From Tubiluchus corallicola (lineage: Eukaryota > Priapulida > Priapulimorpha > Priapulimorphida > Tubiluchidae), in contig JAQGDQ010000048.1 of NCBI GenBank assembly GCA_030141605.1, positions 558,001 to 622,000 of the forward strand: 64,000 nt of DNA, in the 5' to 3' direction. Position 1 is the first letter of the stretch; each line of letters starts with the position of its first letter. Position numbers and translations under genes: made by a program. The notes beneath the pieces were generated by a model. It was not told the DNA's origin and searched no databases. It saw nothing but the letters and a program-made list of their open reading frames with translations. Shown here one piece after another: positions 1 to 64,000 of the stretch.

Positions 1-1345
1 CTGTTTGTAGTGAACTGAACCCAGGCACATACAACTTTTAGCACAGATTTAAATGGTAAACATGTTAAGGGCAGGTTTAAACTGCTAGTTATGCAGATCT
101 GTTATGCAGTAAATAATCCCTGAAGCCATCTTCAGTCTAGAGGCAAGATTCAACTTGCTAAATTGGCATTGCTATGCTAAAGTAGAATTAAACATCTTTA
201 ATGCATACAAGAGAAACAAGATGCTTAAAAAATAACATGTTAAAAATATTAAAGAAACTTTTATAAAAGCCATATATGTTTCGCTTTCCTTGTGCCAAAA
301 TGTACAAACATGTAAATGACAATAGCTACATCCTTCAGCACAGAAGCTGCTTTTAAGGCCCATTTCACACAGAGGACGGGTAGCAAAATTTCTGGAGGAA
401 AAATTCCTTGTGGCATTCCTCTAACAATGAACACATTGTTGTCGATGGCTAATTTCAAAAAGTCGCCTCCTCATGAGGAATTCTGTTGCGTACTATAAGC
501 TCTGCATTCTACGTGTGAAATGAGCCAGAAACGGTGTTGGCACTTGAATTTTTATTTATTTTGCATGGTATGTAATTGTTAAAGGTCACTATTGTTCACT
601 CATGTAGGCCTAGAGTATATATTCCAATGTTTAACGACAGTTGCATTAATTGCATGTACACTTGGAGCAACTTAACGCAATATAGCAACTTTTGTATCAT
701 ATTTTGTCTTTCTTTACTGTAGAGTCATCAAGTAAAGTGGTCTGGAATCTGTCCCTGTGCTAAGTTCTTTCAAAACCAATGGAAAACAGATACCAGATAT
801 GTAAGTTCACGCTCGTAACCTTTTTTTCATGTATATTTTAGCAGGTAGATTCGCGTAACGAATACTGTCAATTACTACCCACGGACAGAAAGTAAACACA
901 TCAATGTTGGGTTGGTTTGGGTGAGTTAGTTGACGCAAATTTGGGTTAGTAACAGCACGGACAATTACTTGAGAAGTTGCTACATTATACCTCTATTCAA
1001 GTTCTGCAACTAAGAAACTTAATTGCAGACTTAATGCTCGAGTAACAAAGTATTAAAATAAAATTTATGTTGAAAAAATGGTAAAAAAAATTTAAAACTC
1101 AGAAAACCCTAAGTAATATCATTAAAAACATTCCGTAGATCCCAGCTCAAAGGCTACAAAGCAAAACTTCCTTATTCTTGCCTAAGGCTTCTATAAAATA
1201 GGGAAACCAATAACTACGCAGTTCATGTTAGACCTTTAGGAAAGTAGATGTTGTATGGGTCCATTGAAGGTTATGGCAATTGTGTGCGGTTGATTATGTC
1301 ACCAACAACTTCCAATAAGATTGTATATATTTATTATTCTTGCAG
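1..1345. other. 5' flank of the visible LGR exons; introns and possible missed exon
   Basis: No LRR-type exon is recognisable here, although the LGR reading frame entering at 1346 requires an upstream exon ending in phase 2 (a Leu codon split CT/N). One exon-like block, 723-800, has a good acceptor (pyrimidine tract ending in tag) and a good gtaagt donor. It is 78 bases long and open only in phase 0, which does not match the phase needed at 1346, so it is a candidate only. A short open stretch at 316-498 has no splice support. The rest is AT-rich sequence in which nothing was recognised. Confidence 0.4.
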
Positions 1346-3048
1346 AGATCTTGACACAAACAACATCCAGGAAGTGGAAGCATACTCATTTAAAGGAGTC
1401 CGACTTCGTCAGCTGTACGTATTTCTGTCGCTTTGAATTATTTACTAAAAGCAGCATGTTGAGACTGCCGGCTGGTAAAGCTGTAAACATATACAGTTAC
1501 ACCATCAAGAAGAAATGTGGTCAATACAGAAAGCAGTTTGCATTTTTACAGCTTTACTGAGGAAAGGCACGAGTGTTGACAGTTTTACTTTTTGCATATT
1601 GAACACGCATGACTAATTCTGCATTTGGGTTTCAACCAAAAGTAAGCATCTAGTTGAGGCTTATATTTGAACAAGCTAATTAACTCATTTGTATTGCAGG
1701 CGTTTGGATAACAACAACATTCGTATCATCAAAAACCATGCTTTTAGTGGGGCGAAGATAAGCACTCTGTAAGTTTTCTAATGTGAGAGACTGATTTAAA
1801 AGTATTTGTAAGGATTATATACAGCAAACTGGCACATGGTTCAGTGCCGATCAAGAATGAATAAATCTTATATAATGTAATTAAGTACATAACTTTATCT
1901 AGGCTTACATGTATCCGTGGGTCAATGTATCACATACTGACGTGGTATTACGAAAAGATTGATGAACTAAACTCTCGTCTGTAAAATCTGCAGGAATTAT
2001 TGATTAGCACTACAGCATTCTGAATTAATGTTGAGTGGAGCAGAATGTGAATAAATACTGTGTATGCAAGAATTAGGTAACTACTGACAGTGCAAAAGAG
2101 AGAAGTAGTACCATTTTACAACATAAATAATTTATGATGACGCAACAACCAAAAAAGTTACAAAACTGATGATTTAAATGAACTGGAATGTACTTGAAAA
2201 GAAGAAATAGGGTGAAAATGTATGATGAATGGAAGAGTGTGAAACAAAAATAATGGCAAAAAATAAAGTGGAGTTGAATGAGATGGCAAAAACAGGCCAA
2301 TTTCATACTTAGACGAAAAGCACATTTTATGTATTACCAGTTCGCGTAACTTGTTTCTTGTTATTTTTCTGAATAAATGTGTTGTATTACATGTTAGTTC
2401 ATTGTTATTATATTTATGGTCCACTGTGTGTTACAACATAACAAGATTTGCAGAATTAACAAAATTTCAGTGGAGTGAAGAAGTTGAAAAGTAAAATAAA
2501 ATAAGATTAAGTGGGACAGCATATACATTTTTAACAAACGTTTTTTATGTTATACAGGAGCATCAAACATAACAGAAAATTAGAGATAATGGAAGAGAAC
2601 TCCCTTGCTGGTATAGAACATCTTACACGCCTGTAAGTGATCAGACTGCCGATGCAGATTAATAATGTGTGTCATTTTGTTACTTCCTGTTACATCTTTT
2701 GTATGATTTCATATCAACCAGTGATCCTAATTAAGATTTCTTTATGCTTTGGCAAATTGGCAGTAAATCTATGGTTAACAGTTTTACAAACGGTAGGTCT
2801 AATGTGATAAAACATTGCAAGTGTAATAATTACTTTACATTTTTGAAAAAACTTATTTTATTTGCAGACATTTGTCCGGTACTAGAATCAAATCGTTGCC
2901 TGTTTCGGGGATGCAAAACATTGAGGAGTTGGAACTAGAGGAGTTGCCCACCCTGAAGCAACTGCCATCAGTATTCAAGTTTGAGAGGATTAAGACAGCT
3001 AAACTCACATTCAAATTTCACTGTTGTGCATTTGAGAATCCTGAAAAG
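1346..3048 (+). CDS. LGR ectodomain: LRR exons and cysteine-rich LRR cap
   Basis: Four small exons each encode about one LRR: 69, 69, 75 and 181 bases, separated by introns of about 235-790 bases. Translation gives repeat cores such as LRLDNNNIRIIKNHAF and LSIKHNRKLEIMEENSLAG. The fourth exon runs through two further repeats into the cysteine cluster HCCAF at 3019-3033, the start of the conserved hinge in glycoprotein hormone receptors. One-repeat-per-exon structure with Leu codons split at exon borders is the known architecture of LGR genes. Acceptors at 1345, 1699, 2557 and 2867 and donors at 1415, 1769, 2633 and 3049 all fit GT-AG. Confidence 0.88.
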
Positions 3049-5106
3049 GTTATCTTCATTTTCACAAAAATATTGGATTCACTAGTTATAGTAAAAATGA
3101 CAGCAAGATGTATGGTATTGAATAACAATATTCGTGGTTATTTAGTATGATCATTGCTGCATATTTTTCCTTCGCAGAAAAACTAAAATTAAGAATTCTC
3201 TTAATAATCAGATGTCATAAAGTTCACATAAACTTTGCTATGGCATGCAATCCCATGTCAACAAGTAAAAACTACAGCTTGTAAAACAATTTTATTGTAT
3301 GCCTTGTAAATTCTTGAATACTTTTATCACACATGTAGATTCATAAAATCTTTATCTACTATTTGCACAATTTCTAAACTATATATTTGGATGTCTTGCT
3401 TACAGGCCAGCCCTGCCGAATTTGAAGCACAAATGAACAAGCTTCGCCAAAAACAGAAAGAACTATGCGAAAACAACACACCCGCCACAATGGAGACATA
3501 CACTGAGTCTACCATGGGACGGTTCATTCAGAAAGTTCGACGAAGCATTTCACCATTACAAGGCATAGATTTCATTCAAGGATTTGGATTTGGCAAAATA
3601 GATAATAACGGTTCGATACCGCTGATTACCAGTTCAGCAGCACCTACACTTGGTCACGAAATATGGAAGAAAGATGAAGTATCTTTGCAAGATTTGGACA
3701 CAGTGTGCCTGAACCAAACTGCTGTACAAGTGCACCGCATAACAACATGTTTGCCCGAACAGGATAGCTACAGTCCTTGCGAAGATGTGATGGGCTACCA
3801 ATTACTCCGAGCAGCAGTTTGGTTTGTGAGCATTACAGCTCTGTTGGGAAATCTTACTGTTATTGTTGTGCTTTTGAGCAGCACCTTCAAAATGAATGTG
3901 TCCAAATTTTTAATGTGCAATCTAGCATTTGCAGACTTTTGTATGGGTTTATACTTATTATTGCTGGCAGCAATCGATGCCCATACACTCGGTGAGTATT
4001 TTAACTATGCGATAGCATGGCAGTGGGAGGGTGGATGTCAAATCGCTGGATTTTTAACAGTTTTTGCAAGTGAATTGTCAATATTCACTCTAACCGTTAT
4101 AACCATTGAAAGGTGGTGTGCAATCACTTATGCCTTACATCTGAACAAAAGGCTAAAGCTTGGACTAGCTAAAAAAGTCATGGTGATTGGATGGGGATTT
4201 GCCATCATTATGGCAACACTGCCTCTGATAGGTGTCAGCAGCTATTCCAAGACCAGCATCTGTTTACCGATGGATGTAGGTTCTATATGGGGACGGTGTT
4301 ATGTTGTGACATTGTTAATAATCACAATGATTGCATTTGTGATTATTTGTTGCTGCTATACCAAAATGTATTGTTCGATACGTGGCCATGAATCCACTGC
4401 AAGCAGTGGAGATGCAACCGTAGCCAAGAGAATGGCATTACTGGTGTTTACAGACTTTGCTTGCTGGGCACCAATAGCATTTTTTGGCTTGACTGCCGCT
4501 AGCAGTTCACCACTTATTGGAATATCCGAATCAAAAATTCTTCTTGTTTTCTTCTACCCATTAAATTCCTGTGCAAACCCCTTTTTGTATGCTATCATGA
4601 CAAAACAATTCCGTCGTGATTTTTTCATTCTTTTGAGCAAGTATGGAATTTGCACAGAAAGGGCGCTTCGACACAAGAGTGAAGGTTACTCTCAGAACCA
4701 TCCGTCACGAACAAATTATAGCGTGAACTACCATACTAACCGTAACACCTCTAATGGAACAGTATTAGCTTTTATAAGCCGAGGTTCAAAATCCTCGATA
4801 AAGTACGAACCGGAGCAGGTCAATAGTCCAAATCCTTGTAAGTCCTCTCCCACAGATGAAAAAGAAACAAAAAAATTAAGTGTTGTACGTGAAATGTCAA
4901 CTGGTAGTAATAAAGACCCTGATACAGTCAACTTTATAGCAACAACAGAAGCTGCTGCTGACTGCAGTACCTCCCCTGAAAATATAGAACTCTTGTCAAT
5001 TGAAGACGGCAAATCAAAGGTGAAGGCAATGCAATTAGACTATAAAAAGGGATCAAGATTATTAGGCAGTTCTAGCCAAGATGAAATACTCCACGAAAAA
5101 GTGTAA
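1346..5106 (+). CDS. Glycoprotein-hormone-receptor-like LGR (leucine-rich-repeat GPCR), 3' part of gene
   Basis: Rhodopsin-family receptor with an LRR ectodomain, of the FSHR/LHCGR/TSHR-like (type A LGR) group; expected at the plasma membrane binding a cystine-knot glycoprotein hormone and signalling through G proteins. Visible coding exons are 1346-1414, 1700-1768, 2558-2632, 2868-3048 and 3406-5106. The first four junctions split a Leu codon as CT/N, the usual LRR-exon phase, and the last junction is phase 0. Sequence marks include HCCAF at the end of the LRR domain, SPCEDVMGY before TM1, ERW in place of DRY after TM3, and NPFLY in TM7. The 5' exons (signal peptide, LRRNT, first repeats) are upstream or unrecognised, so the gene is partial. 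Family assignment is strong. Orthology to one vertebrate receptor cannot be given, because the group predates that duplication. Confidence 0.92.
3406..5106 (+). CDS. LGR terminal exon: hinge, seven transmembrane helices and long cytoplasmic tail
   Basis: The acceptor tacag ends at 3405; the open frame extends a little upstream but those codons are intronic. The hinge (to about 3770) contains a likely N-glycosylation site NQT and ends with SPCEDVMGY (3772-3798), equivalent to the tethered-agonist region of the vertebrate receptors. TM helices lie roughly at 3800-3875, 3907-3978, 4036-4107, 4174-4236, 4303-4365, 4426-4500 and 4531-4600. Cysteines before TM3 (GGCQIAG) and in loop 2 (SICLPMD) can form the usual disulphide. 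RRDFFILLSK follows TM7, as in FSHR. The tail is about 160 residues, rich in Ser, Thr, Asn and Lys, longer than in vertebrate gonadotropin receptors, and shows no recognised domain. The stop is at 5104-5106. Confidence 0.93.
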   Translation, partial: ASPAEFEAQMNKLRQKQKELCENNTPATMETYTESTMGRFIQKVRRSISPLQGIDFIQGFGFGKIDNNGSIPLITSSAAPTLGHEIWKKDEVSLQDLDTVCLNQTAVQVHRITTCLPEQDSYSPCEDVMGYQLLRAAVWFVSITALLGNLTVIVVLLSSTFKMNVSKFLMCNLAFADFCMGLYLLLLAAIDAHTLGEYFNYAIAWQWEGGCQIAGFLTVFASELSIFTLTVITIERWCAITYALHLNKRLKLGLAKKVMVIGWGFAIIMATLPLIGVSSYSKTSICLPMDVGSIWGRCYVVTLLIITMIAFVIICCCYTKMYCSIRGHESTASSGDATVAKRMALLVFTDFACWAPIAFFGLTAASSSPLIGISESKILLVFFYPLNSCANPFLYAIMTKQFRRDFFILLSKYGICTERALRHKSEGYSQNHPSRTNYSVNYHTNRNTSNGTVLAFISRGSKSSIKYEPEQVNSPNPCKSSPTDEKETKKLSVVREMSTGSNKDPDTVNFIATTEAAADCSTSPENIELLSIEDGKSKVKAMQLDYKKGSRLLGSSSQDEILHEKV

Positions 5107-7281
5107 AATAAACTTTTCTAGATGCACAGCATTAACAAAATTTTCACTATCTCACATGTAACAGCAATTCAGCAGTCTAATATGTTTAAGTGCAATGACA
5201 AAAAAACTTAACAGTTTACCACTGATGACAAAGGAAAAGCTGCTAAGTGTTACAAGTAGATCAAATTTTGAGCCACCAACCGTAGGCTCAACATAACTAT
5301 TCTTGTTAGTCTTTTTTGATATGGCCCCAAAAAGAACAATTTAATCTTATTTTTTCAACTATAACTAGTTAAATCATATCAAACCAAAGCTAATTTCTAA
5401 AACTGGTTAGTGGTTGCATCTTAGCAAACAGAAAGTATTAAGTATAGAGGGTTGGTTGTGATAAAAACTATAACTCTAGCTCTCACATGTTGCCATTTGC
5501 ACTTGACTGGTGAAGTTGTTGGGTGGACATTTAGTACAAAGCTCTAGTTTTAAATCCAAAATTCAGTTCACAGGCTTCCATCATTTTCCTAGTTCTTAAT
5601 CCTGAAGTCATAAGTTTTACAAATCGCTCCATATTGACAGCAAAATGGTAGTTCTTCACATGATGAAGAACGTTATTTTAATAGTGACGTGAACTACTTT
5701 TTCTTTGAAGCAAAAATTAAATACACCTTAGCAAAATTATAGGAAAAAAAATTTATACTAAAAAAAAACCCATCAGTCCAAAAAAGTATGTAACATGAGA
5801 CAAAATCAAAAACTTAGTTTGAGAAAGTTGTTTCATATCATTTTCATGTTTGAGCTTCCAGTCCAGAAGTTCAAACATTAAAATTATATGCAAGCTACAT
5901 CATTAAAAGTAAGATATGGCAAAAGCTAAGAGGAATCACTAGCAAAAGTAAAGTGCCAGTAATGCTGAGTAATGCACTATCTGTGTCTTTGTAACATGCA
6001 CATGCATAAATTAACAAAAAATATGTGTGATATGGTCTACCATATAATTATGTAGATAATATTGTATATATAGGTGTTTAGATAGCACTGGCTAGTGGCT
6101 ACAGCATACCAGTAACAGAAACTAAGCTAGCTATAAAATATTTAAATTCATACTGGTATTTGCTAATACTGTTAAATGTGATTTAGTTATACAGTGTAGT
6201 ATATTTCGTTAAATAATTAAGAATTATATTTAATGTTGTAAATAAAAACCATGAAAAGTTTCAACCAGCTATATAAAAAGGTAGTGATTACACTATTCTG
6301 CACTAATTTGTACCATTACTTTTTTATCCAAATGAGCCACCAGGCACTCTGGCTAAAAAAATTTGTTAATTTACATTAAGCGGTTAGCTCCTAATCTTTA
6401 CATAAGGAACGGAGAGGTCCGAGAGTGAATTTACTGCACTAACACAAGCGAGTCTAACGGAGATGATGAGGTTTCAAAATGGAAATGGAAACTTACAAAA
6501 CCAGTTGATACGTTCAACTAGCTGTTGAGATCAACTCAGGTGATAAACACACAGGAACACATTACATTGCAAATTCTCAGGCAACACCATGTGACAGTGA
6601 ATGTATTCAACAACTTGTTTAGATAATTTTTAAAAAGTTTGTTATTCTAGTATCACTCCAAATTAAGATTGTCACTAATATGATTGACAGTTGCGTCCGG
6701 TTTATTCAACTGGGCAAATAACCTTGGTTGTGTTTGGTTGTGTTATGCTTGGATTACTCGAGAATGATTAGATTTTGCAACCATGAATGAACCATAAACA
6801 ACAACTAAAACATTTGGACAGAAAAATTTTGGCGATACCATTAAGTTCATTATACAGAATGCATACAACAGCTCCACAACCAAGACGATCTTGAATGCTC
6901 ACTCTGATCACAGCAAATATATATATCACGAACAATTTCCTTGCAAGACACTTGCTCTGTGAACACAATGTCTCTAACAACTTCTAAACTACATGAGATC
7001 TTTTAAAAGGAGTAACACCTCCTTCAACAAAGTCAAAAATACAAAATTGTCTTTTCTAACTCACTTCACGGCAGTGACCATATCTAAAATGGATTTTGTC
7101 AAATTTTTAATAAAACGTCAATGAGAAATATACGTTAATGCCAATAGTTCACAACAAAGCAGTCTTAAATCAGTCATCAAGTGCCTCAATAGCAGGTGGA
7201 CACTCTGCCAATGATTCCTCTAATATTACAACCAGGTAATGTAGCACATTAAAGGCTGCGATATTCTAGTCAGTACTAACA
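5107..7281. other. Convergent intergenic region between LGR and DNAJC4
   Basis: AT-rich, non-coding by inspection. It must hold the 3' ends of two converging transcripts. AATAAA hexamers occur directly after the LGR stop (5107-5112) and at 6241-6246; the second is the more plausible poly(A) signal for a usual 3' UTR. Short open stretches such as 6768-6980 on the minus strand have no recognisable protein content. No repeat family was identified. Confidence 0.5.
6241..6246 (+). terminator. Candidate poly(A) signal of the LGR gene
   Basis: AATAAA about 1.1 kb after the LGR stop codon, in an AT-rich 3' flank and upstream of the converging DNAJC4 gene. Chosen over the AATAAA that abuts the stop codon. 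Transcript evidence is absent. Confidence 0.3.
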
Positions 7282-10200
7282 TTAGTCGTTTGAGAAATCC
7301 TTTTTTGTTTTCTTTCTATGGAATTTCTTAGCTTTCTCTGCACTTTCATTGATTCGTTTTTGCATTATTTCAATCTGCTCGTCGGGGCTCCTCTTTCTGA
7401 AAATAAAGAAATTTGCAAAATGCTTTACAGAATGCCCAAACAGAATCATAGAATCATTACCTTTCAGTGCCTTTTAATTTTAATTTCTCTCTTGAAGCAC
7501 TTTTCATATAAGTTTGCTCAGAAAAAACAATTTATGGATGAAGTTTAGATGCTGACCAACAATTTATGTAAATGAGTCAGCATAATGTGAGCTGTGTTCA
7601 CCAGTAGCTTAATTGGTAGATTTTTCACACTGAAAGTGCAAGCTGTTGGTTCATGTCCTGGTTTGTAAAAATTCTTTAATTATAAGCCAATAGTAAATGA
7701 CTTGTGTCAGTGATGTTCCTCTTAATATGTGTGTGTGTGTGCACACATGCGCGTGCGGGCATGTGTGATTTGAGGCTTTCTAACCAGGTATTCTTATCAT
7801 TGAGTGATTTTACTAAGCCAAAAGAAGGTAAAGAATGATAAAAACAGATAAAAGTATTGATATACCACAGAACTGATACATTAATGTACAACAACTTACT
7901 TGACTTCATCTTGAATTCTCTGTAATACTGTGCTATTTTCAAATGACTTTTTGTCCAAATTTGAGAGTCTTTGCTCAGCAGTATAGCTGAAATGAAACAG
8001 CATTTCATTTATTACATACATTGCCATTTTAATCAGCAGTCATAAAGAATTAACACAAGAAGCTTATTAGGAATTCTGATAACTAAATATCAAAAAACTA
8101 ACTCTCGAACAATATTTACAATTATCATGTAATATACGTCTTTTAATATACATGTAAAAATATTGAAATTATCACGAAACATATGCTCACAAAATGGCTT
8201 ACCTTTAAAAATGTAAATCATATTTGAAAAAATGACTTAAGCTGGTGGACAGCTGGAAGGAATGGCATAACAAAACTTATGCAGTGTAATTCACCCAGAG
8301 TAAAGCCAATTCTAGCTGTTTAAATCTTTGTGTTTAGCTGTGTTCATGTAAACACTATTCATCAGATCAATTATGAACAACTTTAAAATGATTACATAGC
8401 TTCTATCCACAGGATTATACATCAAAGTACCTATAGCTAATCAAATCAGGCTACAAGCATATAGTAGGTGCAAGACGGGTTTCTGATATCCGGTGTTATT
8501 TATAACTGAGAGAGAGCCAAATCTACGCTGCGTTCATGCTTATGCGCCCTCTATCTACTCCCCTACTTCAGCAGCCTTTTTGGATCGTTTCTCGCAACAT
8601 TTGGTACATACTGAACCAACTCCGTCAAATACATGTATTTTTTGAAATGAACTTCAAAATAAACGTTTATTAAAAAAAACTAACATTTATATGAATACTG
8701 ATTACATGTAATACATGTGTACTTGCATAGCAACATCGTCCGTAAGTTGGCAATTAACCTTTTCTAATTATTCACATACTCTGAATCTCCATTTCATGAG
8801 GATTATTTTGATACCAAGCTCATCGCTCCATGTTATTTTTTGGCTAAGATAATCCACATAGAAATTGAGGTGCAGATTATGCACTGAAAGATATAATCTT
8901 GAGAAAATCGCTGTTAAAGTCAGCCATTGTTTTTTGTTGCATCTCTACAAAACACTTAGCAACCACACGAATGTGTAGTTGCTATGGACTTTCCAAAAGC
9001 ACATTGAAGTTATGTTTAAATACAATAGATGGCTCTTCCGGACAAAGATCTGCGCTTCTCAACAGAAAAAGCCAAAGAAAAATGACTGCTTCCACGAGCC
9101 ACTATCGGAGTTTGAAAATACAAGTTTTTTTTACAATTGCATTACTAACTTTTAACCAGAAAAGTGGGTACAAGGTTATAAAATTTGATTTTTAGTATTT
9201 TTTGGCCATTTTCTTGATAATTTGATGCTCAAATATAAAAGTCCAATATATTTAGCATTGTTTTTATAAAAAACAAAAAATAAACATTAAATTTTGACCA
9301 AATTTTTGATGCATTCTACTTTGAAGCAGCATAACGTAGTTTTAACTATGTCGACTTATGGACGGTTTTGGTTTGCAAGCACACATATGTACATACGTCC
9401 ATTATGGGCATAATATGCACAGTGTTTGTGTCGGTTTATACATGTACATAGTTTTCATGTTGTTCACTTGCTGGCAAAACAGTCAGTGGCCTTTTTCTGA
9501 GTTAATTTGGATGCAAAGATGTTACCGGCAAACTATTTCGCTCCCTGGTAAACAACCATTGCAGATGGCGTTAATCAAGTTTAAGGATGAAAAAACTATT
9601 TTGTTATCGAATCCTTTATATGCGAGGAAATTTGCTTGATTTCTATTGCATGGGACCTAAACAGTCGTCCCTTATAAGCGAAAGTCCCTTATATCCAAGT
9701 ATCTTATATGCGCACATTTTTGTAAGGAAAAACTTTGCAAAAAATTGAAACCGGCTTTGGTGGTCGATTGACCTTTATAAGTGAGTACCTTATATCCAAG
9801 ATTAACTGTAAATATTCTGTTACTTTGTCGGGGTTAATTAGCCAAGTTGGAGATTATTAATTTTATTGTCGGTAACTGGTTTTCACTACACAGCACATAA
9901 CGACATTCATCAAAAAGCAAAAAAGAGTATTAATAATATTTTGTTTAACATTCTGGATTGTTCATAACTGATATTAGTAACTGCAGCTACAAAAAAGTTT
10001 GCTCAAGCATCTAGTGGGACAAGTGTTTATACTGCATGGAAACAGAATGACATAATTTTTCATTCAAAATGAGTGTACCCAAATGCGAAATGAATGCGCA
10101 GAAGGTGCTTATCACAATTTTATTGCTGAAAATTTCTAACATTTTCTTCAATTAATAAAATAAGGTCAACCTCCCAAGAGCTTTGGGTTTCCCTTAACAA

Positions 10201-11786
10201 CCAGGACTAATTCATAAAATTTTATCAATATAATTTGTAAAAAAATTACTTTGAAACATACCTTCGAAATCTTAGGTTACTATAATTTGCTATGCCGACG
10301 AAAATAATGATAAATAAAACTATGACGAAATTTGGAAGTCTAGAAATGCCAGGTACTCCATAATAGTTACGCTGACGTGTGAATGGATCATCTCTTTCTG
10401 GACGAAAATTCCAGTATGCATCATCTCTCCAATACTGTGGTCCATGTTCAAAGCTAAATAAACATACAGTAAAACCTCTTTACACCGCCTACTTTGGGAC
10501 TGCAAAAAACTTGATTTTAAGTGAGTTTGGCATTATAGAGCAGTTCATTAATACATACATGTCTATGCAAATACAGACATTATATGGACGTTAAACAAGG
10601 TTGGCATTATAAAAGAGGGAGGTTATAACGAGGTATGTGACTCAACAAAATTATCTCTGTGCCAAAGCCATTTTAAAAGTGGTCAATATGCTAATCATAA
10701 AATTCTTATACATAATGCACCACGCCATTATGGTATAAACGAGGCTTTCTCAAATGACTTGAATACAGTATCTCAATGGCTAACCAAAAACAAATCACTT
10801 TTAAACCTGGTGTAAACTAATGTCATGGTCTTTGAAACTTAGTAAAACTTACCAATTTTTGATCAGCCTGACCTGAAACTATCTAGCATATAATAGAAAA
10901 TATATTCAAGAAAATAATTAGGCACAGCTTCTAATTTGGTTATTGACAGCAGCCTCAAATTTGCACAAAACTCAAAACTTACTGCTTAAACATACAACTA
11001 TACTCATTTGCAATTAATACATTTATAATAATTATTCAATTCTCTGACTCTGAATATCCATTGTCCAAGTGACACAGTATTGACTATTGAGAAAAATACA
11101 AATTCGGCATAATAAAGCAGCCAGAATGGTTTTGGAGTAGACATGAGAGCATATGATATATTGATATGCATAAGAAACTAAACTGGTTACCACTAGAAGA
11201 TCGTAGAATGTTAGATTCTACAAATAAATAAGACCAAAGGTAAAAGTTTGCAACAAATTTAACATTATTCCTTGTTTACAAACCTAGTACAAAAATAAAG
11301 TCTTACTCATCTATGCCAGATGGACGATGAAATGGTCCAGAACCCCACGTAGATCCATATGGACTTCCAGTGTACTGCTGATATGTAGAATAATTGTCTG
11401 GCGTGTGGCCATGTCTTAGACCATAGTCATAGAGCCTCTTGGTTTTAGCATCACTTAGAATAGTGTAAGCTTCATTCAGCTGAACAAATTTATTATGCAT
11501 GCTAGGATCATTGCGGTTCTTATCAGGATGGTACTGCAAGAAATGTTTATACCATGGTTCACAAATACATATGTAAAATACTGTTAATATCGTCATTACT
11601 TTTGTAAACGAGATAATCTACACTAATAGAAAGGGGATTTCAATCGTTTTGGCATAAAAACTGCTGTACAACAGCAAAAGAATATTACAAACCTTTTTGG
11701 ATAACCGAAAGAAAGCAGTTTTGATTTCGGCCGGAGATGCATCTTTGTCCACACCAAGAACATCATAATGGCATTTGTATTTCACA
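7282..11786 (-). CDS. DNAJC4: DNAJC4-like J-domain membrane protein (first coding exon not found)
   Basis: HSP40 co-chaperone with an N-terminal J domain and one transmembrane segment; J domains stimulate Hsp70 ATPase. In order of translation the exons are 11693-11786, 11307-11533, 10262-10453, 7900-7986 and 7282-7396. All phases agree and every junction is GT-AG on the minus strand. The J domain reads YDVLGVDKDASPAEIKTAFF, then YHPDKNRNDPSMHNKF with the catalytic HPD at 11522-11530, then LNEAYTILSDAKTKRLYDYG. A hydrophobic helix lies at about 10282-10340. A Lys/Arg-rich tail ends at the TAA stop 7282-7284. The spacing of HPD, S-LH-F-like motif, AY-LS and late TM segment matches DNAJC4 better than other DnaJC proteins. 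The start codon and N-terminus lie upstream of 11786 and were not identified. Confidence 0.85.
7598..7666 (+). pseudogene. tRNA-like sequence (tRNA pseudogene or SINE head)
   Basis: Lies in the last DNAJC4 intron, antisense to that gene. TAGCTTAATTGG (7605-7616) fits the internal A box and GGTTCATGTCC (7648-7658) fits the B box with one or two changes. The ends tcaccag and ctggttt can pair partly as an acceptor stem, and ctgaaag sits where an anticodon loop belongs. Several stem positions mismatch, so a functional tRNA is unlikely; a tRNA-derived SINE remnant is equally possible. Confidence 0.45.
7727..7768. repeat. Alternating purine-pyrimidine (GT/CA, GC) microsatellite
   Basis: Run of tg repeats passing into cacacatgcgcgtgcgggcatgtgtg, inside the last DNAJC4 intron. 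Alternating GT/GC tracts of this kind can adopt Z-DNA. No function is implied. Confidence 0.75.
9650..9810. mobile_element. Probable MITE terminus with repeated ccttatatccaag motif
   Basis: The motif cttatatccaag occurs twice (about 9687-9699 and 9788-9800), with related cttataagcg and cttatatgcg copies around it. The segment ends in ccaagattaactgta, which reads as a terminal inverted repeat beginning at a TA dinucleotide. The matching left end could not be located, so only a fragment is claimed. It lies in the long DNAJC4 intron 7987-10261, in which nothing else was recognised. Confidence 0.35.
10466..10640. mobile_element. MITE fragment with a CAGTAAAACCTCT-type end
   Basis: Starts TA then cagtaaaacctctttacac. 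It ends with ggcattataaaagaggg and a following aggttataacgagg that looks like a degenerate partner of the start. TA-CAGTNAA ends are typical of Tc1/mariner/pogo-derived elements; here the two ends are not cleanly matched. It lies in the DNAJC4 intron 10454-11306. Confidence 0.4.
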
Positions 11787-13850
11787 CTGCAAAACATTAT
11801 TAAATTTACACTGCTAACCTCATGGTTTCTCACTGAACCAGTTCTATGCATAAAATGAAATGCATAAAAATTATTCAGTTATACAATCATTTGCTCTAAA
11901 TATTAAATTACGGAACAAACAGTAAGCTCGAAATTTAAAAAAACTGAGGATAGGCCTGTTTTGACTTATCTAAAGAATGAACTTAATTTCATTACTACCA
12001 ATAAATGCTTCTATGTACAGTAATGATTATAAAGCCAGTCAAAATGGTAAAAAAACAGGAAAAAAATCAATACCAAACTACAAAAATTAGGTGTTACAGC
12101 ATCCAAACAGTGGCTCTCTGTTAGTATCTCAACATGCATTTTCTCCTTTCAAAACACGTTATTTTTAAGTGCACATATGAGTAATAAGTATTAAGAAAAT
12201 GGATGAGAAAACATTATTACAGCGATGTCCGAAAGTTGCCAGATGCCATTGTTAGTTACTACAACAGTTACTATACAAATATAGTTTTTCTGATATAAAT
12301 AATGCTAATTTTTACCATGTACATCATTAGCAAAACTGTCAAAACATAATAAGGAAAAATTGGAAACTGGGGTCTACGGATTCAGTAACCTTGAGTCCAA
12401 TCATTCTAGGCCTGCAACACTAAAAGTACTACTCTACGAAGTTACAATAAGCAGTCTTCTTGACAAAAGTAAGAAGTAATTATTATGTAACAGCCAATCA
12501 TCTTCTGCAGTATTTTAACTGGCTCACCTGTGGAAAACCAGACATCTCATCCATAATTTGTGAAAAGATAGGTTTCTACATAAATACTTATGGCAGTCAA
12601 AGAGCCATCCAGGGTGCATTCCTGTCAATGACTCTCTTGTTAGTTAACTATTTCATTTAGCACCTGTAATAAAGTTAATAACTTTCTTATTTCTATCAAA
12701 ATATACTATATCTAGAATTAAAATACATTTAAGTTATAAGGCAGTGTCTGGTGTATAGGAAAAAAGGTGCCAAGATTATAAAAAACCTTCTTGTAACTTT
12801 TTTCCAACATCATAGTTTGCTCTGAAAGCCGTTACCAAAGCTGAAATGGCCATAAGGAACTAAGTTAGTTTACCTAATCCTAAATGCTAGACCTTCATTT
12901 TAGCAGCTCTAGCACTTCGAAAAAAGTATTCAGTCATAAACGACTGGCATTCCCTCAGTACGGAGCACTACAAGAACAGATCAATTCAAGAAGAGATCGG
13001 ATATGCATGGGGAAGACAATTCCGCAAAGTTATACGATCTGTTCCAGACCGAGTGGACTCTAAACGTCCTTTAATTACCCAGTGCTTCTGCAACTACCAT
13101 TTCAACTTTCCACTTAATCAGGTTAACCTGCTTAACTGACTTTTACATTTAACCACAGTTAAACCACCACTGATCTTTCTTCCTCACAGCAAGTGCCACT
13201 AGGAGGCACTTCCACCATTAGGAGGCATAAGGAGAGAGAAAACTATAGTATAAGTAAAAAACCTACACATCGGCTTCGGCTTGTCGATCTATGGTAATAT
13301 TATTACGGTAAAAAAATATTGTTAGGGAATTTGCTCAAACTATTAATCCAACAGACTGGCTACATAAAACAGTACATTTAACGAAACAGTAAAGTTCATT
13401 TTAGCATACTTTCTTTAAATAATGCAGGGCCATAATCATAATGGAGTATCAGCAAGCTTGAAACACAATACCTTTTGATCCCAGACAAATATAACTAGAA
13501 GGCAATTTTGACTTTTTTAGTAATTAATAAGCCAATAATTTGAAAATTTTAATCGTCGAGAATATCAGTGATAAAATAACATTCAATAAACATTGAAGGG
13601 CGCGACCATACTATAAACTATTGCTGCCTTAATGAAATCTGAAAGTCAAACGCACCGTTTAAATTTCATTGATGTATTAAGTAGAGCCCTTGAAACGATA
13701 AAAAAGCGAGAGGGGGGTCGGCCGCTGACGTATATAGATATATTGCAAAAATATTTAGCAAACACAACTCTAGATTTGAGTGATGCATGATGCATCATGG
13801 GCACTATAGTGGCAAATAGGGGTGCCTACTGCCTGGCATCAACAGGTGGA
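11787..13850. other. Upstream side of DNAJC4; missing first exon and promoter expected here
   Basis: The DNAJC4 exon at 11786 begins with one base of a split codon, so a coding exon ending in phase 2 is required further right. I saw no convincing ATG-donor block. A plus-strand stretch at about 12925-13010 translates as VINDWHSLSTEH and looks like a decayed C-terminal piece of a LINE (family pattern VINDWNSLP), weakly supported. The rest shows nothing recognisable. Confidence 0.35.
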
Positions 13851-16800
13851 GTGAGCCATACCATACCATACTGACACTCTTACAATACAAGAGTGGTAGA
13901 GGTTAATGGAGCAAGCTCATTGTAACCGCATATTTCGTATCTAAATATCTGTCCAGCTTGTTCTTGAACTTGCTCACTGAAGAATATTTAGCAATTTCAG
14001 CTGGGAGTTGATTCCACTCTCTAACCACTCTTTCCGTGAAAAAATATTTTCTATCATGTTTTAGAGCATATGAGCACATAGACGACGAATCGTGAATAGT
14101 AACTGTTGGAGTTGTTCACTTCTTAGTAATACAGATAGCAGATACACGCCTTTATGTTGTTAACTGTGCGAAGTGCACAATTATTGTTATTCTCTATAAT
14201 TGTCTATACAGTTTCACAGGTTGCAGGGGGTGGGTTGGATGGTCTTACAGAAGGATACAAACCAGTATATCTGGTAGTTATGACGATTTTGAACAATTTT
14301 TGCTTCTTTTGTAGCCCTTTTGCTTACTGTTGCTTACTGCCAATCTTGTTGGTTAGTTAATTCTTTTTTATTTACTAACATTTAATGAAAAACGTTGGTA
14401 CAGTTGACCTATAAAAGCCTGCTACAATGTGAGCAATTATAAGTATTGCAAAAATTGAAATGTGTTATCGTAGTTCCAGAGCTGTTTACAATTGCACTAT
14501 TTTGTAGCAACCATAATTAGCTAATTCAATTGTAGAACAGGCTTCTCTCAATGAAGATGAATAATGATACAAAATTGTATTTGCCTGACACTGTTTGACT
14601 GGGCTATAAAATTCGCACTTTAGACTAAAGTATTTCACATGTTGTCTTGCATCATCAAAATTAATCATCTGTGCCATGCTATTACATTTGTTCTGGAGAT
14701 TAATAGTTGAAGAAGAACAAGAACACTGTTCATGGTTACTCACTCCAAAAAAGCTTGTCTAAGATTTTTTGCTGCAGTGCATTAAATTTTATGATGTTAC
14801 TAGGCTAGGGCTAGTTTGAGTTTTGAAAATGATGGTCACGATAGAATCAGCAGTACATGATGAAACAATAATTAGAGTCACAAAGTTAATTATGTAAACT
14901 GTAATAAAATGTTATTGCTCAGTGTTTATATAGTGTTGATTGGATTGCACTTCTTTATTGCTTTATGGACTGTCTATAATATTGTAATATGTCCTATTTC
15001 TTCTAGTTCTTTTGTCACAGTTCTTTCAGCAGCTCACTGTATAAAGCTCGCAATGTGGTTGAAGATGACTGACATTACTCGTCTCTACTTTTATTAATAT
15101 GTCGCGATAAACTAAGTTCAGCTATGTAGTATGTAGTATTATTGCAATTGGGGTTACAGTTAGGGTTATGGTTAGGTCTAGGCTAGGTTGAGGGTATATT
15201 AAATTGTATGGGGGAATTGCAAACTCCTTCCAATTTTGGTGACAGATTAAATTTTTGCTTGGTACTAGGATACGTGAAAGCAAACAGATCAACACTGACT
15301 TAGGAAAAAGGTATGAGATATACTTAGGTAAACGTTGTCAGTTGTTTCTTAAGTGTAAGTGCCACCTTGTGTCAGTTGTCATGGTATTGTGAGGAAGCAA
15401 GGTCAGTGGTGGTATGGCAAAAGGATCAGATGTGTCAGTATATGACAAATTGAAATGGTGTTGCAGAAGAGTTGGCTTTTTGAAAAAACATTTAGAGTCC
15501 ACTCAGGCTGGAACGGATCATGGAACTTCCTTGGATGGTTTTTTCCTAGTCTCAAGTCTCAAGTCTTTCATTTTGTTACTGCTATTATGTGTTACTCACA
15601 CAGTAACCATACTTACATTGTCTTTCCCTATCGATGTAGAACCTTTCCCACACCGAAACGCATTTGTCAAGTTTGTGCCCACGTGTCTAATAAGTTAATA
15701 TCATTTTTGAGTTTGTGGTAGTCATTCCTTGACTTCAGTATCCTGTAGATTCTTGTAACAACTGCAAACATTTTCACTGATGATTTTAAATTGTTTGGTA
15801 GATTGTTGATGAACATAAGGAATAATATAGGCCCTAATACACTTCCTTGTGGCACTCCGCTCTTGGTGGGTCTTCATGAAAATTTTGCAGAATTGATTCT
15901 AAATGCGAGCGGTCTTTAAGAAACTCTTTTGTCCAGTGGTGGTGGTTGCCAGAGATCCTATGTGTGGCAAGGTTTAACATGAGCTTTCTAAGTGGAACTT
16001 TATCGAAACCCTTGTGCAAATCATAAAATATTACGTCAACAGAAGACTCTTCGCCAGAGGTGCTTGCCAGTCATTTAAAGACTGAAGTAGACTTAAAATG
16101 CAGAAACTTCTTTTTTATGAATACATATTGAGAGACAGTAATAAGCTCGTTTGCAATGAGATAGTCGCAAATAGCATATGTAATTACTTTCCCGATCAAG
16201 AAATTTACATATAATTGATGTTAAGTTTATTGGTCTGTAGTAGGTTTTTAGTTCTTGCTCCCCTTTCTTGAAAATAGAGACACAATTGAATTCTTCCATG
16301 CTTGTGGCAATTTTCCCTCATTAAATGATTTTTTAAAAACACATACTAATGGTGCTGTTAAACTTGTTACTAATTGCTTTATTGTAAATGGGTGAATACC
16401 ATATGATCCTATGGAGGAATCAGCTCTGAGATCAGCTATGGCTTTGGATATATTCTCTTCAGTGAGTGTTCGATGCAGCAGGTTTGTGTTTGGTGCAGCA
16501 GCTTGATCATCTTCTTCAATGAAAACACTAACGAAGTATTCGTTAAGTAGCTCAGCTTTGCATGCATCATCAGCAACTGCTTCTCCATTTTCCTTTAATG
16601 TAGGTACCTTGTCTCGTTTCTTTAAAGCAAAACTGGACCCAATCATGAAGGTCAAAACAATCTACTCTTTAAAATATTGAAAGGAAACATACTATTTTTT
16701 TCCAAAAATGGCTTACGTCAAAAGAATTTTACGTCACAAGCACAATTTCATGTTCGCTCCACTAGTTCTTCGCCGTTATGTGTATTTGACTGCTAATTAA

Positions 16801-17510
16801 ACGGGCACTAGCGCCTGCATTTCGGAAATGTATTACACAAAAACAGGTGCTGTACCTCTAAGTTCAGATGTGTTAGTTTCTGACGAACTATACAAATTCG
16901 ACAGCTCATGCGTGAGCACAGTGCTAAATTTGAAATTAGAATTTTTATCTTAAAACATGCTAGTTTTAGTATAACGCACTGAATGTCTTATAGTAGCACT
17001 GAACTTCAATTTTCACTTTTGCAAACATGTGCAACATGCTCGTGGAATATTTTTGCTGTTGAAAATTATGTTAGTTTGTGATGTCTTCAATAGTTGGGCC
17101 CGCCCTGCTGTTAATTAAGTTTTTAATCTATTATTTAATTATCAGAAACGTTTATGTAGTATTAATCATGTTAAAATGTATCCTTTTTATCGGACTTGAA
17201 AATGGGGATAATAATATGAAAAATCATCATGTCTCCCTTTAAATTGTAATTGATATATACCCAGAAGTGCTTAGGATGCGATTTTTGGACATTACTAGTC
17301 GTTTTTCGTAATTTTTCTTTGCTTTCCTTATAGTTTTTGTTGGAGTATTTCTTTGTTTAACATACAAGTTGAAGCTAGTAAGATGTTGCCCAGTACAGTA
17401 TTATCTCTGTTTAGACCATTTAGATTTTACAGCTTGATGAGCTTCTTTCGTCATCCAGGCTGGTTTGAGTTTACCAGTTTTGCTCGACATGATGGACAAC
17501 ACTGACAACC
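13850..17510 (-). mobile_element. Degenerate CR1/Jockey-group LINE, frameshifted and interrupted
   Basis: Translating the minus strand from right to left gives LINE pieces in the correct order. First come linker residues KPAWMTKEAHQAVKSKWSK (about 17400-17480) and TIRKAKKNYEKRL (about 17290-17340). Then come RT fragments in several frames at 16655-15667, including YYRPINLTSIICKFL, HKGFDKVPLRKLML and MPQGSVLGPILFLMFINNLP. Last comes the C-terminal FFTERVVREWNQLPAEIA at about 13915-14060. Frameshifts, stops and a changed catalytic motif (FAVVT where FADDT is expected) show it is dead. The gap between the last RT piece and the C-terminus (about 1.6 kb) is larger than the family needs, suggesting later insertions. 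No endonuclease domain was recognised to the right of 17510. Confidence 0.8.
15150..15195 (+). repeat. Short degenerate TTAGGG-like repeat
   Basis: gggttacagttagggttatgg followed by gttaggtctaggctagg: a few imperfect copies of a telomere-like hexamer inside the dead LINE interval. Too short and degenerate to be a true interstitial telomere. Confidence 0.4.
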
Positions 17511-19304
17511 ACATAGTTATTAATAATTCAAAAATTCTGCAGTTGAAAAATTAAGAAAAAAACATATTTTTAAAACTGCGACTGTAATTTTTCTTCAGGT
17601 GAAAGCAAATTGGTGCACAACTGCACATTAGGCTAGACATGCACTAACACCAGATATGATGATAGTAAAGTAGTGCTGATTCTTGGTTTGGCATTTGTAG
17701 CAGGTCGATAATGTGACTGCCAAAGCACTGCTTCTGAAAGAGTCTATCTGCCTGTTCTTATTGAGGAAGTGTGTGCATACATCCAAATGTAGTTGACACA
17801 ACTGTTTGTTCAAAACGTGTTTTTTATTGGAGCGTAATTCTGGCCTAATATTTCACAATTTTCCACTGTACAGTGCAGTTCTTACAGTTCTTGAGTATTG
17901 CTGTTGAATGGGCAAAATTTAATTATAGTGCTACTGCATTTTTGCTTGTCGCGGTCTTAAAAAACTGATTCGAACAAAACGCTTGAACAAGGGTATCGGC
18001 ATGGGTAAGTAGCTGTGTTTTGCAATATTGGTATCAAGGAAGGAAAATACATTTAATGTTTTTGCATTTTTAGATTTGAACCGAGCGAATTCACGAGAGG
18101 CTTTACTGCATTGGTTAACTGTTTGCTGTGGATTAGAAGTCCGTGCTATGAAAGTAAAGTTTCGTACTTAGTGGATCTGCGGTTCACAGGCTTCACTTCA
18201 CCTTTTCCAAGGTGAGCACAACCTATTGAGGTGTAAGAGCAGATTATTTTCTTCTGACGTCATTATTATGGCCATTCCTGTTTTTGCATACGAGTGTCAC
18301 CCTTCCCCTTCATTACATTTCGTTATAACAACTCTGTGTTTTCTCTTTATTCCATAATTTCTCTAAATGCCCTTACTAGTCGTTCAACTGTTTCTATTTC
18401 TGTTGTTTTTATAGTCTCTATCCTTACATTATACTTCTCACAACTTAATGCATGTTCTGTTGTATCTTCCTGAATCCTGCACTTAGGGCACAGTAAATTT
18501 TCCCATTTAAAGTACGTCCTTAAAAACTTCCCTCTTAAAGTTATATTACTTTGCATTACAAGTACCTGTTTGAATTGTAATTGTAATTTATTATCACTTC
18601 AACATGTATTTACATTGCAATTTGGATTATTATCTTTTATAACTATTATGCACTATAACTAGAAAATGAAATATAGTTACAATAATTGTAACAGAACTGC
18701 ATTAATATATTATAGCTTGGTATAGTTAGGGAAAAAATTCCAAATATAATTACAAAAATTTAACAGAAGTATATTAACATAGTTACTAAACTACATAATA
18801 GTTTATCAACAAGAAATAGATGCTGCGTGGTGGTCAAGAAGCAAAGCTTGTAAGACCAGCATGAAAAGTGAAGAAAAAACTACTTAATTTACAAGAGAGA
18901 GTATTATAGAAAAACAGGGAATAGTTAAGATAAAATAATAGAGAAAAAGAGAGAAGAAATGAAATAGAAAAGAGTTCAGCAGAGACGTAATGTGTAATCA
19001 TTTAATGCAAAAGTATGAAAATATAAACTGTAAACTGTAGTTTAAACGATCCTGTGTCAGACTTGCGTAACTTTGAGGCAGTGACTAGTGATACAGATCT
19101 ACATCTAGAAAGCAGTAAAGCTTTAAAAAATACAGATCCGTATCCTGAAAGGCATTTACTAAAGGTACAGATTGATACGTGTACCGAAATCCGCAAGAAA
19201 ATACGGTTCCGTCTCTGGAAAGGGAGTGAATAAAAAAAACACAGTACACCTAGTGTTATTTTGGCATTGACAGATTCGGTGTCAGTATTGAACAGTGCAA
19301 CTGT
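17511..19304. other. Intergenic, mostly unassigned sequence
   Basis: Apart from the short LINE tail at 18340-18560 I see no gene. A good donor-like string (atgg/gtaagtagc, about 18003) could end a non-coding first exon of CEP170, but nothing else supports it. The minus-strand open stretch 19002-19340 has no recognisable content and runs into the LTR. Confidence 0.35.
18340..18560 (-). mobile_element. C-terminal fragment of a second LINE-like element
   Basis: The minus strand reads LRGKFLRTYF then CPKCRIQEDTTEHALSC, a CxxC...H...C pattern of the sort found at the carboxyl end of several LINE reverse-transcriptase proteins, followed by a Glu-rich end and stop. Nothing of its RT is seen to the right, so it is a short remnant. 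The family is unclear. Confidence 0.5.
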
Positions 19305-19631
19305 AACATTGTTGTGTTTTGTTTCTCTTGGAAGGCTCATAGAGAACCAGAAAACACTTCGTCAAATTAAACTAGTTTATTAAGCGAGAATTCTACAACA
19401 CAAAATTATGAAGGAACGCGAAATGATTACACTAAAATGTTTGAGTGTATCTGAAAATACAAGTATACAAGAGAATGTGTAAGTGGCGTCCGTGTGAATC
19501 TGCGTGTGTGTGTCAGCGGCCTGCTTCGCCTTATATAGCGTGCCCGAGAAGCTTCTAGAAGTTCCTTTCCATAACATTCTACAATGTTCTATTTAATTCT
19601 AATAGATGCCAGCGATCTCCACAACAAACAT
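19305..19631 (-). mobile_element. Solo LTR of an LTR retrotransposon with 5-bp target-site duplication
   Basis: The LTR occupies 19310-19626 (317 bp), flanked on both sides by aacat (19305-19309 and 19627-19631), an exact 5-bp target duplication. Its ends are tgttgt and acaaca, a perfect 6-bp inverted terminal repeat with the TG...CA rule. Read on the minus strand it has U3 with a heat-shock-element-like motif, then TATATAA (19531-19537) and further on AATAAA (19376-19381), i.e. ordered promoter and poly(A) signal as in an intact LTR. No internal gag/pol sequence adjoins it, so it is a solo LTR left by LTR-LTR recombination. The intact TSD suggests a fairly recent insertion. Confidence 0.85.
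19531..19565 (-). promoter_or_regulatory. TATA box preceded by heat-shock-element-like motif in the solo LTR
   Basis: On the plus strand 19548-19560 reads gaagcttctagaa, three alternating GAA/TTC blocks at the correct 2-base spacing (the minimal trimeric HSE). A fourth block, gttcc, is out of register by one base. On the minus strand this sits about ten bases upstream of TATATAA (19531-19537). The motif arrangement is visible; heat induction is inference. Confidence 0.55.
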
Positions 19632-20164
19632 ACCGCTTGGAGTCTACATTACAATTTTTTAAAGTGCTATAATTAAGTGTTGGGTAAGTATACATACAAG
19701 TGACGAGGATATTTTTGTACATAAAAGCCACCATTTGCTGATTTATAAAACCCGAATTGTAGTAACATCTGGTATGAAAATATTTGAAATTTGTTTAGTT
19801 ATATCTAATAAAACATAGTAAAATTGTAGTAACATCTGGTATGAAAATATTTGAAATTTGTTTAGTTATATCTAATAAAACATAGTAAAGCAATTTTTAA
19901 AACCAGTGTAGCTTTGTATTTAATGTTTCTGGCAATGTTGTTTCAAAGTGTGAAAGTTGCATTTGATTTAATTTTTTTTTACTTGACTCAGTGACTGTAT
20001 TCGTCAACTAAACTAGAAGTAATTCATAATAATCACCACAGACAGGTGGCTGGCAACCCATTGAATAAGTAATATGTAATAGTAGTTATAAAACAGTTTA
20101 AAACTTTCTCAATTTATTTCAGATTGTTTACTAAGACACTGAATAAACTAATGTTACAAATTCA
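19632..20164 (+). other. Immediate 5' flank of CEP170
   Basis: Contains the 67-bp tandem duplication. A good acceptor (aatttatttcag ending at 20122) suggests that a non-coding exon part begins at 20123 and runs into the start codon, so the true promoter lies further upstream. An in-frame TAA at 20144-20146 precedes the ATG. Confidence 0.4.
19755..19888 (+). repeat. Tandem duplication of a 67-bp unit
   Basis: Copies 19755-19821 and 19822-19888 begin aattgtagtaacatctgg and appear identical by eye, about 280 bp upstream of the CEP170 start codon. Identity of the copies implies a very recent duplication (or an assembly artefact). Confidence 0.9.
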
Positions 20165-23100
20165 ATGATGAAACCAAGGCCATGCTGGGCTTTGAAAGAT
20201 GATAAAGGTGGAGTGCACAAAATTACTTACACTTTAGTCTTTATAGGACGAACCGAATGTGACATTTTATTGCAGGTAAGTTATTCTTATTTGCATTTGC
20301 ACTGCTTGTTTTCAATATCAAATCAGGTTTGTAATTTTGGCAGCAAGTTATGAGTTTCCCTAAACAAATTGGTTGAAGTTTTCACACTGGTACAACATTC
20401 ACAAAACTGAGTATTTTAGTAATACTTTACAGTTCATTTGGTGCTTGAGAACGGATTATTTGCTTTTACATTATTTCTTATGGGAATAAATGATTCGGTA
20501 CTCAACCAAATGGGTTTTCAAACACTTTTTAGGAACGAATTATGGTCGAAAACCGAGGTATGACTATGCCCAAGTCAATTATTAGTAATTCAAATCATGT
20601 CTTCTTTTATTATATCAACAAACAAACAATTATTATTTGTCAGTATGTACTCATTTTGTATTAAAACTGGAAGGTCCGTGTATTTATAAGTTGAGTTTTT
20701 ATGGTTATTTTTCGGTTTATTTGTGTCTCAATGAATTATATTAGGAAATTAACTTAATGAGAAATAAGAATGACGCTGTCACGCTAAAAAACAATAAGCC
20801 TAAGAAATACTCACGTAAAGCAATATCAGTATCATATAGTAAATAAACTAAACTGCACATGACACAATATATTAGAAAACAATTTATAAAAAAGTACTGA
20901 AATAATAAGTTTTTTGAAGAGTGAAGAAGTTACCCAAAATTTTAAAATACGAGGTTGTTAAGTGAGTTAAGATGTACACTAGTATTACCACAGAAAGTTC
21001 TTATTGTATTTATTAATGTGTTAGGTCCCTTGAGAAAAGCTGTGGGGTGTAACGTCAGCATGTGCTATTAGCTATAAAGATTGTGAATCCACCTTTAATA
21101 ACATGTTACTTAAGTTGAGTATGTTGATCTTGTAGTTCTGTGTTGGTTCTGCATTAGAAAACAACTTAGAATTTTTCTACGTTTCTGTTTTTCCTAAATA
21201 CTCAAGCATTTCAACATTCAGATTTGTTAGTTTGATTTATTGTGGTAGTTAAATCTTTAAGTGTTAAATCTTTGTTGCTCATTGTACTGAATGAATGATC
21301 TATTTTTAGTCTCGCAGTGTTGATAACCACCATGCTGTGTTATCACTAGATAGTAGTACTGATAAACTTCAAGTAAAGGACCTTGATAGTTTGAATGGGG
21401 TAAGTTACTTTAGAAACTGTTAAGTTCACTTTTTATTAACATTATGACCTGTTAATTAGCAGGAGGAGGACATATTTACCATTTTTGAATTGATTCTCAC
21501 CAGATCCAGATTAGTTCTTAGATTAATACTGGTGGTCTGGTACTTGATTCTAGCTTATTTTAGCTTTTTTTAGACTCAGTTTTTTGGCTTTAGTTTATGT
21601 TATCAGTATGTACTTGTGTAATTTGTGTTTGACTCATATGCATGCCTTATTTGGATCACTGGCTCACACCAAATCGTTATATTAGCAACCATTAGACCCA
21701 AAGCTTGTAAACTTTTCAAAATTCTTAAACGAAGGCAGGTTATATCAGTACCAAAAATTTTATGAGTACTAAAGCTTATAGTGGAAATTTTGAATGATTA
21801 TCTGCTTGTTGGAAAAAATAATTTTGCTTGCTGTCTCTAAAGTTAAATGCATTGATATGGGATCTTCGAGTGTATGTGCCTGACTTTTAGTCCAAATTAT
21901 TTTTTGGTAACAAAAAAAGTCAGTTTTAGATTGAAAACTTTTGACTAATAAAGTGGGACAAATGCCACAGCTAATGCACTAGCCAGTATCAGGAAGGTTG
22001 TGCTCACTTGCTCACTCAGCTCTGTAACACAAGAAGAGTGTTTAAATTTGAGTTGTTTTTAAATGGATTCTGTTTTCACAAGTTATGCTAAATATTTATG
22101 GTTGTGTGAGGATGTTACATAAGTTCTCAGTCATATCCTGCATGCTTTAACCAAGTACTGTATAGCACTAGCTTGTGTTTCTATGCTGTCGGGATGTCAC
22201 AAATCTGAAATGACTGAATCCTAATCTAAATCGAATTTCATTTTATAAGATTTTTCTAATTTGGTTGCAATCCGAATTTCAGTTTAAAATAATTTTCGAA
22301 TTTGGGACAAATCCGAATTTTGATTTAAAATGACTTTCTAAAATAAATCGAATTTGGATCTCATTTTTTAAAAAAGTTTTTGAACCTAAAAATAGTTCGA
22401 ATCTATGCAGTTTTAATCAAATTGTAACAGATTGATAAGGCAGCGGTGATTTTCACGAAAAAAGGTACATGTAACTTGTCTAAGCAGTGAGCAGTACAGT
22501 TTACAGTAGTTCTGCAATAATAAAAAGTGTGATTTAGTTGTGCTAAAATAATACAAGAAATCTTAGCAGAAATCTTAATACATGAAACTAGCAGTTAAAA
22601 TTGTAACATGCTTTCGCGTAGGATTTTGCGAGCTGGACACATGCTGAAACTGAATATGGCAGCATTTGTTTATTTCAAGTAGAACAAAATTATCAAAAAT
22701 GGTAGCGATTTGAATAGTTTTGCCAAAAAATTTAAAGGTAAAAGAGTGTACAATTACTTCTGCAGCAAAGTGCTAACGAGTCGCTCTGTGGCCGAAGCTA
22801 AACTGAATTTTTTTTCAACAACTGTGCCCAAATTGGGTTAAATCCAGAGTGACATATGTAGAATTTCATTAAACTGAATTGAATTAAAGCTCCGATTCAA
22901 ATTCTTTGGAATCTCCAGTTCTGGCGGAACATCGTAACATCTCTCTGTTGTATGTGAATGTAATTGATATGTTATACTGTTGACAGTATATTTAATTTGT
23001 ATATTTGTAACGAGATTTTGTCAAACAAAGATTATTATACTGAGTTTCTCTTGCCTTAAGGATAGGCCTACTGATGTAATGACTTAATTGATTATATCAA

Positions 23101-24200
23101 TTCAGTTGCGGAAAAGGTCCTCAAAAACTACTTTTTTAGATAAAAATGTACATACGTGTAGATAGATAGTACGTGTCAGATATTTTAAAATAGCTGAGAA
23201 AGTCTCTGTACATGATGTAATGACTAATAAACAAATTGAAAATTTACTAAAAATTTTATTTTTTGTGTTTCTAGACCTTTGTGAATGATTCCAAAATAGA
23301 AGCACAGTCTTTTGTGCCCCTGACTGAAAATGATATCCTGCGGTTCGGATATGATATCCTTTACTAGATTATCAGTGTATTTGTTAGATTATCGACTAAA
23401 ATCAACTAACTCTCTATAATATTAATTTCGGTGGTATGGGGCATTTTATATATTGATACATTTAAGGACGCCTCCACCAAGAGGAGTGGCAACGAGTTGA
23501 TTAGAGGTTTCATTTTCGGCAATTCTTGCTTGGAAAACTGCTTACGCAAAGCCATTGTTATGACATCATTCCATTGTACTCTACCTATAATTTTGTTTAG
23601 TAAAAGCTGCTACTGGCTTTTTGTTATAAATGAGGATTGTGCAGGATGTTCGCATATTATTGATTATAAGCGTATCCATATGCAAAATATTTTGCGGGAC
23701 CTTTGCCAGTTTATTATTGATGTATGATGATAATGGCAAAAACATTTGGGTGAGACATTTTTTGTGCAAAAGGAAGTAATTAGCAAAGAGTGGATGCAGT
23801 GTTCAGTATTTATTGTGGCAGTGGGCAGTTCTCTAAATGAGAAAAACAGTAAAATCTCTAGAAGTTGATATTGTCAAGTAACACAGCAATATAATGTAGT
23901 AAATAACAGTTTTTCACAGAAAATTTTTGTGAGCAATAGTTGCTCTAAATCTACTTGCAATTTGCCTCTAGGATTGCAGGGTAAATTTAGCGCTTATCAA
24001 ATTTTTAAATTGCCTTTAAAAAGCTGAGTGACACTTTTGGTGAATTTGCTGATGAATTTGGTAATCTGTTAACAAGATGTTCTAAGGTGTGTTAAAATGC
24101 GAGAATGTTAGATATTCTCTGTATGAACAATTTTTTCTTGACTTGTCTCACATGCAACAACATACCGTGTTGTCTTGATGGAACCAGTACCTCCTTCATC
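20165..24200 (+). CDS. CEP170: CEP170 exons 1-4: forkhead-associated (FHA) domain
   Basis: The first three exons and the start of the fourth encode the whole FHA fold, a phosphothreonine-binding module. Seen are FIGRTECDILLQ with the conserved GR, SRSVDNHHAV with the Ser and His of the phosphate-binding loops, DLDSLNGTFVN with the NG loop, and ILRFGYDATTYRVV. These match the N-terminus of CEP170 nearly motif for motif. Borders are phase 0 at 20275/21310 and 21399/23275; the third border splits the Asp codon of FGYD (G/AT) across an AT-AC intron. Confidence 0.93.
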
Positions 24201-27200
24201 AGATATTAGAAGCTCTTCTCCCAACTATCAAACTCACTCACATGTGTCAAGTGAAGCAGGTGTAACTCTACCTGATTACAGACCAACAGGGGTATCCAGA
24301 AGCGATCAGTTCATTCCGTCATCTCATGGCGACCAGTATCCCCCTGTTGTGTCACGTGGAGAACAGTTTCCTTCACCTGTAAAACCTCTCCCTAAAGGTA
24401 ATATTATTTTATAATGTTTTTCTTTTATGTGTTGAAATCATTGTCATCAATATAAACAGTTTTTGCATTTAAATAATGGTGATGTTTATATTGTCCACAA
24501 GTTTCACATATAAGTCATATAATTTTTTGCTTGATGTTGGACTAAATTGACGCTTTATTAATTATATATAAAAACTGCATACAGATGTCTATGTACAATG
24601 CTTGTTTGAAATGAGTACTTTTCTGATGTAGGCATAGAAGAAAGTGGAGTAGATACTGCTAAGTCTCACCCATGGTCATCTTATTCTAACTTTCAGGTAA
24701 TAATTTCTGTGATTTGTTTCCGAGATGATGTGACCCATACGGTCATCCAATTTCACTTGTTCCACTCAGTATGAAATTATACTATATCGCAATTATATCG
24801 ACAAGTTGTATTATATTCTTCTGATTGCTGAGTTGATAGCTAACTTGAATGATTGGTCATTATTTTCATTAGGTAATAATAAGAGTGTATTTAGGATGCA
24901 GTTTCAAGTTAAATTTAATTTGCTACCTTATTTTGCACATGTTTTACAGGGCTACCACGATCCATCTCATCCGTATGGTTTAGAAGAGGAATACCATCAT
25001 CACTATCATCGTCATGTGAGACCTTCCCCACCTCGAGTTTTACCACCACCTCGAAGTTATTATCCTCAAGGACCGCCACCTTACGGTCCTCCATGTGCTT
25101 GCTGTCACCCTGGTATGTATAATTTGTTGCAGAGATTCATTATGATTCTGTGTTTCGAAAAAATCCGGAATTTGCTACGTAAATATTTCCTTTTAGGAAA
25201 TTTTTCACTATTGCTTCATTGTCAAGTTAAAGTTTTGTGTAGTTTAACACCATTACTTGTGACCTAGATGACTAAAAACTTTTGTGTAGCTCATTTTTTA
25301 AGATAACTATTCATGTGTAAAAAGTAATAAACGTGTGTTTTTGCAGTATTTATAATTTTTAGGATATGGTTATTATCAGGATAGTTCGCCTTCACAGCGT
25401 GAAGAAATTTATGAAGGCAGAAAAGACAGCAAGCCTCCTATACCTTATCACCCATATCATCATCACCCATCTGCCCATCCTCACGGTTGGGATCACTATA
25501 TGCACGTGGATCCACATCAGCGCACATACTGTAACATTCATCATCCTGGCTGTAGCGATGGGAGAGGTGACGGATATGATGTTGACCGGGAACGTGGTTA
25601 CTATAGTGATTCTGGTCGATTCAGCAATAGTCCTATCATGATGGCTCCGGAATCTGGACTCCTTCGCTCAAAAAAATCTCATTCCAAAAGTGGAGTTGAT
25701 GCTGCAAGTGATAGCAGTGACATTTCTAGGCATGAAAGTGAAGGAAAGGCAAGCAGCGTGAAGCTTGATATTGATGCTGTGCCAACTAGGGAAAGAAAAA
25801 GTGACGATTTCAAAGCTGATGTAGTAAAACCAACCGACGATGTTGCTAAAGAAGATACATTGTCTCCAAATGGTGAGTCTTCTTACAATTTTAAACTGTT
25901 TTTTGCACACCAAAAACATTATGCAGTTTTGGTAGGTAGAATTTTACCTGTTTTTAATCCTTGTTACGTGGCCTGATAAACTGCAGAAAGTACCTGGAGC
26001 AAAAATTTTAGGGCTTAGAGACTGGCTTTGTTGTTTAATTTTAAGTTTTGTGCTTCGCAAAGTCTGCTTCACAGTTTTGGAGTTATAATTACATACACTC
26101 ATAGTTGTTATATAACTTTATGCAGAACCCAGTTCAGTTTGCTTAATTATAAGAATATTTGATTATTGTTACTTTCTTAACAAAATTAATTAAAATGGTA
26201 AACCATTCCAAGCAATGTGAAATAAAATATGCACTCAGTAAAATAGAATAATATTATAATTGGGATTCAATGCTTTTTTGAACCTGTAGTATCTGTACTG
26301 TGGTAGAAAGCTAAATTATTTTGTTTACAATTATTATTTCTCTGCAAGTTTAAAGAAACTGTGAAAACCCTCCTTTTTGATAATTTGCTTATTTATGATT
26401 TTGTATTAACTTTTTTTGCTTGTACTGGTGAAGTGGTTTGAATTTTTGTAAAAAGTGTTTAATAACTTTTTACAAGTTTCTAAAGTACATTGTAAGCCTA
26501 GCCTACTACAATGAATCATTTTTAATTAAGCAGGTTTTGTCACAGGTTCTTAACCTTGCTATACAGCCAAGTACATTAGCAAGATTGCGCAATGTGGTTC
26601 TTAGGCTTCATCCACAGTCCACATCCCTGACAGTCCTCATCTGAGCTGCTTAGCAATATGATATCAAGCTTTGGCATTTTTTACATTCCTTGTGATTCGG
26701 AGGCAGCTTTTTGTTTGCTGAGCTAAACTTGTGATTATGTCTGATTGTAGGGCTGTGACTCAATAGTTTACATTTTGACCATGACCTTGTAAATATGTAT
26801 AGCTTTTGTGCATTGTTTGTGTTATTTTGGAATTGTTGTGTAGCTGTGTATGCAGAGTGGAAAAAACAGTCTGTCATGATCTGTAAATAAACAAGCAGTT
26901 AAAACATGATGTTAGGCTAATGTTCTTACAGCTAGCCAGATGGCAGTGTTCATTGTGTGAAATGTATATAGTGCAGCTGACTTACAGAAGCCAAAGAAGC
27001 GCTCATTTAGTACTGTCCTGTTTGTAACTGTCTGTGTTAGATTATAGTGGTCAGAATGCATACTATATGCATGCTCTTTAACTTAATGTAAGTTTTATTT
27101 TAAATTGTATATTTTAATTTATGAGCATAAAATGAAATTTTAAATTTGTGAGAACATGTATATTAATTAAACGAAATGTGGTGAATGTGCTAAAACCACA

Positions 27201-30200
27201 TTGGTAATGAACTCAGTTGAAGTTCATCTTTTTTTAAAGATGGTTTTCATTTTTTAATGCTGTTATTGTAGTTATTTGATTCTTAAGACACCTGCCCAAT
27301 AAAAAATGGCGATATTTAGCAGTATTAATTTCGTTTTTTTCTTCTGGTTTTTAAAATTGATTTATCTGTCATGTCTGCCTAGCTTGTTTGCAGAAAGTCT
27401 TTATGGAGAAGAACTTTGAGTAGTTTGAATGTAGTCAATCTATATAACATTTGTGCAGTATCTTACGTGTATGAAGCTAGTGCAGTGCTCTTTTTTACAC
27501 ATGTTTCTCAGATGTTGTTAATCTGCACCACGTCCAGAATTTACTGGTCCAGATGGGTTGTTTCGTTTACATTGCTCAGCCCCTATGTGATATAATGCAG
27601 GCACAAACCCCAGTAAATCTGCATCTAGGCTTTACTTTGAACCCGTGTGATGATTGAGTGCTGTTTTTGTTCCAATGCTTTAGGTCTGTGTAATAAAAAA
27701 ATGTAGGTTTATAGCCTTACTTCATGTATTAATATGGCCTTATGAGTTGTAAATTGGATAAAGAGTGTTGTTATGAAGGACTGTGGTGATTCACGCAATA
27801 GCTATAAGTGCTCCATAACAGTGTATGTATGTTTCAAATGTAATAATATTAATAGTCTGCAACACTGATCAAAATTCCACAACTTTGTATTATGACATCT
27901 GCCGTGCTTTTATAGATCCTACGATGCCAAGGAGACCACAGTCAGATGCTAATAAACCACGTGGCACCCCTCTCTATGGACAGCCAGCATGGTGGGGTGA
28001 TCCGGAATTGGTGGGTCTGCAGACACCTCCTTCTGTTGGGCAGTCACCTACTTCTGTGTCACCAAAAGTGGTGACTTCTGTCTTTACAGCTTCAACACCT
28101 AGTATGTTATTCTGTCATAGTTTTTTGTACTGGTTTTCAGCTTCTGTTAACATTGCAAAGAGTTTTTGCATGGGTAATTGATTATCTATTACTTCTTGTT
28201 GTCTTTTAACTCTTAATGCTACAGTAGTGTCCATATAATTCGGAAAAAAGTGTTACACCAGATATCTCAGATTCATTTTACTTTATTTATTTAAGTTGTC
28301 CACTTATCTTGAAATTGAACAATATACTTTCAACGAGGGTTTCAAAGCCACACATGCGAAAGAGAGAAATTGCTAGCCTGCTTATCAAACAATACTTCTA
28401 AGGGAATCGCATGTTGTCAACTTACCAGCATGCATTTTCGATAGCATTTCGCATCTATTTACATGTGGATTTTTGCCACTAAGACAAATTTAGAATAATT
28501 TTTTTCTAAAGTATACAAGCATTTTTATGATAAATATTAAGCCTATTAAAATAATATCAAAAATAATAACGACACAATTAAGGCTGTTTTTGTTGCAGCC
28601 TCTCCCTCCAAAATTCGATTACAGTTTTAATCAAATTTATCATTTCGGTTGCATAATTATAAGAATGGTTAAATGACAGCTAGTGAATAGTCGAAAACCA
28701 CCAGTCGAAAAATATGGAAACCATGATTTTTTATTTATATTGCTGATGTAGCTACCCTGGTAAATTAAATAAATAAATGTAAATCTTACCTAGAAAATAA
28801 ATTGCTTCATTGCTATACCTGTTTAGATAAGTATTAAATTTGATTGCAAATTTTTTGTGATATTTGAAGCCAATATTTTGTGATAAAGTATTGCGTTGTT
28901 TACTTGTAACTAATGCTTTCTCGTTCAAACATATCAAAAGTTTTCATGCTTTTTATAACGCGATTCTTTCTCTGGAGTTTTTGTTGTAGAGTTTTAATTT
29001 CTTGTCTAACCTCTTACACTTACGTCAAGAGGTTTACAAGCATGAGCGTTAATTAACATGTGGTTAAGTAATCTTTATGATCCGTGGGGCACTTTTAAAA
29101 GATGAAGTGGCTACATACATTGTAATACATTACAGATTGCTTCCGATCAGTTAAGTAATTTTCAAACCATTTTAATGACATGTCTCGAATAGCATAATGA
29201 GATAATTTAGACAACAAAATTTGTTAATTTAAAGTATCAAGCGTTTTAGTGGGATCAATAAATAGTCCTACGAAAAATTCTTTTTTGTCGACTGCTTCGG
29301 TAATTAAATTTTTCACAATCTAAAAGGGTAATAGGTAGAATGATTTTCTCTGAAACCCACCTCCTTTTTATAGAGTATTTCGCTTTTTTGTTCATAAAAT
29401 TCAAAAACCTGCTGTACATGAAGTTTTCTAATATGTTAGAGAAACAATGTGAGGATTTATGTAGGTCTATAATTTTGAATGAGTTTTTTGTCTTAGAGGA
29501 TGCCATGCTGTTAACACTATTCTTTCCTTCTTCAAAATGTCCTTGTGGCCTAATCTCACCTGTCTGATTGGCAGGATTCTTGTGTCTTGCTTACGATGTC
29601 GCAAAATGAATGCATCTTATGCTTGCGTCTATCTCATGAGTCATAGAATTGCATCTTATATACAATTTACTCGTTGAGTTTTGGATGTATGTATCTGACT
29701 TCTGTGACAAAACCATACCATGTAAATAGGACTTAATGATAGTTAAATAGCTATGCATTAATAATTAGTCAGTATTGTTTTACACAAATGAAATACAGTA
29801 AGTTGTTACCTATGAAAAGATATTTTTTATTGTTTTGTGCCCGACTTAAATATTTATAAGGAACACAGGAGGTTGGCATCTTCCAATTTCCACAGAAATT
29901 CACTATATTGGTGCACGCAATGAAAAAGAGACTTTACATCCATGATCCATCAGACAGCTGCAGCATGGCTAACAACAAGGCATCTATTGTTTACTGCACA
30001 TTTAAGTGAGGCTTACACTATCGCACAGCGCCTGCGTGGCATATAAATGTGTGACTTTCAATTACATTAATAGTTTTTAGAACTTTTTGTTCCAGTATTA
30101 CTTGTAGTCAATGTAAACATCATAGAAGGCAAGTGCTGTGCAAGTTGTCAAAATTTTAAAGCTGGGATTTTTTTAATCATAATCATTTTTAATACAGTGT

Positions 30201-33200
30201 AAAATTGTTCATCACTGATTTAGACTGTGTTAAAGAAGTACAGTAGCCTTAAAAAGCTCTTGCTATAGATATAATATAACGATATATGATATAAAAAGTA
30301 CAACAGGAAGTCTAGTATCGCAGCACAGTGATATTTTTTATTTCTGTTTCTACACATGATCACACACAGCACTTATATTTCTACTGTAGTAATTACTATT
30401 CTCTGTTAATTTTTAATGATTCCTAATTACATTTTTATTGTGATTAGCTGGGTCACCACCTGTGGCTAAATTTGAGCGGCCCAACTCACTTCCGGTCACT
30501 CAGACAAATGGGCATGCTGTTAGTTCAGATACCGTGACTCAACAGACTTCTCCAAATCGACTTGTCACTGAGCAAAATCTGACCCCATCTAATAAAGGTA
30601 AGTGTTGTGTTTCACTTATATTATTTTGGTGCTAGTTTAAGATGGCATTTTTCAGCAATTGGATTAACTCGTTCATTTGGGAGTTGCTTCTGAACAGCGT
30701 TTGGTATATCAATACACAAACACAATACAGGAATGACTTCTGTTCAATATACGAGTGCAATAAACTATATTTTAGGTAATTGCAAGAATATAGAAATGAA
30801 ACTAAGGAAAATTTGAAAATTTAACAGTACACGAAAACCAACGGTGACAAAAACTTTTTACCATGGGTTAAATAGTTAATAAAGAAAACAGCTGACTCTT
30901 TAATAAATGTTAATGCAATAACTATGAATGAAAAATCGTCAAAGTATTTACTCATATCGATGTTTTACGGTTTTCTTTACTAGACATTTGTTTGGTCAGT
31001 TACTCACTAAAGGATTGTTAGCCTAAATTTACAGTAATTATATTTATTAGCACTAATTTTTTTGTAATGTAAATACTAGCAATAGGTTGTTGTTGCTCAT
31101 AGAGCACTCAAGCTACTTAAACTATCATAGTCTCAGTGGTCTACTTTTGCTGATATGATTAATGTGATGTGAATTTTGGCACACATGAATTAAGAGAAAG
31201 ATTTTAATGTCCTTTACCAAAGTAGATAAGGTGGGAGTTATTCAAACTGGATGATAGCATTATATAGATGCTGCAAAAGTAGGTGTAGATTAAAGGTAGA
31301 TTAGAAAAAAGTCGATGTTCCAAACTTGTGAACAAGTTTCAGGAATTCATTCCTTTTTTGTGAACTTAGGAACTTAACTGTTGTTAGAAAAGTAACTTTT
31401 GCTTGAACGTGTTCACTGAAAAGGCAAACTTGAACTTAATTTCTAAGTTTATCTTAACACACTAGAAATTAGAAAAAATTGTGCTGCAATTTGTCCCTAC
31501 GTATAGCGTCATACCCAAAAACTTGACAACCGGCCAGTGGACACCCGGACAGAACGTGCACATGTAATGTTGTGCATAGTAATTATGCAGTAACTGAACT
31601 ACTATATACTATTCTTGTTCATTCTATGAATAGGCTTGTTGTTATAAAGATAAGATATATTGATTTTTGCAGCAGCACAACTAGACTTCCTTGGTGTGTA
31701 TATAAACTACTAATTAATTAAGTTTTTTTAAGTTAAGTTAAGAGTTTATTCATTTTTTCCACATTGCATCTTACAATTGTTAAAATACACATAATTATCC
31801 ATTTAGGTTAATATAAATATAAATATAAATAAATGCAGTCTTATCCAGAAGTTACGAAGTGCAGCATATACATGTGCAAATTACATTACAGAATAATTTT
31901 GATGCATACAGTTTGAGCCTAAAAGCATAGCTTGACAGGCCAAACTGTACGTGGAGATCTTAAAAAAAATGATTAATAATTGAAATAATGAATAATGATA
32001 ATATATATAAAAGTGGGGGTGGGGAGTAGTGAATGAAAGATGAAATGGAGCGAGAAATACTATCAGTGAGTGTGTGACAATGACTTAAATAATGTTTGAA
32101 GATAGCAGCTGTATTACCAATGGGAATACATAAAAGTGATGAAGATGCTAATAAAATTCTTATTTTAGAAGACAATATTGTCAAACTTCGAGGCCCTTTG
32201 CTGCAACCCCCCAATTTGTAAGATTTTCCACTCCTGGTGAATTCCAGATGTTAGTAAAATAATTACATGCGTAGACCTAATTAATGACACCATTTAGGTT
32301 GTTATACCAATTTGTACTTAAACTTTGCCAAAACCCGATTGTGAACATGAACTTGAGTAAAGTTTATTCTGGCTAGAAGGAATTTAAACTTGAACTATGT
32401 TCATTTTACAGCTAAAAAAACTTGAAACTTGAACAGATTTGATTTTTAGTGGCACTTACATTTCACTGATATTTGTAATCGTCAAACTTTTATTTTATTT
32501 CTATTTCTCGCAAATTATTTTATGCTAATTGATTCTTTTCATTTAGATCCTACAGGCAATACTCCTCCGCAGAAAGACCCTGGTCTTGGCCGACACACAT
32601 CAGATAATGAGGAAGACTCGCAGTCTCAGTCTGAGATCAATCTCACTAATGAGGGAGGCATCACTGTATTGCAACGGGGCGGCTTGCGTCGTAGTGCAGC
32701 ATTCACCATTGAGTTTGATGATGCCCCTGACAAGAAATCCACTACAGAGAGTTGTAGAAAGTTTGACAAGATTGTAGAACGGCGAGGTCCACCGTCAAGT
32801 AAAAGCATGGACTCATTAAAAAACCTGTCACAGAACAGATGTGCAAGTCCCGAAGTGCGTAATTTATTTTACATTTAGAAAGTGATAATTCTGTTTTGTG
32901 TCTAGCATTTTATGTAAAGAGTTATTGGTTACACATTCTGCAATGGTTAAAGCACCTATAGAGAAATTTACTAAATTATTAAGTTTCAATAGTTGGGGTG
33001 CTCCATTTTTCTTGTGAACTTTTTTTAACAATAACAAGCTTGTGCCAGTACTTACTGTACATGAATCTTTTGAATAACTTGTCTGACCAATATGTCACTG
33101 CACGATCAGTGAAGATCAGAAGTAATCAGATGCTAGGTTTTGTAACTTTATAGTACATTGCATGCAAATATCACAAATGGTATTCTTTGCAGTATATATT

Positions 33201-36200
33201 TCTAAATTGACATTTTTAATGCGCATTCAGAATAGCTTTCTTAAATTAACCTTTTAATTCATAGTTAATGCTATTTAAGCTTTTTCATTTGTGTCTTGTT
33301 TTTGGTGTAGGCACCTTTTGTGCGAGGGCAGAAAATTCGAGTTTCTATGCGTCCTAAAGGAAGTCCCAAGCATATAGCTAAAGATCCTGGATACCTGTCT
33401 GATACTCATCTTTCTGCATCTGATCCAGAAGAAGATTATAGTACTCAGAGTGATATCCCACAGCCTGGGAAAAAAGGCAGTCTCAGTAAAGCAGGTTTGT
33501 ACTATTGTTTTGCCGTTATTTACACATTCATATTCAAAAGTACAATGTTTCTGTTGAGAAGGATGAAATTTTTATTCACTGTGCTTAAAAATTCAGTTAA
33601 AGGCAGTAAAATGTTTTGCAATTTGAACTGAAACTTTTAAATCACTTAATGGAGACTACATTTTTAGATGAGAAATATATAACCTAGCATAATTTTTTTA
33701 GCAGAGTTATTAATGTGTGGTAGTTTCCATACATTGTTTAATCCTTGACGAGTCTAAAGCTGCTAAAACTAATAATAGAAGTTTTGAATTTACATTCATA
33801 TATTTTTTGTCATACTTATGAGTTCGCAAATTTTTTTTATGCAGCTTGAATTCTTTTCACCTGTTTGTTTTAGTAATAATAAATTTAGTTTGCAATACAA
33901 GCCGGCTACGATGCTTTTTTCACAGATTGTAAGTAACAAGCTACGGCACAGCAGAGATTATCTGCATTACTTTATATTTATTAAGCCTGACATATTTTTG
34001 CGAGCTTTTAAACTTAGTGATCTAATATACAAATAAAATAATTTATTATTTCTCTGAATTATCACAATGCGTTTACTAATCTTTATAGCAAGTGCATTGA
34101 CAGAATAATCGAACTACAGCTGCTAGAAGCTGAGCTTAGTAAATGACAGGAACAGTAAAGTTGTTGATACAAAAAGATACCAATCACAGGGGTGTAAAAA
34201 TTTTAGATGATACTATTATCTCTACTTGTTAGTTATTTTTTGGGTTCATGCCAGCATAGTTAATTTATGAAAAAAAATTTTTAGATTTTAATTGTGCATA
34301 AGTGGTTGGAGTCGTAACTTGACTATGAGTTTGGCATGCTTGTGAAATTTCTCGTGTACATTTACAGTTCAGAAAAGAAAGGGATTATCGCAACAACTCG
34401 CTAATTACCGCAGTAAAGTAAAGCAGCCGGGAGACGTGACAGCCATAAGTAATAAGAAGCAGACAACCAAACCCTCTTCTGTTACTCAGATTAAGTCAAC
34501 TAAGTCGTATCTTATTAACAAAATGTTTCAAAGTCAGAAAGCACCACCTAAGCAACCAGCTGGCAAAAAGGGTCCCTCAACGCCTGTGCGGCCAAAAGAC
34601 ATCGCTCTTGGTTTTCAGCTTGCTGTTCGAGATGGCAAGGCATCACCAGACAGTAAGGAAGATGCACACAGTGAGGCTGGTACATACACCATTGAAACTA
34701 GTCATGAGGAAGAAGATGCTCGTAAGTGTATAGATAGTGTATTTGGACTAAAGAACCTTCTGCAGAAAGACATTGGTGATTCCGAGTCTGTACATACCTA
34801 CACTGTAGAGCCGGATTCGGATAAGCAAATTTTAGAAAATGCACGCAAGAACATCGACCATGTCTTTGGTGTTCTAGCGCCATCAGTAGGTCTCGAGCGG
34901 CCTGTGATAAGCGACGATGACGACGATATGGATTCGCTCGATGGTGCTGATGTTTCTCAGAGAAGTGGCGTTAGAAAAGAGAAGAATCTCGTGATGAAGA
35001 GTAAAGATGATGGACCAACTAATTTCGAACCAGAATCTCTTAAAGAGAAGGTAAGTAGTACATTTCATAGTTAACTTTCTTTTCATCTTTACAGTTGTGA
35101 AGCACACACCATGACTTTTACATAAGCAATGTAAAGGTCATGGTGTGTGCTTCGCAACTGCTGTTGAGTAACGCAGAGCCTGGTCAGTTAGTCGGTTTCA
35201 TTCAGCATACCTATTCTGGCTGTTGAAGGTGGTGCATTCATGTGGCAAGAAAATGAAATAAAAAAATTGCAAAAATGCTGTTATTCTTTATTAAAATTTG
35301 TTTTAGAAGTTTTCTGACTTAATGTTCATGAAATTTGAGAACTAATAGTTTCTCTTTCATTGCATTTGTTTGGAAAATATTTCTTTGGATTTATTTCAGA
35401 CATTTGTGATTGAGGAGGGAGACGATGGTGTTTTAGACAAAAGTGAAGAAAGATCTGCTTTGGGACACAGGCCTACTAGCCCCGTAGATGAAGGTCGAAA
35501 AACTCCTACTAATAAACAAGAAATATATGCAGCTGTAGATACAAAGAAACCAGTGAAGAAAAATGACAGTTTAGATACAAGCACAATACTTAAAGATACT
35601 GAAGATGTAGTGACTGCCATGATGCAGCGCATGTCAGTGCAAAAAAGTAAAATGGGAAAGAAAAAGAGGCCGAGCAATGAAGAAAGTGACAGCGGTGAAT
35701 CATCAGGTAGCCGTTCTGCAAAAGTAAGCAACCGTTATGCAAGAAATACAGTTGCTGCTGCAAAAACTCCAGATTTTAACATGAGCATAGAGAAAGCTTT
35801 TGAACACTTGAATAAAAAATCTGGTGCAATGTCTGATAGTGTGATATCTGACCCTGGAAGTACTTTCAGTGATAGTGCGGTGCAAGACAAAAAAGCTGCC
35901 AAGACTCCATTGGGTACGTCTTTAAAGACAAATCGTGCCTTTGCACTGCGTAGAGCCAGACTGGAAAGCCCTGAGTCGTCTGAGTCAGGGCCACCGCCTA
36001 GCAAAGGTCACCAACGTCCTGCTTCTGCTGGAACTTCCCGTGGTGCTCCTACTAGTAAAAAGAGCACCAGTGACACAAAACCAAAATTAAAAACTTCAAC
36101 ATCACAAAGTTCTAATACAACTGATAATAATCCATTTGTGCGAAGCGATGGCGGTCGTTTTAGCCTGCGTGCATCACATCTTAGCCGTCCGACGGCTGCA

Positions 36201-39200
36201 AGTGATATCCGGCAGAAAGCGGCAAATTTGGCGATGCAGAAAAAGAATGCCATGCCGACTCTGAATCAGGCAGAGTTACAGAACTGGAAGCGACGCAAAA
36301 ATTATAATCCGATGAAAGCAGCAGCTGAGGGAAGGCAGAAGAAAAAGTCAGAAACAGAATCACTTTATCCTAGTCGGTATGTAAAAGCTGTTGTGCCTTC
36401 TCAATTATTGTTCTAGGACGTAATTAAGATTGTAGTAAGAATAATTTATGTTTTGAATAGAACCAACTGAATGTATTACTGAAGACGTTGCTAATAATTG
36501 GATGGAGAAAACTTTTTGGTGGGATTTTTCATTTGTTTTACTCTCAATAGTCTCTTGAAGTCAGACCTAGGAAGTACTTGTAGGAGTGACAGGATGTACC
36601 AGCTAACACTGGGATAACACTGGGGAAGTGGGTTAACACTGTCAGATCATCTCACACAGGATATTTTATTAATTTATTTGAAACCCAGTTGAATAGCTGA
36701 AAAAATTTGATCATATGTAGTAGCTTCGCAATATGCAGTTATTTCATCATATTCAACAACCTGCTGAATAAACTTAAAAATCATTTGGATGTTTATTAAT
36801 TTTGTAATGCTCAGAAGAGATTTCAAGGGCCAGTGACACAATATAGAGCTTGTGACACAGTTACTGTGGTACATTGTTTAGGTTACACTACAACATCATC
36901 ATGGCTCATTTTTTTACGTATAAGCTGAACAATATCCACAGTGACATCACCAGTTTTACCAGAGTGTGTCTGTTGGTGACAGAACAGAATAATACAGAAT
37001 ACATGTAACTGCTAATTTGAAGAGCTTAGAAAACAAAATCTGTTGAAGATAGGTAATCAGCTGCATCTGTCATAAGATACTTTTATTTGAGAAGCTCTCA
37101 AATAATTATTATTGAAACAAATATTAATAAAATAAGTAATATCAACTCCTTAATAAATTTAAAGTTTTTGAAATTTTTAGCTGTATCACATGTACTAAAA
37201 TGTGAAAGCGCTTACTAAAATCAGGCTTATTAATTAAATTGTATAAAACACTTCTCTGTGGCTATGATCTCAGCACATTGCAAGAGAAAAGATTTAAAAA
37301 ACTTTGATTCTGTTAAGTACGCTATATACTACCAAGCCTGTTTGTATGACCATATGAGATACTTCTTTTTCTGCAGGTCCTCGTCTTTCGGTAGTGGCAT
37401 GCCACAGCGAAACCGCAGCATTTGTAGCACTGAAGATGACGAAGAAGAGGACAGTTTGAGCATAGCTAGCAGTGGTACCTCGTCTCGGGCTTCCTCTAAC
37501 AAGCCACCTCAAGAACGTGGCAACGATGATAGCTTAGTTACTGCTGAAATGCAACAGGTAAATTCAGAACTTACAGATGTTTATTTTCATTGTTGACCAT
37601 ATGTATCACATTTGGATTGATATAGAAAGAAGTAATCAGAGATAGCTGCCCATAAAATTGTATTTTTTTAGCTTCAACAAAATTTTGCAGTTAGAAATTT
37701 TAACGTTTTTAATAATTGGAATTTTCTGCATTAATAAAATGGTCGTAATTTTTTTAGAATATATCTTGACTTGTGGTAGGTAACCTGAAGTGTGCTTTTT
37801 TGTATGTGCTGATATTTCAAAATTTTTAACGATAAATTTTAATGAAATATTTTTGGCGGAAATGGTAGGTTTCGTAATTCTGCTACCGAGTTTACATACG
37901 TTCTGTGATGTTGATATTGTTCTTTAAAGTGATATATTAGTAGATGTATGTGAATTTTATTTGATTCAAAATAATAGAACAGTAATCTTTTTTACAAATA
38001 GTAAAGAAGCTAATCTGCTGACTATTTACATACTACAATTGACCAATACTTTGCTACTCAGACCAGAGTATTTGGTAGTGACAGCTAGCAGCACAGAAAC
38101 AGTAATAGAGGAAGTCTTAGAATAATACAATTCTGTTGTGACTCCAATTTCTTAACACCTTGCATAAAAGCTAGCTTAATATTTAAAAAAGCATTGAGGT
38201 ATCTGCTTTCACAGCTTCATTTGATTCGCCGAGGTAAACCTTCCTCTGTTCGTCGAATGCTGCATGTGACTGACTGCCTGCCTCCTATGGGATCTAAATT
38301 GCATAAGATGCCCGTTCAACGTACTTGCTCGTATAGTGCTCTGTTACCCATTACCATGAATAAAGAGAAGAGAGAATTTGATTCCTTGCCTTTTCTAGCT
38401 TCCTCAAAGGTTTGTTGGCACGATTGCAGACTTCACGATTACAGTCATGGCAACAAACACATGAACACTTTGAGCACAGAACGTAATCATCATAGAGCAC
38501 ATGCATTGTTTTCACATTGGTGTTTGCTATCGTTGCAACTTTGCATTGTTATTTCCTACATCAGCACCCGGTATCATTTGGTAGACTCGTGGGAAATTTG
38601 CATGTACTTAGATGTTTTCCGATGATCAAGGGAACATTTTTGAGTATGTTAATGTCACCAGATTTAAATTGATTTAGTTTGTCATTAAAATAAGTGTGAT
38701 TGATTTTTCAGCATATTGCACCTCAACTATTTTGACCCTTTTATAGTTTCGCTGAACACTCAACATTTGTTTTAAAATCTTGTGAGTTGTGATTTAAATG
38801 TATTGATCGTCGAATGTATTGAAAACATTATGTGTTGTTTCACAATTTTACAGGCTTTTGACAGTCTCGTTTTGTCAACCATTCATCAACTTTCACACAA
38901 GCTTGCTTTGGGTTCATCTAGCACATTGAAGAAGTTAAGGTATGTTAGCCTTGCATTAGATAAATTTCAATGGCTGTGCTTTATATATTTGTTTTAAAGA
39001 ACTGACGTTTCATATTTGAAAGGAAACCTGTGTCGGTACAATCCTGCCACCAGAATAACGGAAGGATGGTCTGCAAGGTGCAATTGACATTAGTGGAAAA
39101 GACCAGTGCTAAATGGCAAATGCTATAACAATGGTGTAGATTGATATTCAAATTCTATGATTTTTCACATTGAAGTTAAAGAATGTTTGTGCATTACTAA

Positions 39201-40782
39201 TCATTGACGAGTGGATCTAAAAGCGTTTGCCATGCTGTAGCGACAAAATTCAAAGTAATTTTGACTCTGTTTGTGAGGCCTTCCTTGCATATATTAACAA
39301 TTATAGTAATGTGAGTGATAGTAATATATGTGATGAATGATAGAGATGTAAAAGTTGGAAGAACAAGTGCTTTTCTCTATTGTTCAATGGTAGTAGTTTT
39401 CTGTTGTATATGTTTTCTTGTCTGTAATTATAAATTTGTTAATGTGAATTAAATTGTTTATTGAGAATCGAATAGCCTTAAGTGAGACGAGTTTTTACCT
39501 TGTCTTAACCAATTTTGTGTTCGACACTGTGGTTCTTTACATAACAAACTTAGGGTTATATGTTATTTAATTTCAATCAGCAGTACACCACAGGAGAGTA
39601 TAGCAGAACTTGGGCAAGTTGAATTTGTTTATACTTCTTGCTAAATTTATGGCTTTGTGATGTGATTTCACATCAGCTTTATATCTTCACTTTGTAATTT
39701 AGCATTTAGCACATATATTTATAATTTAGCATATTACAAAAATATGATAAATTCCCCTTACCTACATTGCCTTTTACCTGAAAATTGATTGCTTTTAAGA
39801 TTTTAAGTTAGATATGAATTGCTTACAAGCATGTGTCTGTTTTTGTTTAAAAACTTTTCGAGATGTATTCATTTTAGCAGAATTACAAAAAGAGAAGCTT
39901 TTAGTTCAACTATGGTTTGTCTTGTTTTTTATAAGTAAATCTAGCTGGCTGTATGCAATTTTCACTTTTTCTGCCCTGGTGTGTACAGTATAAACACAGC
40001 TTCATTCATTGCAGGATTTTTAACTGTGTTAATGAAGTTCATCATTTTTATCGAGTTTGAGCTGAAGAGATTAAAATCATTTTATGTGTGGATTTTTCTG
40101 TTTTACTGTTTTGTGCACTAAATTCTGAATTTGTTTAGTATGAAACGAAGATTTTAACATTTAATTGCAGCATTATAGCATTCCGATGTTTTGAAACTCT
40201 AGATGTTTGTTTTTATTAATGATAAAACTTTCTGCATTTTATAATTGAATTGGGCTTTGGCTTTATCTTTCGGCCATCTTTTGGTAAGTGAAGCAGTTAG
40301 TGAAACCCTAGTTTTAAATTTTAAAATTATTTATTTAGAAGTACATCAGAAACTGCAGATGATGACGAACAAGATTTGTCTGAACTTAGTCCTGCTAATC
40401 ATCAGAAAAACATGGCAGCCATTTTGAAAAATTTAAAGAAGGTTGAGCACAACTTAGATGGTAAGAAGCAAAACATTTTACTCATTATAGTGTCATGAAC
40501 CTCGTTCTTTTACGTATTTCTTTCAGTGACCTTTGTGTTTTTTATATACATTTATGTGTTGTTTTTAGTTTTCTTTTTTTACATCCAGAATTAACGCAAG
40601 AAGTAGAGCAGGTACAACAGACAAATATAAGTCCTTCTTCTGGAGCCTCAGCTAGGAAACTATACCGAGATCGTGATGTACTGGATGAAATCCGAAAGTC
40701 CCTGACAGACCTCAGCTTCGAAGACCAATCTGTTAAGGCTATCACTAAAGTTGATGTGTTTGATGATGAAGAATTCTTTTAG
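20165..40782 (+). CDS. CEP170: CEP170 homologue, complete coding region in 18 exons
   Basis: Centrosomal protein of subdistal appendages and basal feet that helps anchor microtubules. Coding exons: 20165-20275, 21310-21399, 23275-23353, 24152-24397, 24632-24696, 24950-25112, 25363-25872, 27916-28101, 30448-30597, 32547-32854, 33311-33494, 34368-35050, 35400-36376, 37377-37557, 38215-38409, 38854-38939, 40339-40460, 40589-40782. They sum to 4530 bases, 1509 codons plus stop, close to human CEP170 (about 1580 residues), and every phase fits. Family marks in order: FHA domain, PRGTPLYGQPAWWGD (near 27958), FTIEFDDAP (near 32700), GTYTIE (34678), ILKDTEDVV (near 35585), ALRRARLESPESSES (near 35945), and C-terminal MAAILKNLKKVEHNL. 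The in-frame TAA at 20144 fixes the start at 20165 (ATGATG). Exon borders in the poorly conserved middle are by splice signal and phase only. Confidence 0.93.
21400..23274 (+). other. CEP170 intron 2, with a degenerate AT-rich motif repeat
   Basis: About 1.9 kb without coding sequence. Around 22220-22400 the string aatccgaattt alternates with tttaaaat and tcgaattt, giving two or three irregular copies of a roughly 45-base unit, and related wording recurs near 22830-22920. It may be the subterminal part of an unidentified transposon. Nothing else was recognised. Confidence 0.4.
23354..24151 (+). other. U12-type AT-AC intron (CEP170 intron 3)
   Basis: No GT donor is available where the FHA domain must break. 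Instead the exon ends at 23353 and the intron starts ATATCCTTTAC (23354-23364), the canonical minor-spliceosome AT-AC 5' splice site. The 3' side has TTTCTTGAC (24134-24142), close to the U12 branch-site consensus TTCCTTRAY, with the branch A about 10 bases before the terminal AC (24150-24151). Joining restores GGA TAT GAT GCA, giving FGYDATTYRVV in line with CEP170. Confidence 0.93.
24152..25872 (+). CDS. CEP170: CEP170 exons 4-7: Pro/Ser linker and His/Pro/Tyr-rich segment
   Basis: Exons 24152-24397, 24632-24696, 24950-25112 and 25363-25872. After the FHA domain the chain becomes low complexity: proline- and serine-rich, then a His/Tyr/Pro-rich stretch with EEYHHHYHRH, PPPYGPPCACCHPG, PYHPYHHHPSAHPHG and CNIHHPGC (24990-25560), then a Ser/Lys/Asp-rich acidic segment. 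I do not recall such a His-Cys segment in vertebrate CEP170. Its clustered His and Cys could bind metal ions, but no zinc-finger spacing is recognised. The open frames and matching phases make it genuine coding sequence. Confidence 0.85.
25873..27915 (+). other. CEP170 intron 7
   Basis: About 2 kb, AT-rich. Open stretches such as 26438-26644 carry no recognisable protein and no splice support. No repeat family identified. Confidence 0.5.
27916..33494 (+). CDS. CEP170: CEP170 exons 8-11: conserved PRGTPLYGQP and FTIEFDD motifs
   Basis: Exons 27916-28101, 30448-30597, 32547-32854 and 33311-33494. The first carries RGTPLYGQPAWWGD, a motif conserved across the CEP170 family (human RGTPLYGQPSWWGD). 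The third carries RRSAAFTIEFDDAP, matching the ASFTIEFDDST region. The fourth carries VRGQKIRVSMRPKGSP and a Ser/Asp-rich end. The rest is disordered and Ser/Thr/Pro-rich, with likely phosphorylation sites. Donors gtatgt, gtaagt, gtgcgt and gtttgt; all acceptors AG; phases consistent. Confidence 0.88.
28950..29600 (-). mobile_element. Decayed LINE reverse-transcriptase fragment in CEP170 intron 8
   Basis: The minus strand reads ILENFMYSRFLNFMNKKAKY (about 29370-29440), then VGLFIDPTKTLDTLN and ILLSKLSHYAIRDMSLKWF with NYLTDRKQ (about 29130-29260), and a degraded GVPQGS-like site (VPHGS, about 29085). Order and spacing match fingers/palm of Jockey-group RT. It has stops and shifts and is antisense to CEP170. 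The remainder of this intron (28102-30447) shows nothing else. Confidence 0.65.
30598..32546 (+). other. CEP170 intron 9
   Basis: About 1.9 kb, AT-rich. A minus-strand open stretch at 31960-32214 is low complexity (Ser/Ile/His) and not credible as a gene. No repeats were assigned. Confidence 0.5.
34368..36376 (+). CDS. CEP170: CEP170 exons 12 and 13: duplicated TYT(I/V)E / ARK-ID-VFG motif and basic region
   Basis: Exon 12 (34368-35050) contains GTYTIE (34678-34695) followed by ARKCIDSVFG (34718-34747), and then again HTYTVE (34793-34810) followed by ARKNIDHVFG (34841-34870). Human CEP170 as I recall it has this motif once (GTYTIE...ARKMIDKVFG). Exon 13 (35400-36376) carries ILKDTEDVVTAMMQRM, SVISDPGS, a basic Ser-rich stretch and ALRRARLESPESSES, then ASDIRQKAANLAMQKK and a Lys/Arg-rich end. 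It corresponds to the microtubule-associated basic C-terminal half of the vertebrate protein. Confidence 0.9.
35092..35160 (+). ncRNA. Intronic 32-bp perfectly paired hairpin (pre-miRNA-like or MITE-derived)
   Basis: Arms 35092-35123 and 35129-35160, loop of 5 bases (35124-35128), inside the 349-base CEP170 intron 12, 41 bases after the donor. All 32 positions pair in the sense-strand RNA: 30 Watson-Crick and 2 G-U wobbles. On the opposite strand the two wobbles become A-C mismatches, so the sense transcript folds better. Pairing does not extend past the arms. A pre-miRNA or hairpin siRNA precursor is possible; a young inverted-repeat transposon end is the alternative. Confidence 0.6.
37377..40782 (+). 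CDS. CEP170: CEP170 exons 14-18: C-terminal conserved region
   Basis: Exons 37377-37557, 38215-38409, 38854-38939, 40339-40460 and 40589-40782. Exon 14 is Ser-rich and acidic (EDDEEEDSLSIASSGTSS). Exons 16-18 carry AFDSLVLSTIHQLSHKL, NMAAILKNLKKVEHNLDE and DEIRKSLTDLSFEDQS. The second of these aligns with the EISSILQELKRVEKQL helix near the end of human CEP170 and can form a short coiled coil. The protein ends VFDDEEFF, an acidic end as in the human protein; stop TAG at 40780-40782. Introns 14 (37558-38214), 15 (38410-38853) and 16 (38940-40338) are AT-rich and hold nothing recognised. Confidence 0.88.
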
Positions 40783-41126
40783 AAGCACTTTGCAAGTTTT
40801 TGCCCTGTAACTGTAATTTTGACTTTGTTGCCAGGTGATATGAATTGGAATGCAATGGAGTTCACATTATCACATTTACTGGAACACATATTTTGTGAGC
40901 CACTATGTAGCTACTTTAGTTTGTTTATAGTCCTGTGTATAATCCTGGCACTACTTCTTGGCAGCCGGCTGTGGCATAATTATCTAGGTATGCAGTAACA
41001 GCTAGTCATGCTGTATTTGTAGGAGATTAGGAGGTATACAGTAGCAATTGCTTTTAAAAAGTGGCACAACACATTATGTTGTTTTATGAACTATGAAGGT
41101 GAGAGATAAGAAATATTTTATGGTTT

Positions 41127-41263
41127 CACAGTCAGTTTGTGTGACTGTCACGATCAGTTTGTGCCATTATCACGATTAGTTTGTGCCACTATCACAGTCA
41201 GTTTATGCCACTATCACAGCCAATTTGTGCCACTATCACAGTCAGAATTGCTACTATCATAGG
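41127..41263 (+). repeat. 22-bp minisatellite just downstream of the CEP170 stop
   Basis: Five full copies of a 22-bp unit, agtttgtgccactatcacag plus two bases, begin at 41134, 41156, 41178, 41200 and 41222, with partial copies at both ends. Copies differ by a few substitutions. The array lies in the presumed CEP170 3' UTR or flank and directly abuts the MITE at 41275. Confidence 0.85.
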
Positions 41264-41272
41264 CAACTGTTG

Positions 41273-42006
41273 TACAGTAAGTCCTCGCTTAACAATGCTA
41301 ATGCATTCCAGCAAAATGCAACATTAAGCGAAAGTGTTAAACGAAACCAAGACTTCCATGGGAAGTAATGTAAAAGAATTGAGATATGGTCCAGAAGCAA
41401 AAATCAATGCTGTTTAAATCGTATACATCAAACGTTTTACGAGTTTTATATTTCTACTGAATAATTTCTTTCTGTTTGCTTGAAACCACCTATCTTTCTT
41501 ACCAATATTTAGCTAGGCTTGCTAGCGGTTTCTTGAAGCCTGTATTTAGACTGTTAGCAGTTAAACACTGGGTAGTGAAAGCCAAGCCCTGTATGAAGAA
41601 ACGTGAGACAATTTCAGGTAGTAGTAATCTGGTTGTTGTTATAGCAACAAGTTGCAGACAAAATTATTTGGCATAAAGTTTAAACTCGGGTGTCTGGAGG
41701 GGTGTAAATTGGCAAATAGATCTCACTTGATAGAAATAGCTAGAATTTAGTACGTAGTCTGTTGGGAAGCAAAGGAATTATAATAATTCTGCTGTTTAGG
41801 TTAGTAATGCATTTTTAGAACAAAATAACACAATTTGTGCCACTTTAATACTTCAAATTAGGTAAAAAAAGTTGTTGATAAAATAAAAAGTGGCTGTAAG
41901 CAAAGTCAAAAAATTGTCATCAAAATGAAATGTGCGTGTCAAATATTCAGCATCGTTAAAACGAAGTGACATTAAACGGGGAGTCATTAAGTGAGAGCTT
42001 ACTGTA
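41273..42006. mobile_element. 730-bp MITE with TA target duplication and CAGTAAG termini
   Basis: Element 41275-42004 between TA dinucleotides 41273-41274 and 42005-42006. The left end is CAGTAAGTCCTCGCTTAAC; the right end, read inverted, is CAGTAAGCTCTCACTTAAT. Internal sequences (acattaagcgaa, gttaaacgaaacc near the left; gttaaaacgaag, acattaaacggg near the right) repeat the terminal wording. There is no transposase ORF. TA duplication plus CAG...CTG ends fit a non-autonomous Tc1/mariner/pogo element. Confidence 0.8.
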
Positions 42007-44320
42007 TAGGGATTTGGGGAGGAGTTTTTTTCTGTTGTGGATTTTTATGGAACTGTTGAGCTGTTACTGCTATGCTTTTTATGAAATGCGTTTATTTTTA
42101 TTGCACTCATCAGCTACTTTATTTGTGAAATGTGAAGTTCAAATTCATTACCCACACTTACATAGCTTACAGGTAATAATGCAATAATTTCTTTTTTATT
42201 GCAAAAAAGATGGTATCATAAATTGTGCCTAATGCCAGTAGTACCATTGTTTTGTTCTACCGTTTTTTCCACATAGAACTTTCCATGCTTTTCCAAGCCA
42301 ACCGGTCTATCAGTAACAGTAAGATTCAAAATAGTTGTAATAAAACAGTTAAAAGAGAATTCTCCGTGTTAGATCCCAGAGTTTGCGGAGATTTCTTCAA
42401 GTCAATGTGATCGTTTAAATGGTACCGCTTGTTGTGTTCGACAATTGCTGTTTAATAGTAAAGGTTTTAATGCAGTGAATCATGCATTTTACTCATTTAT
42501 CACTTTGCCAGAGCTAAAGGTCAGATAGCCAGTTGTTCAGTGCCACGTGACAGTTGCTAGCATTGTATTATATTAATTGAACTGTTACAGGTTCTCATTA
42601 AGTTACAGTTCTTAACGTTAGTCAAAATGGGTTTGAGCCTCAAAGGAATTTGATATTTAATATGCATGCTACATTGAATGCAAGCAGCTTTGCTGCTTTT
42701 TAATTTGCGATCCAGTAAATTTTAATAAAATGTAATTATCTGGAATTACATAGACATAAAATCAATGTAGTTTATGTCTTACACAGTTCAAACATGTGTA
42801 ATAAGGCTTAAATGAGTTAGCAAAAACAGATTTTAATTTTATTTTTGTAGTGCTTGAATCTACTTGTTATTTATTTATGAACAGTTTTAGTACACTTTAT
42901 TTATGGTCGTTTGCCAAGTTTCTAGTAATAGGTCTACAGTTTAATTCTACTGTCTGTTAATTTCTTTCAGGTTAGTGCATTTCATTAACTTGTCATTGTT
43001 GGTAATTTATTCTGATCAAACTATTCGCGTAGTGGTAGGAATTGCAGCATTAAATACACAAGTGTCTGTGTTAAATACATTCACAAAAATGTAATGATGT
43101 AGGCCTATATTAGTGTAATTCATTTTTTGAAGTCTTTACACTTTCTGCAAGGTAAAACCATCTGTGAATGGCATTGTAGAATTTTCAAGAATGTTGCTGT
43201 ATCACTTTCAGTGAATCACGGATCACTTTGTCTTTCTGGGTGTTTAGAACTAGGCTTAGTGTATTTTTCAGTGTCGTTAAATATATTTGTGAAAAGTTAT
43301 GGATAATTTTTTTGAAGTTTTTCCTTTTAATCGTGATTAGCTTCAGAGATGTAAAAAGTTAGTTTCAATTATGTCTAACATGATGGATGTTAATAATTTT
43401 TGCATACATTGAATGCTTCTTGGTGGTAGACTTCGTTCTATAGGATTGTAGTAGGACATAACAGTTGACATATTTTGGTTGTATTTTTGATCAGGAATAA
43501 GTTATAGTTTAAATTCATGCTGACCTAGTTCATTTAATGTGATTTTCACAACTGTTATTTTTATAGTGCATTTTATGTTTTATGAAGTGATAATGTCTGT
43601 TTTTGAATTGTGTTTTTATTCTGTGTAACTTTTTAAAAGTCTTGTGTGCCTACTGCAATGTTATAACTGTATCGCCATTGCTTCTTTTATGTTTACGTAG
43701 GCCACTTTGGCCACTAGATTTAAATTTTGCTTTTATGCATTAAAAATAATTGAATCAGACAATACACAGTGTTAGAGGTTTATTTATTTTTAAAGTTATT
43801 CACACAAAACATGGTTACATATGAAAAATAGTGTTTTTCATAACCCTATTATGGAAAAATTCAATTTTAAAAACAAAGTTTGTTTATATATTATTCTGAG
43901 CGATATTAAAATCTTTAGTGAAGAATTCTTATTACTTGTTAATTAGAAGATACTTAAACTAGGCGTTGAATGGTCGAAACAACTTCAAAATTGACTATAA
44001 TAATCATAACTTTTAATAAGATATTGAACGTCGTTGATTTAGTAGGTGATTGAGAGATTATTGAGACTGCGTGGCAACTGTGACTATATGTGGCGTACGC
44101 AGTGAAAAAGGAAGACGAATTGAATTTTTATTTACCTTAGCAATCATATGGCGGCTTGTTGAATGTGATTTTGTCGCCTGTTATATCTGTAAGATTTATT
44201 TAGCTTTTATTACATTTTTCAGTTCCGTAAAAGTTGTTAGCTAATACATTAATTGATGCAGTGCTATTTATAGCTCGCAAATTAGAACTGTTGTGATTTA
44301 AAAAGAAGTTAACAGCAAAC
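42007..44320. other. Intergenic between CEP170 and DNAH1, left part
   Basis: AT-rich. An AATAAA at 42724-42729 could serve CEP170 if its 3' UTR is long. No coding sequence or repeat family was recognised. Confidence 0.45.
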
Positions 44321-44322
44321 AG
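44200..44322 (+). promoter_or_regulatory. Candidate 5' non-coding exon end and promoter side of DNAH1
   Basis: A strong donor, aacag/gtgagtac, follows 44322. The DNAH1 ATG at 45881 is preceded directly by an acceptor (ttgtttccag), so a leader exon or trans-spliced leader is needed. Splicing 44322 to 45881 puts an in-frame TAA shortly upstream of the ATG, which would fix it as the initiator. This is a candidate only. Confidence 0.35.
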
Positions 44323-44704
44323 GTGAGTACAGCCATTATGCGATGATACTACAGCCCAGGTAACAGGGAGCACGCTCATTACGCTATGTTAGTACCAATA
44401 GTATTAGTACTAGTAGTTAGTAAAATGACTTGTTATTGACTTCAGAATTCATTTGGTGAGCCAGTGGTATTGGATAGTATGCAATGTTTTGTTTTTTCTC
44501 GTCATTTGGTAAAATGACGTCTTAACGTTGTAATTGGTAATTTTTGGTAAGATTAAAATAAGAAATTACGCCTCCTTTCCCTTTGATCTTGCCATTATGG
44601 GATTGTTCAGTTACGATTGGGCTATTGTTACAATGGACACAAGGTTTCTTAGCAGTTCGCTTTTGCTTGCGTGCGGATCAATTCTATCGTGTGCTCTATA
44701 ATTA

Positions 44705-45480
44705 AGTTCAAAGTTGGGTACCACAAGAGATTGTATCAGGTCCATTACTTTTCATATTATATGTCAATGACGTTCCTGACAATGTGGCTTCAACTGTTAA
44801 AATATTTGCTGATGATACTAAAATCTATCAGTTAATTGCCTTCTGCAATGACATCAAAACCTTGGATGCTTGGTCACGTAATTGGCTTATAATGCCGTTC
44901 AGCACCGATAAGTGATATAGGCAAAAACTCCAACGATTGTCAATACACTATGCTCGACACCAGCGAACAAACTGCACTCATTATCACCACTCAAGTACAA
45001 AAGGATCTTGCAGTCTATATTGATAACTCACTATCTATTAAGGAACATATTAATGAAGGCTTTAAAACATTTTAAACGTTTGTGGCCTTCATAGAGCATT
45101 CATAGACTGTTACATGTTTTTAATCCTATGCACAACCTTTGTATGCCCAGTAATGCATTTTGGAAACAATATAGTATCTAGGTAAGTTAGAACGTATCAG
45201 AATGGTTGAAACCATACAAGACAGAGGTTAAAACTCATGTCGCTCCAATACAGAAGAAAACCTGGAGATATATTGACTACATTTCGAACTTTCAACAACG
45301 GTTCTAAATTAAATCCCGAATGTTATTTTCAAGTCAGTTATAGGGGTGATGGGCAATAACAAGAACGGTCAAATTTTCTGGATAGTCAATGATTGGAATA
45401 AGTGGGGCATGCATGTTAGGAGTGCAAGACTATTGGTGGGCAGACCATCAGGAGAAGAACTATAACACTTTTCACTCACT
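44705..45480 (+). mobile_element. Dead CR1-like LINE fragment upstream of DNAH1
   Basis: Plus-strand pieces, with frame changes, read QEIVSGPLLFILYVNDVPDN and TVKIFADDTKIYQLIAF (about 44720-44850; the catalytic FADD is intact), then MSLQYRRKPGDILTTFRTF and NNGSKLNPECYFQVSYRG (about 45237-45350), and IVNDWNKWG near 45390. These are the RT catalytic motif, the C-terminal RR-GD motif and the NDWN motif of CR1-group LINEs. It is 5'-truncated and internally deleted, and lies in the presumed first DNAH1 intron. Confidence 0.75.
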
Positions 45481-45880
45481 TGAGTGGACACTACACGTGT
45501 TCTAGCAATCATAACTTCTACATTTCGCGACAAGATGGTTAGCAATTAAACTAGGGATTGAGTTTTATGTTTGTGCAACAGGTTAAGTAAGAAGATGGAA
45601 AAAACTGCAGACAAAAAGCTAGATAGCTTCATCCGGTACATCACAGTGTGACCTGCTTGTTAGCATCACGGTGAACGTCCTGGGAGAAAAGTATCAGGTT
45701 TTGCTTTTTGATACTGTATTTGGTTTACAGTCACAAATCGTCCAGAGACAAAATTCTACTTAGTTGCTGGCATGTAAGCCTTCATTTGCAATGTCTTATT
45801 TACATTTATTCCTTGGCATACTTGGCTTACCACTTTTGAGATTAAGAAATTATTGTAAAATCTAACACTCTTGTTTCCAG

Positions 45881-46717
45881 ATGGCGGCTGATAATGAACG
45901 TGATACCTACCACCACAGTAGCAAAAGAAGAAAGAAATATCCTGAAATAAAACAAAGAGGATTTTATTCAGAATATGCTCTTGAAGGAGCTCAAGACTAT
46001 CTTCAGGTGCAAAAGGAGTTCTAAAAAATAATATCTTTTTGTGGTAGTGTTAATACCCACTGAATATAGGTCTGCTTTGCTGGTTTGTGCAGCATTTATA
46101 TGTAGATGTCATAATAAAGAACTTTCATGTTGCCTTGAGGCTTAACGTCACCATATTTACTCATTTCATGCTAATTTTTGAAACCGCTTAAATATAAATC
46201 AAGTTTAGTAATAGTTCAGTAATGACTAAGTTTCACTTGTTTGAAGTTAGTAGAAAAGATTTATTAATGTTGTATACTTAACAGTTGATTTTTGCTGTTT
46301 TTTATATCTGTATTAAGTGCCAGATTCTGAATTATTAGTTTCATTCTTTATGATAAAAACTGAAGTGCAGCCCCGTGTTTAGCTTAATGTAAGTTTTACA
46401 ATTACAATTCAAAAGAATTTTTGTTTTTTTGCAAAGAAATTTATACTTCTGAATTTTCATTTTATTATTTTTTCTTGAACTTTTTTCAAAAGTAAAGTAA
46501 ATACTAAGCATGCCTTGCTAAAGTGTGTTGTAATTGTTGTATAATGAAATGATTTCAGGATGTGCACAAAGGTCCTTCTGCAGAACAGCAATTATTGTGG
46601 GAGGTCCAAACTGAGCGTCATACTCCGGAAGCACGTGGTTTTGTTCCACCCACTGATCTATTGTCTGCTGTAAACACGGCTCAGATTGGACCAACGACAG
46701 AAGAAGCAATAGAATCG
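45881..46717 (+). CDS. DNAH1: DNAH1 exons 1-2: N-terminal end with the KYP-KQRGFYS motif
   Basis: The ATG is the first codon after the acceptor at 45880. Exon 1 (45881-46006) encodes MAADNERDTYHHSSK, then the KYPEIKQRGFYS motif that marks the start of conserved DNAH1 sequence. Exon 2 (46559-46717) encodes WEVQTERHTPEARGFVPP and an acidic end. The disordered proline-rich leader of the human protein before this motif is nearly absent here, so this version starts shorter. An extra upstream coding exon cannot be wholly excluded. Confidence 0.85.
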
Positions 46718-49700
46718 GTAAGTCGGAAGTCAGTCACAGTAATTTCTTTGTGCCAGTTGTGCTGATTTTACTGCTATTCTTGTATATATGGTCATATAAG
46801 TGCTAGAAGAACTAGAGATCAGTTAAAATTTTCGAAGGTTTAAGAGCTAAAAATTGGCTTTGAGTTTCATTCTAGTGTTAAGCTGAATCTCTACATAGCA
46901 AGCTTCTCCCAAAATACTAACTTGTTTAAACCTGCCACAAGGAACCTAGAATAGCCAATGATGTTACTGCTTTTGTCTTTGAACTAGTAATTGTTAAATT
47001 GTCAACAATTGTTAGTAATCTGCAATTTTAAGACTAACCCTTTGCTGCGCAATTTTCATGTATGTAGTCAGCTACATACCTTGACATTTTAAAGATTATT
47101 GTTTTAACATTATCTGACATATAGTAGTTTTGCTGGCATGTGTCTAGATTGATGGATAGCTATATAAGATTCGAGGATAAAATTCCAACAACGGCATTGT
47201 TTTCGGCAGTCCGCACATCAAGCAAAAGTTCTCAATCCAGTGTCATCTCATTGATGGCTTATTTTCCAAATCATGGCCACTGGGAAAAATGGGGGAGGCA
47301 TAAAGCCATAAAGAATGGCTGTTTTTTGCCCTTTCTGCAAATCGTATATCCCTCATTTTGAGAGAATGGGAATGTGGTATGGGTGGTACCTAGAATGGTT
47401 GGATAGCTCATTCAGTGATGGGTGTAGCACTTATATTTTGCAGGAGTGCCAAATCTGAATGTGCATTTTTCCAAACTCAACTACTTTCTGGCATAAATGT
47501 CTTGCGTATTTTATCAGATGGTATTTCTAAGTGTTTTCTTTTTGATGGCAGCATGCTTGTAACTGTGACCGAGGCCGGTAGTGTAAATATACTGGTTTAC
47601 ACCCTTTATCGTATCTATGACTGGGGTTTCTCATATTGCACAGTTCTCCAGCTTTCTTTGCCGATCATTTTTTATAACGGTGCTCATTCTTTTGGGAGTT
47701 AGCTATTGAGTGGAATTTTGCAGATCCTTTGTTCATTTTAATGGCTGACACAGTGACTTTCAGCGGCACATCATCACAGTTCTTGCCATCTAGCAGTAAT
47801 TGTTGGTGTACAGTAGGTGCCGCTTAATAGACCCACTTTGGCACCGAAGTGTTTTGTTCCATTTAATCGACTGAACCTGTTTACCGATGGATATAGTATT
47901 ACTGGTCTAGAAGTACGAGTCATTAGCTTAGATGCACTGTAAAGGTTTTTAATGAATTTTAGAAACAATGTAATGCCTAAATTCCTACGTGCTGTTAAAA
48001 ATTTAAAAAATATTTTCAAATATTAATTTATATAAGTGAATTAGCAATAAATTAAAAACTATGCTTTTCTAAATCACACAAGTCTGTTTATTTGCAAAAA
48101 TTACAAAATTTCCTTCAAAGTCGGCTGCTTCATTTTATCGCAAAGAAGTTGGCTGACAAAGTTTTCAAAATGATAGAAACGTTGTATGATGCAAAAATTC
48201 TCATAAAATACTTAGTGCTTGGCATGCTTAAGCTGTTGGTTTGGTGGTGCCTGTGTTTCCCCGCAGCTTCGTCTAAGCTCCTGCTTGCTATAATTGTAAC
48301 ATGCACACTTTTAAATACACTTAATTCAAGCAAATCACCAGGACTGCAAAATATACCTAGTTCTTTTTTTAAATCTGCAAGTCAAATTATTTGACCAAAA
48401 CTCACATTACTACTTAATAAATCGGTTATTACTGGAACTATTCCAAATATATTAAAAATAGCAAAAGTTATTCCTTTATATAATGGCTCTCCGCATGAAC
48501 CTGGAAATTACAGACCAATATCTCTCTTATCACCAGTATCAAAAGTTTTTGAGAGGCTAATTTACAAGAGATTATACCAGTTTGTTGTGAAAAGCAATAT
48601 CCCAAGTAAATACCAATTTGGTTTCAGAAAAAATTATTCAACTGCCCTTGCTGTATCCGAATTAATAGACACGGACTCTCTAGACACTGACAAAAAATTA
48701 CTGAATTGTGGACTATTTTTAGCCTTATCAAAAGCTTTTGATATACAGCTTAGTATACAGCATAGTATACTAATAGCCAAATTAAACCATTATGGCATCA
48801 GAGGTCTACCTTTGCAACTGATTCAGTCATATATAACTAACAGAAAACAATTCATATCTATTAACAATGTATCATCAGACTATAAACACATATCATGTGG
48901 AGTGCTACAAGGCTCTAATTTAGGACCGCTTTTATTCTTAATTTATATTATTGACCTTCCCACATGCAGAACTTTCGAATCTGAATATTTGCCAGTGACT
49001 CTAATTTGTTCATGTCTGACTCCAATATAAACAATCTGCAAAAATATGTCAATGAAGAAATGAAGAAAATAGACCTGTGGATGAGGGCAAACCAGCTATC
49101 AATTAACTACAAAAAAACCAAATTTATGATAATCAACAACAAGCAAATTAACAATGCTAATAATCCAAAATTTCATATTATAATTAACAAACACAAAATT
49201 GAAGAAACAGACAACATCAAATACTTGGGCCTACTCATTGATAACAAATTAACATGGGAACCACATATAAAACACATAATATACAAATTAAGTCAAATTA
49301 CCGGAACAATTTTAAAAATAAGGCACTATGTCGACCAGTATATTCTGAAACGTCTATATAATTCATTAATTTTCCCTTATTTGCAGTATTCCATCTTAAC
49401 ATGGGGTACGGCTTTTGCATCTATCCAAAATTTAATACAGACACAACAAAAAAATAGTAAAATTAATAATTTTTGCTCGCAAGTATGATCATGCTACACC
49501 ATCGTTCATAAAATTACAAATTTTAAAGGTAAGAGATATTTACAATTTTGAATTGTTCAAATTTATGTATAAATTTAATGCTGGTTTATTACCAGAACTT
49601 TTTAGTGAATATTTCACTAATGCTTCTGATATACATTCCTACTTCACAAGAGCTGCTTCTAATGGACAGTATTTTGTGGAGAGATTTTTTACCCGACATG

Positions 49701-52700
49701 GTTTCAATAGCATAAAATCACGAGGAGTTAAATTATGGAATTCGTTGCCAAAAGATACCTTTGAAGGTAGCTTATTTTCTGCTTCCAAAAATACACGAAA
49801 ATCTTACTAAATGGATATACCTGTGGTACATAACTTGTAAGACTAATAAGCAAGCTAGCAAGTTTTTGTTTTTTTCTCCTCATCTCCTAAGTAATTGTTG
49901 CTCTTTCTCATACTTACTTTTTCTCATAAATTTTTCTATATTACACCTTTTTTTTGATGGTTATTTTTTTCTTTCCATACTCTCAGTTTTTAACTGTACT
50001 CACTAATCTTGGTCAAATGCCCCTGTTAATAAGACCCCATTTGAAACTACTACATGTAATAATCCTAATTACTGAATAACTGTATTGTTTTGTTTAGATT
50101 TACGTATCTAACTTTATTATTTTTTGTTTTCAGTTCTTTTTTGATAATTTGTATCATTTATACTGTTTTTATTAATATTTTTTTATTTGTTTTTGTTTTT
50201 GTTATCTGCAGCATCATCGTTAGTTTTTAACATACTAATTTATTGATAAGAAAGGGCAGGAGACTAGGTGACCCTATGGCCCTTCCCTGCCCTGCTCCAT
50301 AATTATAATTACTTAATATTTAAAAAAATTTTGATGTTAAACTAATTGGAGAAAATAAATGTTCTATGTCCATATCTGTCTATGAGTCTATTAACTATGA
50401 GTCTATTATGCTGCGCCTACTGTAGTTTATTTTACGTCAACAATTTAGTATAATATACTTAACTAGTGTATGTGACATTTATTGATGTGATTGTTTATCT
50501 GAAAGATTATAGAGGAAATCTGACGATAACAAATGACTTTACGATCAACTTTAATTCAGCTCGTTGCCATTGTCTACATTATGTTGGATGCATGAATGAA
50601 TTAACTTTGCCTAAATGCCATACTAAAAACACACGGACTGTCATGGTCTGAAATTAATGCATTTGGTTAAATGTGGCATAGTGATTGATGATAATTAAAC
50701 GTTAAAAATATCTGCAGGATTTCCTAAAGAAAAGCTATGAGCCAAAGGTACAGCTTCCATACATTGTAGCTCCTGGAAGTCGGCCCAGAAGAGTGGAAAT
50801 TGGAAGGAGAATAAAAGCATTTCGACAACAAGACCTTAAGTAAACTGATTAACTTTACGTTCAAAGTACAAAACATCAGTAACAGCTGTTTTTAAACAGC
50901 ATAAAATACGTGCATGAATGACAAATTCAAATTATGAGTTTTAATCTGCTTTTACGTTGTGCATTGGTGATTTTAGATGCTATTGAAATTATAATTGAAC
51001 AGGACTTCGACAGGTGTAAACTGACTAACCATTCTCAGACTGCTTACCATTTAGTATTTATTTCATAAACTTAGCTGTAAATTAATTCTGGGAATCAATT
51101 CTCGCATTATCATATTTGCAACCATTGTCTTTGAAGCTTGTTTTCTTTTTTTGGGTTTGTAAGAGCATTAGTGTGTGTTAGTGTGAAATGACCTGGTGCT
51201 ATATGTTGTACTAAATGCAGAGTTTAGTTTATGTGTTTAAGTTCAAATAAAATATGTTTCTTAAGTGCCAGTCTGCCAATTCTATTTATTTTAGCTATTG
51301 GCTTGCAAATTAATTTTTGTAGGACCTTGCTGCAGGAAAGAAATGTAGATTTTAAGCAGTTAATACCTCAATTTGTTTGTGATTATGGAACGAGTATAGA
51401 TGTGAAGAATGGTCATTTCCCAAATTTCTTACCATTGGAGGTATTTGATGACACAGGTAAGTATTGGTGAAGCTTATATCAGTTTTATGTTGGAACAGAT
51501 TTACCATTCTGTTATTACAGTAGTACGTATCTTGTAATGAATAGTCAATTGGTTTTTTAAATTTTTTTTTTAAAGACCTGAAAAATGTATTTTCCCACTT
51601 AACATATAAAAATAGATGCAAGAAATCAGTAATTAACACTTTATAAATTAAGGGATTTTTTGTTGTTTTATTATATAAGTTAAATTGTTACATAAATAAT
51701 ATATTGCCATGCAGGTTCACACTTTGTGTAGTTTTCTTTTGGATAGTGACTTAATAACTCCTGTCCAATAAAAAAATGGAAAGTGACTTAAAAACACGAA
51801 TTCGTGATTACACGAAACAGTTTGTGTACAAAAAAGTATAAATTGTTAACTAGTACACTGAACTATAAACCGTTAACTAGTACACTAAACTATAAATCGT
51901 TAACTAGTACACTAAACTATAAATCGTTAACTAGTACACTAAACTATAAATCGTTAACTAGTACACTGAACTATAAATCGTTAACTAGTACACTAAACTA
52001 TAAATCGTTAACTAGTACACTAAACTATAAATCGTTAACTAGTACACTAAACTATAAATCGTTAACTAGTACACTGAACTATAAACCGTTAACTAGTACA
52101 CTAAACTATAAATCGTTAACTAGTATGCTGAAGAACTAATTTTATGTACGTGAAATGGATGAGTATTTTTACTGTTATGTTTTTATATATAATTTATCAT
52201 TCTCACATAAGGTTTTGAGATTCATATGCTGTGTTTTGAGATTCACATAAAATGTAAAATACTAGATGAATGATTTGTTGTGTTTATTATAACTATTAAG
52301 TTACTTTGTTTAATTTTACTTTACTTTACTTCACTTTGCTGCACATCAAAATTTTTACTATAATGTCAAGGTTTTTACTTTTTAATTAACAAAGTTTATA
52401 GATTGTAAATTTAACTTCTACAAAAAGTCTATTATAGATTATTTATGTTATATTTCAAGGTTTTGACTGCAGAACGCCACAAGAGTGGATGGACCTCGGC
52501 CGCTGTGACGGAAAACAAAGACCCATTCCTGCCAAAGCTTTGCTACCTGTTGAAGGAGGTAAAGAATACCCTTTCTGAAAAGAGGCTTGTGTTGTCAAAT
52601 CACAGTAAAGTTGCAAAATAGTTCGTTTGTGGTGTATTACTCCTTTTTGAAATTTGTTGCATATTAAAAATTTACTTTTATTCGTTTTTATACAGGCTTA

Positions 52701-55700
52701 GATCATGAGTGGCAATCTGTTGGTGTTGTAAAATATGAGGCAATATCCAATATGTGTGTTGTAAAAAGAACAAAGCCTGGTGGTGCAGTTCTAGAAGCTG
52801 GCAAGTATTAATTCTTGTGCACTTATGTTTAAATTTTCCTTTTTTTAGTTGCATTTATTTGTTTGTAGCTTATTCGAGGGTTGTTAAAGACAGGTATGTT
52901 TGTTCTATTTTTGAACTATTAGACAGGACTTTTATTTGTTGGATATTCACTTGCACTCCAAACTAACCAAACTACTTTTTGACGTTTGATTTCTTGATGG
53001 ATAGACTTTGTGCATACACATCAAGTTTTTGTAAATTAATCTTTTTCAGGTGATCGGCTATTTGTGGTACCAAGAATTAGGTTGTTGTTTTCCGCAGAGG
53101 AACCACAGAAGTTTGCGAATAGGATTCAACATGCTCTTAAACAAAGAGATGAAACAGAAGCTTTACTCAGGTATCTTAGCATGTGTTTACATATTACCTT
53201 GTTCTGTATTACTGTTTGAATTGGCAAGTGTTTGGCATCTTTTGCAAATTGTTGTTTGTTAAGAAAGTCTACCCTATGTTTATCATTTACTATATTCATT
53301 TTCACTCAGACTTTTTATGCAGAGCTAATAAATTAAAAGGTGGATATTTTTTGTGTTGATTTTCTGTTGTTTAGATTTTCAGCCGTATTTGAAGTCTGAT
53401 TTACAGGTTGTATTATTGACATTTGGCTACTAAAGCTACTCATATACAGCAATGGTGTAGGCTTCAGTTTATCCCAGGAAGCTGTTCTTCTCTTTTCTTG
53501 TGATGTTAGAGTTGTTTCATTGGGTAATTTCATATGGTCCAAGTAAAAAATACTGTAAATGTGTACAGTGAATGTGCTTTGAACAGCAATTTTTGAAATT
53601 GTCTATAGCTGTTATTTGAAGGAATGACATTATTTTGATACAGTAAACGACAAGTTGCAAATTAATACGTTCTCTGTGAGAAGCTGTTTTAAGCTTACAC
53701 TGTTTCAGAATAATTTTGCACAAAATTTTTGTCACAGAGACTGACCAGCAGAATAGGACAGATCCGATATCTTAGTATTTTATATTGTGTAATAGTAAAT
53801 TTTCGGTCTATAACGATATTTTAAGGTTGAAATATTTTTATCGGTGTGTCCTTTTTTAGGTACAACCTGTACATTGACTGCATGCCTACTGATAGCTCCA
53901 TTTCAATGGATGATGAAATGTTGAAGAGAATCTTGGCATTGGCAGTGCAACCATTGAAAACGTGGTATAGCAAGTCTATTTCTGCTTTTAATTTTTATCA
54001 AAGCAATTCTTAGCATAATTTATAATGAATTATGCTGTGCTTCAATTGTGATTTATCTTTTTGAAAACAAGCTGGTGACCTATCATAAAGTGTTTTTACT
54101 AAGTTGTTGCTTTTAGTATGTATTTTCCACCTTGAAAAGTTGCTGGCTGTTTTTTGTTTGTTTTGATAGTTTGAGGCATTCTTGCATCTCAAATGTTTTG
54201 GTCCTATTGTTTGCATCTCCTGTAATTTGTTCTAGTTTAAAGACTTGTGAAGAAGATTTAATCCAGGACATAAAGCGTGATTTTTGTCGTACAATGAATA
54301 AGATGGCATTTGATGCTACAGTTAGGAATTATCCCAAAGCCTTTCCATTTATCACATTACCAAATGAACCAGCACAAACATCACCAGAATCAGGTATGAG
54401 TAACTGTTTTTTTTTGTTGCATGACTTGTCCATGGCATAATTCACATTTATTTGAATGCTAGCTGATTATAAAAAGCAGTCCAGCAAATTTTTGAATGGT
54501 AAGATGAGAAAACAGAAAATCTAGTTAAGGTGCTGCAGACTCTTATAGACATCATTTTTAGTTTATCATTCCTTGAATATTTCTAATGATTGTATAATCA
54601 AATTATTTGAAATGGCTGCTTTCACATCTTCATAATTTACTTTATGAAGCTAAACTTATAGTATAAAGTTAAACTCACACAGTCAGGGTTGTTTTTATCT
54701 CACTAAATCCTATTTTCAGTAACCAAAGACGTTTTTCTTCCCCTTAATGGTCCAAACGTACATTTATTTTATGGAGTTTAAAATGTGCAAAAATGTAGTA
54801 TTTAACCATAATTTCGGATTCGAACATGCATGTTTCAAGTTGAAATACTTGTTGTCAGAAATTAATTTTTATATTCATCTCATTTTTAAGTTAGAATTTT
54901 TCTACATTTAAGCTGCCATTCTAATAATACATTTTCCATGTTTTGCAGACTTTTTGTGGTAGTGAATACATATTTCTTTTTTTAGTACCTTTAGTAATCA
55001 AATTTTTTTTGGTATTGTTAATTCTGTTCTGTGCAGAAGCACTGTTTATATTTTGTAGATTTTCTTTTAATTCTTCTCTTGTAATGTGATATAGGTTATG
55101 CTGTATCCTGCCAGAAAGGAGAACTTGCCAAGACACGCCAGCAGTTTGCATTTAAATCAATTCATAACTGTCCAGAGGCCATTGAAGCAGCTGTAAAAGT
55201 GAGAACGGAATGCAATAAGGTAAAACTGTAACATGGTTTTTATTAATGAGTCGGTGTTGTTAATAACAGTAATTTGCAAAAAGGCTCTGGTAATAATAAA
55301 ACTTCTAAATAATCTCTTTTAATAGTTGGAAGACAAGTTAGAAAGTTCGTATAAGCAATAATTAGATTTTGTAATTTGCAACTAGGTAAACCCTGTGCAC
55401 GAGAGTACATTAATAAGATTCTTTGTGCATCTGTCTGGTGTTTAAAAGGCTAAAGATTTAATTGCTGGGCCAAATCCCAAATATATTTTTCACTAAACAC
55501 CTTCCAGAAACTTTTGAGGTTCTGTTGTTCAGATGCATTCATTTCTTCATTGTTAAGACTTTCAAAACCAATTTAAATGTTTGTTGTATGAGGTTTATTA
55601 TAACACCCATTAACAACTTGAAGCCACAGCTTCCATCAGGTTATTGTTATTTTAAATGTATATATAATACTACAATGTTGTTTTTTAAATTAAAAAATTA

Positions 55701-58700
55701 TGATTAATTGTTTTTAAAATGGCCAAAAACTGTGGCGAAAACATGTCAGAGGTGATATTTATTTAATTTTATTCTAATACTGAGCAGCCATAAATTCTGT
55801 GCTGCTTTGTTTACATTGTAAAATTGTAGATTTTTTGCCACATCACAATTGTGTTTCATTTGCTATCTTAGGTTCAGGCGATGTCACTTTTCAACACGCA
55901 ACAGACTAAAACAATGAGGTTAGAGGAGTTTGAACTGACACACAGTCAAGTCACAGCTCAGGTATTTTTGGTCTTTTTGTTAAATTTCTCGTAGACAGTT
56001 TCCTATACTGCATTGTAAAACATTTTAGTATTATTTCTAGTCTTTTTATTAGTTTACTTTTTATAACATTTTTTATTTTTAATATAGTTATGTGCGCTTT
56101 TTCACTACTTTATTGGGTACTGCTAGTTGGTTCAGATTAATATAAATGTAGCGTTGCTACGCAGATAATGGTCTGTCTGTCTAGCGGCTCAAACTGCACG
56201 TAGGTGATCTTATTTCTCATTTTTTCTCCCAAATGATTTTTCAGAATATGATGTAAAACATTAGTCTATTAGCCTTTTAGACTTTTAGATATTTTAGTAG
56301 TGCGACAGTTCATTGGTATCACCGTAAATATTAAACAACAATTTCTCTGTGCCTTTCAATAATTATTTTCAATAGTAGAGGCAGCAAACTAGACCTGTAA
56401 GTATTGATCTAGAAGAATAAAAATTTCGGAATTGCTGTAAAAGATACTGTTTAAGTGATAGCATGATGATGTTATTTATTATTGTATTTATGCAGGTTAC
56501 GAACTTTCTGCATGATCAGTGGATAATGACATTAAAGCAAAATGTGAGAACCAGCTTACAGGATGCTGGAAAGGGATGGTACAATCTCATGGAATCCTCT
56601 TGGGAGATTTACACCATGTCAAAGGTCTGCAAGTTCATGGAGAAAGTAAGGTTTTGCATGCAGGTAATTGCTAAACACAAATATTTAATTTCATATATCA
56701 CTATTGCTTTATATTGTAAAGTGATTGCATCCGTCATTTGGCAAAATTTCGTTGAGAAACAATTATCTACAGAGCAAGACATGCATGAAATTTCTGATAC
56801 CATCCAAATTTGCAAAATTCCAAAATCGGCAAATTTGCTGATACCATCCAAAAAATTTTAAGTTTGAATATTGAGTAGAATCGTTTCTGGTTCCACTTGA
56901 GATTAAAGGTGACTACTCAGTATTGTGGATTCTTTGGAAAAAAGGGCATTTATTGTGTCCAAAAAAAGTTATTGTTACGTTACAATGAGTAACAAGTATG
57001 CAGCTATCTCATAAATTGGGAATCTACCCCATGGGAGCAGGAAATATGATACAGTGACCATATCTGTTGAGCAAGGTGCTAAATTTAAGGAAAAAGTTTT
57101 GCGACTATCTTAACATGGTGCTTGAACTACCACTGCATGTTTATCTTTGTGTAGTCAGTAGGTTCAGTAAGACACTGTTTAATCAGATTGAAGCATGACA
57201 TGTCTGTTGCCTATGTAAGCTACTATTCATAGGACTATGAAATAAAATTGTCAGTTCAATTCTATTTAGTTCATAGATTCTGCTTTGCTGTTGCGTGTAA
57301 TATTACTCTTTTCACTTGATAGCGTAGATGTTGTCGCATTGATTTTTAGAATGACGACCGTATTTGTTGCTTGCTGTGCATTGTCTTTTTCCAAATAGGA
57401 CCTTATTGAGAAATAGTGCTAGCAGTTACATAAAGTTAATTTAATTATTGCCCATTACAGCTTGATATTAGATTGTGGTTTATGCTAAAATCATTAAAAC
57501 GTCCACTACTCAGAAGACTGTCATTGAAACTCCCAGCACTCAATGGTATAGTTGAATTATACAATCTAATTAAACTAATATGGAATCAGTTTTGTTTTCT
57601 TATATTTCTGTAAATGACAGATACCTTTGATAGTAATAAATTATGAATATTAGATTTATTTTGTTTCATTTAGGATGCAATGAGATATTTGGTGTTGAAT
57701 TCACTACATGCTTTCACTCAGCTTATTAGCGATGCATGTTCTTATGTAAAAGATTGCAAGGCTGATATGAAGTGGGAAGATGATCTTTTGACAAGTCCCT
57801 ATAAGTATGGTTTTTAAACTTTTTTTATTTTTGAAAATTTACATTTTGCAATTTGAAGGATTCTTACTAGTTAGAATCTCAAGTTTTATATTATTATTAT
57901 TATATATTATTTTCATACGTTCGTCTTTTTTGAGATGCTGAAGCTGCACATGGCTACATCATTTAGATAAGAAATAATATTATAATAGAGATATTTAGTG
58001 AAATGGAACAGAATAGGCATAAATGTTTTACCAATTTTTTATGACTGTGATGTACTCGCATTTAGAAATATGCATTTTCTTGACTCAAGTATTTCCTATA
58101 ACTGTTGATTTCTCTGTCTTTGCTGTCATTATGGTTTATTTTTATTGAAGCAGTATGTATTTTTTCTGGACAGGCAAAAACTAAAATTTCCTCCATTTTT
58201 TGTGGATTTGGTAGTTGATCAGAGTGGAGTCCACTATAGTACAGACTTGGAGTTATTTGCTACAGTCACACTGAATCTGTTTGAAAAAGCTCTTCAATTG
58301 ACACAGACTATACCTCAGCTGGAACCGGTAATTTAGTTAAATAATGTATGAAAGCTACATTTACATAGTAGTAGTAATTTATTGACTGTAATATCATATC
58401 ATAGATATCATACATTTATATCATTGAGCTTCCACTCAATTTAGGTGCCAAATTGTTTTTTAGACACAGTATCCATACACTTATATCTCGGTTTGCCAGA
58501 CAAACGCCAGGAGACGCCGGTCCAAATTTGACGATTATCTGTATTTACAGATATTAAGCTAATACAGTAGGCGCCGTGTATTAGATTCACGGTAATGTAG
58601 AACCAATTGCCTAATTGTCTCAAAAGCTTCTAGTACGGACCGCTCCTATGCAAAAGCTTATAAAACTTGGCAATTGACTCAGTTAAACTGCTTAAACATG

Positions 58701-61700
58701 CTGATTAAACCACATAAACACGCTGACGTAATGATGTAAACAAAGTGACGGCCCGCCAACTAGTGGTCAGCTCGCGAAACATCAGCCTGTGTCCGTAATA
58801 TACTGGGCTTTTTAACAGTCCAGATTTTGTCCGATTCTTCTGATATCCGTAAAATTGAGGTCTGGCAAACCCAGATATGGGTGTACCTGTTTTCGATCGA
58901 AAGTCTTAAAGAACTTCTTTCTTTTAAATTTGAAAGTTCATTGATACCGCAGTGTTAGAATTGTTTACATTTTCATAGTAGTAATAAACTCTGCTTTGCA
59001 TAGTCAAGCTAATTTTTTTCTTATCCTGTTTAGCATGTCATGAGTGAACTGTTCTGGCTTGGACAAAACCCACTACTAGAAAGTGTTGGTAAACATGAAC
59101 CAGAAGTTGAAGCAATGAGGTCCATCTTGTGTAGTTCTGTGCAAGCTTCTATATATCCTGTTACTGCTTATGCTGTAAAATACGAAGCTCGACTAGACTT
59201 GTTTTTCCTTGATGTAAAACAGTACATCAAGTATGACTGCTTTTGTGATCACTGTTTTGTTACTATTTTTATTTGATGTTGTCATGAAAATGAAGCATTT
59301 GGGCAGTCTTAGGAATTGGTATTAAGTATTGACTCATTTATTTGCTTTTGTTTTTGAAAGTAATCTGTGATTCATTGTTACTCATTTACATTTACCAGAC
59401 AGTTATGACAGACATTAATAAAAAGTATTGTGTTGAAGATCTTATTGGTTCTCAGTCTGTTATTTCCATAGCCCATATGTATATTTACATATTACTTTTC
59501 TGTTTTTTTCCCAGTTTTCTTATTATTTCATATCAAGTGATTGTGCTGATTTGATTTTGATAACTACTGTTCAATTGGTAGCATAGTCACATTGCAAATG
59601 CACAAATCAAATTAATTCTTCAGAAGAACTGCCTCAGTTATATGACTATGGCTGTAAGCAACCAAATGTAAAGTTATATGTTCCTACCGATCAAAGAAGT
59701 GTGCTTGTTGCATCTTATGTTTTGGTATGCGATTAGAATTGGTCATTTCAATTATAGACTCAATTATACAAAAATGCGTTGCCTTGACCAGGTTTGCAGT
59801 GCACAGAGCTAACAACGGTTTTTTAATGACTAAAGTAATTACATTACACAATAAAAATGTTTTCGATTAGTTCAGTGAGTTGGACTCACTTCCAATGTCA
59901 CTTAGAGTTCCATTTATTCGCCTTTTGATTTAAAAATTACTCAGGTTATAAATGTAGAAGCTTTTATTTGTTGGCATTTGTTAAAAAGAACTTGCAAATG
60001 GTAAATCTCTTTACCTGACTTTTTCTTAGCTGCTTAAGCCTTTAGTCACATGCGCATTGCTTCATATTGTAGGTTGGAAAGTGTCCTATGATAATTAAAC
60101 CTGGGAATTCATCTATAAACTTAGCTGGCTGTGTTTTCGTATAATAATTATTATGATGACAATAAGAGAAAAAATTAATTATATTTGTTTTAGGGCATAT
60201 GATTCTCAGCATCATAGTGCAGCTGAGTTTAGAAAAGAGATCAGCATGCACTTGGCAGAGAAACAAACACTTGAAGCAACGATTCCACCAAACATCGTTA
60301 TAGGCGCTTTCTACATCAACACTGACACTGTCAAGCAAAATCTAATAAAGAAACGCAAAGCTATTGCTGTTGCATTACAGGAGTTGCTGGCTACAACTTT
60401 ACGTATAGAAGCAGTGCAGGTAGGTAACTGCAGAAGCATAGAAGTATTGGTGGGGCGAATCATTTTTCAGAATTTATTTTGAGGGATTCTATTGTTTGTT
60501 TATAGCTGATTAATGAATACAAAAACATCAGCAAAAGACTATATGAAAAGCCGCAGTGCATGGAGGATTTGTCTGAGACGCGTGAATGGATGCTTACTAT
60601 TCCTGAGATGATGGAGGAATTACAAGAAAAAGCTGCTGTTGTCATAGAAGATCACAACGTCTTGGAAGAATTCTGGTTTCCTTTGAGTGGTGATGGTTTT
60701 TCTTCACTGTAAGCTAATGCTGATTTGTCAGTTTTATTAAAAAAAGCAACTAATTTTTCTGTATGATTATTTTTGTACTTCAATATTTATGTATGTTTTA
60801 TTCCACTTTAATTTAATTTGAGATAAATGGCTACCAGTGGTGGTTACTTGTTATTCATGCTATTTGTCAAATAACAATTCATTGTTTTTTAACTCTCTAC
60901 TAATGCTTATGCTAAAGTTCTAAATTAAAGTGAATAGCCGAATTTCTGCCTTGGTAACAGTTGAATTTTTATATGAGAAATGTAAAATAAAAACTTAAAA
61001 AACTAAAATGTATGAGCGAAAAACACATGGCAGTACAAAAATGTGAAAATATCTAGTTAAATGAAAACATTTTCAATTTCAATGATGATGTAACTAGAAT
61101 GTGTACAAATATAATCTTTTATGTTAAGAATATGCATTATTATGCGAGAGTTGCACTCTTAGATTATAGCATTTTCACACGTTTGCTAGCTAACTGTTAG
61201 ATGTGATAGTTGCTAGAGAACTTAACTACATTGTCTGAATAGGTGGACACTAATTGGCTGGCCACATAACCTTGAGTCACAAATTGAAGAAGTTGTTCAG
61301 CAGCACCTGGAAGATGAAGAGAGATTTAGACGAATCCAGCAAACTGACCAAGTTAATTTTGATGATAGGCTGGATGGTGTGAGGGTAAGGTTTATATTAC
61401 CGTAGTCGTCGACTTATAACCACAATCACTTCTGGGACTAATTGGTCTTAAGATGAGTAGGATACAAATCAGGTCCATATGTTCAAGGAGTTGTGTCCCT
61501 AACTGTAAGATATTGTATGTACGTGCAGTAAGCGTGGTGGTGCTGCGGATGAATTTATCGAAAGAGATGGAAAAAATGGAAATATTAGTTATAATTAGTT
61601 TTGTGTAATTAATTAATCAAGTTCTGGTCAAGTCGTAAAGTCGAGCAGTCGTGAGTTGCATAAGTTGTAAGTCGACGACTGCCTGTATAGAATTAGTTTG

Positions 61701-62920
61701 TCAACCTCAGGATGATAGCACAAGAAGGATTGTCAGCTTGACACAGCTTGACGTGTAAGGATCAATTAGCTGTTTCTTTCCTTTTCGTGTAATATTTTTG
61801 TATTAGCTATCTCTCTGTATAATACTTGTGATGCATTTTTGCAGATCACCTCAGTTTCACTGGATGGCAGTACAATGTCAGGCCATATTCTGTTGTTTCT
61901 CATCATCATTTTGCATCATTTCACTTATCACATCTTTTTACATTGGCAACATCATATCATTTCTCATCAGATTTGTATACTTTATCACCCCTTGTCGTAT
62001 GTTGAAGTCGTAGTCAAAATGGTAGTCAAAATAAGAAACTTGTTTATATGGCTATTTAAATATTAAATGGTTAATAGTTTTAAGTTAGCATTCGGAGACC
62101 GCCAATATGTTGCTTGTGTTTAACTGCATCTGAAATAATGCTTTGATCATGAAAATGGCTATCAGCCATAAAATAACCTCTCCAATCTCCAGTAATTAAT
62201 TGCAAACTAAACAGTGCAAGATCAGAAGAAAATTATCGAACAGAATTTTTGTACTGTAGATTAGTACGTATAAATATGAATTGATTTAGACTACTAAAAA
62301 CAATTTATTAATATGCATTGGTATTACCATTTCTTTCAAGCCTGCATGTGGCTAATACATAGGTTTTTTTCACAAGTCGACCAATTGAATTAGTTTGCAT
62401 AAGCATGCGTTAAAGAAAGAATGAGTTTTATTTAATTTGAGGGTGAAAGAAGAACTGAATAGTCTTGGTGCTTGCTCAGCTGCAAAGTTGTGCAGTGACA
62501 GACTTGACTTACAACTGGATGGGTGACTACCTGTTTAATGTTCTAAGCAGTTTTTGCAAAGTGTGATACATGTCTCTTTTCAAGGACGTATTTACCTCTG
62601 ATTGTGGATTAGACATTTCCGCCACTTCATTGTGTCATCTCAAATGATCATGTTTGATAACCAGGCATGTTCCAGTTCTTCTGCTACTGACTATATTAGC
62701 AAATTGTGCACTTAGTGCTGGATACAGACTGTAACATACAAATAATGTGCTGTCTGTATTTTAGATGATTGTGACGGCTCTTGGTGGTTACTCTGACATG
62801 CACAGAGCACATGAGTATGCTAATGAAGTGAGACGTATGGCTAAGCAACTGAAAGAATGTCAACAGCTTGCTAATTTATACAATCACAGGGAACGCTTGT
62901 TCAACATGACTGTTACAAGT
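45881..62920 (+). CDS. DNAH1: DNAH1 homologue, N-terminal part (gene continues beyond window)
   Basis: Heavy chain of an axonemal inner-arm dynein, a motor for ciliary and flagellar bending. Exons: 45881-46006, 46559-46717, 50718-50839, 51323-51456, 52460-52558, 52696-52800, 53050-53170, 53860-53964, 54236-54393, 55095-55219, 55872-55961, 56496-56663, 57674-57804, 58174-58327, 59034-59230, 60194-60419, 60506-60708, 61243-61384, 62765-62920; 907 codons, phases all consistent. Recognition motifs include KKYPEIKQRGFYS, FDCRTPQEWMDLG, YNLYIDCMPTDSS, KGWYNLMESSWEIY, GVHYSTDLELF, FYINTDTVKQNLIKKRKA and ANEVRRMAKQLKECQQLANL; human DNAH1 has near-identical wording in the same order. Only the N-terminal tail is present; the AAA motor lies outside the window. 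One intron (52801-53049) is GC-AG. Confidence 0.93.
48100..50300 (+). mobile_element. 5'-truncated Jockey/CR1-group LINE, sense strand in DNAH1 intron 2
   Basis: The best preserved retrotransposon here. The reverse transcriptase runs from NSSKSPGLQNIPSSFFKSAS (about 48325) through GNYRPISLLSPVSKVFE, YQFGFRKNYSTALAV, LALSKAFD and GVLQGSNLGPLLFLIYIIDLP (about 48900-48960). A frameshift follows just where the catalytic FADD is expected, and the frame resumes at about 49006 with SNINNLQKYVNEEMKKIDLW through KYLGLLIDNKLTWEPH to FPYLQYSILTWG. The C-terminus ends SRGVKLWNSLPKDT (about 49745). Stops at 48391 and near 49486 confirm it is dead. No endonuclease is present. The 3' flank to about 50300 includes a GC-richer hairpin (50253-50293). 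Confidence 0.85.
50253..50293 (+). repeat. Hairpin in the LINE 3' tail
   Basis: agggcagg (50253-50260) pairs exactly with cctgccct (50286-50293) across a 25-base loop, in a locally GC-rich patch unlike the AT-rich surroundings. Its place shortly after the LINE reading frame suggests a 3' UTR element recognised by the reverse transcriptase; this is inference. Confidence 0.5.
50718..53170 (+). CDS. DNAH1: DNAH1 exons 3-7
   Basis: Exons 50718-50839, 51323-51456, 52460-52558, 52696-52800 and 53050-53170. They encode QLPYIVAPGSRPRRVEIGRR, DFKQLIPQFVCDYG, HFPNFLPLEVFDD, GFDCRTPQEWMDLGR, PIPAKALLPVEGG, EWQSVGVVKYE and RLFVVPRIRLLFSAEEP, each recognisable in human DNAH1. The donor of the exon ending at 52800 is GCAAGT rather than GT. 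Intron 4 (51457-52459) contains the 27-bp minisatellite. Confidence 0.9.
51845..52127 (+). repeat. 27-bp minisatellite, 10 full copies plus one partial, in DNAH1 intron 4
   Basis: Unit begins gttaactagtacac and runs 27 bases. Copies start at 51845, 51872, 51899 and every 27 bases after that. Variation is confined to a few sites: g or a after acact (g in copies 1, 5 and 9) and aaacc or aaatc at the unit end (aaacc in copies 1 and 9). The unit length is a multiple of three, so one frame stays open and spells repeated TSTLNYKSL. This is a by-product, not a gene. Confidence 0.95.
52801..53049 (+). other. GC-AG intron in DNAH1 (intron 6)
   Basis: The exon ends at 52800 and the intron begins GCAAGT (52801-52806) and ends ttttcag (53049). 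Joining gives GAA GCT G/GT GAT CGG, i.e. EAGDRLFVVPRIR, matching DNAH1. The nearby GT at 52805 would give AAG TGA and stop the protein. GC-AG is the known minor variant of U2-type introns, and the rest of this donor is perfect consensus. Confidence 0.9.
53860..56663 (+). CDS. DNAH1: DNAH1 exons 8-12
   Basis: Exons 53860-53964, 54236-54393, 55095-55219, 55872-55961 and 56496-56663. Encoded blocks include YNLYIDCMPTDSSISMDDE, RTMNKMAFDATVRNYPKAF, FITLPNEPAQ, VRTECNKVQAMSLFNTQQ, DQWIMTLKQNVRTSLQD and KGWYNLMESSWEIYTMSK. Their order and spacing follow human DNAH1. A gtaagg at 56646 is a weaker internal donor alternative; the longer exon is preferred because it keeps VRFCMQ aligned with the human VKYMLQ. 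Confidence 0.9.
57674..62920 (+). CDS. DNAH1: DNAH1 exons 13-19, end of the visible part
   Basis: Exons 57674-57804, 58174-58327, 59034-59230, 60194-60419, 60506-60708, 61243-61384 and 62765-62920. Blocks: DAMRYLVLNSLHAFTQLISD, FFVDLVVDQSGVHYSTDLEL, GQNPLLESVGKHEPEVEAM, IVIGAFYINTDTVKQNLIK, NISKRLYEKPQCMEDLSETR, LWTLIGWPHNLESQIEEV and NEVRRMAKQLKECQQLAN. The exon ending at 62920 reaches the position where human DNAH1 enters its linker region; the next exon was not found before 64000. Confidence 0.92.
58476..58885. mobile_element. 406-bp MITE with 26-bp inverted termini, DNAH1 intron 14
   Basis: Left arm 58476-58501 and right arm 58860-58885 are inverted copies of a 26-base sequence containing ggtttgccagac, with three mismatches. 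The outermost TA on each side fits a TA target duplication, giving an element at 58478-58883. There is no ORF inside, and the interior contains acagtaggcgccgtg and other GC-richer patches. A non-autonomous Tc1/mariner-type element is the simplest reading. Confidence 0.75.
61398..61687. mobile_element. 286-bp MITE with TA duplication, DNAH1 intron 18
   Basis: Element 61400-61685 between TA 61398-61399 and TA 61686-61687. The left end contains agtcgtcgacttataac; the right end read inverted contains agtcgtcgacttacaac (16 of 17 match). It starts only 15 bases after the splice donor of the preceding exon. There is no coding capacity. Confidence 0.7.
62466..62552 (+). pseudogene. 5S-rRNA-derived sequence (5S pseudogene or SINE3-like)
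   Basis: ggatgggtgactacctg (62517-62533) resembles the 5S rRNA segment ggatgggagaccgcctg. The preceding stretch (cagctgcaaagttgtgcag, then gacttgacttacaact) can be aligned with the 5S region around the internal control box. It lies in DNAH1 intron 18. A lone pseudogene and a 5S-derived SINE cannot be told apart from one copy. Confidence 0.45.
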
Positions 62921-64000
62921 GTAAGTAAACTCTATATAAGTAAACACTAAAAAACAATTGAGAAACTGTAGTATGATAATACAGTGCACAATGGAATTAA
63001 TAATATAGTATGTTTGATAATACAGTGTGTATAGTGAGTATAGTTTTATGAATATATCGTCATACTTTAAAGTATTATAAAATAAAACCTATTTTTAAAG
63101 TTAACCAAATGGATATCATTAGTGCAGGGTTTGTTTAGGGCTGCTGGTGTTTCCTGTTTTTATTTTGATGTGTCTGTATTTCTCACAAAGAAAAAGTTAT
63201 TCTAAAATATTAAAACACTACCAAGGAATGAAATCCTGCACTTATTTGGAATGACTGTGTATGCAGTATGTACTAAGATATAATGGATGTGGCTGACTTA
63301 CGTATTTTATCTTCTTTTCTAAGACAAATACAGGTGTTTCAAAGATTTGTGATTTGTGCTGGATTAAATGTAATGACAACATAATTTGTATTCAGTGCTT
63401 CCTTTTGCATTTCTGCTCACTTTATTTTGTCATAGACAATAAAGTAAATATTACGGGAAAAAGTTGATGTCCCATTCAGACAAAGTGGTTTTGTGTAGGA
63501 CCAGCACACAATAGTTCTACCAATGCTGTGTAGTGTCGTTTATAGTTTTAAAGACTATGTGTTACTTATGCCGAGTATCATGTTATTCAACTGTGCCTTT
63601 ACTGAAACTTCACTTAAAATATAAAAAAATATCTTTTTTCAATGGCAAGTATACAGCTATTAATTTGTGTGAAACTAACTATCAAAGGCTGATGAGTTAC
63701 ACATTATTACTTATCTGGTCCTTTATTTGGTGGAGATTGCAACCAAAATTGAGCAAAACTGAGTTGTCATTAATTAGACAGATGACACATGGAATACAAT
63801 TTCTAGGTATGTCATCTGCCATACTGCTATTGGCTGCTTACCTCACTGAGGGATTATATAAGTACATATGGATATGGCTAAGACACTTGCCACTTCACTG
63901 TTTCATATTAAAGGATTGTTCTCGATAATGTGCTAAATTCCAATCTTGCTACAGCCAGCTAAGTTAAGTAGGTCCTAGAATGATTGCTTGATTAAATATT
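62921..64000 (+). other. DNAH1 intron running off the window
   Basis: The donor gtaagt at 62921 opens an intron that continues to the end. No block corresponding to the next DNAH1 segment was found. A 131-codon open stretch at 63533-63928 is hydrophobic and of biased composition, without a known motif or splice context. Confidence 0.55.

Follow-up and report, generated by a model that had tools for sequence, protein, structure and literature searches.

Minor introns of the AT-AC subtype account for 24% (PMC8280824) or about 26% (PMC10639083) of human minor introns in these sources, so that their description as rare even among minor introns, made in an earlier note on this DNA, was overstated. 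The donor of U12-type AT-AC introns follows the consensus ATATCCTT(T), as given in a section of PMC2831892. In human cells, the splicing of AT-AN minor introns is promoted by CENATAC, and its depletion affected 92% of A-type versus 24% of G-type introns; the minor AT-AC intron 21 of human IPO5 was among those assayed after this depletion (sections of PMC8280824). Minor introns are biased against phase 0, and very little evidence exists that new ones arise (PMC10639083). Loss of ZCRB1 results in mis-splicing of ciliary minor-intron genes (PMC13216214).

The CEP170 gene analysed here, located in a window of 64,000 nucleotides (the whole stretch of DNA that was analysed, G000:C64:558001-622000), very probably contains a U12-type AT-AC intron, judging from the sequence, and the genome carries the minor-spliceosome snRNA genes. 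CEP170 is a protein of the centriole and cilium. The intron resembles the known U12-type AT-AC (A-type minor) introns in four features: (i) a ATATCCTTT donor; (ii) a TTCCTTRAC-like branch site near the end; (iii) an AC end; (iv) phase 1. It has no structural difference from them and appears to be a true, though unremarkable, member of a familiar intron class. With IPO5 intron 21 it shares the subtype, and CENATAC exons are found in this genome, whereas the gene is a different one and the CEP170 intron is known from DNA. A likeness can also be drawn to the minor introns of IFT88 and CCDC28B, which are ciliary genes (PMC13216214), CEP170 being likewise a centriole/cilium gene. CEP170 has 0 occurrences in the main text of PMC13216214 and a single mention in PMC11684760, in the title of a reference. 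A connection between CEP170 and a minor intron was not found in the article texts searched, and intron databases or supplementary tables quite possibly include the intron already.

The CEP170 gene and its AT-AC junction

The FHA domain is encoded by four exons of the plus strand, which are given below together with the intron and its signals.

20165..20275, plus strand: first CEP170 exon read, with the first FHA residues (MMKPRPCW...CDILLQ), donor GTAAGT
21310..21399, plus strand: CEP170 exon SRSVDNHHAV...DSLNG, acceptor AG, donor GTAAGT
23275..23353, plus strand: CEP170 exon TFVNDSKIEA...LRFGYD, with base 1 of the D codon as its last nucleotide
23333, plus strand: weak in-frame alternative AT donor within the exonic ATGATATCCT copy 23330..23339, 21 nt upstream
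23354..24151, plus strand: AT-AC intron, U12-type by its signals, 798 nt, phase 1
23354..23362, plus strand: U12-type 5' splice site ATATCCTTT, forming a 6-bp duplex with each of the genome's U11 and U6atac (computed)
24134..24142, plus strand: U12-type branch site TTTCTTGAC, putative branch A at 24141
24150..24151, plus strand: AC 3' splice site at the frame-consistent junction
24152..24397, plus strand: CEP170 exon finishing the FHA domain (ATTYRVVLMEP...), donor GTAATA

The start codon of the first exon was picked by eye, and an acceptor-like AG with a possible 5' UTR lies upstream of it. The spliced peptide has human CEP170 (4jon) as its best PDB match (E 1.9e-27, against 3.8e-7 for the second of 10 matches), with SNIP1 among the weaker ones, which makes its N-terminal FHA domain closest to that of CEP170. 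The Pfam FHA core comprises residues 26-92. The CEP170_C domain (PF15308) was not detected in the genome (where no control match was obtained), in four downstream ORFs or in the joined downstream exon peptides, and the name CEP170 therefore rests on the FHA domain. A search of the whole genome (343.5 Mb, 2344 contigs), which by its genes is that of an animal, returned five matches with this domain, four of them being the exons listed above. One CEP170 gene was thus found in the assembled sequence, the absence of a further match not being proof of a single copy. The fifth match, on contig C1723, has no intron at the corresponding position; it was considered as an intronless CEP170 paralogue or retrocopy and rejected, since it reads by eye as a SNIP1-like FHA protein.

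The borders of the intron read ...TGCGGTTCGGATATG / ATATCCTTTACT...TTTTTTCTTGACTTGTCTCAC / ATGCAACAACATAC. Joining 23353 to 24152 gives LRFGYD/ATTYRVV, which aligns to human CEP170 LRFGYDTNLFTVV (PDB 4jon). All GT-AG, GC-AG, AT-AC, AT-AG, GT-AC, AT-AT and AT-AA pairs with a donor in 23290-23365, an acceptor in 24060-24299 and a frame open to 24397 were enumerated, 171 pairs altogether. Both FGYD and TTYRV are kept by two of them, AT-AC 23354/24151 and AT-AT 23356/24153. These two pairs produce an identical mRNA, because AT is present at both ends; the junction could lie at either of two positions 2 nt apart, which reads cannot tell from each other, while the register of the U12 donor favours AT-AC. 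Restoration of the FHA end FGYDATTYRVV, proposed in the earlier note, is confirmed by this enumeration, and the coordinates given there for the intron are exact. The same note had placed the intron inside the FHA domain. More exactly, the intron lies in the codon of residue 94, just past the Pfam core, and is followed by the ATTYRVV residues, which align with the human FHA end.

It is extremely unlikely that the true junction is that of a GT-AG or GC-AG intron with the FHA end made in a different way. Such pairs do occur within the open frame (10 GT-AG and 10 GC-AG, 20 of the 171), but none of them yields the FHA end, and all lose both FGYD and ATTYRVV, the two segments aligned to human CEP170.

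Splice signals of the intron

The donor agrees with ATATCCTTT at 9/9 positions and is the sole full match among the 12,246 AT dinucleotides on both strands of the window; it likewise fits the ATATCCTT(T) consensus at 9/9. By count alone the motif is non-significant in the 64-kb window (1 found, 0.96 expected), and what gives the donor weight is therefore its position, since a junction is required there by both homology and frame. The usual distance of a U12-type branch site to the intron end is short. The branch site TTTCTTGAC matches TTCCTTRAC at 8/9 positions and its putative branch A precedes the final base of the intron (24151) by 10 nt, as the earlier note had described for a branch-like site about 10 bases before the terminal AC. 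Among the 7,356 AC dinucleotides, 16, including the AC of this intron, have an 8/9 branch match whose branch A stands at a distance of 8-16 nt to the intron end, and none has a 9/9 match. When the 41 AC acceptors of 23400-24299 are compared, the one fixed by the frame is the best on branch match, with 8/9 versus 6/9 for the runner-up.

Pairing of these signals with the snRNAs of the same genome was computed. If the branch A is bulged out, U12 can pair with the branch region at 9/9 positions, with G-U or U-G pairs at two of them; the lowest-energy computed U12 duplex is a different one, which has a 1x1 mismatch between its two helices (7+4 bp, -7.4 kcal/mol). Without a fixed register, equal or better snRNA duplex energies are obtained for 280 of 12,245 AT sites and 136 of 7,352 AC sites.

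Terminal AT and AC dinucleotides do not by themselves define a minor intron, as AT-AC introns of the major class exist (85 are named in a part of PMC8280824), and a pyrimidine-rich stretch, recognised by eye, stands right before the AC. Removal of the CEP170 intron by the major (U2-type) spliceosome is nevertheless highly unlikely, for its donor ATATCC fits GTRAGT at 2/6 positions, compared with 9/9 for the U12 donor RTATCCTTT. GT-AG ends are seen in the other four introns read in the gene, whose donors fit GTRAGT at 4-6 of 6 positions. An assembly or base-call error giving an intron of another type an AT-AC appearance has hardly any probability: the intron sequence rests on one assembly, but the donor, branch site and AC end are mutually consistent, and, were only the first base wrong, a donor of U12 type and an AC end would, by reasoning, still remain.

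Two copies of ATGATATCCT are present on the plus strand of the window, the exonic one at 23330-23339 and the one at 23351-23360, 21 nt apart and in frame. Use of the donor at 23333 in the exonic copy would drop ILRFGYD. It is conceivable, and very improbable, that the minor spliceosome chooses between these two in-frame AT donors and so determines whether the FHA domain is complete or lacks ILRFGYD, its activity tuning the binding of the CEP170 FHA domain. A second U12-like donor, GTATCCTTT at 17178-17186, matches the G-type minor donor and was taken as a chance occurrence; RTATCCTTT is counted 2 times against 1.53 expected, and the surrounding region 16900-17400 was read by eye only.

Minor-spliceosome genes and proposed removal of the intron

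The genome search proposed in the earlier note revealed genes for all four minor-spliceosome snRNAs, each above its Rfam cut-off and untruncated: U11 (101.7 bits), U12 (105.9 bits), U4atac (86 bits) and U6atac in two copies (112.4 and 74 bits). U4atac is computed to pair with U6atac of the same genome. The lower-scoring U6atac copy (L004, G000:C1024:835508-835631) is the more diverged and is perhaps a pseudogene or a variant. A profile search for CCDC84/CENATAC identified five stretches on contig C2008, four above the cut-off, covering profile positions 1-134 and 279-320 of 330, and the fifth below it. Two of the five cross an in-frame stop, as a match overrunning an exon edge would. The U11-48K zinc finger is common to other proteins. 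A genome search with it gave 6 matches, none of which could be assigned to U11-48K on this basis.

Sequence gives good support to the U12-type reading of the CEP170 intron: the donor and the branch site fit, the intron ends in AC and is in phase 1, the FHA end is preserved by none of the GT-AG and GC-AG junctions enumerated, and all four minor snRNA genes as well as CENATAC exons are present in the same genome. The removal of the intron may be envisaged in sequential order. U11 and then U6atac would pair with the ATATCCTTT donor, U12 would pair around the branch A (24141) and leave it bulged, and excision of the 798 nt by the minor spliceosome, with the aid of CENATAC, would follow. Without splicing, the frame reads FGYDILY followed by a stop, so that a splicing failure would leave only a truncated FHA domain and probably lead to degradation of the transcript.

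An old origin followed by retention is the most likely history of the intron, as the gain of minor introns has little evidence in its favour; its phase 1 agrees with their bias against phase 0. Sodium-channel genes served as a positive control, at a place where those of vertebrates have an AT-AC intron. A sodium-channel query segment gave 21 genome matches, of which four copies (C347, C246, C240 and C433) were read. An AT-AC intron was not seen in these four, all of which have AG acceptors; the donor, read in C347 only, is GTAAGT. The control thus failed, a point against the U12-type reading, and the genome need not retain every AT-AC intron. The AG acceptors of the sodium-channel-like copies (L019, L014, L016 and L018) may represent conversion in this lineage.

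Predicted dependence on the minor spliceosome and gene neighbourhood

If the U12-type AT-AC reading is true, the minor spliceosome, and probably CENATAC too, would be needed for the expression of CEP170, at least in this animal, and a ciliary consequence of this dependence might be expected. If other animals share the intron position, CEP170 joins the candidate genes behind the ciliary effects seen when the minor spliceosome is defective; otherwise, lineage-specific retention or gain would be indicated.

The neighbours of CEP170 within the window are a rhodopsin-type receptor (3310-5103), a DnaJ protein on the minus strand (11306-11617), a reverse transcriptase fragment (48395-49027) and an exon at 60099-60479, whose best match is dynein axonemal heavy chain 1 (E 1.7e-14).
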